DNA of 64,000 nucleotides, taken from Rhodobiaceae bacterium. GTDB taxonomy: Bacteria; Pseudomonadota; Alphaproteobacteria; RS24. The notes below the pieces were generated by a model. The model saw only the letters and a program-made list of their open reading frames with translations. It did no database searches and had not been told where the DNA came from. The translations under genes and the position numbers were made by a program. This document shows, in pieces, positions 1-64,000 of this stretch. The DNA is taken from contig JAHEIG010000003.1 of assembly GCA_024639515.1 (NCBI GenBank), forward strand, positions 1 through 64,000. Direction: 5' to 3'. How positions within the stretch are numbered: position 1 is the stretch's first letter; each line of letters starts with the position of its first letter.

Positions 1-793
1 CGTCGCGTTGGTCGGCGCGCCATTTATCATATTGATTAATATTCGGCTGCACGACGATGATCTGTGGTTGGCCTGACACGACTGGCGCGGCTGGCGCCAT
101 TTCCGGCCCCGGCGCGTGCAACACAGACAGTGAATAGACCAAAGCGGCCAACGGCAAAGCCAGCCCGCCCAGCCGCGCCGCGCGGCCTTCACCGAACAGC
201 AAAGCGACACTCACCAAAGCCACCAGACCCAGCCCATGCACGCCGAGCAGCGCCACCGGTTGGGCGAGATACAGCCAACTGGCCCAGCCCATCACCGGTA
301 AGTTCCATGGCAGGCCGGTCAAAATACTGGCGCGGGCATATTCAGCCACAGCCCACAAAACGGCCAGCCACACAAACCCCATGGCGCGTTCGTAGCGCGG
401 GGCTTCATCACCCCTTTGGGTGTCGCCCGCCAGCACCCGCAGACTGGCGCCAAACCCCCAAAAGGCCAGCCCGCCAAACAGCGCCAGACCGGCTGGTAAC
501 AGCGTCACAGCAAATGGCAAAGCCCAGAGAAAGTCTTCGGCCTCGACCAGAAACGCCTCGCCAATCCAATAAAAGCCGACAAAGAATTGCCCAAAGCCAA
601 ACAGCCAGCCGAGCTTAAACAAGCGCGCCGCGTGCCCGCGATGATGCCATGCGAGATAAAATGCCAGCCCGAAGCTCAGATAAAATAGCGGTAGAAATTT
701 AACCGGCGCGTAAGAAAGCGGCAACAAAACACCGGCCAGCAAAATCATCCATTGTGGCCGATGCAGGCAAAAATCGCGCCAGCGCGCCAGCAT
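1..793 (-). CDS. lnt: Apolipoprotein N-acyltransferase, C-terminus truncated by window edge
   Basis: Manual reverse-strand translation from ATG at 793 gives [28 protein letters not shown]...GFYWIGEAFLV...GQPQIIVVQPNINQYDKW, an Lnt-like membrane N-terminus plus VQPNI.Q..KW nitrilase-domain start. Open to position 1. Directly downstream of corC. Confidence 0.88.
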   Translation of the reverse strand, partial: MLARWRDFCLHRPQWMILLAGVLLPLSYAPVKFLPLFYLSFGLAFYLAWHHRGHAARLFKLGWLFGFGQFFVGFYWIGEAFLVEAEDFLWALPFAVTLLPAGLALFGGLAFWGFGASLRVLAGDTQRGDEAPRYERAMGFVWLAVLWAVAEYARASILTGLPWNLPVMGWASWLYLAQPVALLGVHGLGLVALVSVALLFGEGRAARLGGLALPLAALVYSLSVLHAPGPEMAPAAPVVSGQPQIIVVQPNINQYDKWRADQRD

Positions 794-1689
794 CAGCCCG
801 CGTCACCATTGCGCTTAATGTCGATGGTTTTGATGCGGCGCGGGTCGCCGTCGCGGATAACGAATTCGATTTCCGGGCCATTGGCGAATTGATAGCTAAT
901 CATTTCGCCGCGCTCTGGCACGCGCCCGGCAATGGCAAACACCAAACCGCCCAGCGTGTCGATATCCTCAAAGTCTTCGTTCTCAGAAAACGGCAGGCTC
1001 AGCGTCGCTTCTAAATCGGCGATGGTCAGGCGTGCCGGTGCCCGCCAGTGGTCCGGCCCTTCATCGCGCAAAACAATCTCGCCATCTTCTTCGTCATGCT
1101 CGTCTTCGATCTCGCCGACGATTTCTTCAATCAGATCTTCAATCGTCACCAGCCCATCGGTGCCGCCATATTCGTCAATAACCAACGCCATGTGGCGGCG
1201 TGTGGCTTGCATTTTCAGCAACAGGTCAATGGCCGGCATGGAGGGCGGCACAAAAATCACAGGCCGCACCAATTTGGCGATTTCAATTTTTGATAAATCA
1301 GCCTTCTCGGCGCCATTGGTTTTCTGGTGCAAGTCAGACAACACATCTTTCACATGCACCATGCCCAAAGGCTGGTCGAGCGTGTCGCGGTAAATTGGCA
1401 TGCGCGAGTGGCCGCATCCGGCAAAGGTGCCGAGAATATCGCTGGCTTCTTCGTCGGCATCCAGCGCCTCAATATCGGCGCGCGGCACCATCACATCCTC
1501 GACCCGCACATCGCCAAAGCCGAGCAGATTGCGCAGCATGTGCAATTCTTCGTCGGAGAAACTGTCTTCGCCGTCATTATCTTCCAGCACATCTTCGATG
1601 CTCTCGCGCAAGCTGGCTTCAGAGGCACCGAAAAACAGGCGCCTCACACGGCCCCAGATCGACAGGTTTTGTTGGTCAGACAAGCTCAT
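793..1689 (-). CDS. corC: CBS-domain CorC/HlyC family transporter-associated protein
   Basis: ORF has [38 protein letters not shown] and [27 protein letters not shown] motifs typical of the CorC/HlyC family. Confidence 0.9.
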
Positions 1690-2303
1690 GCTCGTTCTCC
1701 GTTTATGGCTCCGTTTAAGTCTCTATTGGCGTCACCCTCATCGCCCGCATCAGCGACATAAGGATTGGCAATCCCGCGAAGGGCCAAAATATCGATTTCG
1801 AGGCGCTCCATCGCATCTGCCGCCGTAGCCTCATCATGGTCATGGCCAATCAAGTGTAAAATACCATGGGTTAATAAATGCTGAGCATGCGCCGCCAAGC
1901 TGATATCGGCTTTCGCCGCTTCATCGTGCATCGTCTCATAGGCCATCACCACATCGCCGAGCAAAACCGGCGGCGGCGGAAAGCCCTCAGCAGTGGCTGG
2001 CTGGTCAAAATCAATGGCAGGAAACGACAGCACATTGGTCGGCTTATCCTTACCGCGATAATCGCGATTGAGAGCGTGAACCGCCGCGTCATTATCCAGC
2101 ACCAAGCTCAGCTCGCAGGCCGGTAAGCCAAGCACTTGCCAGACAAAATGACCATGCGCCAGTATATCGTCACAAAGCGGCTGCCAGCGCGCATCATTGA
2201 CACTGGCCTCAATATCGAGTGGGGAGTCGTCAATCAGCGCCGGACTGTCAGGCTCCGGATCTTCGCTCGCAGCATCGGGCGCGTTATGGATGATCTTGTT
2301 CAT
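1686..2303 (-). CDS. ybeY: Endoribonuclease YbeY
   Basis: HLLTHGILHLIGHDHDE zinc-binding motif and NRDYRGKDKPTNVLSFP; located between phoH and corC. Confidence 0.95.
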   Translation of the reverse strand: MNKIIHNAPDAASEDPEPDSPALIDDSPLDIEASVNDARWQPLCDDILAHGHFVWQVLGLPACELSLVLDNDAAVHALNRDYRGKDKPTNVLSFPAIDFDQPATAEGFPPPPVLLGDVVMAYETMHDEAAKADISLAAHAQHLLTHGILHLIGHDHDEATAADAMERLEIDILALRGIANPYVADAGDEGDANRDLNGAINGERA

Positions 2304-3460
2304 TTGCTTCCGTGTTCTTTTTCAGCTTGGCTTTTCTTGGCCGGTGCTTTGCGCTGCCGTGTTTTTGTTGGCAGTAACTTATCCCTTTTATTATAGGCTT
2401 TCACAATCCGTGTCACCAAATCATGTCGCACGACGTCTTCTTCGCCGAATTGAATAATCTCGACATTCTTAATACTCGGCAGAATCTCCAGCGCATCTTT
2501 CAAGCCCGATTTGGCCCCGAAAGGCAGGTCGATTTGGCTCGGGTCACCGGTCACCACCATGCGCGAATTTTCACCCATACGGGTCAGGAACATTTTCATT
2601 TGCATTGGCGTAGCGTTTTGCGACTCGTCGAGAATAACAAACGCATTGCTCAAAGTACGCCCGCGCATAAACGCCAAGGGCGCGATTTCAATCTCTCCCG
2701 ACTCCAGCGAGCGGGTGACTTGCGGGCCGGGCAGCATGTCATAAAGCGCGTCATAAAGTGGCCGCAGATAGGGGTCGACCTTGTCGCGCATATCGCCCGG
2801 CAGGAAGCCGAGGTTTTCGCCCGCTTCCACGGCAGGGCGCGACAGAATAATCCGGTCGACTTTGCCTTCCACCAACATGGCGGCAGCGGCGGCGACCGCC
2901 AGATAGGTTTTGCCAGTACCGGCAGGCCCGGTGCCGACAACCAATTCGCGGTTGAGCAGGGCGTGAATATAAGCCGCTTGGGTCGGCGAACGCGGTAGTA
3001 CTTCGCGCCGGTGGGTGCGGATGGCTGGCATATCGTCGAGCCGTTTCACTTTGCCCGCACCATTGGATTTGCCGCCTTTGGTGTTACTGCGCTGTGTCTG
3101 TGTATCATCGCCACTGGCCATATTTGATCCTGTTTCCTTATAAGCCTCTCTTTTGGCGCTTAGGCTGAGCCGCAAAGCGCCATCGACATCGCCGCTGCTG
3201 ACTTCGGCGCCGCGCTCAAGGTGGTGATAAAGCGTGTTCAACACGCGCTCGGCGCGGCCACACGCATCGGCCTCGCCAATCACGAAAACCTGATTGCCAC
3301 GATTGGTCAAAGAGACGTCGAGGGTTTCTTCAATCCGCGCCAGATTCTTACCATGCTCGCCATACAGTTCGGGTAACAGACGGTTATTGTCGAATTCGAG
3401 AACCAGCTTGGTGCTGGCATTGTTTTTGGCGACCCCGCCTTTATCGCGTGACACGCTCAA
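2300..3460 (-). CDS. phoH: PhoH family ATPase
   Basis: GPAGTGKTYLAVAAA Walker A, VILDESQNATPMQMKMFLTRMG, KH-like N-terminal domain. Confidence 0.95.
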   Translation of the reverse strand: MSVSRDKGGVAKNNASTKLVLEFDNNRLLPELYGEHGKNLARIEETLDVSLTNRGNQVFVIGEADACGRAERVLNTLYHHLERGAEVSSGDVDGALRLSLSAKREAYKETGSNMASGDDTQTQRSNTKGGKSNGAGKVKRLDDMPAIRTHRREVLPRSPTQAAYIHALLNRELVVGTGPAGTGKTYLAVAAAAAMLVEGKVDRIILSRPAVEAGENLGFLPGDMRDKVDPYLRPLYDALYDMLPGPQVTRSLESGEIEIAPLAFMRGRTLSNAFVILDESQNATPMQMKMFLTRMGENSRMVVTGDPSQIDLPFGAKSGLKDALEILPSIKNVEIIQFGEEDVVRHDLVTRIVKAYNKRDKLLPTKTRQRKAPAKKSQAEKEHGSK

Positions 3461-3606
3461 GTGCGAACCTCTCTATGAGATGTGGCTCGGGCGCGTCGGG
3501 ATATGAATTTTTGTATCATCATATGCTTCAAATTATCGACAAATTTGCAGCAATAGGCAAGCCCTGAGGCATCAAACATGCATTTTGCTGAAGCGGTGGA
3601 AATCAC

Positions 3607-5013
3607 CTAAGCGTCCTCATCGGCCAACTCACCGACCATGCTGAAGCTAAACGCTGTGGTGATTTTGACCGGCAAAACGCGGCCCCGCACGGCAGACATC
3701 ATCGCCTCATCCATCGACACATGAACGGTTTGCAAATACGGGCTACGGCCCGACATCTGGCCGTCTTTCTTGCTCGGCTTTTCAAATAGCACCGGCAAGA
3801 CGCGGCCAATCTGCGCTTCGTTGAACTGGCGCTGGTGTTCGGCCAAACGGGTTTTCAGCCGTTGCAGGCGCGCATCCTTCACCGCTTCGTCGACTTGCTC
3901 AGGGCTATCGGCGGCAGGGGTGCCGGGGCGCGGCGAATATTTGAACGAATAGGCTTGGGCGTATTTGACCTCGTCAATCAACGCCATGGTGGCGTCAAAA
4001 TCCTCATCACTCTCGCCCGGAAAGCCGACGATAAAATCGGACGACAACGCCAAATCAGGGCGCGCTTGACGGAAGCGGCGCACCAGCGCCAGATAATCAG
4101 CCGCCGTATGCTGGCGGTTCATGGCTTGCAAAATTTTATCCGAGCCAGCCTGTATCGGCAGATGCAAATACGGCATCAGCTTCGGGTTGCTGCCATGCGC
4201 GTCAATCAGCGCATCATCCATATCGCGCGGATGACTGGTGGTGAAGCGCAAGCGCTCGACACCGGCAATATCGCCGAGCTGGCGCAATAGCCCATCGAGG
4301 CGCAGGCCGCTTTGGCGGTCTTGCCAAGCATTCACATTCTGCCCCAACAGAGTAATTTCGCAGACCCCTTGCTCAACCAAGGCGCGGGTTTCGGCGACAA
4401 TGTCCTGCGTGTCGCGCGACACTTCTTCGCCGCGCGTATACGGAACGACACAAAATGTGCAGAATTTATCGCAGCCTTCCTGCACCGTCACAAAGGCTGA
4501 CGGGTTGCGGGTAATCGGCTTGCGGGCAACAGACTGCAGCGCCTCGAATTTCTCAGCGGCGGGAAACTCAGTGCGCACCAATCGGGCTTTTTCGCCACGG
4601 GCCCGCAGATCATTCACCTTGTCCAACATATCCGGCAATTGCTGGAAGGTTTGCGGCCCGAAAACCATATCGACAATCGGCGCGCGCGAGATAATCTCCG
4701 CCCCTTCGGCTTGCGCCACACAGCCCGCGACGGCGACAATCATGTCGTCATTTTTCTGTTTCAACGGCTTCACGCGGCCAAGATAAGAATACACTTTCTG
4801 CACCGCTTTTTCGCGAATATGGCAGGTGTTGAGGATCACCATATCGGCGCCCTCAGGGCTTTCCACCTGCTCATAGCCAGCCGTCACCAAGGCTTCGGCC
4901 ATACGCTCGCTGTCATAGACATTCATCTGACAGCCATAGGTCTGGATAAAGCAGCGTTTACTATTGGCTTGCGGCGCCTTTGTTGGCGTTTCTGTTTTGC
5001 TTATTGGGTCCAT
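3607..5013 (-). CDS. miaB: tRNA-2-methylthio-N6-dimethylallyladenosine synthase
   Basis: TYGCQMNVYDSERM, NTCHIREKA, radical-SAM CDKFCTFCVVPYTRG; C-terminal TRAM-like region. Confidence 0.96.
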   Translation of the reverse strand: MDPISKTETPTKAPQANSKRCFIQTYGCQMNVYDSERMAEALVTAGYEQVESPEGADMVILNTCHIREKAVQKVYSYLGRVKPLKQKNDDMIVAVAGCVAQAEGAEIISRAPIVDMVFGPQTFQQLPDMLDKVNDLRARGEKARLVRTEFPAAEKFEALQSVARKPITRNPSAFVTVQEGCDKFCTFCVVPYTRGEEVSRDTQDIVAETRALVEQGVCEITLLGQNVNAWQDRQSGLRLDGLLRQLGDIAGVERLRFTTSHPRDMDDALIDAHGSNPKLMPYLHLPIQAGSDKILQAMNRQHTAADYLALVRRFRQARPDLALSSDFIVGFPGESDEDFDATMALIDEVKYAQAYSFKYSPRPGTPAADSPEQVDEAVKDARLQRLKTRLAEHQRQFNEAQIGRVLPVLFEKPSKKDGQMSGRSPYLQTVHVSMDEAMMSAVRGRVLPVKITTAFSFSMVGELADEDA

Positions 5014-5022
5014 GCCTTGCGT

Positions 5023-5841
5023 TTAGCGGTTTTTTAGCTGCGCGGCAAGACGGCGGCCACGAATTTGGTCGAGGCCTTCTCTGACTTTGGCTTGGCTGGC
5101 CCGGGCCATGGTTTTGCGGTCGCGCATATCGTCGCCGCGCAAGGGGGCGTGAAAAACAATATCAATGACCACGCAAGAGCGCAGCAACATGAATAATAAA
5201 TGCGGCGCCAAAGCCTCATCGCCAACCCAAGCGAAGTTGCCACGCTGGCGCCGCCCCATCACCATATTATGTGACTCACTAAAAGTGACAGTCATCGGCT
5301 GCACTTTAATATCTGACGGGCGGCGTTTCTTGGTTGGGGCAAGCGCGGCGCGCTCAACCGAGGCGAACAAAGAAGATTTGAACGGCAATAAGCGTGTGCC
5401 ATCTGTCGTCGTGCCCTCGGCAAACAACACCAAGCGGTCGCCTGACGCCAAACGGTCGGCCAGTTGATTGCTGGTATGGGCGGTGTGACGCCCAGGGCGG
5501 CGGTCGACAAAAACCGTCCGCTGCAAATTCGCCAACTGGCCGAAAAGCGGCCATGTTTTGACTTCTTTCTTGGCGACGAAAGAAACCGGTATCAGCGAGC
5601 CAATCGACACAATGTCAAACCACGACACATGATTGCTGACCATCAGCGTGCCTTTTTCGGGCAGCCCGCCATGCACCCGCACCTGCACGCCCATGAGTTT
5701 CAAAATCAACCGATGAAAAGTGCGCGGCAGCACATCACGCAAGCGCGGCACGAAGGAAAAAATAAATTGGAATGGCGCCAATGACAGCGTGAGACCAATA
5801 AAAACCAAAATACGCAGAATTACTCTAGGCCACAAAAGCAC
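5023..5841 (-). CDS. 1-acyl-sn-glycerol-3-phosphate acyltransferase family (PlsC)
   Basis: VSNHVSWFDI (HX4D variant) and LVLFAEGTTTDG (FPEGT-like) acyltransferase motifs. Confidence 0.85.
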   Translation of the reverse strand: MLLWPRVILRILVFIGLTLSLAPFQFIFSFVPRLRDVLPRTFHRLILKLMGVQVRVHGGLPEKGTLMVSNHVSWFDIVSIGSLIPVSFVAKKEVKTWPLFGQLANLQRTVFVDRRPGRHTAHTSNQLADRLASGDRLVLFAEGTTTDGTRLLPFKSSLFASVERAALAPTKKRRPSDIKVQPMTVTFSESHNMVMGRRQRGNFAWVGDEALAPHLLFMLLRSCVVIDIVFHAPLRGDDMRDRKTMARASQAKVREGLDQIRGRRLAAQLKNR

Positions 5842-5847
5842 GGATAA

Positions 5848-6333
5848 TTATTCGCCCTCCTTATCGTCCTTGTCTAGCGGTACGGCATATAACTCAAGGC
5901 GATGGTCGACCAGCTTATACCCCAAACTATGGGCAACAGCGGCTTGCAGGCGTTCAATTTCTTCATTGGAAAATTCAATAACCCGACCCGATTGCACATC
6001 AATCAAATGGTCGTGGTGTTCATCTGAGGCAGGCTCATAGCGGGCCCGTCCGTCGCCAAAGTCGTGGCGCTCAAGGATGCCGGCTTCTTCAAACATGCGG
6101 ACGGTGCGATAGACGGTGGCGATTGAAATCGCTTCATCTTGCTCAGCCGCGCGGCGATACACTTCCTCGACATCGGGATGGTCGTCAGCTTTCGACAAAA
6201 CGCGGGCAACCACCCGACGCTGGTCGGTCATGCGCATGCCTGCGGCGACTGCTGCAGCCTCAATATCTGCCGAATTACTGGTCTTACTCGAAGTCATTGA
6301 AGAGATACTATCACAAGTTATTTTATAAATCAC
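5848..6333 (-). CDS. Fur family transcriptional regulator
   Basis: TDQRRVVARVL...HPDVEEVYRRA...ISIATVYRTVRMFEEAGIL...HHDHLIDVQSGRVIEF. Confidence 0.92.
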   Translation of the reverse strand: MIYKITCDSISSMTSSKTSNSADIEAAAVAAGMRMTDQRRVVARVLSKADDHPDVEEVYRRAAEQDEAISIATVYRTVRMFEEAGILERHDFGDGRARYEPASDEHHDHLIDVQSGRVIEFSNEEIERLQAAVAHSLGYKLVDHRLELYAVPLDKDDKEGE

Positions 6334-6757
6334 GCCGCATCAAAATTGCGTCAACACCATCATAATATGCCTCGCGCCGGCCTGTTTCGTCAAACCCCAG
6401 GCGGCGATAAAGTTGGCGCGCGGCGCGATTATCGGCCGCCACTTCCAAATGCCACTGACGGATGCCGCGCTGCCGCAGAAAATCGGCGGCCTGCTCCATC
6501 AGCCGACGCGCCACCCCCTGGCGTTGCATGGGCGGGGTTACGGCCAGCGTTAGAATCTCTGCCTCATCGGCGACGAATTGCAAACACATAAAACCATCTA
6601 TGGCGTCGCTATCATCGCGCGCTGTCGCCGCCAAAGCCAGCCGATGCGGGCTTTGCAGCAGCCGCTCAAAGGCTTGTTGGCCCCAGAATTTATCGAAACA
6701 TTGGCGGTGCACCGCCGCCAGCTTTTGTGCGTCATGGCAGGGCTGCACTTGCGTCAT
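6323..6757 (-). CDS. rimI: Ribosomal-protein-alanine N-acetyltransferase RimI-like GNAT
   Basis: GNAT motif A LTLAVTPPMQRQGVARRLM and LEVAADNRAARQLYRRLGFDETGRR; overlaps tsaB stop. Confidence 0.85.
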   Translation of the reverse strand: MTQVQPCHDAQKLAAVHRQCFDKFWGQQAFERLLQSPHRLALAATARDDSDAIDGFMCLQFVADEAEILTLAVTPPMQRQGVARRLMEQAADFLRQRGIRQWHLEVAADNRAARQLYRRLGFDETGRREAYYDGVDAILMRRDL

Positions 6758-7473
6758 GCGTCGGCGTCCGATTGCCTGCGCAATTGTTTATCGGGGTTGG
6801 GCAGGGTGGCATCGGGCGGGCGCAAGTAAAGCGGCTCGGGATGGCGCGGCTGCGCTGCCCAGTCTTGGTCGCTCAGCGCTTCGGCCACATGCAACACCTG
6901 CACCGCATCGGGATAGTCGGCAATCTCGGCAAGCTGGAAGCGCGCCCCGCCCGCCGCTTGAACATGCGCCGCACCAGAGCCGGCCACAGCCAGCGTTTGA
7001 TCAGGGTGCAAGCCGACCACTTGCGCCAGAGACAGTGCTTGCGGGGCGTCGAGAGCTTGGCCGCTGGCGTCAAAACTTTGCGTGTAATAGGTATCGCGGC
7101 GGGCATCGACGCTGATGATCAGCGGCGTCTCGCCCGCATGAGCCGCCGCCATGGCGTGCAATGTGCCGATTGAACAAACCGGAATATCCAACGCCAAAGC
7201 CAGACCCCGCATCGCCGACAGCCCGACCCGCACGCCGGAAAACGTGCCCGGCCCAACCGTCACGGCGAGGCGCTCAAGGTTCTCGAAAGCGATCTCGGCT
7301 TGGGCGCAGACGCGCGCCATCATCGGCATTAAGGCTTCGGCATGCCCGCGCGTCATTGTTTGGATTTCAGAGAAAACTGTGTCGGCATTGCGTAACGCCA
7401 CTGAGCACGCACCTTGCGTGGTATCACAAGCCAGCAAAATGGGATGGCTAGACAATCTCGCAGGCTTCGTCAA
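6754..7473 (-). CDS. tsaB: tRNA threonylcarbamoyladenosine biosynthesis protein TsaB
   Basis: ILLACDTTQGACSVAL, GPGTFSGVRVGLSAMRGLAL motifs. Confidence 0.93.
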   Translation of the reverse strand: MTKPARLSSHPILLACDTTQGACSVALRNADTVFSEIQTMTRGHAEALMPMMARVCAQAEIAFENLERLAVTVGPGTFSGVRVGLSAMRGLALALDIPVCSIGTLHAMAAAHAGETPLIISVDARRDTYYTQSFDASGQALDAPQALSLAQVVGLHPDQTLAVAGSGAAHVQAAGGARFQLAEIADYPDAVQVLHVAEALSDQDWAAQPRHPEPLYLRPPDATLPNPDKQLRRQSDADA

Positions 7474-8053
7474 AGCTCAGGCGTGGCGAGCGTTCAAACA
7501 CAGCCGCCGCATTGCCATGGCCGATATTGCACAGGAAATTGGTTTTGAACCGGCCATCAGGGAAAAACTCATTATCGACACCAGCCGCATCAAACCCCGA
7601 CATCGGCCCAACATCCAGCCCCAAGGCGCGCGCCGCCATCATCAAATAAGCCCCTTGCAGCGAGCCATTGCGCATGGCGGTTTGCAGCGCGACATCTTCG
7701 TCATGGGCGAACCAGTCGCGGGCTTCCGGATTATGCGGGAACAATTGCGGGATCAAATCATAGAATTTTGTGTCATAGGCGATAATCGCACAGACCGGCG
7801 CAGCCTCTGTTTTCGCCTGATTGCTCTCCATCAAATGCGGCAAGAGGCGCTTTTTACCTTCGTCAGAAGATACAAAAACAAACCGCGCCGGCGAGCAATT
7901 GGCACTGGTCGGGGCCATTTTGGTCAAATCATAAAGCGCTGCGATTTGCTCTGCCGTCACCGGCGAGTCGTGGAAATCATTATGCGAGCGCGCCGTGACA
8001 AAAAGCTGATCGAGCGCAGAGGCGTAAAGTTTGGTCATGGGCCGTCCTTTCAA
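7448..8053 (-). CDS. Nitroreductase-family malonic semialdehyde reductase-like protein (RutE/HadB-type)
   Basis: LTKMAPTSANCSPARFVFV, GAYLMMAARALGLDVGPMSGFD; RutE-like length and layout. Confidence 0.8.
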   Translation of the reverse strand: MKGRPMTKLYASALDQLFVTARSHNDFHDSPVTAEQIAALYDLTKMAPTSANCSPARFVFVSSDEGKKRLLPHLMESNQAKTEAAPVCAIIAYDTKFYDLIPQLFPHNPEARDWFAHDEDVALQTAMRNGSLQGAYLMMAARALGLDVGPMSGFDAAGVDNEFFPDGRFKTNFLCNIGHGNAAAVFERSPRLSFDEACEIV

Positions 8054-8066
8054 ACCGCGCGGCGGT

Positions 8067-8624
8067 TTACATCACCGCGCGCACTTCGGTGACGTCTGGC
8101 ACGAAATGTTTCAGCAGTTTTTCAATGCCGTGCTTCAGCGTCGCGGTGGCACTTGGGCAACCGGCGCAGGCACCGCGCATATGCAGCGAGACTACGCCAT
8201 CGTCAAAGCCGTGAAACACAATATCGCCGCCATCTTGCGCCACAGCCGGGCGCACGCGAGTGTCGAGAATTTGTTTGATGGCGCGCACCACCTCGCTGTC
8301 TTCATCGTCTGCTTCACTGGCCGCAGGGGCGCTGGCATTGGGCATCATCACCGGACGCTGGGCAACGAAATGCTCCATAATCGCGTTCAGCAAGGCTGGT
8401 TTCAAATGTTGCCATTCACCGTCTGATTTGGTGATGGCAATAAAATCGGCACCGAGGAAAACCCCGCCGACATTTTCAATATCAAACAAGGCGGCGGCCA
8501 AAGGTGAGGCCTTCGCCGCCTCAGAATTTGGGAAGTCCACCGGCAGGGCATCGCCCATCACTTCGCGACCCGGCAAAAACTTCAGGGTTGCTGGGTTAGG
8601 TGTGTCTTCGGTCTGAATAAACAT
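8067..8624 (-). CDS. NifU/NfuA-like Fe-S cluster scaffold protein
   Basis: N-terminal FIQTEDTPNPATLKFLPG (Nfu_N) and C-terminal VAQDGGDIVFHG...GACAGCPSATATLKHGIE (CxxC). Confidence 0.94.
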   Translation of the reverse strand: MFIQTEDTPNPATLKFLPGREVMGDALPVDFPNSEAAKASPLAAALFDIENVGGVFLGADFIAITKSDGEWQHLKPALLNAIMEHFVAQRPVMMPNASAPAASEADDEDSEVVRAIKQILDTRVRPAVAQDGGDIVFHGFDDGVVSLHMRGACAGCPSATATLKHGIEKLLKHFVPDVTEVRAVM

Positions 8625-8703
8625 GGGTGTCTCCTTCGCGCCCTGTATGGGTTCAGCAATATAGGGAATATATAAGACGCGGCCTCGATAATTGCCAGCC
8701 CAA

Positions 8704-9180
8704 TCAGGTCAGCATATCGATTTCGTCATCCGATAAACCGCCCGGCACAATAGTTACCGGAATCCGCATCGGGGCGCGGCCTGAGCCGATTGACGAAACC
8801 AGCGGGCCAGGCCCGCTCGGGTCAGAGCCAGCCGCCAAGACCAGCGTCGAGATTGATTTATCTTCGTCGATGATGCGGGTGATTTCCTCGCTCAACACGC
8901 CGTGGCGAATATGCGTCGTTGGCTTTTGCCCGCCGAGCAGCTCGACCATGCCGGAGCACTCATCAAGAATGGTCTCGGCTTCGTCTAGGGCTTCTTCTTT
9001 CATCAGGCTTTCGACGCCGAGCCAATGCTCAAAGCCGCCCGGCTCAATAACCAATAAAAGCGCCACCGACCCGCCCGTGCCATGCGCACGGCGCGCGGCA
9101 AAGCGCAAAGCGGCGTGGACTTCCGGCGTGCCATCGACAACCACAAGAAACTTGCGAACAAGGTGTTTTTCTAAATCCAT
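8704..9180 (-). CDS. Universal stress protein (UspA) family
   Basis: FLVVVDGTPEVHAALRFAARRA and LVLAAGSDPSGPGPLVSSIG...PVTIVPG nucleotide-binding layout. Confidence 0.78.
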   Translation of the reverse strand: MDLEKHLVRKFLVVVDGTPEVHAALRFAARRAHGTGGSVALLLVIEPGGFEHWLGVESLMKEEALDEAETILDECSGMVELLGGQKPTTHIRHGVLSEEITRIIDEDKSISTLVLAAGSDPSGPGPLVSSIGSGRAPMRIPVTIVPGGLSDDEIDMLT

Positions 9181-9221
9181 GGACAGTAGGTTGCCATGTT
9201 TGCCCTATGGCAAACAAGTGC

Positions 9222-10235
9222 CTAATTGCCGAGGAAGCCAACCAATTTGCGCACCTCGCCCATAATCGGCTCGGCAATGGCGCGGGCGCGTTCGGCGCCA
9301 TCGGCCAAAATCGCGTCAATCGTCGCCGGGTCTTCGTTGAGGCGCTTCATCTCGGCACCAATCGGGCCAATTTTCTCAATCGCCAAATCGGCCAAATCGG
9401 TTTTCAAATCAGAGAATTGCTTACCCGCAAAACCAGTCACCACCTCGGCCAATGGCTTGTCGGACAGGGCGGCAAAAATGCCCAGCAAATTCGCCGCTTC
9501 CGGGCGCCCTTCGAGACCCGCCACGGTTTCCGGCAGGGCATCGGGGTCGGTTTTGGCTTTGCGGATTTTCTTGGCAATGTCATCGGCTTGGTCACTCATG
9601 GTGATGCGCGACAAATCAGACGGGTCTGATTTCGACATTTTCTTGCTGCCGTCGCGCAAAGACATGACGCGCGTCGCATCGCCCAAAATCAACGGCTCTG
9701 GCTGCGGGAAGAAATCCGCCGCGTTGAAGTCATTATTAAACTTCTGAGCAATGTCGCGGGCCAGTTCCAGATGTTGCTTCTGATCTTCACCGACCGGCAC
9801 ATGGGTGGCTTTATACAGCAGAATATCAGCCGCCATCAGATTGGGATAAACATACAGCCCAACCGAGGCTTTCTCGCGGTCTTTACCAGCTTTTTCCTTG
9901 AACTGGGTCATCCGGTTGAGCCAGCCCATACGGGCCACGCAATTGAGCACCCACGCCAACTCAGCATGTTGCAGCACTTGCGCCTGATTGAACACAATAT
10001 GGCTTTTCGGGTCGACGCCCGCAGCGATGAAAGCGGCCGCGACTTCGCGCGTATTGGCGGCTAATTCGGCAGGGTCTTGAAACACCGTGATGGCGTGCAT
10101 ATCAACCACGCAATAGAGACATTCATGGGTCTGCTGCAGGCCGACGAAATTACGTATGGCGCCGAGATAGTTTCCCAGATGCAAATTACCGGTTGGCTGA
10201 ACGCCAGATAAAACACGCGGTGTCGGCTGTGTCAT
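9222..10235 (-). CDS. trpS: Tryptophan--tRNA ligase
   Basis: [18 protein letters not shown] (HIGH-like), [26 protein letters not shown] (KMSKS). Confidence 0.97.
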
Positions 10236-10268
10236 TTTGTGCTCCTGTTGCCGTTATCTTATGGCCAA

Positions 10269-11834
10269 TTATACCCGTCTGCGCAAGCTGCGTAATTGCG
10301 CGCGCGTGATGCCGCCAAGGCCAAGAGCCGCGACGATAAACATCGCCGTGCCGCCAGCAACCATCCCCGCCACCCATAAAAGGCTGCCGGTAAAATGCGA
10401 CGGGAAAGCAATCATGTGCACCGCCGCCATCAAAGCCACCCCCATGATGAGGCTGGCCGCGAGTTGACCGGCCAGCTGACGCATCACAGGGCGATCTAGC
10501 GACCAAACAGAATGTCGGATTAAACGCTCCAGCATTAACATCAATGTCACCCAGCCAGCGGCACTTGTGGCATAGGCGATGGCCATATGGCCGTATTCTG
10601 GAAACAGGCCAATCGACACGGTGAGGTTGACGACAACCCCGACTCCGCCATGGATGAGCGGCGTGCGCGTGTCTTTGCGGGCAAAGAATGACGGCTGCAG
10701 GGCACGGATCAAAACAAACGCCGGCAAGCCAAAGCACAGCGCCTGCAAAGCACGGGCGGTTGCCAGAGTGTCATCGGCGGTAAACGCACCGCGCTCGAAA
10801 AGCACTTCGACGGCCGGCCCAGCCAAAATATAAAGCCCCAGTGCCGCCGGAATGGTCAGCCCCGTCGCCACCAACACTGCGCCACTTTGGCTGGCCCGCG
10901 CGCTGGCCTCATCATTGGCCGCCACATGGCGCGATAAATTGGGCAATAAAGCGACAGACAAAGCCACGCCAATCACCCCTAAGGGAAGCTGGTAAAGCCG
11001 GTCCGCATAATAAAGCCACGCCGCCGCGCCTTGTTGTCCGGTGGCAATCGAGGTGCCGACCAGCAAATTAATTTGCGCGATACCCGAGGCCAAAAGCCCG
11101 GGCAGCAACAGCGTGAAAAACACTTTCACATCCGGTGTCCAGCGCGGCCATGTCAGTTTCAAGCGCAAGCCCGAGCGCCATGCCGCAACAAACACAAAGG
11201 CAAACTGAACCAAGCCAGCCACCGCCACACCCCAAATCAGATAATCAATCGCCACCCCGCTGGCCATGACAGCAACAGCCATGGCGAGGATCAAAACCAC
11301 ATTCAGCAATAGCGGGGCAAAAGCCGAGGCGATAAAATGACCCTTGGCATTAAGCATGGCGCCAAATAGAGACATCACCGACATAAAAATAAGATAGGGA
11401 AAACTGATGCGGGCATAATGCACCGCCTGTTCAAGTTTTTCCGGCGAGCCGACAAAACCTTGCGCCAATGCGGCAATCAGAAACGGCATGAAAATTTCCG
11501 CCAAAATCGTCAAGATAATCAGCGAGGTGATTAATATCGAAAAAACCCGCGTGGCGAATTGCAGGGCAAAAGACTGGCCCTTAGTCTGTAGGGCTTCAGA
11601 GAACAGCGGCACAAAGGCGGAGTTAAAAGCCCCTTCGGCAAAAATCCGCCGAAACAAATTCGGCAGCCGGAAAGCAATCACGAAAATTTCTGCGAACGGG
11701 CCGGTGCCGAGCAGGGCGGCGATAAACAAATCGCGTATAAAACCAGCCACGCGGCTGGCCATCGTCCCGACCCCAACCACCATAGCGGCTGGCAAGCGCT
11801 GCTTAGGTTGCTGTGATGTTCCGGACACGGTCAT
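10269..11834 (-). CDS. murJ: Lipid II flippase MurJ (MviN)
   Basis: Multi-pass ORF with AFRLPNLFRRIFAEGAFNSAFVPLF and YYADRLYQLPLGVIGVALSVALLPNLSRH. Confidence 0.96.
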   Translation of the reverse strand: MTVSGTSQQPKQRLPAAMVVGVGTMASRVAGFIRDLFIAALLGTGPFAEIFVIAFRLPNLFRRIFAEGAFNSAFVPLFSEALQTKGQSFALQFATRVFSILITSLIILTILAEIFMPFLIAALAQGFVGSPEKLEQAVHYARISFPYLIFMSVMSLFGAMLNAKGHFIASAFAPLLLNVVLILAMAVAVMASGVAIDYLIWGVAVAGLVQFAFVFVAAWRSGLRLKLTWPRWTPDVKVFFTLLLPGLLASGIAQINLLVGTSIATGQQGAAAWLYYADRLYQLPLGVIGVALSVALLPNLSRHVAANDEASARASQSGAVLVATGLTIPAALGLYILAGPAVEVLFERGAFTADDTLATARALQALCFGLPAFVLIRALQPSFFARKDTRTPLIHGGVGVVVNLTVSIGLFPEYGHMAIAYATSAAGWVTLMLMLERLIRHSVWSLDRPVMRQLAGQLAASLIMGVALMAAVHMIAFPSHFTGSLLWVAGMVAGGTAMFIVAALGLGGITRAQLRSLRRRV

Positions 11835-11841
11835 TTGTCGC

Positions 11842-14655
11842 CTATGCTACTTTATCGGCGCGCCGCCGTGGTTGGCTCGCCGCCGCCGGATTTTTAGTCG
11901 CTTTGGTCAGGGCTTTTATCAGCCCCTCCCGCTTGCTACGCGAGGCAATTTTATCACCGGTCAAATCATGCACATACATCACATCGACGGCACGCTCGCC
12001 AAACGTCGCAATGCGGGCGGCTGAGATTGTCACATTCATATCAAGCAGTGTGCGGGTCAAAGAATACAGCAGCCCAGGGCGATCCAGCCCGCTGACTTCA
12101 ATGACACTGGCGTCGTCGGACAAATCATTGCGGACGAGAATTTCTGGCGCCACATCAAACGCTTCAATCTTCTTATTGCGACCCACCTCGTCGAGATGAT
12201 CGGGCGGCAGAATTGAGCCGTCGAGAACCCCGAGCAAGGTCTGCCGGAAACGCTCGGCTTGCGAGGCCTCCAAGGGGCCGGTCTCGCCGGCCCGCTGAAC
12301 ATGCAGGCTGTCAATCGCCATGCCGTCGCGGGTGGTTGAAATGCGGGCATCGAGAATGGTCAAATCAGCCACCGCGCACGCCCCTGCAATACGGGCAAAC
12401 AGGCCCGCATGGTCTTGTGCGATAAAGGTGACTTCCGAGCAATCGCGCATCGTGTCCGGCACAATATCAATCAAGATCGGGTCATCTTTCATGGCGTCAA
12501 TCATATCGGCGTGGCGCAGATGGGCGTCAATCGGGAAGCTATTCCAGTAGCTGGCCGCGTGACGCTGCAAATAAGCTTCATATTGGCCGTCGCTCCACCC
12601 ACCTTCATGCGCCATGGTAAAGGCCTGCTGGGCACTTTCGACCCGCTCCTTGAGCTGCGATGCGTCGCCAAGGCCCGACATGGTGCTCAGCGCCGCATGA
12701 TAAAGCTCGCGCAATAATTGCGCCTTCCACGGATTAAACACGCCCGGGCCAACCGCTTTAATATCGACCTCGGTCAGCACATAAAGATGTTCTAACCTCT
12801 CCGTGGTGCCGACACTGGCAACGAAATCTTGAATGGTGCGCGGATCCGATAAATCGCGCCGCTGGGCGACATCGCTCATCACCAAATGCTCGAGCACCAG
12901 CCATTCCGTTAGTCGGGTTTCGGCCTCGCTAAAGCCGAGGCGCGGCCCTAAGGTGCGGGCAATGCGGGCGCCAGCGATGGAGTGGTCTTCGGGGCGGCCT
13001 TTGGCAATATCGTGCAACAAAGTGGCGAGATAAATCACCCGCCGATTAATTTTACCGGCTTTCATCAGGCCATAAGTCTGCGGATGCTCGTCAGCCTTTT
13101 CACCGCTTTCGATTTCGCGCAACAAGCCAATGGCGCGCAGCAAATGTTCATCGGCCGTATAGTGGTGATACATATTGAACTGCATCAGGGCGACGATGCG
13201 GCCAAAATCTGGCACAAACCGCCCGAGCACACCGGCTTCGTTCATCCGCCGCAAACTGCGTTCTGGGTCTTTGCGCGAGGTCAGAATATCGAGAAATAAT
13301 TTATTCGCCTGCGGGTTTTGGCGCAAATCAGCATTGATTTTTTTCACCTCGCGGGTCACCGCGCGCATGGTGTCGGGGTGGATGTCGAGCTTGAACTTAT
13401 CGGCAAGATGGAACACACGAATAAGATTAACCGGGTCGGTTTCAAAAATATCCGGTTCGGCCATGGTCAGGCGCGCCCCGTCAATGGTGAAGCCTTCGAC
13501 TTTTTTGTGACGCCGGAACAAAGCCGGCATGCGCACACGCGACGGTTTCTTCTTTTGCTGCTCCTCTAGTGAGGCGCAGAAAATCGCCGTCAAATCGCCG
13601 ACATTTTTGGCCACCAGAAAATACCGGCGCATGAATTTTTCCACCGACTTCATGCCAGCGCTGTCGCCATTTTCAAAGCGTTGCGCCAGCGGTTTTTGCA
13701 AATCAAAACTCAGGCGTTCTTCGGCCCGGCCGGTGATGAAATGCAAATGGCAGCGCACTTCCCAAAGGAATTTGTCGCAGCGACGGAACAGCCGCAGCTC
13801 CTCCGTGGTCAGAACACCGAGATCGACCAGCGCATCCAATTTATCGATTTGGTAGCTATAGCGGGCAATCCAAAACAGCGTATTGAGATCGCGCAAGCCG
13901 CCTTTGCCCTCTTTCAAATTCGGCTCAACCAAATAGCGCGACTGACCAGCCCGCAAATGGCGGTTGTCGCGCTCTTCTAATTTGGCGGTGACGAACTCTC
14001 GGGCTGAATTGGCGACAATCTTGGTTGAGAAGGCTTCTCTAAACTCGTCATAAAGTTTTTCAGCCCCCCATAAGAAACGCTTTTCCAGCATCGCGGTGCG
14101 GACGGTGAAATCATTTTGCGCTTGCGTCAGGCAGTCACTAATTGTGCGGGTGGCGTGGCCGACTTTCAGGCCAGCATCCCACAGCATATAGAGGATATAT
14201 TCGACAAAGCTCTCTGAGGTCGCGTTGCGCTTATAAGGTAGCAGGAACAGCAAATCGATATCCGAATGCGGCGCCAAACGGCCACGGCCATAGCCGCCAA
14301 CCGCCAGCACGGTGACTTTCTCAGCATCCGTCGGGTTGGACAAAAACAACACATCGGCGGCGACATAAGTGGCCAGCGCGCGCAAGATATCGTCTTGCAG
14401 GGCGGATATAAATTCGGCGCATTGGGCACCCTTCAGCTTTTTGCTTTCCAGCCCGTCGCGGGCTTGAGCGTGACCATCGCTGAGAATTGTTTTGAGGACG
14501 CCCAAAACCGCCATGCGCTGGGCGTTTTCATTGCCCGCTTCGGTTTTGGCGGCGTCGCGAAATTGCGCAAGGATTTGCGTTTCCCGCGCGCTCGGCGCAT
14601 GAGGCGGTGTCTTTTGTAGCAAATGGGAGGCTTTCGCCGCAGATTTACGCGCCAT
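11842..14655 (-). CDS. glnD: Bifunctional PII uridylyltransferase/uridylyl-removing enzyme
   Basis: VGGYGRGRLAPHSDIDLLFL nucleotidyltransferase motif, LLHDIAKGRPEDHS HD domain, two C-terminal ACT-like segments. Confidence 0.96.
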   Translation of the reverse strand: MARKSAAKASHLLQKTPPHAPSARETQILAQFRDAAKTEAGNENAQRMAVLGVLKTILSDGHAQARDGLESKKLKGAQCAEFISALQDDILRALATYVAADVLFLSNPTDAEKVTVLAVGGYGRGRLAPHSDIDLLFLLPYKRNATSESFVEYILYMLWDAGLKVGHATRTISDCLTQAQNDFTVRTAMLEKRFLWGAEKLYDEFREAFSTKIVANSAREFVTAKLEERDNRHLRAGQSRYLVEPNLKEGKGGLRDLNTLFWIARYSYQIDKLDALVDLGVLTTEELRLFRRCDKFLWEVRCHLHFITGRAEERLSFDLQKPLAQRFENGDSAGMKSVEKFMRRYFLVAKNVGDLTAIFCASLEEQQKKKPSRVRMPALFRRHKKVEGFTIDGARLTMAEPDIFETDPVNLIRVFHLADKFKLDIHPDTMRAVTREVKKINADLRQNPQANKLFLDILTSRKDPERSLRRMNEAGVLGRFVPDFGRIVALMQFNMYHHYTADEHLLRAIGLLREIESGEKADEHPQTYGLMKAGKINRRVIYLATLLHDIAKGRPEDHSIAGARIARTLGPRLGFSEAETRLTEWLVLEHLVMSDVAQRRDLSDPRTIQDFVASVGTTERLEHLYVLTEVDIKAVGPGVFNPWKAQLLRELYHAALSTMSGLGDASQLKERVESAQQAFTMAHEGGWSDGQYEAYLQRHAASYWNSFPIDAHLRHADMIDAMKDDPILIDIVPDTMRDCSEVTFIAQDHAGLFARIAGACAVADLTILDARISTTRDGMAIDSLHVQRAGETGPLEASQAERFRQTLLGVLDGSILPPDHLDEVGRNKKIEAFDVAPEILVRNDLSDDASVIEVSGLDRPGLLYSLTRTLLDMNVTISAARIATFGERAVDVMYVHDLTGDKIASRSKREGLIKALTKATKNPAAASQPRRRADKVA

Positions 14656-14720
14656 TCAACTGGTCTCCGTCGTTGTCTTAAATGTAGTTATAACACAAAG
14701 CTTGGCGTGTGTATGGCGTG

Positions 14721-17393
14721 CTATCCGAGATCTTTCAAGCGATATAGCCAATCCAGTGCTTCGCGCGGGCTTAATCTATCCGGCTCTAGGGTTTCCAATG
14801 CTTCGCGCAGCGCGTCGGTTTCCGGCTTATCGATCGGTTGCGGGCTAAATAACGGTAAGCCTTCAAGGGCTGGCGCGGTTTGCGTGGCGGCGCGGTTTTC
14901 TTCAAGCAGGGCCAGCACGGTGCGGGCCCGCTCGACCACTTGCGCTGGCAGGCCCGCCAATTGCGCCACATGAATACCGTAAGAGCGGTCTGCCGCGCCG
15001 CGCCCGACCTCATGCAAAAACACCAATTGCCCCTGATGCTCGCGCACCATCATCGAGGCATTGGCCAATCCATCAAGGCGCTCGGCCAATCCGGTCAGCT
15101 CGTGATAATGAGTGGCGAACAGCGTTCGGCATCCGGCCCCGTCATGCAGATATTCAACTGCTGCCCAGGCAATCGACAGGCCGTCAAAGGTCGCGGTGCC
15201 ACGGCCAATCTCGTCGAGAATAACCAAAGCCCGTGGGCCAGCCTGATTGAGGATAGCCGCCGTCTCGACCATTTCGACCATGAAGGTCGAGCGCCCGCGC
15301 GCCAAATCATCCGCCGCCCCGACGCGGCTAAATACGCGGTCAATCAGGCCAATATGGGCTTTTTCAGCGGGCACGAAACTGCCCATTTGCGCCAAAATCG
15401 CAATCAACGCATTCTGCCGCAAATAGGTCGATTTACCGGCCATATTCGGGCCGGTGAGCAATTTCAACCGCGCCACCTCCGTGGCTGAGGCATCGAGCGC
15501 GCAATCATTAGCAATAAAGCGGCCATTTTGTTCGGCCATCAATGCCGCCTCGACGACGGGGTGGCGACCAGCCGTCACATCAAACAGCAAACTATCGTCA
15601 ACCTTAGGCGCAATCCAGTTGCGCTGCGCCGCCAGCTCAGCCAGCGCGGCCGTCACATCCAGCCCCGCCAGCGCCTCGGCACAAGCACTTATCGCTTCGC
15701 CGAGCGCCAAAATTTGCTGGCAAAGCTGCTGATAAATTTCCAACTCCAAAGCCAAGGCGGTTTCACCGGCGCGGCTAATCTGACCGGCTAACTCAGACAG
15801 CTCAGCGGTGGAAAAGCGCACCGAACTGGCCAGCGTCTGGCGATGAATAAACTGCTCTTGGTGCGGCGGGGCCATCAGCTTGTCGCCTTGCTGGGCCGGT
15901 ACATCAATGTGATAGCCGAGCACGCCATTATGCTTGATCTTCAGCGCCTTGACGCCGGTTTCCTCGGCGTATTTTTGCTGCAAGCCAGCAATCACGCGGC
16001 GGCTTTCGTCGCGCAATTGCCGCGCTTGATCAAGGCCTGCATGCACGCCCTCGCGGACAAAGCCGCCATCGCGGGCCAGCACGCCGGGCTGCTCGACCAG
16101 ACTGGCGACCAGGGTTTCAATCAGCGTGTCAATCGCCGCCCTGTCGCTGGATAGCTGGCGGGTGAGGTGCAGCAGTTCAGCCGGTGCCGCCTCGGCCTCC
16201 ATCAATAAGGCGTTTTGCCCGCGTGCCGCTTCCAGCCCTTGCGCGATGGCCAGCAAATCACGCGGGCCGCCGCGTTGCATCGACAAACGCGACAAGGCCC
16301 GCGCCATATCCGGTGCCGCCTTTAGGCCGCGGCGTATGTCGTCGCGCAAACCGGCCCGCTCGACACAAAACGCCACCGCCTGCAAACGCTGTTGAACGGC
16401 GTCCAGCTCGGCCAAAGGCGCCGCCAAGCGTTGCCCCAGCAAGCGCCCGCCGGATGCGGTGACCGTCATGTCAATGGTCGCCAGCAAACTGCCCTTGCTG
16501 TCACCGGCCAGCGTGCGGGTCAGTTCGAGATTGGCCCGCGTCGCCGCATCAATGCCCATATAGGCGCTGGTGTTTTCCAGTGCTGGCGGGGCCAAGCGCG
16601 GCACATGATCAATCTGGGTTTCCTGCAAATAGGCCAGCAACAAGCCGCAGGCCGTGGTCTCGGCGCGCCCCAGATCGCCGAAGCCGTCAGCTGTTGAGAC
16701 GCCGTAAAAGTCACACAATAAGCGATTGGCCACGGTCGACGACATATCCTCAACCGGCGCGATAACCGCCTCGCTTTGGCCCGACATCTCGTCGAGCATT
16801 GCCGCCTCAATATGGGCAGGGCGCAAAATTTCGCGCGGCGCCAAACGCGCCATTAATCCAGCCAACCCCGCCGCATGGGTCGGCATGACGCCAAATTCAC
16901 CGGTCGACATATCCAGCCACGCCACCGCCAGCGCCTCGCCCGCCGCCGCCACGGAAGCAATATAATTATGCGCACGCGCCTCCAACAACGCTTCTTCGCT
17001 GAGCGTGCCCGGCGTCACCAAGCGCACCACTTCGCGGCGCACGACAGATTTCGAGCCGCGCTTTTTGGCCTCGGCAGGGTCTTCGGCTTGCTCGCAAATC
17101 GCCACCCGGAACCCTTTGCGGATAAGCCGCTCGAGATAGGCTTCGGCGGCATGATACGGCACCCCACACATCGGGATATTCTGCCCCAAATGCTTGCCGC
17201 GATGGGTCAGGGTAATGTCCAAAGCGGCGGCCGCGCTCACCGCATCATCGAAAAACAATTCGTAAAAATCACCCATGCGATAGAACAGCAAAGCGTCTTG
17301 GTAATTGGCTTTGATTTCGAGAAACTGCGCCATCATCGGCGTTGGCTTGGCATCGCTCTTATCAATTTGGGGTGTCGGCTCAGCGGGGGTCAT
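14721..17393 (-). CDS. mutS: DNA mismatch repair protein MutS
   Basis: MMAQFLEIKANYQDALLFYRMGDFYELF, GPNMAGKSTYLRQ Walker A, LVILDEIGRGTATFDGLSIAWA. ORF open to 17417; start taken at MTPAEPTPQ. Confidence 0.97.
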   Translation of the reverse strand: MTPAEPTPQIDKSDAKPTPMMAQFLEIKANYQDALLFYRMGDFYELFFDDAVSAAAALDITLTHRGKHLGQNIPMCGVPYHAAEAYLERLIRKGFRVAICEQAEDPAEAKKRGSKSVVRREVVRLVTPGTLSEEALLEARAHNYIASVAAAGEALAVAWLDMSTGEFGVMPTHAAGLAGLMARLAPREILRPAHIEAAMLDEMSGQSEAVIAPVEDMSSTVANRLLCDFYGVSTADGFGDLGRAETTACGLLLAYLQETQIDHVPRLAPPALENTSAYMGIDAATRANLELTRTLAGDSKGSLLATIDMTVTASGGRLLGQRLAAPLAELDAVQQRLQAVAFCVERAGLRDDIRRGLKAAPDMARALSRLSMQRGGPRDLLAIAQGLEAARGQNALLMEAEAAPAELLHLTRQLSSDRAAIDTLIETLVASLVEQPGVLARDGGFVREGVHAGLDQARQLRDESRRVIAGLQQKYAEETGVKALKIKHNGVLGYHIDVPAQQGDKLMAPPHQEQFIHRQTLASSVRFSTAELSELAGQISRAGETALALELEIYQQLCQQILALGEAISACAEALAGLDVTAALAELAAQRNWIAPKVDDSLLFDVTAGRHPVVEAALMAEQNGRFIANDCALDASATEVARLKLLTGPNMAGKSTYLRQNALIAILAQMGSFVPAEKAHIGLIDRVFSRVGAADDLARGRSTFMVEMVETAAILNQAGPRALVILDEIGRGTATFDGLSIAWAAVEYLHDGAGCRTLFATHYHELTGLAERLDGLANASMMVREHQGQLVFLHEVGRGAADRSYGIHVAQLAGLPAQVVERARTVLALLEENRAATQTAPALEGLPLFSPQPIDKPETDALREALETLEPDRLSPREALDWLYRLKDLG

Positions 17394-17435
17394 GCCCGCA
17401 GTGTAGCAGAGCGACACGGTGAAAGAAGCCCCCAG

Positions 17436-17537
17436 ATGTCGCAGAATGACAAAAACATGTTGAATTTTCTTGGCTTTTTCGGCTTGCTTGTTCTTGTTTT
17501 ATGGCTTTTAAAGCCCTACAACATGAGGCCATGGTGA
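17436..17537 (+). CDS. Candidate 33-aa single-pass membrane microprotein (unconfirmed)
   Basis: ATG...TGA encodes MSQNDKNMLNFLGFFGLLVLVLWLLKPYNMRPW; purine-rich GAAAGAAG about 7 nt upstream; lies in the mutS/maeB divergent intergenic region. Confidence 0.35.
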   Translation: MSQNDKNMLNFLGFFGLLVLVLWLLKPYNMRPW

Positions 17538-17624
17538 GCTGAGGCTTGCCGAATACCCTTTCGGATATTCGATTGAGATTTTGTGAGGGGTTAATGTCGG
17601 TCGAACAGACCAAAAGGGACGGCG

Positions 17625-19892
17625 ATGAGCAGTAACGATAAAAGCTTCACAGATCAGGAAGCTCTGAGATTTCACACACGCGGCAAGCCCGGCAAATTGG
17701 AGATTAATCCAACCAAGCCGATGGCAACCCAGCGCGACCTTTCACTTGCCTATTCGCCGGGCGTGGCGGCGCCTGTTCAAGCCATCGCTGAAACCCCTGA
17801 CAGCTCATATGATTACACCTCGCGCGGCAATATGGTTGCGGTTATTTCCAACGGCACGGCGATTCTCGGCCTCGGCAATCTCGGCGCGCTGGCCTCTAAG
17901 CCGGTGATGGAAGGCAAGGCGGTTTTGTTCAAACGCTTCGCCGATGTCGACTCGATTGACTTGGAAGTCGACACCGAAGACCCAGACGCTTTTGTCGATG
18001 CGGTGAAACATCTTGGCCCATCCTTCGGCGGGATTAACCTCGAAGACATTAAAGCACCCGATTGCTTCATCATCGAGCAGCAATTGCGCGAGCTGATGGA
18101 TATTCCGGTATTCCACGACGACCAGCACGGCACAGCGATTATTTGCGCCGCTGGTCTGATCAACGCGCTGCACCTAACGGGGCGCGATATTAAAGATATC
18201 AAAGTCGCGGTGAACGGTGCCGGTTCGGCCGGTATTGCTTGCCTTGAATTGATTAAAGCCATGGGTCTGCCAGCCGATAATGCGGTTTTGTGCGACACGA
18301 AAGGGGTGATTTATAAGGGCCGCAAAGAAGGCATGAACCAGTGGAAGTCTGCCCACGCCGCCAACACCCAAGACCGCACGCTGAAAGATGCGATGCAGGG
18401 CGCCGATGTGTTCCTCGGCCTATCGGTGAAAGGCGCGGTGACGCCAGAGATGGTCGCCTCCATGGCTGACAACCCGATTATTTTCGCCATGGCCAATCCA
18501 GACCCAGAGATTACGCCGGAAGAAGTCGCCGCCGTGCGCGACGACGCGATTATGGCGACCGGCCGCTCGGACTATCCGAACCAAGTGAACAATGTTCTCG
18601 GCTTCCCGTATATTTTCCGTGGCGCACTGGATGTGCGCGCCCGTACGATTAATGATGCGATGAAAATTGCCTGCGCCGAAGCCTTGGCGATGCTGGCGCG
18701 CGAAGATGTGCCGGATGAAGTGGCCGCCGCTTATCAAGGCGAGCGCCCGCGCTTTGGCCCGCGTTATATTATCCCGGTGCCGTTTGACCCGCGCCTGATT
18801 ACCGATATTCCAGTCGCCGTGGCGCGTGCCGCCATGGATAGCGGTGTGGCGCGTGCGCCGATTGTCGATATGGAAGCCTATCGCCATCGTTTGACCGCGC
18901 GTCTCGACCCAGCCGCCAGCTCATTGCAAATCATCATGAATAAGTCGAAGCAAAACGGCAAACGGATGATTTTCGCAGAAGGCGAGCAAGAGCAGGTTAT
19001 TCGTGCAGCGATTGCCTATAAAGATCTCGGTCTCGGTGAGCCTATTCTCATCGGCACGGAAGATATTGTGCGCCACAATATGGCCGAGCTTGGCCTCGAG
19101 TCGCGCACCGACATTGAAATCCGCGACACGCGCACGGCGCCGCAAATCGATGAATATGCCAATTTCCTGTATGAGAAATTGCAACGCCGTGGCCGCCTGC
19201 AACGCGACTGCGAGCGTCTGGTCAGCAATGACCGCAATATTTTCGGTGCCTGCGCGCTGAAACGCGGCGACGCTGATGCCATGGTCACCGGGGTGACGCG
19301 TTCTTACTCAATTACCCTCGAAGAAGTCTCGCAAGTGATTGAACCACGGGCCGGCCATCGTGTCATGGGCCTGTCGATGCTGATTAGCCGAGGCCGCACC
19401 GTCTTGGTCGCCGACACTAATGTGATCGACATGCCAAGCGCTGAAGAACTGGCTGATATTGCCTGCCAAAGTGCCGCCGCTGCCCGCGCCTTGGGCCACG
19501 AGCCGCGGGTTGCCATGTTGGCCTATTCGACCTTCGGCCATCCGGAGGGCGACCGCTCAGTGTATGTCCGCGAAGCGGTGCGCTTGCTCGACGAGCGCGG
19601 CGTCGACTTTGAATATGAAGGTGAAATGGCGGCCGATGTGGCGCTCAACCGCGAGGCGATGAAACGCTACCCGTTCTGCCGCCTGACAGAGCCAGCCAAT
19701 ATCCTGATTATGCCAGCCATTCACTCGGCCTCTATTTCAACCAAAATGCTGGAAGAACTGGGCGGTGCCACATTGCTCGGGCCGCTGCTGATTGGTCTTG
19801 AGAAACCGGTGCAGATTGCCCGTATCGGCGCCACCGCGACCGAGGTTTTGAACATGGCCGCCATCGCTGCCTATGGTTTGGAAACCATCTAG
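17625..19892 (+). CDS. maeB: NADP-dependent malic enzyme with C-terminal phosphotransacetylase-like domain
   Basis: LAYSPGVAAPVQAI, PVFHDDQHGTAII, VNGAGSAGIACLELI; C-terminal PTA-like region (MVTGVTRSYSITLEEVSQVI, NILIMPAIHSASISTKMLEELGG). Confidence 0.95.
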   Translation: MSSNDKSFTDQEALRFHTRGKPGKLEINPTKPMATQRDLSLAYSPGVAAPVQAIAETPDSSYDYTSRGNMVAVISNGTAILGLGNLGALASKPVMEGKAVLFKRFADVDSIDLEVDTEDPDAFVDAVKHLGPSFGGINLEDIKAPDCFIIEQQLRELMDIPVFHDDQHGTAIICAAGLINALHLTGRDIKDIKVAVNGAGSAGIACLELIKAMGLPADNAVLCDTKGVIYKGRKEGMNQWKSAHAANTQDRTLKDAMQGADVFLGLSVKGAVTPEMVASMADNPIIFAMANPDPEITPEEVAAVRDDAIMATGRSDYPNQVNNVLGFPYIFRGALDVRARTINDAMKIACAEALAMLAREDVPDEVAAAYQGERPRFGPRYIIPVPFDPRLITDIPVAVARAAMDSGVARAPIVDMEAYRHRLTARLDPAASSLQIIMNKSKQNGKRMIFAEGEQEQVIRAAIAYKDLGLGEPILIGTEDIVRHNMAELGLESRTDIEIRDTRTAPQIDEYANFLYEKLQRRGRLQRDCERLVSNDRNIFGACALKRGDADAMVTGVTRSYSITLEEVSQVIEPRAGHRVMGLSMLISRGRTVLVADTNVIDMPSAEELADIACQSAAAARALGHEPRVAMLAYSTFGHPEGDRSVYVREAVRLLDERGVDFEYEGEMAADVALNREAMKRYPFCRLTEPANILIMPAIHSASISTKMLEELGGATLLGPLLIGLEKPVQIARIGATATEVLNMAAIAAYGLETI

Positions 19893-19899
19893 CCGGCTT

Positions 19900-21279
19900 T
19901 CACGTTTTCGCAACACTGGCCAGCCGCCGCCACGCCATCGCTGTGGCGATATCGCTGCGACCAATTTCTGCCCGCGACGATAAATCTGCCAGCGTAAGTG
20001 CCACCCGCAAGATGCGGTTAAAGCCGCGCGCCGTCACCGCGCTTTCTTCGACCAGATGATCGAGAATGCCCTGACCGGCTTGGTCGGGGCGGGCGGTGGC
20101 GCGCAGGCGGTCACCATCGAGCCGAGCATTGAGGCAACCTTGCCGGTCGATCTGGCGTTGCCGTGCCGCCACCACACGCGCCGCAATCTCAGCGCTGTTC
20201 TCGCCTTTTTCATCGCCAATCATTTTCGCCAGCGACACGGGCGGCACATCAATGCGAATATCAAAGTGGTCGAGCAGCGGGCCGGACACGCGGGCGAGGT
20301 AATCTTGCCGACACAAGGGGAGGCGGTGGCACGCCAAATCGGCATCATCGGCATGCCCACAGCGGCATGGGTTCATCGCCGCCACCAATTGAAACTGCGC
20401 CTGATAGCTGACATGAGCATCGGCCCGCGCCACCTCAACGCGGCCTGTTTCTATCGGCTGGCGCAAAGCATCCAAGGCTTGGTGCGAGAACTCGGGCAAT
20501 TCATCGAGAAACAAAACCCCCGTATGGGCCAAGGAAATCTCGCCCGGCTTGGCCAGACGTCCGCCACCAACCAATGCCGCCAAACTGGCCGAATGATGCG
20601 GCGCGCGAAACGAGCGCTGATTGGCCATGCGCACCCCGCCACGGCGACTGGACAGGCTTTCAATAATACTGATTTCCAAACGCTCCGCCGGTGACAAGGT
20701 CGGCAACAAGCTGGGCAGGCGCGCCGCCAGCATGGATTTTCCTGCCCCGGGCGGGCCGCTCATCAATAAGTTATGGCCACCTGCCGCGGTCACCTCCAGG
20801 GCCAAACGCGATTGCTGCTGGCCGCGAATATCGGCCATGTCCGGATGCGGGGTTTCTGGAGCCGGATCCTCAGGCGCCGGTGGTGGTAACAATTGGCTGC
20901 CGCGCAAATGATTAATCGCCTGCAGAATATCCGGCGCCGCGACAATCCCCGGTTGCTCGCCCATCACCACATGGCCATCAATATCAGCCTGCGCCAAGCC
21001 GCCCATAGAGACAATCAAGCCAAGCGCGATGGGCAAATCATAATGGCTGCCTTCTTTCGGCAAATCGGCTGGTGACAAATTAATCGTGATGCGCTCATGC
21101 GGCAGGCCGAGACCAATCGCCGCCAATGCAGACCGCACCCGCTCGCGGCTTTCGGCAACCGATTTATCGGGCAGGCCGACAACCGTGAAAGCGTTCTGCC
21201 CCGGTGCCAGATGCACTTGCACATCAATCGGCAAGGCCTCGACGCCGCTAAAAGCTATTGTTTGAATATGCGCAACCAT
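19900..21279 (-). CDS. comM: YifB/ComM family Mg-chelatase-like AAA ATPase
   Basis: VVGLPDKSVAESRERVRSAL, SGPPGAGKSMLAARLPSLLP, FLDELPEFSHQALDALRQPIETG, NPCRCGH. Confidence 0.94.
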   Translation of the reverse strand: MVAHIQTIAFSGVEALPIDVQVHLAPGQNAFTVVGLPDKSVAESRERVRSALAAIGLGLPHERITINLSPADLPKEGSHYDLPIALGLIVSMGGLAQADIDGHVVMGEQPGIVAAPDILQAINHLRGSQLLPPPAPEDPAPETPHPDMADIRGQQQSRLALEVTAAGGHNLLMSGPPGAGKSMLAARLPSLLPTLSPAERLEISIIESLSSRRGGVRMANQRSFRAPHHSASLAALVGGGRLAKPGEISLAHTGVLFLDELPEFSHQALDALRQPIETGRVEVARADAHVSYQAQFQLVAAMNPCRCGHADDADLACHRLPLCRQDYLARVSGPLLDHFDIRIDVPPVSLAKMIGDEKGENSAEIAARVVAARQRQIDRQGCLNARLDGDRLRATARPDQAGQGILDHLVEESAVTARGFNRILRVALTLADLSSRAEIGRSDIATAMAWRRLASVAKT

Positions 21280-21392
21280 TGTTTTTCTTCTTTAATCGAC
21301 CTTAGGCACATTCTCTTTGACGAACAAGCTTTATGGCCAACAGCTGCGCCGGGCGCCGCGTCAACAAAAACAACAGGGCTGAAAATGTGCGG

Positions 21393-22334
21393 CTAAGCGC
21401 GGCGTGCCTCAATCGCGTCCCAAATCAGGGCGCCAATATCAGGCCCGCCAAAGGCTTGGATTTCACGAATACAGGTCGGCGAGGTGACGTTAATCTCCGT
21501 CAGATGCTCGCCAATAATATCAATGCCAGCAAAAATAATTCCCAGCTCGCGCAGGCGCGGGCCAATAGCGGCGGCGATTTCCAAATCGCGGTCGCTCAGG
21601 CCAATGGCTTCTGGCGTGCCGCCAACATGCACATTGGCGCGGGCATCGCCCTCAGCCGGGATGCGGTTAAGCGCGCCGACGGCTTCACCTTCAACGAGGA
21701 TGACCCGCTTATCACCGGCCCGCACATCGGGCAGATATTGTTGCGCGATCACCGGCTCGCGGCTATCGGTCAAAAACATATCCAATAGCGAACCGAAATT
21801 TTCGTCGCCCTGACGGACCCGGAAAATACCGGCCCCGCCATTGCCGAATACCGGCTTCAAAATAACATCGCCAAATTCTTGGCGGAAATTCTCCAACGCG
21901 GCGCGGTCGCGGGTCATTAAGGTCGGCGGCAGCAGGCCAGCAAACTCGACGGGGAAAATTTTCTCCGGCGCATTGCGCACCGAGGCCGGATCATTAACCA
22001 CCAATGTGTGCGGGTGCACGCGCTCGAGAAAATGCGTCGCCGAAATATAATGCATGTCAAAAGGCGGGTCTTGCCGCATCAGGATGACATCGACATCGCG
22101 CAAATTGGTCACCACCGCCTCGCCCAATTGATAATGCGCGCCAATTTCATCGGCCACTTTCAAAGGTTGAATGGCGGCGCTGACATCGCCATCGCGCATG
22201 GCCAGGCGGTCTGGCTCGTAGTAGAATAAGTCATGGCCGCGCTTTTGCGCTTCCAGCGCCAGCGCGAAACTCGTGTCGCCACGAATATCAATGCCGCTTA
22301 TCGGGTCCATTTGCAGGGCAACACGCAAAACCAT
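21393..22334 (-). CDS. gshB: Glutathione synthetase
   Basis: ATP-grasp protein: [72 protein letters not shown] extends to 22424; start taken at [11 protein letters not shown]. Confidence 0.94.
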
Positions 22335-22411
22335 AGAAAGTCCTTTCACCGTCTGTGGCGACACTTTCCCCGAAATCGCGGCTTTGCTCAAGAGCCAAGA
22401 TGCGGTTTCTC

Positions 22412-22687
22412 TCAAAACCGCCAAACCGCTTTAAGATGGCGCGGCCAGCCAAACCGCCTCATGCCGATAAAATCGAACCGCCACACCATCTCCTGCGCGC
22501 CTTTATGGCGGGCCACGAAAGCCTGCGCCGCCGCGCCGATGCGTTGCCATTGGGTTGGCGATGAGGCGCTGCGCTTGCCGGCCGATATGCGATAGCCCTT
22601 CAGGCGTAAAACCCATGCCGCCAGTGTTTCAGCGTGACGGCCTGTCTTTTGCGCCTTTTGGCGCAGGTGCTTGTTGTTTTTGTTCAC
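22412..22687 (-). CDS. yraN: YraN/UPF0102-like protein lacking the central nuclease-core segment (possible pseudogene)
   Basis: N-terminal [25 protein letters not shown] and C-terminal [16 protein letters not shown]...WRFDFIGM...[11 protein letters not shown] match YraN flanks; the expected GEIDLIA...VFVEVK core is absent. Sits in the rsmI-yraN-gshB slot. Confidence 0.7.
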
Positions 22688-23564
22688 CGTGTTCGGGGCT
22701 TTCTGCGGTCAAAAGAAGTGCGCGATTATAAACGATTTTGCGTTTCTGGTCGGTTTGCGCGGTCACGGCTTTCACCGCATCGCGCAGGCTCATGGTCTCG
22801 AGCGCCTTGTGCAATGCGGTATCAATCGCCGCCTCAAGCGCCTGCGCGTCTTGCGGCTGGGCGGCACGCGCGCCGACCATCACCACCAACTCACCGCGTG
22901 GCGGCGTGATTTCAAATTGCGCCGCGAGATCGCCTGCCGTGCCAAAAATGGTTTCTTCGAATTTCTTGGTCAATTCGCGCGCCACCGCCACCTCGCGCGG
23001 GCCGAGCACGGTGTCGATATCGGCCAATGTTTTAGCAGCTCGTTTGGCGCTTTCGAAAAACACCAGCGTGCCGTCATAGGCTTCGAGCTTGTGCAACGCC
23101 TTTTGGCGGGCCGCTTGTTTGGGCGGCAGAAAGCCGAAAAAACTAAATTGATCAGTCGCCAAGCCAGCAATGCTGAGCGCCGCAATCGGGGCCGACGGGC
23201 CGGGAATGGCGAACACCTCGTGGCCGGCAGCGCGGGCGGCGCGCACCAGCGGCATGCCGGGGTCAGAGATGAGCGGTGTGCCAGCATCGCTAATCAGCGC
23301 CACCGCCTCGCCTTGTTCGAGCTGGCGCAAAATACGCGGCCGCATTTCCTGCGCATTGTGTTCGTGATAGGCACGGCGCGGCGTGGCGATATTGTGCAAT
23401 GTCATCAGCTTGCCGCTGGTCCGCGTATCTTCGCAATAAATCACCGTGGCGGCGGATAAAATGTCCAACGCCCGCAAGGTGATGTCGCGCGCATTGCCGA
23501 GCGGCGTTGCCACAATATAGAGGCCAGCCGGTAGGCCGGTGGATTGAATGTCTGCGTCTCGCAT
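22629..23564 (-). CDS. rsmI: 16S rRNA (cytidine(1402)-2'-O)-methyltransferase
   Basis: LYIVATPLGNARDITLRALDIL, YCEDTRTSGKL, ALISDAGTPLISDPGMPLV, FFGFLPPK. Confidence 0.96.
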   Translation of the reverse strand: MRDADIQSTGLPAGLYIVATPLGNARDITLRALDILSAATVIYCEDTRTSGKLMTLHNIATPRRAYHEHNAQEMRPRILRQLEQGEAVALISDAGTPLISDPGMPLVRAARAAGHEVFAIPGPSAPIAALSIAGLATDQFSFFGFLPPKQAARQKALHKLEAYDGTLVFFESAKRAAKTLADIDTVLGPREVAVARELTKKFEETIFGTAGDLAAQFEITPPRGELVVMVGARAAQPQDAQALEAAIDTALHKALETMSLRDAVKAVTAQTDQKRKIVYNRALLLTAESPEHGEQKQQAPAPKGAKDRPSR

Positions 23565-23730
23565 GTGCCTAGAAAACGGCTGTTTTGCGTTTAAGGCAAG
23601 CCTAAAGGCGCACCTGTTCAGGCTAACGCATTTCTGCCTTATTTCTCAGGCAGGTTTACTTATGCTTGGCGGGCGGATAATTTGATCTGCAACAGGGTCT
23701 CCCGCGCACAGCCCAATCAGGAGTCATTCG

Positions 23731-25263
23731 GTGACAGCACGCCCCATATCCAACGCCCGCCAACCGCGCCGATTTATCCGGCCAATATTGCTGGTGACGG
23801 CGCTGGCCTTTGCCTTGGGGGCCTGCGCCGCGCCGTCCACTGATTATAGCCCGCGCTCAACCAACGCCCGCCCCGCCACATTGGCGCCGAAGCCGAACCA
23901 GAGACCGATTGTCCCGATTGATGTGCGCGACTTCCCGCCACCGTTTGAGCGCCCGCCTGGATCGGTGACGATTTCGCTCTTATTGCCAATGACCGACGCC
24001 CGCGACAATGTGCGGACCTTGGCGGCTGATTTGTTCAACGCCGCCCAGCTGGCGGTGTTTGACGCCGGTCAGCCGAATATTGTTATTCGCCTGCACGACA
24101 CGAAAGGCACGCCGCAAGGCGCCGAACATGCCGCCAAAGAAGCGGTGGCGGCTGAGGCCGATATTATTGTCGGGCCGCTTTTCGCGGACTCGGTGCGGTC
24201 CGTCGGCCCGGTGCTGGTCGGCCGCGATATTCCGGCATTGGTATTTTCCAATGACCGCACGGCGCGCACGCAAAATGTCTGGCTCTTGGGGTTTTTGCCA
24301 GAAGACAATATTAACCGAGTGATTATTGAGAGCATCTCGCAAGGGCTGACGCGGTTTGGCGCGCTGGTGCCGGAAGGCCCATATGGTGAGGTGCTGCTGC
24401 AACAATTCAGCAGCCGCGTGACCCGCTTTGGCGGCGAGATTATTCAAGCCGAGCGCTATCCGCCCGACGCCAAAGGCATGTTTGATCCGGTGCGCCGTCT
24501 GGCCCGCTTTGACCGCCGCACGCAAGCCCATGCGGATGAGCTGGCCCGGCTCACCGAAGAAGCCCGACGTCTGGCCGAGCCGGACACGCCAGATGAGGGT
24601 TTATTCTCCAGCCTGCGCGACAAAGCCCCCGAATTGGTCACCGCCTATGAGGAGCTGAAACGCTCCGAGACGTTGGGCGATATTCCCTATGATGTGGTGT
24701 TCATGCCAGAAGGTGGCTTGGCCCTGCGCAAGCTGGCGCCGCTGCTGCCTTATTTCGACATTGACCCGAAGCTGGTGAAATTTATCGGCTCTGGCCTGTG
24801 GGATGACCCGAAACTGTCGCAAGAACCACCGCTGCATGGCGGCTGGTACGCGGCCCCCGACCCGCAGCTTTGGGTCGGCTATCAGGCGCGCTATGAAAAG
24901 CTATTCGACCGCCCGGCGCCGCGCCTGTCGAGCATCTCTTATGACGCGGTTAGTCTGGCCATTCGTCTGTCAATGATTAACCCGATTGACCCATTCGCCC
25001 GCCAGTGGCTCACCGACCCGAACGGCTTTAGCGGGCTTGATGGAATTTTCCGCCTGACCCAAGGCGGCCTCAGCCAACGCGGCCTCGCCGTGCAACAAAT
25101 CGGCCCAAAAGCCCCGCGCACGGTCAGCCCGGCGGCGCAAAGTTTCGTGGTCTATGACCGCCGCCTGCAAGCCGCCGTCGCCTTGGCCGGCAGCCTGCAA
25201 GGAAACACCGCGCAAGCCGCATCACAAACCGACGCAGACGGCGCTACAATAATTCAGCAATAA
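23731..25263 (+). CDS. Penicillin-binding protein activator / LpoA-like lipoprotein (periplasmic binding-protein fold)
   Basis: GTG start; signal peptide with lipobox-like ALGACAAP; SLLLPMTDARDNVRTLAADLFNAAQLAVFD...GPLFADSVRSVGPVL. Confidence 0.82.
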   Translation: MTARPISNARQPRRFIRPILLVTALAFALGACAAPSTDYSPRSTNARPATLAPKPNQRPIVPIDVRDFPPPFERPPGSVTISLLLPMTDARDNVRTLAADLFNAAQLAVFDAGQPNIVIRLHDTKGTPQGAEHAAKEAVAAEADIIVGPLFADSVRSVGPVLVGRDIPALVFSNDRTARTQNVWLLGFLPEDNINRVIIESISQGLTRFGALVPEGPYGEVLLQQFSSRVTRFGGEIIQAERYPPDAKGMFDPVRRLARFDRRTQAHADELARLTEEARRLAEPDTPDEGLFSSLRDKAPELVTAYEELKRSETLGDIPYDVVFMPEGGLALRKLAPLLPYFDIDPKLVKFIGSGLWDDPKLSQEPPLHGGWYAAPDPQLWVGYQARYEKLFDRPAPRLSSISYDAVSLAIRLSMINPIDPFARQWLTDPNGFSGLDGIFRLTQGGLSQRGLAVQQIGPKAPRTVSPAAQSFVVYDRRLQAAVALAGSLQGNTAQAASQTDADGATIIQQ

Positions 25264-26425
25264 TATGGTCGAGCACCAAACGGCCTTGCGGCGTCGCCAC
25301 CAAATGGCTCGGCGTCAGCTGGATCAAGCCAGCCTCTTGCAGGCCGGCCAGCTTATCATTTTGCCCATCATCGAGCTGTAAACCGAGCTGTGAGAGGCGT
25401 TGTTTGGCGACGCCTTCGACCAAGCGCAGGCCGAGCATTAGTGCCTCGGCTTGGGTTTCCACTTCATCAAGGCGGTTATCCTCGGCCCAGCCATGGCCTT
25501 GCGCATCGACCTGCTGCAGCCATTGTTGCGGGGCGCGTGTGGCAATGGTGGCGCGGCGTCCGTGGGCATCACTCAAGCGGCCATGCGCGCCCGGCCCGAT
25601 ACCGAGATAATCATGGCCCTGCCAACTGCCGACATTGTGGCGACAAGCATGCCCGGGGCGGGCGTGGTTGGACACTTCATAAGCCGGCAGGCCAGCCTCG
25701 GCGCAGAGGGTTTGGGTTACTTCATAGAGGTCGACGGCGCTATCCTCGGCCGGGACTTCAAACCGACCCGCCGCGTAAAGCCGGTGAAACGGCGTGTCGG
25801 GTTCGATGGTCAATTGATACAGCGACACATGGTCGGGCTGCAACGCCAAGACCCGTTCAAGCTCGTCGCGCCACGCCGCCAAACTCTGGTCGGGGCGGGC
25901 ATAGATTAAATCCAACGACACGAAATCAAAAATCTCACGCGCCGCCGCATAGGCCTCCAGCGCATCACTGGCGCGATGGGTGCGGCCAAGAAACTTCAAC
26001 GCCGCGTCATCCAATGACTGCACACCGAGCGATAAGCGGGTGATGCCAGCCCCAGACAGGGCCGACAGTTGCTGATAGGCGGCGCTGACCGGATTGGCCT
26101 CGAGAGAAATTTCAGCATCGGCGGCAAGCCCCCAAAGCGCGTCGATTTCGGCGAGAATTTCAGCCACCAAGTCGGGCGGCATTAAAGACGGCGTGCCGCC
26201 GCCAAAAAACACCGTGTGCACCGGCCCGTCGGGGCGTTGGCTGGCGGCATAGCGCAATTCATCGCGATAGGCTTTGCGCCACGCATCGATCTGCAGCTCG
26301 CGCATCGGGTGCACATTGAAATCGCAATACGGGCATATGGCCGAGCAAAACGGCCAATGCAGATAAATACTCAGCTTGGGTAGGTCAGCCGCCAAAACAC
26401 TGCTCGACCAGTTGGATGAACGCAT
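25244..26425 (-). CDS. hemW: HemW family radical SAM heme chaperone / coproporphyrinogen III oxidase-like protein
   Basis: [22 protein letters not shown] (CxxxCxxC), [22 protein letters not shown] open to 26473; exact start uncertain. Confidence 0.93.
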
Positions 26426-27002
26426 CGGCGCGATGCGAAATGGCGTGCTTGGCCTCTGGCTGCATTTCGCCAAAGGTCAGATCGCCGCCGAGCGGCAAGA
26501 ACATCGGGTCATAGCCAAACCCGTGAAGCCCACGCAGCGGCCACACTAATGTGCCATCCACCTTGCCTTCAAAACTTTCGACATGCCCGTCCGGCCACGC
26601 CAAAGACAGGGCGCAAATAAACGAGGCGGTGCGCGGCTCATCAGGTTTTTGCGCCAGCGCCATTTCGACCTTGTGCATGGCGAATTGGAAATCGCGCTCG
26701 CCGCTTGGCGTCTCGGCCCAGCGCGCCGAATAAATCCCAGGCGCCCCGTCCAGCGCATCAACCGCCAGACCACTATCATCGGCCAAAGCCGGTAGCCCGC
26801 TGACCGTCGCCGAGGCCAGCGCTTTCAATTCAGCATTGGCGATGAAAGTCAGGCCGGTTTCTTCCGGCTCCGCCAACCCCAAACTGCCAGCCCCTAGCGT
26901 TTCGACATTAAACGGCGCCAATAAATCGGCGATCTCGACCAGCTTGCCGCTATTATGTGAGGCAATTACGAGCTTCTCATCGGTGAATTGACGAACCGTC
27001 AT
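26385..27002 (-). CDS. rdgB: RdgB/HAM1 family non-canonical purine NTP pyrophosphatase
   Basis: [57 protein letters not shown]. Confidence 0.96.
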
Positions 27003-27006
27003 CGTC

Positions 27007-27732
27007 TTACAGACCCACAGCCTGCTTCTGCAACGCCACCAATTCGGCGATGCCGTCTTTGGCCAGCTTCATCAGTTGCGCGAACTCGCCTTCGCCAAAA
27101 GCCGCGCCCTCAGCGGTGGCTTGGATTTCGACAATATCGCCCTTGCCGGTCATCACGAAATTGCCATCCGTATCGGCGACGCTGTCTTCGTCATAATCGA
27201 GGTCAGCTACTGGCAGGCCTTGATAAATCCCGCATGACAGGGCGGCGACCTGATCGCTGATGACGCCGTCGCCGACCTTGCCGGTTTCCTGCATCATCTT
27301 CACACACAGATAAAGCGCCACCCACGCGCCGGTAATCGACGCCGTGCGGGTGCCGCCATCGGCCTGAATGACATCGCAATCGAGGCTAATCTGGTTTTCG
27401 CCGAGCTTTTTCATATCAACCACGGCGCGCAGCGAACGACCAATCAGGCGTTGAATTTCTTGCGTCCGGCCCGACTGCTTGCCAGCATTGGCCTCGCGGC
27501 GCATACGCTCACCGGTCGAGCGCGGCAGCATGCCATATTCTGCCGTGACCCAGCCTTCACCGCGACCGCGCAACCATGGTGGCACGCGCTCCTCAAGGCT
27601 TGCGGTGCACAAAACATGGGTATCGCCAAATTTGATAAGGCACGAGCCTTCGGCGTGTTTCGACACATTGGTCTCGATAGAAACGGCGCGAAGTTGGGTG
27701 GCCTCACGGCCAGACGGACGGGTTACGGACAT
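27007..27732 (-). CDS. rph: Ribonuclease PH
   Basis: [66 protein letters not shown] open to 27786. Confidence 0.96.
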
Positions 27733-27979
27733 ATATTTTCCTGTCTTTTGAAATGTAAATCTATTTGCTGCTTCCTGTGTAGCCAAATGCCAAGCCTCTC
27801 ACAAGGGGCGGCGGCGAAGAATTGACACGGCAAAAGCCATCACCGGCCCGCGCAACACGGATTATCCACCCCCCCCAGGGCGAATTATCCGCCACCCCCT
27901 AGGAATATGGCCCGCGAGCCCCTAAATAAAGCTCATGCGAAACGGCCACGCAATTGCTGGCTTGACGCGATAGGGATAG

Positions 27980-28642
27980 ATGATTAGGAAAAGCGCCATG
28001 ATGCAAGATGATGAACAAAACAAAGACGCCATGAGCGACGACACCGAAAACGCCAATGGCGCTTCTGAAGAACAAGTAGCGCAAGAGGCGCAGGCTGAAC
28101 AGGCGCAAGACGCGCACGGCGATGAAGCCAGCCCCGAGCAACTAACGGGCGACATTCCGCTCGACGAGATTTTGCCAGAGACGCCGAGCCTTGAAGACCA
28201 GCTGGCCGACGCTAATGACAAGCTGTTGCGGACACTGGCCGAACTAGAAAACACCCGCCGCCGCGCCGAACGCGACCGTGGCGAGGCGCTGAAATATGGC
28301 GCTGTCAGTTTTGCCCGCGACATGCTCAGCGTCTCAGACAATATGCAGCGCGCCCTGAAAGCAGTGGAAGATGTTGATGAGGGCGATTTTTCAGATGCCG
28401 CCAAAGCCATGTTGGAAGGCGTCGCCGCCACTGAGCGCGACCTGCAAGCCGGTCTGCAACGCCACAAAGTGATGCCGATTAACCCGATGGGCGAAAAATT
28501 CGACCCCAATCAGCACGAGGCTTTGTTTGAAGCCCCGGGCACCGGCCAGCCCGCCGGAACGATTATTGAGGTGGTTGAAATCGGCTATATGATGCAAGAG
28601 CGTCTTCTGCGTCCGGCCAAAGTCGGCATCGCCAAAGACTAA
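27980..28642 (+). CDS. grpE: Nucleotide exchange factor GrpE
   Basis: LLRTLAELENTRRRAERDRGEALKYG, MPINPMGEKFDPNQHEALFEAPG, GYMMQERLLRPAKVGIAKD. Start may be 27998. Confidence 0.95.
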   Translation: MIRKSAMMQDDEQNKDAMSDDTENANGASEEQVAQEAQAEQAQDAHGDEASPEQLTGDIPLDEILPETPSLEDQLADANDKLLRTLAELENTRRRAERDRGEALKYGAVSFARDMLSVSDNMQRALKAVEDVDEGDFSDAAKAMLEGVAATERDLQAGLQRHKVMPINPMGEKFDPNQHEALFEAPGTGQPAGTIIEVVEIGYMMQERLLRPAKVGIAKD

Positions 28643-28647
28643 ACGCC

Positions 28648-29289
28648 TCACGCAATCGGCGAGACGCGCCGCAAGGTGAGGTTAAGCCGCCCGCCTTCGG
28701 CAAAGGCCGGATATGCGGCCAGTGCCTGACTGCTGCCATAAAGGATGCGGTCGAGGCCGTGATAATGCAGCCGCGCCGCGCCGCCAAATACAAACACATC
28801 GCCATTGTGCAGCTTCATCGACTGGGTTGGGCCACGGCGTTTTGGGCCGCCCATGCGAAACACCGCGCTATCGCCCAGCGACAGCGATACCACCGGCGCC
28901 TCAAAAGCCTGCTCGTCGCGGTCTTGGTGCAGGCCCATTTTGGCCTTTGGCTTATCGTAATAATTCACCAGACAGCACTCCGGATCAGCCGGACAGCCGC
29001 TGACATCACGCCATAAATCAATCAGCATTTGCGGGATTTGCGGCCATGGCGCGCTGGTTTCGGGATGCGTCGGCTGGTAGCGATAGCCAGATTTATCCGA
29101 CACCCAACCGAGCGGGCCGAGATTACTCATCCGGATAGACCATGGCTGATTGGTGCGCGGCATGCGCGGAACGAAGAACGGCGCCTGTTGCAAACCCTCT
29201 TGCAGCGTCTCCAAAAAGGCGTTTTGCGCCTCACTACCCCAATATTCGGGGTAATAACGGGTACCTTCCCCCAATATGTTGTGGTTCAT
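28648..29289 (-). CDS. alkB: AlkB family alpha-ketoglutarate-dependent dioxygenase (DNA repair)
   Basis: LVNYYDKPKAKMGLHQDRDE (HxD), SLSLGDSAVFRMGG, LHNGDVFVFGGAARLHYHGLDRI, RLNLTLRRV. Confidence 0.93.
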   Translation of the reverse strand: MNHNILGEGTRYYPEYWGSEAQNAFLETLQEGLQQAPFFVPRMPRTNQPWSIRMSNLGPLGWVSDKSGYRYQPTHPETSAPWPQIPQMLIDLWRDVSGCPADPECCLVNYYDKPKAKMGLHQDRDEQAFEAPVVSLSLGDSAVFRMGGPKRRGPTQSMKLHNGDVFVFGGAARLHYHGLDRILYGSSQALAAYPAFAEGGRLNLTLRRVSPIA

Positions 29290-29318
29290 GTTTTTCGTCT
29301 TTCCTTTTTCAACCAGCC

Positions 29319-29350
29319 CTTGCAGGTCAGCCCTTCGCTCACTATATAAG
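29319..29350 (+). promoter_or_regulatory. Candidate sigma-32 (RpoH)-type heat-shock promoter of dnaK
   Basis: CTTG (29319-29322), 18 bp spacer, ACTATATAAG (29341-29350); resembles the alphaproteobacterial RpoH pattern CTTG-N17/18-CYTATNT. 63 bp upstream of the dnaK ATG. Confidence 0.5.
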
Positions 29351-29412
29351 GTGCAATTGCAAAACGGCGAACACGCCACCAAAACCAAACCCGACCACAT
29401 AGCGAGGCAATA

Positions 29413-31341
29413 ATGGGAAAAGTAATTGGAATCGATCTGGGAACCACCAATAGCTGCGTAGCAGTTATGGATGGTAGCACACCAAAGGTAATTGAAAACG
29501 CGGAAGGTGCACGCACCACGCCATCTATGGTTGCCTTTACAGACGACAGTGAAAAACTAGTTGGCCAGCCTGCCAAACGTCAGGCCGTGACCAATCCAAG
29601 CAACACCTTATTCGCCATTAAGCGTTTGATTGGCCGCCGCTTCGACGACCCCGCCACGAAAAAAGACATCGACATGGTGCCTTACAACATCATCGCCTCA
29701 GATGGTGGTGACGCATGGGTTGAAGCCAATAGCGAGAAATATTCACCATCGCAAATCTCTGCTTTTATTTTGCAAAAAATGAAAGAAACCGCCGAGGACT
29801 ATCTTGGCGAGAGCGTGACGCAAGCGGTCATCACCGTGCCCGCTTACTTTAACGATGCCCAACGCCAAGCAACAAAAGATGGCGGCAAAATCGCCGGTCT
29901 TGAAGTGTTGCGGATCATCAACGAGCCAACCGCCGCCTCACTGGCTTACGGGCTTGATAAAAATGACGGCCAGACAATCGCTGTCTATGACCTTGGTGGT
30001 GGTACATTCGACGTGTCGATTTTGGAAATCGGCGATGGCGTGTTTGAAGTGAAATCAACCAATGGTGACACGTTCCTTGGTGGTGAAGACTTCGACATTG
30101 CTCTGGTCGAGCACCTTGCTGCTGACTTCAAAAAAGAAAACGGCGTCGACCTGACGCAAGACAAGCTGGCTCTACAGCGTTTGAAAGAAGCCGCTGAGAA
30201 AGCCAAAATTGAGCTTTCGTCTGCCAGCCAAACCGAGATTAACCTGCCGTTTATCACCGCTGACGCAAGCGGCCCGAAACACTTGAACATGAAACTGACG
30301 CGCACAGCTTTTGAGAAGCTGGTCGATGATCTGGTGCAGCGCACCCGCAAACCATGCGAAGACGCGCTGAAAGATGCCGGCATTAAACTGTCAGAAATCG
30401 ACGAGATTGTGCTGGTCGGCGGTCAAACCCGTATGCCGCGCATCCGCGAATTCGTGAAAGACGTGTTTGGCAAAGAACCAAATATGAGCGTCAACCCAGA
30501 CGAAGTGGTTGCCATGGGCGCGGCCATTCAGGCCGGCGTGCTGCAAGGCGATGTGAAAGATGTTCTGCTGCTCGACGTGACGCCTTTGTCGCTCGGCATC
30601 GAAACGCTGGGTGGCGTGTTCACCCGCCTCATCGACCGCAACACAACCATTCCGACCAAGAAGTCGCAAGTCTTCTCAACCGCTGATGACAATCAGTCCG
30701 CCGTGACCATTTCGGTCTATCAAGGCGAGCGCGAGATGGCGGCCGATAATAAAAACCTCGGCCAGTTCAACCTCGAAGGTCTGCCGCCAGCACCGCGCGG
30801 TGTACCGCAAATTGAAGTGGCTTTCGATATTGACGCCAATGGTCTGGTCAATGTGTCGGCCACCGATAAAGCCACCGGCAAAGAGCAAGCCATCCGCATT
30901 GAAGCCTCAGGCGGTCTGTCTGATGACGATATTGAGCAAATGGTGAAAGACGCCGAAGCCAATGCCGCAGCCGATAAAGAGCGCCGCGAAACGGTGGAAG
31001 CGCGCAATAATGCCGAAGGTCTCATCCACGCCACTGAGAAATCAATCAGCGAGCATGAAGACATTCTCGACGCCTCAGACAAAGAAGCGGCTGAAGCAGC
31101 CATGGCCGATTTGAAAGCCGCCCTTGAAGGCGACGACAATGACGCGATCACGCAAAAAGCCCAGGCTCTGTCAGAAGCCGCGATGAAAATTGGCGAGGCC
31201 GTGTATCAAGCCCAGCAAGCCGAAACAGAAGCTGCCGCGGCGGCTGATGCGGGCGAAGGCGACGACAATATTGTCGATGCTGAGTTCGAAGAAGTGGCTG
31301 CTGACGACGCTGAAAGTGACGACGACCAAAAAGCATCCTAA
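29413..31341 (+). CDS. dnaK: Chaperone protein DnaK (Hsp70)
   Basis: [57 protein letters not shown]. Confidence 0.99.
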
Positions 31342-31392
31342 GCCACGCACTGGCTAGGCCTTACAAAGCGTATTTGAGACAGGACACGTCGC

Positions 31393-32523
31393 ATGGCAAA
31401 AACCGATTTCTATGAGCAGCTCGGCGTTGACCGTTCAGCCAGCGCAGCTGACTTGAAATCGGCGTACCGAAAGCTGGCGAAGAAATATCACCCCGACGTT
31501 AATCCCGGTGATGCGGCGGCTGAACAAAAGTTCAAAGAAGTCTCAGAAGCCTATGACGTTTTGAAAGACGACCAAAGCCGGGCCGCCTATGACCAATATG
31601 GCCACGCCGCTTTTGAAAATGGCGGCGGCCCAGGTGGGCCAGGCGGGTTTGGTGGCGGCGCCGGTTTCGGTGGTGGTTTTGGCGATATGGGCGATATTTT
31701 CGAAGAGTTTTTCGGCGGCCAACGTCGCCGCCAAGGTCGCCAACGCGCAGCACGCGGCAGCGACCTGCGCATCGAAATCGAAGTCACGCTAGAAGAAGCC
31801 TTTGACGGCACAGAACGCCAGATTAATCTGACCCGCGCTGTCGCCTGCGATACTTGCGGTGGTTCCGGTGCCCAAGAGGGCAGCGCGCCAACCACCTGCA
31901 CAGTCTGTGCGGGCCACGGTAAAGTACGCGCCCAACAGGGTTTCTTTATGGTCGAGCGGCCTTGCCATAATTGTCAGGGCAGCGGACAAGTAATCGAAAA
32001 TCCATGCGGCGATTGTCGCGGGCGCGGCCACACGCAAAAACAACGCAACCTCACCGTCTCAGTGCCATCAGGTGTCGAGGACGGCACCCGCATTCGCCTG
32101 TCGGGCGAGGGTAATGCCGGCGGGCCCGGGGCAACGACCGGCGATTTATATGTCTTTGTCGGGGTGCGCCCACACGCTGTGTTGCAACGCGACGGCGCCG
32201 ATTTATTTTGCAATGTGCCGATTGCTTTCCATCTCGCGGCCAAGGGCGGGGCATTGAATGTGCCGCTGCTCAACGGCAAGCGGGTGAAGCTAAACATTCC
32301 AAGCGGCGCCCAATCGGGCCAACAGTTCCGCTTGCGTGGCAAGGGCATGCCGGTTTTGCGCTCGCGCGCGCATGGTGATTTATACGTCCAAATCGAAGTC
32401 GAAGTGCCGAGCGGCCTGAACAAAAAGCAACAAGCCCTGCTCGATGCCTTTGTTGAAGCGACGGATGAGACGAATTATCCCGATGTCAGCGAATTTGAAG
32501 CGCGCAACACGAAAAGCCAATAG
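31393..32523 (+). CDS. dnaJ: Chaperone protein DnaJ
   Basis: J domain with HPDVNPGD, G/F region, zinc motifs CDTCGGSG, CTVCAGHG, CHNCQGSG, CGDCRGRG. Confidence 0.98.
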   Translation: MAKTDFYEQLGVDRSASAADLKSAYRKLAKKYHPDVNPGDAAAEQKFKEVSEAYDVLKDDQSRAAYDQYGHAAFENGGGPGGPGGFGGGAGFGGGFGDMGDIFEEFFGGQRRRQGRQRAARGSDLRIEIEVTLEEAFDGTERQINLTRAVACDTCGGSGAQEGSAPTTCTVCAGHGKVRAQQGFFMVERPCHNCQGSGQVIENPCGDCRGRGHTQKQRNLTVSVPSGVEDGTRIRLSGEGNAGGPGATTGDLYVFVGVRPHAVLQRDGADLFCNVPIAFHLAAKGGALNVPLLNGKRVKLNIPSGAQSGQQFRLRGKGMPVLRSRAHGDLYVQIEVEVPSGLNKKQQALLDAFVEATDETNYPDVSEFEARNTKSQ

Positions 32524-32555
32524 CCTCGCGCCCTGCGCCCTGCTATATTTAGCCA

Positions 32556-33365
32556 ATGAGATTAGTAGTAAATGGATGTGCTGGCCGAATGGGGCAGAGC
32601 CTTGTCCGGCTTATTCACGCCGATGACGAGTTGACAGTTGTCGGCGGTTTGGAAGCCAGCAATAGCGACGCCTTGGGCCAAGACCTTGGCACATTGGCGG
32701 GCATTGCACCACTTGGTGTTGCCGCAACAGCCGACCCGCTAGAGCTGCTGGCCAAAGCCCAAGCGGTGATTGATTTCACCACCCCCGCCGCCACTGTTGA
32801 GTTGGCAGGTATTGCCGCGCAAGCCAGTATTGTGCATGTCATCGGCACCACCGGATTTAGCGACGCTGATGAGCAAGCCTTGGCCGCCGCCGCGCGGCAT
32901 GCACGGATTATCAAATCTGGCAATATGAGCCTTGGCATCAACCTATTGGCCGGTCTTGTACAACAGGCCGCCGCCGCTTTGGGCGATGATTGGGATGTTG
33001 AGATTTTTGATATGCACCACCGCCACAAAGTTGACGCGCCATCTGGCACCGCTTTGCTGCTTGGCGAGGCGGCCGCCCAAGGCCGCGATGTCGCCCTGAG
33101 TGATGTGCGCGAAAGCCAGCGCGATGGCAATGATACTGCCCGCGCCAAAGGCGCCATTGGCTTTACCGCCTTGCGTGGTGGTAGCGTTGTTGGAGACCAT
33201 GATGTTATTTTCGCCGGTGATGACGAGCAAATCCGCCTGTCGCATCGGGCTGAAAACAGAGATATTTTTGCCCGCGGTGCCTTACGCGCCGCCCAATGGG
33301 GCGACACCCAAAAACCCGGCTTATATTCCATGCAGGATGTGCTGGGGCTGAACACCGCCTCTTAG
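32556..33365 (+). CDS. dapB: 4-hydroxy-tetrahydrodipicolinate reductase
   Basis: [60 protein letters not shown]. Confidence 0.97.
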
Positions 33366-33388
33366 ATACGCTGACAAAGGATATACCA

Positions 33389-34006
33389 ATGAGCCAACTC
33401 GTTCTCGTGCGCCATGGACAAAGTGAATGGAATGAAAAAAACCTGTTCACCGGCTGGCGCGACCCAGACCTCACGCAACAAGGGGGTGATGAAGCCCGCG
33501 CCGCTGGCCGCGCCTTGAAAGCCGCCGGTACGCAATTTGATTTGGGCTACACATCAGGCCTGCAGCGGGCACAAAAAACCTGCGCCCTGTTGCTCGAAGA
33601 ACAAGGCCAGACCGAGCTACCAATGACCCGCCATGAGGCGCTGAACGAGCGCGACTATGGCGATTTGTCGGGCCTCAACAAAGACGATGCGCGCGAAAAA
33701 TGGGGCGCCGACCAAGTGCATATTTGGCGCCGCTCTTTTGATATTCCACCACCCGGCGGCGAAAGCCTGAAAAACACCGCCGAGCGTGTATTGCCGTATT
33801 TCGATGGCGAGATTATGCCACTGCTGAAAGCCGGTAAGAATATTCTCGTCGCCGCGCATGGTAATTCTTTGCGCGCGCTGGTAATGCAGCTCGACGGGCT
33901 GAGCCAAGAGGAAATTATCGACGTGAATATCGGCACAGGCGAGCCTTATTGCTATGAGATTGCCGCCGATGGCAGCGTCGTCTCAAAACATATTCTCGAT
34001 ACGTAA
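33389..34006 (+). CDS. gpmA: 2,3-bisphosphoglycerate-dependent phosphoglycerate mutase
   Basis: [55 protein letters not shown] open to 33296. Confidence 0.95.
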
Positions 34007-34009
34007 AAC

Positions 34010-34537
34010 TTAGTGCAGTGCCTGAGTGCGGATTTCTGACAGCGCGTCGTTGAGGCGGGCGGATAGGCTGGCGCGCTCGCGCGGCGACAGGAATGAGCCG
34101 ACCGATACATATTGACCATGCGACGACAATACCAGCGAGCCAATATCGTCATCATCGACGCCATTGCCCTGCAAATTGACCTGCACCCAATGCGGGTTGA
34201 AGCGCCACGACCGCTTGGCCCCGAGCGGGCTGACTTGTGAGAACACCAACCCCTCGTCGGTCAGCTCGATTTTCTCATACCGCGCGGCGTGGTGATAATT
34301 CATTCTGAAAAACACATAGAGCAGCAGCACATCGAGACCGAAGAAACCAAACACCGGCCACGCGCCTTTGAGCAAGAAAAAGCCGCCAACCACGAAGCTC
34401 ACCAAGCCGAAACCAATCATCAGCCAAGTGAAGCCGCGTTGCGAAAGCGAGACATTGGGGCGAATAACCAGCTCTATGAGGGGCTGGTGATCGGCATAGG
34501 TCATCTCCTCTCTGACATTTTGCGATGCGATACTCAT
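34010..34537 (-). CDS. DUF2244-like membrane protein
   Basis: VIRPNVSLSQRGFTWLMIGFGLVSF..., two hydrophobic segments, VQVNLQGNG; adjacent to nth. Start uncertain. Confidence 0.7.
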   Translation of the reverse strand: MSIASQNVREEMTYADHQPLIELVIRPNVSLSQRGFTWLMIGFGLVSFVVGGFFLLKGAWPVFGFFGLDVLLLYVFFRMNYHHAARYEKIELTDEGLVFSQVSPLGAKRSWRFNPHWVQVNLQGNGVDDDDIGSLVLSSHGQYVSVGSFLSPRERASLSARLNDALSEIRTQALH

Positions 34538-34621
34538 GAATTTGAAATAGAGCAAAAAACCGACTAAACCAACCCGCAGATGGAATTTGCACTCGGCGAG
34601 GCGGGCGATTAGGATGGCGAC

Positions 34622-35263
34622 ATGAAAAAAGCAGATATCGCCAGTTTCTTCCAGCGGCTCTCCGAAAACGCCAGCGCGCCAGAAACAGAACTTAATTTTG
34701 TTAATGATTTCACGCTATTAGTTGCGGTGGTGCTATCTGCGCAAGCAACCGATAAGGGCGTCAATAAAGCCACAGAAAGCCTGTTCAAACGGGCCGACAC
34801 ACCGGCCAAGATGGTCGCTTTGGGTGAAGCAGAAATTCGCAATGAAGTGAAAACCATCGGGCTTTATCGCAATAAAGCCAAAAATGTCTTCGCTTTGTCG
34901 CAAATCCTCGTCGACCAATTTGACAGCCAAGTGCCGCGCGATCGCGAGACGCTGATGTCGCTTCCCGGCGTTGGCCGCAAGACCGCCAATGTGGTGATGA
35001 ATGTGGCGTTTGGTGAAGCCACTTTCGCCGTCGACACGCATGTCTATCGGCTCGGCAACCGCACCGGCTTGGCGCCCGGCAAAACCGTTTTAGAGGTCGA
35101 GAAAAAACTCGATAAGCGGGTGCCCGAACCGTATCGCGTGCACGCCCATCATTGGCTTATTCTTCATGGGCGTTATGTATGTGTCGCCCGCAAACCAAAA
35201 TGCTATGACTGCGTGGTGGCTGATTTATGCAGCTTCCGTGGCAAAACAACCGCATCAAAATAG
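34622..35263 (+). CDS. nth: Endonuclease III
   Basis: LSAQATDKGVNKAT, LPGVGRKTANVVMNVAFGEATFAVDTHVYRLGNRTG (HhH), C-terminal 4Fe-4S CVARKPKCYDCVVADLC. Confidence 0.97.
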   Translation: MKKADIASFFQRLSENASAPETELNFVNDFTLLVAVVLSAQATDKGVNKATESLFKRADTPAKMVALGEAEIRNEVKTIGLYRNKAKNVFALSQILVDQFDSQVPRDRETLMSLPGVGRKTANVVMNVAFGEATFAVDTHVYRLGNRTGLAPGKTVLEVEKKLDKRVPEPYRVHAHHWLILHGRYVCVARKPKCYDCVVADLCSFRGKTTASK

Positions 35264-35271
35264 GAACGCAA

Positions 35272-36273
35272 ATGTCTTCTACAAAACTAATCACCGGCAT
35301 GGGTGCCGCACTTGTCGATTTATTCGCCGATGTCAGCGAACAAGACCTGCAAGATATTGGCAGCCCGAAAGCTTCCATGTCGCTGATTGAGGCGGCGCAA
35401 TCAACGGCGCTGCAAAGCCAAGTCCGTGTCCACACCCACCAGCCCGGCGGCTCGGCCGCCAATACGGTGGCAGGGATTGCTGACCTCGGGCAAGCGGCGG
35501 GGTTTTTCGGCAAGACGGCTGATGACGCGCTGGGTGCCCGCTTCGCGCAAGCCTTTGACGATTTGGGCGTCGCCTTTCAAGTCACGGCGGGCAATCCGGC
35601 AGACGCTCCGACCGGCCATTGTCTGGTATTGGTCACGCCGGATGCCGAGCGCACCATGCACACGGTTTTGGGCGCCTCGATTACCACCTCAACCGCCGAT
35701 ATTGACGCCGACACGCTGGCCCAAACCGGGCTGTTTTTCTCCGAAGGTTATGTCTGGGACAGCCCGTCCGCCCGCGACGCCTTTTTACACGCCGCCCAAA
35801 GTGTGCGCGCCAATGGCGGCAAGGTCGCGTTTTCGCTGGCCGATAGTTTCTGCGTCGAGCGCCATCACGCTGACTTTGTCAATCTACTGGAAGCCCATGT
35901 CGATATTTTGCTGGCCAATAAAGCCGAGGCGAAAGCCTTGTTCGGCACCGACGCACCAGGCGGCATTACCGCCGCCGCACAAGCCAATGGTCTACTCGCC
36001 GCCATCACCATGAGCGCCGATGGGGCGTTGATTATTGACGACACACAGGCCACCCATGTGCCAGCCCACCCAGTTAGCGATGTGGTTGACTTGACCGGTG
36101 CCGGCGATCAATTCGCCGCCGGTTTCTTGACCGCCCTACATAATGGCGCCAGTCCGGTGGATGCCGGGCGTGCTGGCGTGCTGACGGCCAGCCAGGTGAT
36201 CCGCCATTTCGGGCCGCGCCCGCAATCAGATATCCGTGCTTTATTGGCCGAGAATGATCTAGATTTTGCGTAG
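35272..36273 (+). CDS. PfkB family carbohydrate/adenosine kinase
   Basis: [18 protein letters not shown] and C-terminal [20 protein letters not shown] (PfkB signature). Confidence 0.9.
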
Positions 36274-37209
36274 CAACACGCGGTCAATCTGGTGATTTTC
36301 GCTTTTGTGTAAAATCAAATCGGCGCGCCCGCGCGTTGGCAGAACATTCTCAACCAGATTGAGCATGTTGATGCGCTTCCAAATATCGCGCGCCGTGGCT
36401 TCGGCTTCAGCGTCATCCAAATCGGCGTAGCGGCGGAAATACGCCCCCGGCTCGCGGAAAGCGGTTTCGCGCAAAGACATAAAGCGGTCAATATACCAGC
36501 GTTCAATAACCTCGGCTTCAGCGTCGATATAAATCGAGAAATCAAAAAAGTCTGAGACAAACGGGATTTCATTGCCGTCTTTGGCAAGCCCGGCCGGTTG
36601 CAACACATTCAGCCCTTCGACGATGAGAATATCCGGCTGACTGACCATAATGCCGTCCTCCGACACAATGTCATAAGCCTCGTGCGAATATTCCGGCGCC
36701 GTGACATCGCGGCAGCCCGACTTCACATCCGACAAAAACCGCCGCAAGCGCAGCAAGTCAAAACTTTCGGGGAAGCCTTTGCGCTGCATCAGCCCGCGTT
36801 CTTCGAGCACCGCATTAGGAAATAGAAAACCATCCGTGGTCATCAAATCGACCTTTGGGTGCGACGGCCAACGGGCCAGCATGTCGCGCAAAATCCGCGA
36901 CGTGGTGCTTTTGCCCACGGCGACGGAACCGGCGACGCCAATAACAAATGGCACTTTGGCCTCGCGGCCCAAAAACTGATTGGTCGCGCCATAGAGATTT
37001 TGGGTGGCTTCGACATACAGATTGAGCAGCCGCGACAGAGGCAGATAAATTTCTTCAACTTCGGCGAGCGAGACGGTTTCACCGCGCCCGCGCAATTTCA
37101 TCAGCTCGTCTTCGGTCAGCGTCAGCTCGGCATCTTCACGCAAGCGGCCCCACTCGAGCGCGGTAAATGAGCGATACGGCGAAACGTCTTGTAGGCCAGT
37201 TTCAAACAC
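36259..37209 (-). CDS. coaA: Pantothenate kinase (type I)
   Basis: [53 protein letters not shown]. Confidence 0.96.
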
Positions 37210-37211
37210 CG

Positions 37212-37538
37212 CTAGGCTCCTTCTCCCCGGGCGGCTTTTTCGGCCAACCCAGAGCGCCCGGCGCGGCGCGCCAATTCATCCATCACATCGTCGAGCGATA
37301 AGCCGCGTGCGGCCAGAACAATCAATAAGTGATACATCACATCAGCCGCTTCGCCGACCAGCTCAGCGTCGCTTTCAGACAGCGCCGCGACCATGGCTTC
37401 ACTGGCTTCTTCGCCGAGCTTGCGCGTGGCGCGCGGCAGATCGGCCAGCAATTGAGCCGAGTAGCTTTCCTCCGGCGCTGCATTGCGGCGGGCCTCAATT
37501 TCAGCGAATAAATCATCCAATTGAACGGCTTTGGTCAT
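37212..37538 (-). CDS. hisE: Phosphoribosyl-ATP pyrophosphatase
   Basis: [47 protein letters not shown]. Confidence 0.95.
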
Positions 37539-37550
37539 GGCGATATCCTC

Positions 37551-38330
37551 TCAAACACTAGCGGTATCCGCTTCTAAGCGAACTGGCAAGCCCGCATCTG
37601 CCATGGCTTGCTTGGCTTCAGCGATGGTGTAGGTGCCAAAGTGGAAAATCGACGCCGCCAGAACCGCGCTGGCGCGGCCTTTTTGCACCCCGTCGATTAA
37701 GTGATCCAGCGTGCCGACACCGCCCGAGGCAATCACCGGCACCGACACCGCATCCGACACGCGGCGGGTCAACTCGAGGTCAAAACCAGACTTCGTGCCG
37801 TCTTTATCCATTGAGGTGAGCAAGATTTCACCAGCCCCGCGTGCGGTCATTTCTTGGGCAAAGGCAATGGCATCAATGCCGGTGGCTTCGCGCCCGCCAT
37901 GGGTGAAAATCTCCCAGCGTTCATCGTCGGTTTGTTTGGCGTCAATAGCCACGACAATACACTGCGTGCCAAATTTCGCCGCCGCCGCATCGACCACATC
38001 GGGGGCGCGCACGGCGGCGGTGTTAAACGATACTTTATCGGCGCCGGCCAATAGCAGATTGCGCACATCGGCTTCGGTGCGCACACCGCCACCAACGGTT
38101 AGCGGCATGAAGCAATGCTCGGCCGTTTCGCGCACCACATCAATCAATGTGTCGCGGTTTTCGTGGCTGGCCGAAATATCCAGAAAGCACAATTCATCGG
38201 CACCGGCCGCATCATAAGCACGCGCCGCCGCCACCGGATCACCTGCGTCGATGAGGTCGACAAAATTGACCCCCTTCACAACGCGCCCGTCGTGAACATC
38301 AAGGCAGGGGATGATGCGAATTTTCAACAT
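37551..38330 (-). CDS. hisF: Imidazole glycerol phosphate synthase subunit HisF
   Basis: [55 protein letters not shown]. Confidence 0.98.
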
Positions 38331-39058
38331 TAGATGACGCCATCCATGGCCAGAGCTTGCGCCGCGTCAAGGCGGCCATCATACAAAGCGCGGCCCGAAA
38401 TCGCACCAATAACGCCGTCGCTTTCAACCGCCGCGAGGCCCACCAAATCGTCAACACCGGCCAGACCGCCCGAGGCAATAATCGGAATAGACGTGGCCCG
38501 CGCCAACTCTGCTGTGGCGTCAATATTCACGCCCTTCAACAAGCCATCGCGGTCAATGTCGGTGTAAATGACGGCGGCAACGCCTGCGTCTTCAAATTTG
38601 CGTGTCAGGTCAACGGCCAGCATTTCGGTAGCCTCAGCCCAGCCCTCGACCGCGACAAAGCCTTTGCGAGCATCGACGCCGACGGCGATTTGGTCAGGGA
38701 AGGCCTTGCACGCCTCATGCACCAAGTCAGGGTTGCGCAGCGCCGCGGTGCCAAGAATAACCCGACCAACACCGGCGTCGAGCCACATCTCAATCGTCGC
38801 CATATCGCGAATACCGCCGCCGAGCTGGGTTTTCAGCGGGCAGCTTTTCAAAATCCCCTCAACCGCCGCACGGTTGACCGGCGCGCCAGCAAACGCCCCG
38901 TCGAGGTCGATAATATGCAAATGCGAAAAGCCCTGTTCGGCAAACGCCGCCGCTTGCGCCGCCGGATCATTATTGAACACTGTGGCGCGTTCCATATCGC
39001 CTTGTTCGAGGCGCACGCATTGGCCGTTTTTCAAATCAATCGCAGGAAATAAAATCAT
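38330..39058 (-). CDS. hisA: Phosphoribosylformimino-5-aminoimidazole carboxamide ribotide isomerase
   Basis: [57 protein letters not shown]. Confidence 0.97.
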
Positions 39059-39690
39059 GGCTTCCACTTCAAAAAATTGTCGATGAGCTGCAGGCCGGTA
39101 TGTTGGCTTTTTTCCGGATGAAATTGTGTTCCGCAGGCGGTCTCATCGCTAAGCCCAACCACCACTTCGCCACCATATTGGGTGGTCGCCGCAACGCTGG
39201 CCGGATCGGCTGGGCGGGCGGCAAAACCGTGGACGAAATAAGCATGCCGGTCTTGCAGGCCAGCAAACACCGGATGCGCGGTCTCAATGCTTAATTGGTT
39301 CCAGCCCATATGCGGCACTTTTAAATCAGCCGGCACATCAAGCGCTTCAACCGTGCCGCCAATCCAGCCAAAGCCATCATGGGCACCACGCTCAAGGCCG
39401 GTTTCGCACATTAGCTGCATGCCAACGCAAATACCGAGAAACGGCATGGCCTGCTGGCGCACCCGTTCATTCAGGGCGTCTTGCATGCCGTCAATCGCAC
39501 GCACGCCTTGCGCGCAATCGCCAAACGCGCCCACCCCGGGCAGCACAATATGATCGGCTTTTAGAATATCTTCCGGCTGCGCCGTAACACGCACATCGCG
39601 CGGATGATCAAGGGCCGCGCTGACGCGCGCGAAAGCCTTTTCCGCCGACCGCAGATTGCCCGACCCATAATCAATGATTGCAATGCTCAC
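39055..39690 (-). CDS. hisH: Imidazole glycerol phosphate synthase subunit HisH
   Basis: [26 protein letters not shown] nucleophile, THPEKSQ-like [10 protein letters not shown]. Confidence 0.97.
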
Positions 39691-39708
39691 GTGAGGATTT
39701 CTCCGAGC

Positions 39709-40308
39709 TTAACTGCCCAAGACGCCTTTGGTTGATGGAATGGCGTCGGCTTTTCGCGGGTCAATCTCAATCGCCTGACGCAACGCCCGCGCCAAAGCCT
39801 TGAAGCAGCTTTCGATAATATGGTGATTATTCTCGCCATAGAGATTTTCCACATGCAGCGTAATGCCCGCACTTTGGGCAAACGCCTGAAACCATTCTTT
39901 GAACAATTCCGTGTCCATGTCGCCGAGCTTGGGCTTGGTGAACTCAACCATCCAGCACAAATAAGGCCGCTGCGACACATCCAGCGACACCCGCGTGCAG
40001 GTTTCATCCATCGGAATAATCGCGCTGCCATAGCGTGTCAGACCCTTAAAGTCGCCCAGGGCTTCGCGCACCGCTTCACCCAGCACAATGCCGGTATCTT
40101 CGGTTGTGTGGTGGAAATCAATGTGCAGGTCGCCCTCTGCTTTCACCTGTAAATCGATGAGAGAGTGACGCGACAATTGCTCAAGCATGTGGTCGAGAAA
40201 CCCAATGCCTGTCGAAACGTCATATTCGCCCGTACCATCCAGATTAACGCTGACCGAAATCTGCGTTTCCTTGGTTTGACGCGCCCGTGATGCAATTCGC
40301 TGGCCCAT
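39709..40308 (-). CDS. hisB: Imidazoleglycerol-phosphate dehydratase
   Basis: [64 protein letters not shown] open to 40356. Confidence 0.97.
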
Positions 40309-40379
40309 AATACTCGGTTTCCTTCCTCTAGGGTTTATAGCGTCATCTTCTACCAAAGTTCACGGAATAGTTCAAAGCC

Positions 40380-40943
40380 TTAGCCACGGATTTTCCGCAA
40401 CCGCATATAGGTCGCCCCGCCGCCGCCATGGGCCGGTCCGGCTGGGCCAAATTCGACAATTTGTTGGGCCAATGGCGGCTGGGCGCACCATAGCGGCAAT
40501 TCACGCCGCAACACGCCCTGGCCGGCCACGCCTTTGCCGGTAATCACCAGCACCCATGTCATATTTTGCGCCGCACAATGGGCGATAAAGCCCATGAGGG
40601 CGGCTTTGGCTTGCGCCGCCGTCATGCCGTGTAAGTCAAGCCGTGCCTCGATTTCGAGGCGCCCGCGCCCCAATCGGCGGCGAGCTTTATGGTGAATATC
40701 CACTTGCGGTGACACGGCGTCGGCATTTCCCGCAATCGGGCGTGTCGGCTGGCCGTGAGGTTTTGGTGGCATGGCTTTTTGTGCTGTTTTGGGCGGCGTT
40801 GCCGGTTTGGTCGCCATCGGCATCTTACCGGCCTCTAGAATGCGCTGATGGGCCCGCTGGGCTTTCGGCAGGGGGGCGGTCTGGCGGGTGACCTTCTCCC
40901 ACAGGGCCACGTCGTTTATACCGAGACCATCCGACCGTTTCAT
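40380..40943 (-). CDS. Smr domain-containing protein
   Basis: LEIEARLDLHGMTAAQAKAAL and VLVITGKGVAGQGVLRRELPLWC Smr motifs. Confidence 0.9.
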   Translation of the reverse strand: MKRSDGLGINDVALWEKVTRQTAPLPKAQRAHQRILEAGKMPMATKPATPPKTAQKAMPPKPHGQPTRPIAGNADAVSPQVDIHHKARRRLGRGRLEIEARLDLHGMTAAQAKAALMGFIAHCAAQNMTWVLVITGKGVAGQGVLRRELPLWCAQPPLAQQIVEFGPAGPAHGGGGATYMRLRKIRG

Positions 40944-41019
40944 TTCAACGCCTCAACCTTACAGCCACCTCACCCGAGGTGGGACTCATTACACGCCCAT
41001 CTGGGCCAGTTTAACCCTT

Positions 41020-41808
41020 TTAACCCTCGGCCTGTGTCGCCACCAAACGCCAATTCGGGCCTTCTGCCGCCAATGGCCGCTCGAAGGTCCATAAATCGCG
41101 GCTTGGGGCTGGTTCTGCCTCGTCGCTTTCCTCGCCGGTGTGCAGATATGACACCAGCTCGGCGCGATAGCGCACATCCAATTGCACAATACCATTATTA
41201 ATCCGCGCATCTTCCAACACAGGCCGGTCAAGGCGGGTGATTTTTGTCGCCAGCGTCTCGCCAGCCGCTTGCCGCGCCGCAATCGCATCGGCAAAGCCGT
41301 CATGCACATCGTCGCCCAGAAAATCGCGGACATCCGACAAATCACCAGCGGCAAACGCCATCAGGATCATTTCATAGGCCCGCTGAGCACCGTCGACAAA
41401 AGACTCGGCGTCAAATTGCGGGTCAGCCTGACGCAAAAACGCCAATCCACGCCCATCTTTCGGGGCTGGCTCAAACGGCTTGTAATCAGAAAACGGCTCA
41501 TAATTCTCATCAACCATACGCAGTTTCGGCTTTGCCGCCGGCGATGCTTCGTCACCAAACGGCTCACGCTCAGCTTCGCTTGGCGCCTCGGCAGGGTCGC
41601 CCTGTGTCTCGCCGGAGACCTCACGGGGCACCTCTTGCGGCTTTTGTTGGCCATTAAAAGCGTCGCGGTTCAGCCCGTAAGCACCACGGCGCGAGGCTTT
41701 GCCCGCGTCTTCGTCATTGCGCGTGCCAAGCACCGCGCGCAGTCGAAGGCCGACTATGACCGCAACAATCAGCAGAATTAAATTTAACGGATCGATGGCG
41801 CACCTCAC
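41020..41808 (-). CDS. Tim44/TimA-like domain protein
   Basis: N-terminal TM (LILLIVAVIVGLRLRAVLG), Tim44-like C-terminal domain (GAQRAYEMILMAFAAGDLSDVRDFLGDDVHDGFADAI). Confidence 0.87.
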   Translation of the reverse strand: MRCAIDPLNLILLIVAVIVGLRLRAVLGTRNDEDAGKASRRGAYGLNRDAFNGQQKPQEVPREVSGETQGDPAEAPSEAEREPFGDEASPAAKPKLRMVDENYEPFSDYKPFEPAPKDGRGLAFLRQADPQFDAESFVDGAQRAYEMILMAFAAGDLSDVRDFLGDDVHDGFADAIAARQAAGETLATKITRLDRPVLEDARINNGIVQLDVRYRAELVSYLHTGEESDEAEPAPSRDLWTFERPLAAEGPNWRLVATQAEG

Positions 41809-41933
41809 TTGTCTTTGGCTGTCAATGCGAACATAATAGCCAAACCTAATTCATTCAGTATGGCTATATTTAGGCGAGATTGCAAAGTTTGCGAACCCAA
41901 ACTGCCGATAAAACGTCATAACAAGGAACTTAC

Positions 41934-42416
41934 ATGCGCGCGGCCTTCCTGCTTGTCTTTTTGCTCGTCCCAATCATCGAAATTTTTCTATTTGTCGAGG
42001 TCGGAAGCCGCATTGGTGGCGGCTGGACATTCTTGCTCACCCTTGCCACCGCTTTTATCGGCCTGACAGCCATGCGCCGTCAGGGGCTGGCGACACTGGC
42101 CAGCGCTCAACAGGCGCAAATCGAGGGCCGCCCGCCCGTCACCGAAGTGGCGCACGGTATTCTGATTTTGCTGGCTGGTGCTTTATTGTTCATCCCCGGC
42201 TTCTTGACCGACACCATTGGCGGGTTTTTGTTATGGCCATTTGGCCGCAGCTTTTTGCTCGGCACCACACTGGTGCTGGTGGTGCCAGCGTTATTTGCCG
42301 GTGTCCGCGCCAACCCACAGGCCCCACCTTTTGAGCAAGCCCCACAACAGCCCGCCCGCGCGCCCGAGCACGATGGCAAAACCATTGAAGGCGACTTCAC
42401 CATTAATGATGATTAA
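41934..42416 (+). CDS. fxsA: FxsA family membrane protein
   Basis: LVPIIEIFLFVEVGSRIGGGWTFLLTLATAFIGLTAMRRQGL, LLFIPGFLTDTIGGFLLWP. Confidence 0.93.
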   Translation: MRAAFLLVFLLVPIIEIFLFVEVGSRIGGGWTFLLTLATAFIGLTAMRRQGLATLASAQQAQIEGRPPVTEVAHGILILLAGALLFIPGFLTDTIGGFLLWPFGRSFLLGTTLVLVVPALFAGVRANPQAPPFEQAPQQPARAPEHDGKTIEGDFTINDD

Positions 42417-42487
42417 TTGAAGTTTTACTTTCATCGTGGTAATCGAACTGCACCGTTAAAAATATAAAATTGATCAAGGAAAAAGTC

Positions 42488-43030
42488 ATGACGAAATCAG
42501 ACAAAGCTGCCGACGACAACACCGAGCAAATCGCAGCAGAAGAACAAGGCACTGAAGCCACACCAACCGAGCCAGTGGGCCTTCAAATTCTGGGGCAATA
42601 TGTCCGCGACTTGTCGTTTGAAAATCCCGGTGCGCCGAATTTCGCGCCGAGTGAAAATCAGAACGTCAACATAAACGCCAATGTCGGCGCCCGTAAGTTT
42701 TCTGATACAGATTACGAAGTCAGCTTGAAATTCAAAATCACCGCCACCGCCGATGAAGACAAAACCCAGTTCATTGCCGAGCTGGATTATTGCGGTGTGT
42801 TTCGTCTGATGAATATTCCCGAAAGCGATATCCGCCCTGTATTGCTCATCGAAGCACCGCGCCAGCTATTCCCGTTTGCCCGTCGTATTCTGGCCGACGC
42901 CACGCGCGATGGCGGCTATCCACCGGTGATGCTCGACCCGATTGATTTCTTGCAGCTATATCGTAAAGGCCAAGAAGAAGCCGCCGCCAATGGCGACGCG
43001 GCAGCCGAAGGCGAAAACGCGATTAACTAA
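42488..43030 (+). CDS. secB: Protein-export chaperone SecB
   Basis: YVRDLSFENPGAPNF, EVSLKFKITATADEDKTQFIAELDYCGVF, FPFARRILADATRDGGYPPVMLDPIDFLQLY. ORF open to 42470. Confidence 0.97.
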   Translation: MTKSDKAADDNTEQIAAEEQGTEATPTEPVGLQILGQYVRDLSFENPGAPNFAPSENQNVNINANVGARKFSDTDYEVSLKFKITATADEDKTQFIAELDYCGVFRLMNIPESDIRPVLLIEAPRQLFPFARRILADATRDGGYPPVMLDPIDFLQLYRKGQEEAAANGDAAAEGENAIN

Positions 43031-43062
43031 TCAGCGATAATCAGCAGGGTTTGGCGAAGCCG

Positions 43063-43797
43063 TCAGGCTTCGTCACCATCCTTCATCCAAATAGCGCTGC
43101 GCGGCAAATCATTGAGAAACGCCGCATGACGGGCCCGTTCATCCTCGGTAATTCGGGGCTGTAACGGTCGCTCGCGGCGGCGTTGGGGCTGGCGCGGCGA
43201 CAGGCCCGCGCTATTGGCGCCGCCATCTTGCGTCGCCTCTTCGGCTTGCGCCTCACCACCATCATCTTGGAAAATCAGCCCCGGCTGGCGCCCACCCGAT
43301 AACTCAAGATAGACCCCCGCCAGCAACTCGCTATCGAGCAAGGCGCCGTGCAATTCGCGGTTCGAGTTATCGACGCCAAACCGCCGACACAAAGCATCCA
43401 GACTAGCTGGCGCGCCGGGGAATTTCTTGCGGGCAATCAGCAATGTATCCACCGCCTGCGTATACGGGATGGCCGGCTTGCCGATTAGCTGCAACTCGGC
43501 ATTGAGAAACTTCATATCAAACGCCGCATTGTGAATGATCAGCGGGTCATCGCCGATAAATGCGAGAAACGCATCAGCGACCTCGGCAAATCGCGGCTTA
43601 TCAGCGAGAAACTTGCTCGACAGGCCGTGCACATTCTCCGCCTCGCGCGGCATATCGCGTTCGGGGTTGATATATTCATGAAAGGTTTTCTCGGTGGCCA
43701 TACGATTGATCAGCTCAATGCAGCCAATCTCAACAATCCGATCACCCGTCGCCGGATCAAGGCCGGTGGTTTCGGTATCCAGAACGATTTCACGCAT
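43063..43797 (-). CDS. dnaQ: DNA polymerase III epsilon subunit (proofreading exonuclease)
   Basis: REIVLDTETTGLDPATGDRIVEIGCIEL (ExoI), LIIHNAAFDMKFLNAEL (ExoII), HGALLDSELLAGVY (ExoIII). Confidence 0.97.
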   Translation of the reverse strand: MREIVLDTETTGLDPATGDRIVEIGCIELINRMATEKTFHEYINPERDMPREAENVHGLSSKFLADKPRFAEVADAFLAFIGDDPLIIHNAAFDMKFLNAELQLIGKPAIPYTQAVDTLLIARKKFPGAPASLDALCRRFGVDNSNRELHGALLDSELLAGVYLELSGGRQPGLIFQDDGGEAQAEEATQDGGANSAGLSPRQPQRRRERPLQPRITEDERARHAAFLNDLPRSAIWMKDGDEA

Positions 43798-43810
43798 GGT
43801 GTTTCCTCAA

Positions 43811-44452
43811 TTATTTATCGGCATTTTGCATCCGCGCGATGCGCGCCGCCAACGCCTTGGCCTCGCGGCCCTTCAACTGGGTTAGAATATCACGAACCTG
43901 CCGGTGCGCGTCTTCTACAGAAATAGAGGTGTCCACAACAAACTCAGCCCGCGCCCGTTTGTCGGCATCTGGCATTTGTTTGGCGAGAATATCGTCGAGC
44001 CGCTCCGCCGTCATGCCGGGGCGATCGAGCACACGCTGGCGTTGCAGCTCAGCCGGTGCGCTGACCACAACCACCGTGTCGACAAAGCCATCGCCGCCGG
44101 TTTCAAATAATAGCGGGATGTCCAATAAAACCATCTCAGCCTTGGCTTGTTCTTGCTCGGCGAAGAAAGCCATTTGCGATTTCCCGGCTAACGGGTGAAC
44201 GATTTGCTCAAGCTGTTTGAGTTTGTCGGCGTCTTTCAACACGGCTTGGCCGAGTATGCCGCGATCGACCGCGCCATCGACAATCGCCTCGGGCACCAGC
44301 GCGCCAATCGGGGCCACCGCCGCGCCGCCTTTTTCATATAGCGCATGAACCGCCGCATCGGCATCGTAACGCGGCACGCCTTCTGCCTCGAACAAGGCGG
44401 CGGTTTGGGTTTTGCCCATGCCGATTGAGCCGGTTAGTCCGATTAAAAACAT
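43811..44452 (-). CDS. coaE: Dephospho-CoA kinase
   Basis: [38 protein letters not shown]. Confidence 0.96.
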
Positions 44453-45306
44453 TAATGCTCTCCTAAGTCTGCCACCAAGCGGTCGCGCAGGGCTTGGTCA
44501 ACCGGTGGGCGCACGCCAAACCATGTTTCAAAAGACAGGGCAGCTTGGTTGATCAACATGCCGAGGCCATCGACCGCCACCAGCCCAGCGGCGCGCGCTG
44601 CTTTCAGCAAGTCGGTTTCGAGCGGCGCATACACAATATCATTAACCACCGCGCCATCGGCCAACCCGTCGAGCGACATCTCCAAAGCTGCGCCGCCTTG
44701 CATGCCGAGGCTGGTGGTGTTGACCAACAGGCCGCAGTGCTCGGCCGCGTCTTCGCGCGCCTGCCAATCAATGATGCGACATGTCGCGTCGGAATCAGCA
44801 ATTAAGTCGACCAATGGCTCGGCCCGCGCGCGGGTGCGGTTGCTCAGCCGAATATCTTTCACACCGGCCTCAGCCAGCGCCGCCAGAATGGCGCGGGTGG
44901 CCCCGCCGGCGCCTAAAATCAGCGCTGGTTTATCGCGCCAGTCTTGCGTCGCTTCGTCCAGAGCGGCGACAAAACCTGCGCCATCTGTGTTGCTGCCAAT
45001 AATTTCGCCATCTTGGAAATGCAGCGTGTTGACGGCGCCGAGTTTTTCGGCCGCCGGGTGCAGCCGGTCAGCCGCGCGATAGGCGTTTTCTTTATGCGGA
45101 ATGGTGACATTGGCGCCGACAAATCCAGCCCGCGCCATAACCTCCAACACGCCCCTAAAATCGGCATCGGGCGAAACCGGGCAACTATCGTAATGCGCGT
45201 TCAAGCCAAGCTGGTCGATCCATCCATTATGGATTAGCGGCGAGCGCGAATGGCTGACCGGCCAGCCGATAATACCGGCGCGTTGGCGATCGGGGGTTTC
45301 GCTCAA
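44452..45306 (-). CDS. aroE: Shikimate dehydrogenase
   Basis: [61 protein letters not shown]. Confidence 0.97.
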
Positions 45307-45890
45307 CCGACCATCCCCCCATGCACCCGCAAGGCAGCCAGCAAAGGCAGCAGCGGCAGGCCCAGCGTGGCGAAATAATCGCCATCAATAGCGTCAAACA
45401 AATGCGACCCCAGCCCTTCGAGCTGATAGCAGCCAACAGAGGCCAGCACTTTATCGCCAGCCGCCGCCAGATAAGCGTCGAGAAAGTCATCAGAGAAATC
45501 GCGCACGCTCAAGGCCACTTGCTGGTCATGGCGCCAAATGGTTTCGCCGTTTTCAACCAGCACCACGCCGCCAATCAGATAATGTGTCTTGCCACGGAAA
45601 AACTGCAAATTGTGTCGCGCCTCTTGCATGTCGGCTGGTTTATCAAACAACCGCCCATCGCATTGCAACAGTTGGTCGGCGCCAATCACCAAGCCCTCAG
45701 CCGCCACCGCTTTGGCCTTGGCCTCAGCCAGAGCCACCGCCAAGCCGGGCGGGTCGCCGGCATGGGTTTGCTTTAGCGCGTCCTCATCGACACCTGACGG
45801 GGCGATCGAAAAGGTTAGGCCAGCACCCTTGAGCACCTCAGCGCGCACAGCGCTTTTTGAAGCCAGAGTCAGAGGTTTAAAAATTTGCAT
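45303..45890 (-). CDS. maf: Maf-like nucleotide pyrophosphatase
   Basis: LTLASKSAVRAEVLKGAGLTF, VIGADQLLQCDGRLFDKP, GCYQLEGLGSHLFDAIDGDYFATLGLPLLPL. Confidence 0.94.
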   Translation of the reverse strand: MQIFKPLTLASKSAVRAEVLKGAGLTFSIAPSGVDEDALKQTHAGDPPGLAVALAEAKAKAVAAEGLVIGADQLLQCDGRLFDKPADMQEARHNLQFFRGKTHYLIGGVVLVENGETIWRHDQQVALSVRDFSDDFLDAYLAAAGDKVLASVGCYQLEGLGSHLFDAIDGDYFATLGLPLLPLLAALRVHGGMVG

Positions 45891-45904
45891 GGGGCACCCA
45901 ATAT

Positions 45905-46720
45905 TTACGCTTTGTGGTCGTGATAAAGATTCAAGATGGCGCTGGCAACCTCTTCAATAGAGCGCCGCGTCACATCCAGCACCGGCCATTTCTGGCGTGC
46001 GAAAAGCCGCCGCGCCTCCGCCGTTTCGGTTTTAATCAATTCAGGGTCGACATATTCGGTTTCCGAGTCCTCGTTCAGACTCATCAGCCGGTTTTTACGG
46101 ATCTGCACCAAACGCTCTGTGCTGGTGGTCAGGCCAACAATCAGCGGGCGGCGCGCTTCGAGCAATTCCTGTGGCGGGTCAATGCCCGGCACCAGCGGCA
46201 CGTTGGCCGCCTTCATGCCGCGATTGGCGAGATACATACAGGTCGGGGTTTTCGAGGTGCGGCTGACGCCGGTCAGAATAATATCGGCGTCGTTCAAATC
46301 GCCCTGGCTTTGCCCGTCATCGTGCTGGATGGTGTAATTCAGCGCCTCAATGCGGCGGAAATAATCTGTGTCGAGGGCGTGCTGGCGGCCCGGCTTGCCA
46401 GCAACCTCAGCATTGAGATAAGCACCCAAAGCGTTCACGAACGGGTCGAGCACTGACATGCAGGGCAGGTTGAGCTGATCGCATTTCGATTGCAGGGTCT
46501 GGCGCAACTCCTCATCAAGGATGGAGAACATCACCGGCCCGGGGTTTTCCTCAATCGACTCGAGGGCGCGGGCCAAGGCTTTTTTGCCGCGCACCAGACC
46601 ATAGGCGTGTTCAACCGCTTGCCGGTCAATAAATTGCGAGCACACAGCTTTAGCGACGGCATTAATCGTCTCACCAGTGCTGTCTGAGATCATGTGTAGA
46701 TGGAAATAAGTGACGCTCAC
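45905..46720 (-). CDS. Pyruvate,phosphate dikinase regulatory protein (PPSR, DUF299 family)
   Basis: FHLHMISDSTGETINAVAKAV, ADIILTGVSRTSKTPTCMYLANRGMKAANVPLVPG. Start taken as GTG at 46720 (VSVTYFHLH); ORF open to 46780. Confidence 0.95.
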   Translation of the reverse strand: MSVTYFHLHMISDSTGETINAVAKAVCSQFIDRQAVEHAYGLVRGKKALARALESIEENPGPVMFSILDEELRQTLQSKCDQLNLPCMSVLDPFVNALGAYLNAEVAGKPGRQHALDTDYFRRIEALNYTIQHDDGQSQGDLNDADIILTGVSRTSKTPTCMYLANRGMKAANVPLVPGIDPPQELLEARRPLIVGLTTSTERLVQIRKNRLMSLNEDSETEYVDPELIKTETAEARRLFARQKWPVLDVTRRSIEEVASAILNLYHDHKA

Positions 46721-47164
46721 GAACACCCCAAGCTGATGTGAATAATGTGAATAGTGAGGATAAGTCGCCGTTCCTGACAATCCAAGACATTTTGTTCACA
46801 TTGCTGTTTTTTCATACCCTGAGTTTCAGGCGATTTATTAAATCACCAGCACCACATCTGAATCATGGGGACAGTTGCGGCTGGGGATAATTTGCTGGCT
46901 TATCCACGTTATTAACATAATCCACAGTCGGCTTTGGCGATAAAACCCGCACCAAAACATCAGCAATATCGGGATTAATCGTGCGACCTATTGGCGAAAT
47001 GTGCATAAAGCTATGTTATCACCGACATTCACAGTCTATGTTGCTGGCGCGCGAGTCTGTGAATTAAGCCCCTTCAACTGGATAATCCACAGAGACAAAG
47101 CGACACTACAACAACTACTATTATTTATATTAATATAGTAAATAGACCCCAGTGAAAGTTCCCG
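46721..47164. other. Candidate chromosomal replication origin (oriC)
   Basis: PPSR/hemE divergent intergenic region. DnaA-box-like 9-mers: TTATCCACG 46900-46908; TAATCCACA 46918-46926 and 47083-47091; reverse TTATCCCCA 46882-46890; reverse TTATCCTCA 46755-46763. AT-rich tract 47105-47145 with palindrome TATATTAATATA (47126-47137). Coding strand bias switches here. Confidence 0.8.
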
Positions 47165-48187
47165 ATGATAAGCAAGCCATTTCTCCGTCTTCTAGAAAAC
47201 AGCCAGCCGCCTGAGACGCCACCTATCTGGCTGATGCGTCAGGCGGGGCGTTATCTCCCCGAATATCGTGCAACGCGCGAGACGGCAGGTGGGTTTCTTG
47301 ATCTTTGTTATAACCCTGCACTCGCAGAAGAAGTCACCCTGCAACCGATTAGGCGCTATGGCTTTGACGCGTCTATTTTGTTTGCTGATATTCTGCTGAT
47401 CCCGCAAGCCTTGGGTCAAAAACTATGGTTCGAAACCGGAGAAGGCCCGCGGCTGACGCCGATCATGGATGCCTCGACATTGGATGGCTCAGACATTATG
47501 GCGACCTTGGCGCCGGTTATTGAAACGGTTGGCCGCTTATCAAAAAGCCTACCGGCTGAAACAACGCTGATCGGCTTTGCTGGTGCGCCATGGACGGTGG
47601 CGACCTATATGGTGGCCGGTCGTGGCACGCCTGACCAAGCACCAGCCCGGGAATTGGCAGAGCAACAGCCAGAAGCGTTTCAAGCGATTATCGATGTGTT
47701 GGTTGAAGCCACTATTGAGTATCTGCACGCACAGGTCTCTGCCGGTGCCGAAGTGGTTCAGCTGTTTGAAAGCTGGGCAGGGTCGCTAACTGGAGCCGCG
47801 TTTGAGCGTTGGTGCATTGAGCCTGTGGCGAAAGTTGTTCAGGGCTTGCGCGGGCGCGGCGTCAGCGTGCCGATTATTGGTTTCCCTCGCGCTGCCGATC
47901 ACGATATGGCAGATTATGTCGCGCGGACCGCGTGCCAGATTTTAGGTCTCGATACATTTGCCGACCGCAAAAGCTTGGCAGCCAATTTGCCGAAAGAGAT
48001 TATCCTGCAAGGTAATCTCGATCCTTTGACCTTGGTTGAAGGCGGGGCCAAATTGGATGCCGCGATTGATGAGATTTTGCAAGACTTTGAAGGCCGCCGT
48101 TTTGTGTTTAACCTCGGGCATGGCATTGTGCCGCAAACACCGCCCGAACATGTGGCGCAACTGGTAAACCGAATTAGGAAAAACTAA
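47165..48187 (+). CDS. hemE: Uroporphyrinogen decarboxylase
   Basis: PPIWLMRQAGRYLPEYRATR, GFAGAPWTVATYMVAG, FNLGHGIVPQTPPEHV. Confidence 0.98.
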   Translation: MISKPFLRLLENSQPPETPPIWLMRQAGRYLPEYRATRETAGGFLDLCYNPALAEEVTLQPIRRYGFDASILFADILLIPQALGQKLWFETGEGPRLTPIMDASTLDGSDIMATLAPVIETVGRLSKSLPAETTLIGFAGAPWTVATYMVAGRGTPDQAPARELAEQQPEAFQAIIDVLVEATIEYLHAQVSAGAEVVQLFESWAGSLTGAAFERWCIEPVAKVVQGLRGRGVSVPIIGFPRAADHDMADYVARTACQILGLDTFADRKSLAANLPKEIILQGNLDPLTLVEGGAKLDAAIDEILQDFEGRRFVFNLGHGIVPQTPPEHVAQLVNRIRKN

Positions 48188-48636
48188 TGCGTGAGTTATT
48201 GCTCGATTACGACCGTTGGATTTTAGCCTTTCACCTGATTTCTGTGATGTTCTGGATGGCTGGCATGTATTATCTGCCACGGTTGTTTGTCTATCACGCC
48301 GAAGCGATTGAAAATGACCAGCCCTATGCCGTGTTTGAGAAAATGGAACATAATCTCATGCGGATCATCATGAACCCGGCGATGATTGTCTCTTGGGTGC
48401 TCGGCTTGGCGTTAATCGCTCGTAGCGGGTTTCTGGAAAATCTTGAAATCTGGTTTATTGTGAAATTCTTACTGGTGGTTATGTTGAGCGGTTATCACGG
48501 CTTTCTCTCCGCCACGCGCAAGAAGTTTATTGGCGGGCAGGCGCCGCGCTCGTCTAAATTTTACCGGATGATTAACGAAATACCGCCGGTTTTCACGGTA
48601 ATTATCGTCATTATGGTGATTGTGAAGCCGTTTTAG
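48187..48636 (+). CDS. hemJ: Protoporphyrinogen oxidase HemJ
   Basis: Multi-TM protein with AFHLISVMFWMAGMYYLPRLFVYH, RIIMNPAMIVSWVLG, KFLLVVMLSGYHG; start overlaps hemE stop (TAATG). Confidence 0.93.
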   Translation: MRELLLDYDRWILAFHLISVMFWMAGMYYLPRLFVYHAEAIENDQPYAVFEKMEHNLMRIIMNPAMIVSWVLGLALIARSGFLENLEIWFIVKFLLVVMLSGYHGFLSATRKKFIGGQAPRSSKFYRMINEIPPVFTVIIVIMVIVKPF

Positions 48637-48644
48637 CAGGTCTC

Positions 48645-48673
48645 TTGTTAAATCAGCCTCATTTGGCTATAAT
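48645..48673 (+). promoter_or_regulatory. Candidate sigma-70-type promoter of rho
   Basis: TTGTTA (48645-48650), 17 bp spacer, TATAAT (48668-48673). Confidence 0.55.
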
Positions 48674-48764
48674 CACCTTCTTCCTGCCTTCGCTGAATGG
48701 CTTACTAGAGCCAGCGCGTATGTCATTACATTACTTTGCTGGCCGTTGATCCCACGGATACACT

Positions 48765-50030
48765 ATGAATCAAATTAAACTCGAGGAACTGAAAGCTAGA
48801 ACGCCGACTGAATTGCTGGCGTTTGCTGAAGAACACGACATTGAAAATGCATCAGCCATGCTGAAGCAAGATATGCTGTTCGCGATTTTGAAGCGTCTGG
48901 CCGAAAACGACACAACGATTATCGGCGAAGGTGTTGTTGAGGTGCTGCAAGACGGCTTCGGTTTCCTGCGCTCGCCAGATGCTAATTACCTGCCAGGGCC
49001 GGATGATATCTATGTCAGCCCATCGCAAATCCGCCGCTTCGCGCTGCGATCGGGCGATACGGTTGAAGGTGAAATTCGTAGCCCGAAAGATGGCGAGCGT
49101 TATTTTGCACTTCTCAAGGTCAATAAAATAAACTTTGAAGACCCTGAAAAAGCTCGCCAGAAAGTCCATTTCGATAATTTGACGCCGCTCTATCCAGATA
49201 GCGCTTTCCGCATGGAAGTGGACACGCCAGATTTGAAAGACCGCTCATCGCGGGTCATCGACATTGTCGCGCCATTTGGTAAAGGCCAGCGCGCCTTGAT
49301 TGTGGCGCCGCCGCGTACTGGTAAAACCGTGCTGCTGCAAAACATCGCCAAATCCATCGCCGCCAATCACCCTGAATGTTACTTGATTGTGTTGCTGATT
49401 GACGAGCGCCCCGAAGAAGTCACCGATATGCAGCGCTCGGTGAAAGGTGAGGTGGTATCCTCAACCTTTGACGAGCCAGCTACCCGCCACGTGCAAGTAG
49501 CTGAAATGGTTATCGAAAAAGCCAAGCGCTTGGTCGAACATGGGCGCGATGTGGTGATCCTTCTGGATAGTATCACCCGCTTGGGTCGGGCTTATAATAC
49601 AGTCGTGCCAAGCTCCGGCAAGGTGCTGACCGGTGGTGTCGATGCGAACGCCTTGCAGCGTCCAAAACGCTTCTTTGGTGCGGCGCGGAATATTGAAGAA
49701 GGCGGCTCGCTGACGATTATCTCAACCGCGCTGATTGAAACCGGCTCGCGGATGGATGAAGTGATCTTTGAAGAATTCAAAGGCACTGGTAACTCAGAAG
49801 TGGTGCTGGATCGCAAAGTTGCGGATAAGCGCGTGTTCCCGGCCATCGACATTATGAAGTCGGGCACGCGGAAAGAGGAGTTGCTGACCGATAAGGATAC
49901 GCTGGCGAAAATTTATGTGCTGCGCCGTATCCTCAACCCAATGGGATCGGTCGATGCGATTGAGTTCCTGCTCGATAAGCTGAAAAACACCAAAACCAAT
50001 GACGAGTTCTTCGACTCGATGAACACCTAA
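48765..50030 (+). CDS. rho: Transcription termination factor Rho
   Basis: [75 protein letters not shown]. Confidence 0.99.
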
Positions 50031-50731
50031 AGCGCGTCGGCAAACACCGCCAGCGTGCGTTGGTGGGCCGCCTCGCTTGCAGCAGCGTCATAATGTGCCC
50101 CGCCAATACGAGCGAAAGCATGGTCTTGTTCGGCATAATCAAAAACCGTCACTTGTGGGTGCGCGTCAAGGCCGGCATGAATGGCGGCTTGCGCCTCGGC
50201 CGGGACAAATTCATCAAGACCGGCGACATGCAGCACCAGCGGGGCTGAAATGTTTTCCGCCTCACCGATGAGGTCTTGAATGCCGACGCCGTAATAGCCG
50301 ACATTGGCATCGGCATTGGTGCGTGTGGCGGCAAGATAGGCCATGCGACCCCCGAGGCAGAAGCCGACCGTGCCGACCTTGCCATTGCACTGGCTATCGG
50401 CCCGCAATGTATCAATCGCCGCTTGAATATCTTGCACGCCCAAATCGCCGTCAAAAGCGTTCATCAGGGCAAAGGCCTTTTGCCATTCTTCTTCGGTCTG
50501 GTCGGTCAGCGAGACATTCGGCTCAACCCGCCAGAACAGATCCGGCGCCAGGGCCAGATAGCCTTGCTCGGCATACCAATCGGCAATGCCGCGAATGTCG
50601 GCGTTGACGCCAAAGATTTCTTGAATGACCACAACCGCGCCGACGCTGTCACCTTGGGGCCGCGCCAGATAGGCGTCATAGTCACCGCTCTGTGTGTTTA
50701 CCTTGATTGTTTGTGAGCTGATTGCGGTCAT
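50027..50731 (-). CDS. Dienelactone hydrolase family protein
   Basis: [52 protein letters not shown] nucleophile Cys, [18 protein letters not shown]. Confidence 0.93.
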
Positions 50732-50773
50732 GTTTCTCTCCCTGTTTCATTGGTCTTTAATTTGTTTTGGTTA

Positions 50774-52885
50774 TTAAGTGTTATGCGCCGATAGCTCGGC
50801 GTTTAATGAATTTTGTCTCTCCCGCACCAAATCGTCAAGCATGGCGACCAACGCATCTGGCGTGGTCACCGGATTAAGGCATATTTGCCCGGGGCAGACA
50901 TAGGCCGTCGTTTGCCCGCCGATAGGCTGTTTGCCGAAGGCCGGGTGGTCGCTGGCGAGGCTGGCATCAGAGCCGACCAACAAAACCGACTTGCCGATAA
51001 TCGGATGGCTGGCAGCGGCGCGGCGCAGGGCATTTGCCGCATCGCCTTCAGCATCAGCCGGGTGCGGGCTGGCGATAATAATCGACAGCGGATAATCGCT
51101 GTCGCTTTTGGCCTGCAGCAGGCTGGTCATCGACGGGTATTGATTGGCCAAAAGCCCCGACAAAGAGGCGAACAAAGCCTGCCCGCGTTGTTGATAGGCG
51201 GGCTTGCCGGTGAGCCGCGTGAGCTGCGATAGGGCGCTCAAAATCGCTGCATTGGCACTTGGCGCGGCATTGTCTTGGGCTGGTCGGTTGCGCACCAGCA
51301 CACCTTCTGTGTCGGCGCGGTTGGCAAAATAGCCGCCGCGTTGGGCGTCTTTATAACCGGCCTCGACCAGTGCCATCCATGCCTCGGCGGCGACGATATA
51401 ATCCGCCGCGCCGGTCAGCTCGGCCAGTTGGCAGGCGGCGAGGCTGGCGAAAGCCAAATCGCTGGCCAGGGTTAAATCGAGCTGTTGGCCGTCTCGCGCG
51501 CTGTGCGCCAGCCCGCCCTCCGGTGTGGCCAGCGTGTCGCGCATGGCGTCGAAGGCCGTGACGGCCAGCGTGCGCCAGTCGTCGCGGTCAAACAACGCCG
51601 CCGCCTCAGCAATGGCGGCGATGGCCATGCCGTTCCAGTCGGCCAGAGTTTTGTCGTCGCGGCCCGGTTTTGTGCGCTGATTGCGATGCGCCAAAAGCAT
51701 CGCGCGGGCTTGGGCCAGCGCCGCTTCGTCGCGTTGTTCTGCGTTGTCCTCAGGCTTTGCGTGCAGGCGGTTGGGGATATTGCGGCCCTCGAAATTGCCG
51801 GCCTCAGTGATGCCATAAGCGTCGATAAACCGCGTCGCCAGACCATCTTCACCGCCGAGAACATGCTTGATCTCGTCCGGTGTCCAGACGTAAAACAAGC
51901 CCTCCTCGCCTTCTGTGTCGGCGTCGAGGCTGGCCGCCAAGGCGCCGTTTTCGAGGCGCATCTCGGCGTCGACCCAGCCAATTGTGTCGGCGATGCGGGC
52001 GGCCAGAAGCGGCGATGGCCGCTCACGATAAAGCTGGCACATGAGCTGGAGCAGCAGCGCATTGTCATACAGCATTTTTTCGAAATGCGGCACCAGCCAT
52101 TCGGCGTCGACACTATAGCGGGCAAAGCCGCCGCCAATATGGTCGTAAAGGCCACCGGCGCACATCCGCTCGACGCTGAAATGCACCGCCTCGCTAATCG
52201 CGCTATCGCCGAGTAATTGCGCTTGCTTGGCGAGAAAACCATAGAGGAAAGGCTGGGGAAATTTCGGCGCGCCGGATAAGCCGCCAAGCTCATTATCAAT
52301 ATGCGCGCTTAGGCTACGCGCCGCGCGTGTCGGCAGGTCGGCGGGCATGTCGCCACGGGCATCGGCTTTGGCGCGAACGGATAAGCCATCGGCTAAAGTC
52401 TGGGCGTTTTTGCCAATCCGCTCCGGCTCCTCAGTATAAAGCCGCGATAGCTCTTGCAATATTTGCATAAACCCCGGGCGGCCATATTGCGGGTTTTTGG
52501 GAAAATACGTGCCGCCCCAAAATGGCCGCGCATCGGCGTCGAGAAACATCGTCAATGGCCAGCCGCCCTGCTCGCCCATCATCGACAGAGCCGTCATGTA
52601 AATATCGTCGAGGTCGGGGCGTTCTTCGCGGTCCAACTTAATGCAGACATAATGCGCGTTCATCAGCGCCGCCACGTCGTCGTCTTCAAAGCTTTCATGC
52701 GCCATCACATGGCACCAATGGCACGCCGCATAGCCAACCGACAAAAGCACCGGCACATTGCGCCGCCGCGCTTCTTCAAAAACCGCCGCCTCCCATGGTT
52801 GCCAATGGACGGGGTTGTCTTTGTGTTGTTGCAAATAAGGTGAGGTGGCTTGCGCCAGACGGTTTTGGTTGAACTGCTGAGTCAT
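50774..52885 (-). CDS. Thioredoxin-domain DUF255/YyaL (spermatogenesis-associated protein 20-like) protein
   Basis: SPYLQQHKDNPVHWQPW, GYAACHWCHVMAHESFEDDDVAALMNAHYVCIKLDREERPDLDDIYM, GGWPLTMFLDADARPFWGGTYFP. Confidence 0.94.
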   Translation of the reverse strand: MTQQFNQNRLAQATSPYLQQHKDNPVHWQPWEAAVFEEARRRNVPVLLSVGYAACHWCHVMAHESFEDDDVAALMNAHYVCIKLDREERPDLDDIYMTALSMMGEQGGWPLTMFLDADARPFWGGTYFPKNPQYGRPGFMQILQELSRLYTEEPERIGKNAQTLADGLSVRAKADARGDMPADLPTRAARSLSAHIDNELGGLSGAPKFPQPFLYGFLAKQAQLLGDSAISEAVHFSVERMCAGGLYDHIGGGFARYSVDAEWLVPHFEKMLYDNALLLQLMCQLYRERPSPLLAARIADTIGWVDAEMRLENGALAASLDADTEGEEGLFYVWTPDEIKHVLGGEDGLATRFIDAYGITEAGNFEGRNIPNRLHAKPEDNAEQRDEAALAQARAMLLAHRNQRTKPGRDDKTLADWNGMAIAAIAEAAALFDRDDWRTLAVTAFDAMRDTLATPEGGLAHSARDGQQLDLTLASDLAFASLAACQLAELTGAADYIVAAEAWMALVEAGYKDAQRGGYFANRADTEGVLVRNRPAQDNAAPSANAAILSALSQLTRLTGKPAYQQRGQALFASLSGLLANQYPSMTSLLQAKSDSDYPLSIIIASPHPADAEGDAANALRRAAASHPIIGKSVLLVGSDASLASDHPAFGKQPIGGQTTAYVCPGQICLNPVTTPDALVAMLDDLVRERQNSLNAELSAHNT

Positions 52886-52959
52886 ATGCGGCACTTTACT
52901 CAACCTTTAGAGAAATGACCATTGGCAATAGTGCCAGCCGCAAACAATATGGAGCGCGC

Positions 52960-54288
52960 GTGAGCTCACAGACACCAGACGAGAAACCGCAAACCGTGTT
53001 TGCGCTATCAACCGCCCCGGGGCGAGCGGCGCTGGCGGTTATTCGCTTGACCGGCCCCGACGCGGCCACGGCCTTGAGCGGCCTTGGGGTGAAAAACATG
53101 CCGCGCACGCGTCAGGCGGCGCTGCGCAAATTGCACGATCCGCAAACCGGCGCCCTGCTCGACGAGGCTTTGGTGTTGGCATTTGCCGCGCCCAATAGTT
53201 TCACCGGCGAGGATATGGTCGAGCTGCATATTCATGGCGGTTTGGCGTGCACCGAGTCAGTGCTGGCGGCGTTGGCTGATTTGCCTTATCTGGCACCAGC
53301 CGAGGCCGGCGACTTCACCCGCCGCGCGGTGATGAATGGGCGGATGGATTTAACCGGCGCCGAGGCGATTGCCGATTTGATCGATGCCGAGGGCCGCGCC
53401 CAACAGCAACAAGCCTTGCACCAAATGCAGGGCGGGCTGCGCGACCTCATGACCGGCTGGCGCGATGGGCTGAAAACCATCTTGGCGCATTTGGAAGCTG
53501 ATCTTGAGTTCGCCGATGAAGACCTGCCCGGCGGCTTGGGCAAAACCGCCTTGGCCGAGGTGCCGGCCCTGTGCGCGGCAATGCAGGCGCATTTGGCCGA
53601 TACGCGCGGTGTGCAATTGCGCGACGGTGTGCGGGTCGCGCTGCTGGGCCCACCAAATGCCGGAAAGTCTAGTATTATCAATGCGTTAGCGGGAAAAGAC
53701 GCGGCCATTGTTTCGGCCCGTGCGGGCACCACGCGCGATGTCATTGAGGTCGCTATGGTGATGGCCGGTGTGCCGGTGACTTTGGTCGATACGGCGGGCC
53801 TGCGCGAGGCCGGAGACGATATTGAGCGCGAAGGCGTGCGCCGCGCCTTGGTGCAGGCCGATGAAGCCGATTTGCGGCTTTGGGTGTACGCGCCGGATGT
53901 TGAAACGAGCGGTGCGCAAACCCGTGGGCCAAACGATTTGACGATTTACAATAAGCTCGACATAAAAGCGGCGCCTGAGGATGCAGATTTCGCCGTCTCG
54001 ACCAAAACCGGCGCCGGTATTGATGGCTTTATGGCGGCGCTGGAAGCTCGCATTGGCGACTTATATGGTAGTCGTGAAGCCCCCGTCTTGACCCGTCGCC
54101 GCCACGCCGAAGCATTATCAGAGGCGGTGGTTGCGTTGCAACGAGCCGAAACGATTGCCGATACCGGGCTTGAGATGGCGGCCGAGGATTTGCGCCTGGC
54201 CAGTCGCGCCTTGGGGCGGATCACCGGCGCCGTCGATGTCGAGGCTCTGTTGGATATTGTCTTCGCCGATTTTTGTATCGGCAAATAA
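52960..54288 (+). CDS. mnmE: tRNA modification GTPase MnmE (TrmE)
   Basis: FALSTAPGRAALAVIRLTGP, LGPPNAGKSSIINALAGKDAAIVS, C-terminal FCIGK. GTG start at 52960 preceded by GGAG; ORF open to 52915. Confidence 0.96.
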   Translation: MSSQTPDEKPQTVFALSTAPGRAALAVIRLTGPDAATALSGLGVKNMPRTRQAALRKLHDPQTGALLDEALVLAFAAPNSFTGEDMVELHIHGGLACTESVLAALADLPYLAPAEAGDFTRRAVMNGRMDLTGAEAIADLIDAEGRAQQQQALHQMQGGLRDLMTGWRDGLKTILAHLEADLEFADEDLPGGLGKTALAEVPALCAAMQAHLADTRGVQLRDGVRVALLGPPNAGKSSIINALAGKDAAIVSARAGTTRDVIEVAMVMAGVPVTLVDTAGLREAGDDIEREGVRRALVQADEADLRLWVYAPDVETSGAQTRGPNDLTIYNKLDIKAAPEDADFAVSTKTGAGIDGFMAALEARIGDLYGSREAPVLTRRRHAEALSEAVVALQRAETIADTGLEMAAEDLRLASRALGRITGAVDVEALLDIVFADFCIGK

Positions 54289-54299
54289 ACGGCATAAAT

Positions 54300-54315
54300 T
54301 GTTTCACGTGAAACA
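54300..54315. promoter_or_regulatory. parS centromere-like site (perfect 16-bp palindrome TGTTTCACGTGAAACA)
   Basis: Exact match to the canonical bacterial ParB-binding parS 16-mer, in the mnmE-mnmG intergenic region. Confidence 0.96.
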
Positions 54316-54370
54316 CTCGCCGCGAAAACCGCGACTTGAGTTTTCGCCGTCAGAAAGGTAAAACCGCCGC

Positions 54371-56260
54371 ATGGAACAACACGACAATCAGTGGGATGTC
54401 ATCGTTATTGGTGGCGGACACGCCGGATGCGAGGGAGCCGCCGCGGCGGCGCGCTATGGCGCGCGCACGGTGCTATTGACCCACAAGCTCGAAACCATAG
54501 GCGAAATGTCGTGCAACCCGGCCATTGGCGGCGTCGGCAAAGGCCATTTGGTGCGTGAAATTGATGCCCTTGACGGCCTGATGGGCCGCGTGTCGGATCA
54601 GGCGGGCATTCAGTTCCGCCTGCTCAACCGGCGCAAAGGCCCGGCCGTGCATGGCCCGCGCACGCAGGCCGACCGCAAGCTGTATCGCTTGGCCATGCAG
54701 AAAGCGATTGCCGAAACCGAGAACCTATCGGTGATTGCCGGTGCGGTGGATGATATTATCGTTGAAAATGGCCGCGCCGTCGGCGTGGTCACGGCAACCG
54801 GCGAAACTCACCGGGCGGGCGCCATTGTGCTGACCACCGGCACGTTTCTGGATGGGATTATTCACATCGGCACACAACGCATCGCGGCCGGCCGCCACGG
54901 CGAAGCGCCAGCGATTAATCTGTCAAAACGCCTATATGCCCTAGCCGAGGAAACCGGCGCCCTGTCTATGGGACGTTTGAAAACCGGCACACCGGCCCGG
55001 CTTGATGGCCGCACCATCGACAAAGCCCAGCTAGAGGCGCAACCGGCAGACGCCGAACCAGTGCCGTTTTCCTTCCTGACCGATAAGGTCGAAACCCCGC
55101 AAACCGTTTGTCACATTACCGGAACGACGCAAGCGACATTTGATATTATCGAAAAAAACATTCTGCTGTCGCCGGTTTATTCGGGCCAGATTAACGGCGT
55201 CGGGCCACGCTATTGCCCGTCTATTGAAGACAAGGTCTCGCGTTTTCCCGACCGCAAACAGCACCAGATTTTCCTCGAGCCGGAAGGCCTTGATGACCCG
55301 ACCGTCTATCCAAACGGTATTTCGACGTCGCTGCCGGCCGATGTGCAAGATGCCTTTATCCGCACCATTCCGGGGCTGGAAAAGGTTGAGATTATGCGCC
55401 CGGGATATGCCATTGAGTATGATTATGTAGACCCGCGCGCCCTGCTCCCGAGCCTTGAAACAAAGGCCCTGCCGGGGCTGTTTTTGGCCGGCCAGATTAA
55501 CGGCACCACAGGTTATGAAGAAGCCGCTGGACAAGGCGTGGTGGCGGGCTTGAATGCGGCGCGCCAAGCCGGGGGCGCCGAGCCGGTGTATTTCGACCGC
55601 GCCGAGGCCTATCTCGGGGTGATGATTGATGATCTGGTGACCAAGGGCGTGTCGGAGCCGTATCGGATGTTTACCGCGCGGGCCGAGTATCGCCTGTCTT
55701 TGCGGGCCGATAATGCCGACCAACGCTTGACCGCCAAAGGTGTGGTGGCGGGTGTCGTTGGCAGCACGCGGCAAGCCCATTTTGAGGATAAAATGCAAGC
55801 GCTCGATCATGCGCGGGCGCTGGCCACCAGCAAACAAATGACGCCGAATGAGGCGGCCAGCCACGGTTTGCAGCTGCGCGCCGATGGTGTGCGGCGCAAT
55901 ATGTTGGATCTTCTGGCTTATCCGAGCATTAGCTGGGAAAAGCTGACCGAAATTTGGCCAGAGATGAACGAGATGGCCGCGCCTATTCGTAAGCAGATTG
56001 AAACCGATGCGCTTTATGCCGGGTATCTCGATCGCCAATCGGCCGATATTGACGCCTTCCGCCGCGATGAGGCGCTGCGCTTGCCGGCCGATATGGACTA
56101 TCTAGCACTTGAGGGCATGGCCACTGAAGTGCGGCAAAAACTAGCGGCGGCGCGGCCTGTCACGCTTGGCCAAGCGGCGCGGCTTGACGGCATGACACCG
56201 GCCGCCTTAACCCTGCTATTGCATCACGCCCGCAAAGCCAGCCCTGCTGTCGCCGAGTAA
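54371..56260 (+). CDS. mnmG: tRNA uridine-5-carboxymethylaminomethyl modification enzyme MnmG (GidA)
   Basis: [65 protein letters not shown]. Confidence 0.99.
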
Positions 56261-56268
56261 GCACCGCC

Positions 56269-56904
56269 ATGACACCTGAGAGCTTTGCCGAGAAATTCAA
56301 CGTTTCACGTGAAACACTCGGCCAAATGATGATTTTTCAAGCCCTGCTCGGCAAATGGCAGCAGCGGATAAACCTCGTCGGCCCGGCGACGCTGGATGAT
56401 TTCTGGTCGCGCCACGCGGCGGATTCGGCGCAAATTGTCGCCCTCGCCCCGAAAAATGCGACGACATGGCTGGATCTCGGCAGTGGCGGCGGGTTTCCCG
56501 GGCTGGTGCTGGCGATGATGCTGGCCCCGCGCGGCGGCATGGTGCATTTGGTTGAGAGCGACGAACGCAAAGTGGCGTTTTTGCGCACTGTCATCCGCGA
56601 AACCGGTGCACCGGCACAGGTGCATTTGAGCCGAATTGAGGCCTTGGCGGCGGCGCAACCCGATTTTATCGGCGATATTCAGGTGATTACCGCCCGCGCA
56701 TTGGCCGCCTTGCCGAAATTATTGCCATGGATTGAGCCATTTACCAATTCATCCACAATCGCACTGCTTCATAAGGGCCTTGCGTGGGAAGAAGAATTGA
56801 CGCAAGCGCAACAATCGTGGACACTATCTGTGGATGTCGTGGAAAGCGTGACAGAACCAGCCGCGCGCATCTTGAAAATAACGCAGCTAATGCGGCGCGC
56901 GTAA
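56269..56904 (+). CDS. rsmG: 16S rRNA (guanine-N7)-methyltransferase RsmG (GidB)
   Basis: FNVSRETLGQMMIFQALLGKWQQRINLVGPATLDDFWSRHAADSAQ, LDLGSGGGFPGLVLA. Confidence 0.97.
   Translation: MTPESFAEKFNVSRETLGQMMIFQALLGKWQQRINLVGPATLDDFWSRHAADSAQIVALAPKNATTWLDLGSGGGFPGLVLAMMLAPRGGMVHLVESDERKVAFLRTVIRETGAPAQVHLSRIEALAAAQPDFIGDIQVITARALAALPKLLPWIEPFTNSSTIALLHKGLAWEEELTQAQQSWTLSVDVVESVTEPAARILKITQLMRRA
56301..56316. promoter_or_regulatory. parS-like site CGTTTCACGTGAAACA inside the rsmG coding sequence
   Basis: 15/16 match to parS; encodes VSRET of RsmG. Confidence 0.92.
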
Positions 56905-56943
56905 GTCCACAAGCAGCCGCTTTTTATAGGTTTAGGGACGTTT

Positions 56944-57783
56944 ATGACCGATACCGATGTAGCGATAGCAAGCCCGCCACGGGTTATTTGTCTGGCCAAC
57001 CAAAAAGGCGGCGTGGGGAAAACCACAACGGCGATTAATCTCGGCACGGGTTTGGCGGCGATTGGCGAGCCGGTTTTGCTGATTGATCTCGACCCGCAAG
57101 GCAATGCCAGCACCGGTCTCGGCATTGATCGCGACGATCGCGTCAAATCCAGTTTCGAGCTTCTTTTGGGCGAAATTCCACTCGACCAAGCGGTGGTGCC
57201 GACGGCGGTGCCCGGTTTTGACATTCTGCCCGCCAGTATGGACCTTCTGGGGATCGAGGTTGAGCTGTCTGATAACCCCCGCAGGCTTTACCGCCTATCT
57301 GACGAAATAGCCGCATTTCTGGGGGAAACGTCCGAATCTGGTAAGCATTACAACTACATCCTGATCGATTGCCCACCGAGCCTAAATATGCTCACTTTGA
57401 ATGCCATGGTGGCGGCGCAATCGGTGTTGGTGCCGTTGCAATGCGAATTTTTCGCCCTTGAAGGCCTGACACAGTTGCTCAGCACCATCGAACAAGTGCG
57501 CGACGATTTGAATACGACGCTGGATGTGCAGGGCATTGTGCTGACCATGTATGATTTGCGCAATAATTTGTCCGGTCAGGTCGAGGCCGATGTGCGAGAG
57601 CATTTGGGTGACACGGTTTATAAAACCGTTATCCCTCGCAATGTAAGGGTTTCTGAGGCGCCGTCTTTTGGCAAGCCGGCCCTGCTTTATGATCTCAAAT
57701 GCACTGGCAGTGTGGCCTATATGAAATTGGCCTCGGAGCTTATTCAGCGCGAGCGCGCGCGGGCCACGGCACAAGCAAGTTAG
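56944..57783 (+). CDS. parA: Chromosome partitioning ATPase ParA
   Basis: ICLANQKGGVGKTTTAINLGTGLA, LLIDLDPQGNASTGLG. Confidence 0.98.
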   Translation: MTDTDVAIASPPRVICLANQKGGVGKTTTAINLGTGLAAIGEPVLLIDLDPQGNASTGLGIDRDDRVKSSFELLLGEIPLDQAVVPTAVPGFDILPASMDLLGIEVELSDNPRRLYRLSDEIAAFLGETSESGKHYNYILIDCPPSLNMLTLNAMVAAQSVLVPLQCEFFALEGLTQLLSTIEQVRDDLNTTLDVQGIVLTMYDLRNNLSGQVEADVREHLGDTVYKTVIPRNVRVSEAPSFGKPALLYDLKCTGSVAYMKLASELIQRERARATAQAS

Positions 57784-57792
57784 GAAGTTAAA

Positions 57793-58761
57793 ATGGCAGA
57801 GAGAAAAAGAGGATTAGGGCGCGGCCTATCGGCGTTGATTGGCGATGGCGCCAAAAAAGCACTGACCGAACCGGCCCCCGTCAATGCACCGGCAAGCCCA
57901 CCGGCCGGCCAATCAGCGCCAGCTCAAGCAAGCCAACCAGCCTCTGCCGGCGGCGCCGGGTTTCAGCAATTGGGGGTCGATCAATTAGTGCCCGGCAAAT
58001 TTCAGCCACGGCAAAATTTTGACGATGATGAGTTGCAAGCCCTGGCTGCCTCGCTGCAAAAAAGCGGCGTGCTGCAACCGCTCTTGGTGCGGCCTCTGCC
58101 GAAAGCCGATGGCGCGACGCCGAGCTATGAGATCATTGCCGGTGAGCGCCGCTGGCGGGCGGCGCAATTGGCCAAGCTGCACAGCGTCCCGGCGATTGTC
58201 CGGGCGCTCGACGATAGCGAGAGTTTGGAAGTCGGGATTATCGAGAACGTTCAGCGCGCTGATCTGAATCCGATTGAAGAAGCTGAGGGATATCAACGAC
58301 TTATGAGCGAGTTCGCCTATACGCAGGCAGAGCTGGCCAAGACCATTGGCAAAAGCCGCAGCCATATTGCCAACATGTTGCGGCTCACAGGCGCGACGGA
58401 TTTTGTTCGCCAAGCCTTGGTCAAGGGCACATTGAGTGCCGGTCACGCGCGCGCCCTTTTGGGCCATGACCAGGCTGACGGGCTGGCCAAGAAAGTCATC
58501 GCGCAAGGTCTCAGCGTGCGCGCCACCGAAGCGCTTGCCGCCAATAAGACGGGCAAGAAATCAGCCGCCGCGAGAGCCAAAGTCAAAACCGAGAAGGACG
58601 CCGACACACGCGCCCTCGAGAAAACCCTGACCGATAGTTTGGGATTCACTGTGGCGATTCATGATCGTGGTGACGACACGGGCGGGCAGGTGACGATTGA
58701 TTATAAATCTCTGAGCCAGCTTGATGCGGTTATCGCGCGGCTGATGGGTCGCCACAATTAG
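57793..58761 (+). CDS. parB: Chromosome partitioning protein ParB
   Basis: RKRGLGRGLSALIGD, LVPGKFQPRQNFDDDELQALAASL, AGERRWRAAQLA, IGKSRSHIANMLRL (HTH). Confidence 0.98.
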   Translation: MAERKRGLGRGLSALIGDGAKKALTEPAPVNAPASPPAGQSAPAQASQPASAGGAGFQQLGVDQLVPGKFQPRQNFDDDELQALAASLQKSGVLQPLLVRPLPKADGATPSYEIIAGERRWRAAQLAKLHSVPAIVRALDDSESLEVGIIENVQRADLNPIEEAEGYQRLMSEFAYTQAELAKTIGKSRSHIANMLRLTGATDFVRQALVKGTLSAGHARALLGHDQADGLAKKVIAQGLSVRATEALAANKTGKKSAAARAKVKTEKDADTRALEKTLTDSLGFTVAIHDRGDDTGGQVTIDYKSLSQLDAVIARLMGRHN

Positions 58762-59816
58762 CGTTGTGCGGCGCGCGAAATGCGCAATAAGGTCTGCCCC
58801 GCTTTGGCGTGTGCCAGTGATTTAGACGCCCCCCGACATGATGCCTCGGCCTCTTGAATAAGTGACAGCGCGCGGGCTGCTTTGCGCCGCGACCACAGCC
58901 GCAACTGATTTTCAACCAGCGGCTTGCGGCGGAAATGCAAAGGCGGGCGGAACGATGACAGGGCGGCATTTTGCGGTGTGCCATTTTCCATCAGGCCGAG
59001 CACCAAATGCAGGGTCTGGAAATGCGTGCGTATGGCGGGCAGGGTCGCATCCGCCGGTGTGCCGCCAGCCAGCAACACATCCATCACACTATCGGCCTTG
59101 CTGACACGCCCCAGCGCGACGCTGTCAATCAGCTGATCAAACGAGGCTTGCGCCGAATTGCCGAGCACGGCGTCGACGTCATCCAGCGAGATCATACCGG
59201 TCGGCGCGTCCTTGGCCAGCGGGCCTTTGAACAAAACGATTTTTTCGAGGTCGCGCTGCATCAGGCCGCGATCCGTGGTCAGGCGGGCCGCTAAGACATC
59301 CAACGCGGCCGCTTCAATGCGATAATTTTCGCCTTCGAGAAACTGCCGCGCCAGACGCGCCACATCGCCCGATTCCAGCAAATAGCATGGCAGCGCCATG
59401 GCTTTATCGCTTTTCTCGGCCAGTTTGCGCAGGGCGGCGGTGGGCCGCAAATTACCGGCCTCGATAATCACCATGGATTGCGTCACCTCTCCGGCCTCGG
59501 CACCGCTGAGATAGAGTTTCGCGGCGTCGGGCGTTTTGCCGCCACCGCCGCGCACATGGACCAATTTATTGTCGCCAAACATCGGGATGGCGGCGGCCTC
59601 ATCGGCCAGCAAACCGGCTTGGCCGGTAAACGCGCTGTCATCAAATTGGGCATATTGCAAAGGGTCGGGGTCTTGACCGAGATAGCCGGCGCGCAAACTG
59701 CGGGCGGTTTCCATCACCCCGCCTTCATCCGGCCCATAGATCAGCACAAGCGCTGGGGCAGCACTGGCCTTAAAGCTGTCGACCCAAGCGGCAACCTTGT
59801 GGGCGGCAAGCTTCAT
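58758..59816 (-). CDS. holA: DNA polymerase III delta subunit
   Basis: ALVLIYGPDEGGVMETARSLRAGYL, RDLEKIVLFKG, SQASFDQLIDSVALG; between lptE and parB. Confidence 0.9.
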   Translation of the reverse strand: MKLAAHKVAAWVDSFKASAAPALVLIYGPDEGGVMETARSLRAGYLGQDPDPLQYAQFDDSAFTGQAGLLADEAAAIPMFGDNKLVHVRGGGGKTPDAAKLYLSGAEAGEVTQSMVIIEAGNLRPTAALRKLAEKSDKAMALPCYLLESGDVARLARQFLEGENYRIEAAALDVLAARLTTDRGLMQRDLEKIVLFKGPLAKDAPTGMISLDDVDAVLGNSAQASFDQLIDSVALGRVSKADSVMDVLLAGGTPADATLPAIRTHFQTLHLVLGLMENGTPQNAALSSFRPPLHFRRKPLVENQLRLWSRRKAARALSLIQEAEASCRGASKSLAHAKAGQTLLRISRAAQR

Positions 59817-60430
59817 TTTGCGGTGTCCGTTGGTGCCATGTCTTCAGCAATACGCGGCACCGCTTGGCGGATTTGATTGGCGAAACGGCGCATGGCGAGA
59901 TTGCGGATGCGCTCGCGGGTGGCGATATTGACCGCTTCATTATCGTTTTTGGCGAAGCTGTCATAATATTTGAAATCGCGCATCGCCACGACTTTGCCGT
60001 TTTGGTCGGCAAACTCAACCACCGCAATATGCTCGACGAGATAATTCTCGGGCTTGCCGGTCGGGTCAAAGATTTGCCCTTCTTGGCGTTCTTGCAAAGT
60101 GATGGAGAAGCGCAGCAAGCCATCTGCCGCAGGTTTCAGGCTGGTTTGCAGCGAGCGTGAGAGCTGGCGCCCTTGCAGGCTGGCCGGTGCTTCAATGTTA
60201 GATACTAAACCGTCAACGCCCGAGGTCTCGCCATCTTGTTGGTAGACCGGTGTGAAACCGCAGGCACCCAACGCCACGACAAGGCCGGCCACCGCGATGC
60301 GCTTGGCAAAACGTGGCGCGACATTAGATAACCAAGTTAACGATACGGCCCGGAACAATGATGCATTTTTTAACTGTCTGTCCGTCAAGAAACTTCTCCA
60401 CCTGTGGCTCGGCCATAACGACCTTTTCAA
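59813..60430 (-). CDS. lptE: LPS-assembly lipoprotein LptE
   Basis: [19 protein letters not shown] lipoprotein signal, leuS-lptE-holA order. Longest ORF overlaps the leuS 3' end; true start uncertain. Confidence 0.85.
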
Positions 60431-62894
60431 TCATACCCTTATCGGCGTCGCGTGGCACGGAAATTTCTGCCCGTCTTTTACCATTAATTTGAACCGGGAG
60501 AGTGATCTCGTCTTCGACCAGCGCGTCGCTATCGGCTTGCGGCCAAGCCGCTTGCGCCACCAGACCCTCGCCGCCGAGCAAGGCCCAGCAACTTTCGGCC
60601 AGATGCGGCATCATCGGTGAGAACAAATGCACCAAATGCAGCAAGGATTGTTTCAGCACGGCGCGGGCTTCGTCATCAGCAGGCTTGAAACCGCCAATGT
60701 GATTGGTCAGCTCATAAATCCGCGCGACGCCGCGATTAAACGCCAAGCCTTCAAGGTCTTGCGTGACATCCTGAATGGCTTTGTGGGTGACGCGATAAAG
60801 CGCCATCGCGTCGTCTCCTGCTGGGCGGTCTGCGCTGGCTGGCAAATCGAGCTGGCTGCCGGTTTCGGAAATAATCCGCCACAGGCGTTGGACAAATCGC
60901 CATGCGCCTTCAATGCCGTCTTGCGTCCATTGCACGTCGCGCTCTGGCGGCGAGTCCGACAACATGAACCAGCGCGCCGTGTCGGCGCCATATTGGGCGA
61001 TGATGTCATCAGGGTCGACGACGTTCTTTTTCGACTTCGACATTTTCTCGACGCCGCCAATCGAAATCGTCTGGCTTGGGTCGTTGGCCAAAACGGCGCC
61101 GTCTTCGGTGCGGGTAATGTCTTCGGGGGCGACCCATTTGCCGTCTTTGTCGCTATAGGTTTCGTGGCACACCATGCCTTGGGTAAACAGACCGTCAAAT
61201 GGCTCTTTGACGGAAAGGTGTCCGGTCTTCTCCATGGCGCGGGCATAAAACCGCGCATAAAGAAGGTGCAAAATAGCGTGCTCAATGCCGCCAATATATT
61301 GGTCGACCGGCAGCCAGTAATCAGCCGCCGCGAGGTCGGTTGGCGCATTATCAGCCAGCTCGGTGAAGCGAGCGTAATACCAGCTACTGTCAATGAAGGT
61401 GTCGAATGTGTCAGTCTCGCGTACCGCCTCGCCGCCGCAAGATGGGCAGCTTGTGTGCTTCCAGCTCGGGTGATGGTCGAGCGGATTGCCCGGCTTGTCG
61501 AAGCTAATATCTTCCGGCAGTTCTACCGGCAAGGCCTCGCGCGCCACCGGCACGGTGCCGCAATCAGGGCAATGGACAATCGGTATCGGGCAGCCCCAAT
61601 AGCGCTGGCGGGAAATCCCCCAATCGCGCAGGCGATAATTAATCCGCTTCTCGCCGCGCCCGTCGGCGGCAAAATCAGCGATTAATTTTTCTTGCGCCGC
61701 TTCTGGCGTCAGCCCATCGAGACCCGGCGAGTTAAACAACACGCCCTCGCCTGTATAGGCTTCCTTATCGACGGTGAAATCGTCACCGGCGTCTTTCGGG
61801 CGCACCACGGCGCGCACTGGCAAATCATATTTGCGGGCGAAGTCGAGGTCGCGTTGGTCATGCGCCGGACAGGCAAAAATCGCCCCCGTGCCGTAGCCCA
61901 TCAAAACAAAATTGGCGACATAAACCGGCAGCAGCCAATCATCATCAAGCGGATGGCGGACTTTTAGGCCAGTGTCGAAACCAAGCTTTTCGCCCGCTTC
62001 AATGTCGCTCTCGCTGGTGCCGCGACGGGCGCACTCGGCGCGGAACTCTTGCAGCGCTTGATTGTCCTCAGCCAGTTGAATGGCCAGCGGGTGGTCGGGC
62101 GAAATGGCGCAAAAGCTGGCGCCGTAAAATGTATCGGGGCGGGTGGTGTAAACCTCCAGCGCATCAATCGCGCCAACCGCTTGTTGCAGCTCAAAGCGGC
62201 ATTGCAGCCCTTGCGAGCGGCCAATCCAGTTGGTTTGCATGAGCCGCACTTTTTCCGGCCAGCGTTCCAGATCCGGCAAGGCGTCGAGCAGTTCTTCGGC
62301 ATGGTCAGAAATTTTCAAAAACCATTGCGTCAGTTGGCGTTGTTCCACCGGCGCGCCGGAGCGCCAGCCCTTGCCGTCAATCACTTGCTCATTGGCCAGC
62401 ACGGTTTGGTCAACCGGATCCCAGTTGACGATGCTCTCGCGCCGATCGACCAGACCGGCATCGAGGAAGTCCAAAAACATCGCTTGTTCGTGGACATAAT
62501 AAGACGGGTCACAAGTGGCCAGCTCACGCGACCAATCAATCGACAGGCCGAGGCGCTTGAGCTGCCCGCGCATGGCGTCAATGTTTTCATGCGTCCAGCG
62601 AGCCGGGTGGGTTTTCTTTTCAATGGCGGCGTTTTCGGCCGGCATGCCAAAGGCGTCCCAGCCCATCGGGTGCAGCACATTAAAGCCTTGCGATTTTTTA
62701 AACCGCGCCACGACATCGCCCATTGAGTAATTGCGCACATGGCCCATATGCACCCGACCCGATGGATAGGGGAACATTTCCAAGACGTAATATTTTGGCT
62801 TGCCGCAATCGGCATCAAGGGCTGTGAAGCAGTGCGCGTCTTCCCATCGCGCCTGCCAGCCTGGTTCTGTTTCGGACGGGTTATAACGCGACAT
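60324..62894 (-). CDS. leuS: Leucine--tRNA ligase
   Basis: [22 protein letters not shown] (HIGH region), [17 protein letters not shown] (editing domain), [16 protein letters not shown] (KMSKS). Confidence 0.98.
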
Positions 62895-62919
62895 GAGACG
62901 GTCCTATATGAGGCGGTGT

Positions 62920-63519
62920 TTACTCAGCCGGTTGGATGCGCGCCATTTTGAAATCGCGGGCACGGCCAAGCATGATGTTTTCAAGTTGGCGGCCGGTCTG
63001 GCGATTGCCTGCGACACTGGCCCAACGATCATTAATGCGTTTTTCGCGGAACAAAGAAACGCTCAGCGCATCGGCACGCAATTCAAGGCCGAGAATAACC
63101 ACATTGATTTTAACCCGCTCGCCCGGTGTGTTCGGGTCATTATACCAGTCGGTTGCAATCACCCCGCCAATCGGGTCGGCGGTAGCAATCGGCATGAAAG
63201 ACAATGTATCAAGGGCGGCGCGCCACAAATCGGCATTCACCGCAAGCCCGGTTGGCGTGCTCGGGCTGCTCGGGGAATCTGGCGCGGCGGTTTCGCTGGC
63301 CGCATCATTGCCGCCAAAACCAAATGAGAAATTATCGAATAAAGAGCCAGACTCCTCAGTCGCGCCATTGCCTTTGTCAGGATAGCTGCCTTCAATATCG
63401 GGGCTGCCGCAAGCTGCAAGAACCGAGACCAAAGCAATGCTCAAGCTAATGTGAAAAGGTGCTGTGCGCCGCTGCGATGGGCCTGATTCAGGGCCGGTCT
63501 TGGGAAACAAAAAACTCAT
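62920..63519 (-). CDS. DUF3576-like lipoprotein
   Basis: ALVSVLAACGSPDIEG lipobox; NADLWRAALDTLSFMPIATADPIGGVIATDWYNDPNTPGERVKINVVILG. ORF open to 63570. Confidence 0.8.
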   Translation of the reverse strand: MSFLFPKTGPESGPSQRRTAPFHISLSIALVSVLAACGSPDIEGSYPDKGNGATEESGSLFDNFSFGFGGNDAASETAAPDSPSSPSTPTGLAVNADLWRAALDTLSFMPIATADPIGGVIATDWYNDPNTPGERVKINVVILGLELRADALSVSLFREKRINDRWASVAGNRQTGRQLENIMLGRARDFKMARIQPAE

Positions 63520-63623
63520 TTTATCTGTCCATTGAAGGTTCTGGCGAAGCCAATCTTTGATGGCTATCACTATTATGGTGGCGGGGCTTAAAAGTAAAGC
63601 CCTGCGGGTGACAATTCACCAGC

Positions 63624-64000
63624 TTAAAGGCCATTGGCGGGGCGAAAATAGGAGATGGCGGCAAAGCCGGAAAGCGTATCATGGGCCTCTTTGAGGCGTC
63701 GCCAGCGCGCATCGTCGATGCCGCCCAGCGCAAACACCTGCAAACCCATTTGTTGGCCAGCCCGCGCCAAGCCGCTAAACCGCACCGCCCCCCAAGCTGG
63801 TGCGTCGGGGTGGCTGACGGTTTCAAAGGCCGGCGATAAGAGGACGGTGCCAAAGCCCATTTGTGCGGCCTGCACCATCTGGCGCAGATTATGCACGGCG
63901 GCGGTTGAAAAACCGCTGGCTAAAAATTGTGGCCGCCGGGTGATTAAATAAGACGGGCAATGAAACCCGGCACCGAGGCGTTGGGCCAGCCGCGCATCGC
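63624..64000 (-). CDS. Thiamine-phosphate synthase/TenI-like protein, truncated by window edge
   Basis: Reverse-strand translation ...DARLAQRLGAGFHCPSYL...AAVHNLRQMVQAAQMGFGTVLLSPAFETVSHPDAPAWGAVRFSGLA...VFALGGIDDA; ThiE/TenI-like SP.F.T.SHP.AP and ALGGI. Open to 64000. Confidence 0.75.
   Translation of the reverse strand, partial: DARLAQRLGAGFHCPSYLITRRPQFLASGFSTAAVHNLRQMVQAAQMGFGTVLLSPAFETVSHPDAPAWGAVRFSGLARAGQQMGLQVFALGGIDDARWRRLKEAHDTLSGFAAISYFRPANGL

Follow-up and report, generated by a model that had tools for sequence, protein, structure and literature searches.

Gapless DnaA-box arrays in the PPSR-hemE intergenic region, almost certainly the chromosome replication origin of an uncultured alphaproteobacterium

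RESULTS

DnaA boxes in the gap between PPSR and hemE

The window, by which we mean the whole 64-kb stretch of DNA that was analyzed, contains a 444-bp intergenic gap (positions 46721 to 47164) that runs from the GTG start codon of PPSR at 46720 on the minus strand to the ATG of hemE at 47165. PPSR, the left boundary gene, encodes a kinase/pyrophosphorylase (PF03618, COG1806/DUF299; 45905 to 46720, minus strand; Pfam E value, 1.1e-91), and hemE, the right boundary gene, encodes uroporphyrinogen decarboxylase (PF01208; 47165 to 48187, plus strand; Pfam E value, 2.2e-105). A first-pass annotation had placed a candidate oriC in a 444-bp gap between these two genes, and its coordinates and flanking genes are correct, as are the neighboring genes it named (maf, aroE, coaE, and dnaQ on the left; hemE, hemJ, and rho on the right). 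It had also read the gene directions on both sides of the gap as those of codirectional replication. This holds for the nearest genes, but further to the right several genes (50027 to 52903 and 58758 to 62894) point left, and gene codirectionality is therefore weak evidence.

For the DnaA-box scan, we scored all 9-mers with at most one mismatch to TTATCCACA. Seven of the 18 such 9-mers in the window fall in the gap, compared with 0.17 expected from a first-order Markov model of the same composition (none of 20,000 trials reached seven; the maximum was four). The box rate in the rest of the window would predict 0.08. Five of these boxes had been named in the first-pass annotation and are all present (reverse TTATCCTCA at 46755, reverse TTATCCCCA at 46882, TTATCCACG at 46900, and TAATCCACA at 46918 and 47083), while two further boxes with one mismatch, reverse TTATTCACA at 46737 and reverse TTATGCACA at 47000, had been overlooked. 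The scan also confirmed the earlier observation that the gap of the window holds no perfect TTATCCACA box.

The boxes are arranged in two arrays and three single sites. On the PPSR side, three 9-mers, TTATTCACA, CTATTCACA, and TTATCCTCA, follow one another on the minus strand without a gap, at a pitch of 9 bp (46737 to 46763). A minus-strand box, TTATCCCCA (46882 to 46890), precedes the middle array on the plus strand, which again consists of three gapless 9-mers, TTATCCACG, TTATTAACA, and TAATCCACA (46900 to 46926), and corresponds to the block TTTATCCCCgTTATTCAC of the family alignment. The box-like sequence TTATGCACA lies on the minus strand at 47000 to 47008, and the hemE-side, DUE-proximal box TAATCCACA was located by both scan and alignment on the plus strand at 47083 to 47091.

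We then counted the pitch of same-strand boxes, allowing up to two mismatches. The window contains 147 boxes at this threshold but only four pairs at a 9-bp pitch, and all of them are in the gap: two among the minus-strand boxes 46737/46746/46755 and two among the plus-strand boxes 46900/46909/46918. Across the family, 43 pairs were spaced at exactly 9 bp, compared with one at 10 bp and one at 11 bp, where shuffled sequences lead one to expect 0.1; because the loci are related, the 43 cases are not independent events. The 9-bp pitch was clear in genera g1 and g5 and weaker in g3 and g4, where a third mismatch had to be allowed. On a 1.04-Mb contig of the relative G006, four such pairs lie in its 441-bp gap and nine elsewhere. 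The pitch was mixed in other Alphaproteobacteria, with 4, 7, 6, and 5 pairs at 9, 10, 11, and 12 bp, respectively. The low-affinity sites of Escherichia coli oriC, which we tried as a comparison for box pitch, have more than three mismatches.

A triplet array at a fixed distance from the last box leads into AT-rich DNA

Downstream of the hemE-side box, after exactly 14 nt, the plus strand reads CTA CAA CAA CTA CTA TTA (47106 to 47123; complement, 3'-GAT GTT GTT GAT GAT AAT-5'), an array of triplets resembling DnaA-trios. The box occupies the same place in 23/23 family members, although its sequence varies (TAATCCACA, TAATCAACA, or TTATCCACA), and the 14-nt register between box and triplets is likewise kept in all 23 (18 plus five further members, with AAA or ATA allowed as the second triplet). 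The triplets lead into an AT-rich tract at 47115 to 47146, a candidate DNA unwinding element. An AT-rich tract with a palindrome just 5' of hemE had been described before, and we located the palindrome, TATATTAATATA, at 47126 to 47137. The AT fraction reaches 0.72 in 50-bp windows between 47100 and 47169, and the alignment shows that the AT-richness is kept in relatives.

DnaA-trios of the Bacillus subtilis type have the sequence 3'-GAT-5', which appears as 5'-CTA-3' when the opposite strand is read (PMC8235120), and the published rule for the basal unwinding system (BUS) calls for a DnaA box with at most two mismatches, a spacer of 0 to 16 nt, and then at least three NAN triplets (PMC8287927). 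Applied strictly to the box at 47083, this rule failed: no run of at least three NAN triplets begins within 16 nt, because the CAA triplets (3'-GTT-5') break the run. Measured from the box, the unbroken NAN run begins at 23 nt and a relaxed G(A/T)N array at 14 nt. Strict BUS matches elsewhere in the gap were scattered and did not keep their position among relatives, and we discarded them. In four loci of other Alphaproteobacteria (L028, L029, L043, and L045), CTACTACAACAAC-type triplet stretches occur near hemE after TAATCCCC- or CACAG-like sequences; judged by sequence, they suggest a class-wide deviant trio element.

Conserved blocks and regulatory sites

Among the hemE loci retrieved from the family, the order PPSR-gap-hemE was found in 22 besides that of the window, with gaps of 417 to 549 bp, and relatives that keep the gap with conserved boxes reach down to 57% HemE identity. 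The PPSR-hemE arrangement also recurs in many other Alphaproteobacteria. Alignment of the family gaps revealed islands of conservation amid sequence that has otherwise diverged: GAGGATAAG, CCAAG..ATTT, TTTAWTAAA, TTTATCCCCgTTATTCAC, and the hemE-side module, in which ACA..ACAACAAC-type triplets come after the box and precede the AT-rich stretch. The GAGGATAAG part of the left array is nearly invariant across the family. The second island belongs to a block, CCAAGACATTTTGTTCACA (46782 to 46800, plus strand), that ends in a weak DnaA box, TTGTTCACA (46792 to 46800); its CCAAG (46782 to 46786) is invariant in 23/23 family members, and CCAAG..ATT was not seen in the PPSR-hemE gaps of other Alphaproteobacteria. 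The third is palindromic and reads TTTATTAAA in the window (46834 to 46842). As non-box blocks, CCAAG and TTTAWTAAA match neither the strict IHF nor the strict CtrA consensus.

The two GANTC sites that had been taken as CcrM-type are present at 46860 and 47053. However, two sites per 444 bp are about what chance would give and relatives do not keep them, so we rejected them as a sign of CcrM control. Strict searches of the gaps of all 23 family members returned no CtrA site (TTAA-N7-TTAA) and no match to the IHF consensus WATCAANNNNTTR. A CtrA-like site with one mismatch, of the TTATGCATGATTTAA or TTATACGCGATTTAA type, occurs in the gaps of g3 and g4 (L009 to L011 and L018 to L024) at the position of the window's TTTAWTAAA block; such sites are confined to genera other than that of the window. 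The genome carries CtrA-like, GcrA, and RAMA-domain (CcrM-type) genes. With strict CtrA and IHF sites both missing from the gap, silencing by CtrA in the manner of Caulobacter is not supported.

GC skew and parS sites

Across the window, the cumulative GC skew declines overall until it reaches its minimum at 47,227, after which it climbs. Because the window's own genome, a 1.72-Mb draft, is split into 136 contigs, the large-scale skew was drawn on G006, a relative from the same family assembled in three contigs, using the full 1,041,791 bp of its contig C3 (a contig, not a closed chromosome). The minimum of C3 lies at 775,646, about 0.9 kb from the only strong DnaA-box cluster of the contig, which comprises eight boxes in 442 bp, starts near 776,526, and lies in the PPSR-hemE gap; the next best cluster has three. 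A skew minimum elsewhere had been set beforehand as the finding that would count against the origin, and in both the window and G006 the minimum is found by the gap.

A perfect parS site, TGTTTCACGTGAAACA, was matched between mnmE and mnmG (54300 to 54315), and a parS-like site with one mismatch lies inside rsmG near its start, in the stretch encoding SRET (56301 to 56316). The parA and parB genes follow on the plus strand (56944 to 58761; Pfam AAA_31 for the former and ParB_N, HTH_ParB, and ParB_C for the latter). The two parS-like sites and parAB are thus 7 to 12 kb from the gap, and in G006 two perfect parS sites lie 6 to 9 kb from its PPSR-hemE gap.

DISCUSSION

We annotate positions 46721 to 47164 as an intergenic oriC with no strand assigned, on the basis of the skew minimum, the DnaA-box cluster, its conservation among 22 relatives, and the nearby parS sites and parAB. 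The gap is almost certainly the chromosome replication origin of this uncultured alphaproteobacterium. The oriC reading of the first-pass annotation is upheld by the skew minima of the window and G006, the box cluster, which is unique on the G006 contig, parS and parAB, and the boundary genes shared with Caulobacter. In our favored explanation, whose probability we put at roughly 0.95, the gap is oriC, where DnaA would act on clustered weak boxes and the AT-rich tract would be melted, with ParAB serving segregation through parS. Weighing against it are the lack of a perfect consensus box in the window's gap, the lack of strict IHF and CtrA sites throughout the family (in contrast to Caulobacter), the drawing of the large-scale skew on a relative's contig and not on a closed chromosome, and the breach of the strict trio rule by the triplet array.

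The gap separates a divergent gene pair and must contain both promoters, and in bacteria, Caulobacter included, DnaA controls transcription at some boxes (PMC4468827). That the gap is a divergent PPSR/hemE promoter region whose transcription DnaA controls, and no origin at all, is nevertheless very improbable: this would not account for the skew switch in the window and G006, for the fact that the cluster is unique, for the box-spacer-triplet module and its AT-rich tract, or for the nearby parS. A promoter role may exist alongside the origin role. We regard it as even less credible that the true origin lies elsewhere, for example at dnaA, with the skew switch at the gap arising from local gene-strand bias. 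Many bacteria do initiate beside dnaA, and the window's own genome is fragmented; yet over 1.04 Mb of G006 the skew minimum is at the PPSR-hemE gap, and the dnaA locus of that genome is 75 kb away on the falling part of the curve, where a 3.5-kb region around the gene contains a single box. We therefore rejected the dnaA locus as the origin. DnaA itself, encoded elsewhere in the genome, is full-length and ordinary, with the domain IV motif RDHTTVIHA.

An origin at the PPSR-hemE gap is mostly of an ordinary, known kind. The Cori of Caulobacter crescentus and the origin of Rickettsia prowazekii are both bounded by hemE and COG1806 (PMC1914354), in agreement with the first-pass annotation, which placed Cori beside hemE. 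Among the traits of a Cori-type origin, the gap has the hemE and COG1806 flanks, a GC-skew minimum, an AT-rich element, parS and parAB nearby, and more than 300 bp of intergenic DNA with a DnaA-box cluster that is unique within the window and the 1.04 Mb of G006. Weak rather than consensus DnaA boxes, an AT-rich stretch of about 40 bp, and parS within about 8 kb are likewise shared with Cori (PMC1914354; PMC4468827). Unlike Cori, the window and all 23 family members lack a strict CtrA or IHF site, and the boxes of the window are stacked at a 9-bp pitch. The R. prowazekii origin also sits between hemE and COG1806 (PMC1914354); the title of Brassinga et al. 2002, as cited in PMC4468827, reports CtrA and IHF sites there, whereas the strict consensus is absent from the gap of the window.

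By analogy with other bacteria, we infer that initiation would begin with DnaA binding to, and loading on, the clustered weak boxes, namely, an array on the minus strand near PPSR and boxes on the plus strand closer to hemE. Starting at the last box (47083), a DnaA oligomer could grow over the 14-nt spacer onto the triplets at 47106 to 47123, engaging the strand with the 3'-GAT-5' reading. DnaA would then melt the AT-rich DNA next to hemE, helicases would load there, and ParAB would segregate the new origins through the nearby parS sites.

The unusual detail is the stacking of the initiator-binding sites. The two box arrays of E. coli oriC face opposite ways, and the two arrays of the window oppose each other in the same manner. 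Like the origins of E. coli and Thermotoga maritima, the gap carries DnaA boxes in tandem, an arrangement that would serve head-to-tail oligomers of DnaA, but the preferred gaps between boxes are 2 to 3 bp for E. coli DnaA (PMC11317965) and 2 bp for T. maritima DnaA (PMC10316083), compared with 0 bp here. In the open-licence literature, we found no paper on gapless 9-mer arrays. The hemE-side module resembles the B. subtilis BUS: in both, a short spacer (14 nt here, against a published limit of 16) separates a DnaA box from phased triplets of like orientation that precede AT-rich DNA. It differs in that CAA triplets interrupt the required run of at least three NAN triplets; deviant DnaA-trios have been suspected to exist (PMC8287927). 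Conceivably, though we hold this only tentatively and at less than even odds, the family has a variant orisome in which gapless opposing box arrays feed deviant DnaA-trios, repeats of 3'-G(A/T)N-5' that begin at a constant distance of 14 nt.

The replication origin is now placed at PPSR-hemE in a family represented chiefly by metagenome bins. This gives an anchor to skew plots and to estimates of gene dosage and of growth rate (peak-to-trough). If the variant orisome is real, neighboring DnaA molecules in an oligomer can adopt a different helical phase, and DnaA can read trios that lack the central adenine. The conserved gapless arrays and near-trio triplets make this family a natural test of how strict the DnaA spacing and trio rules are.
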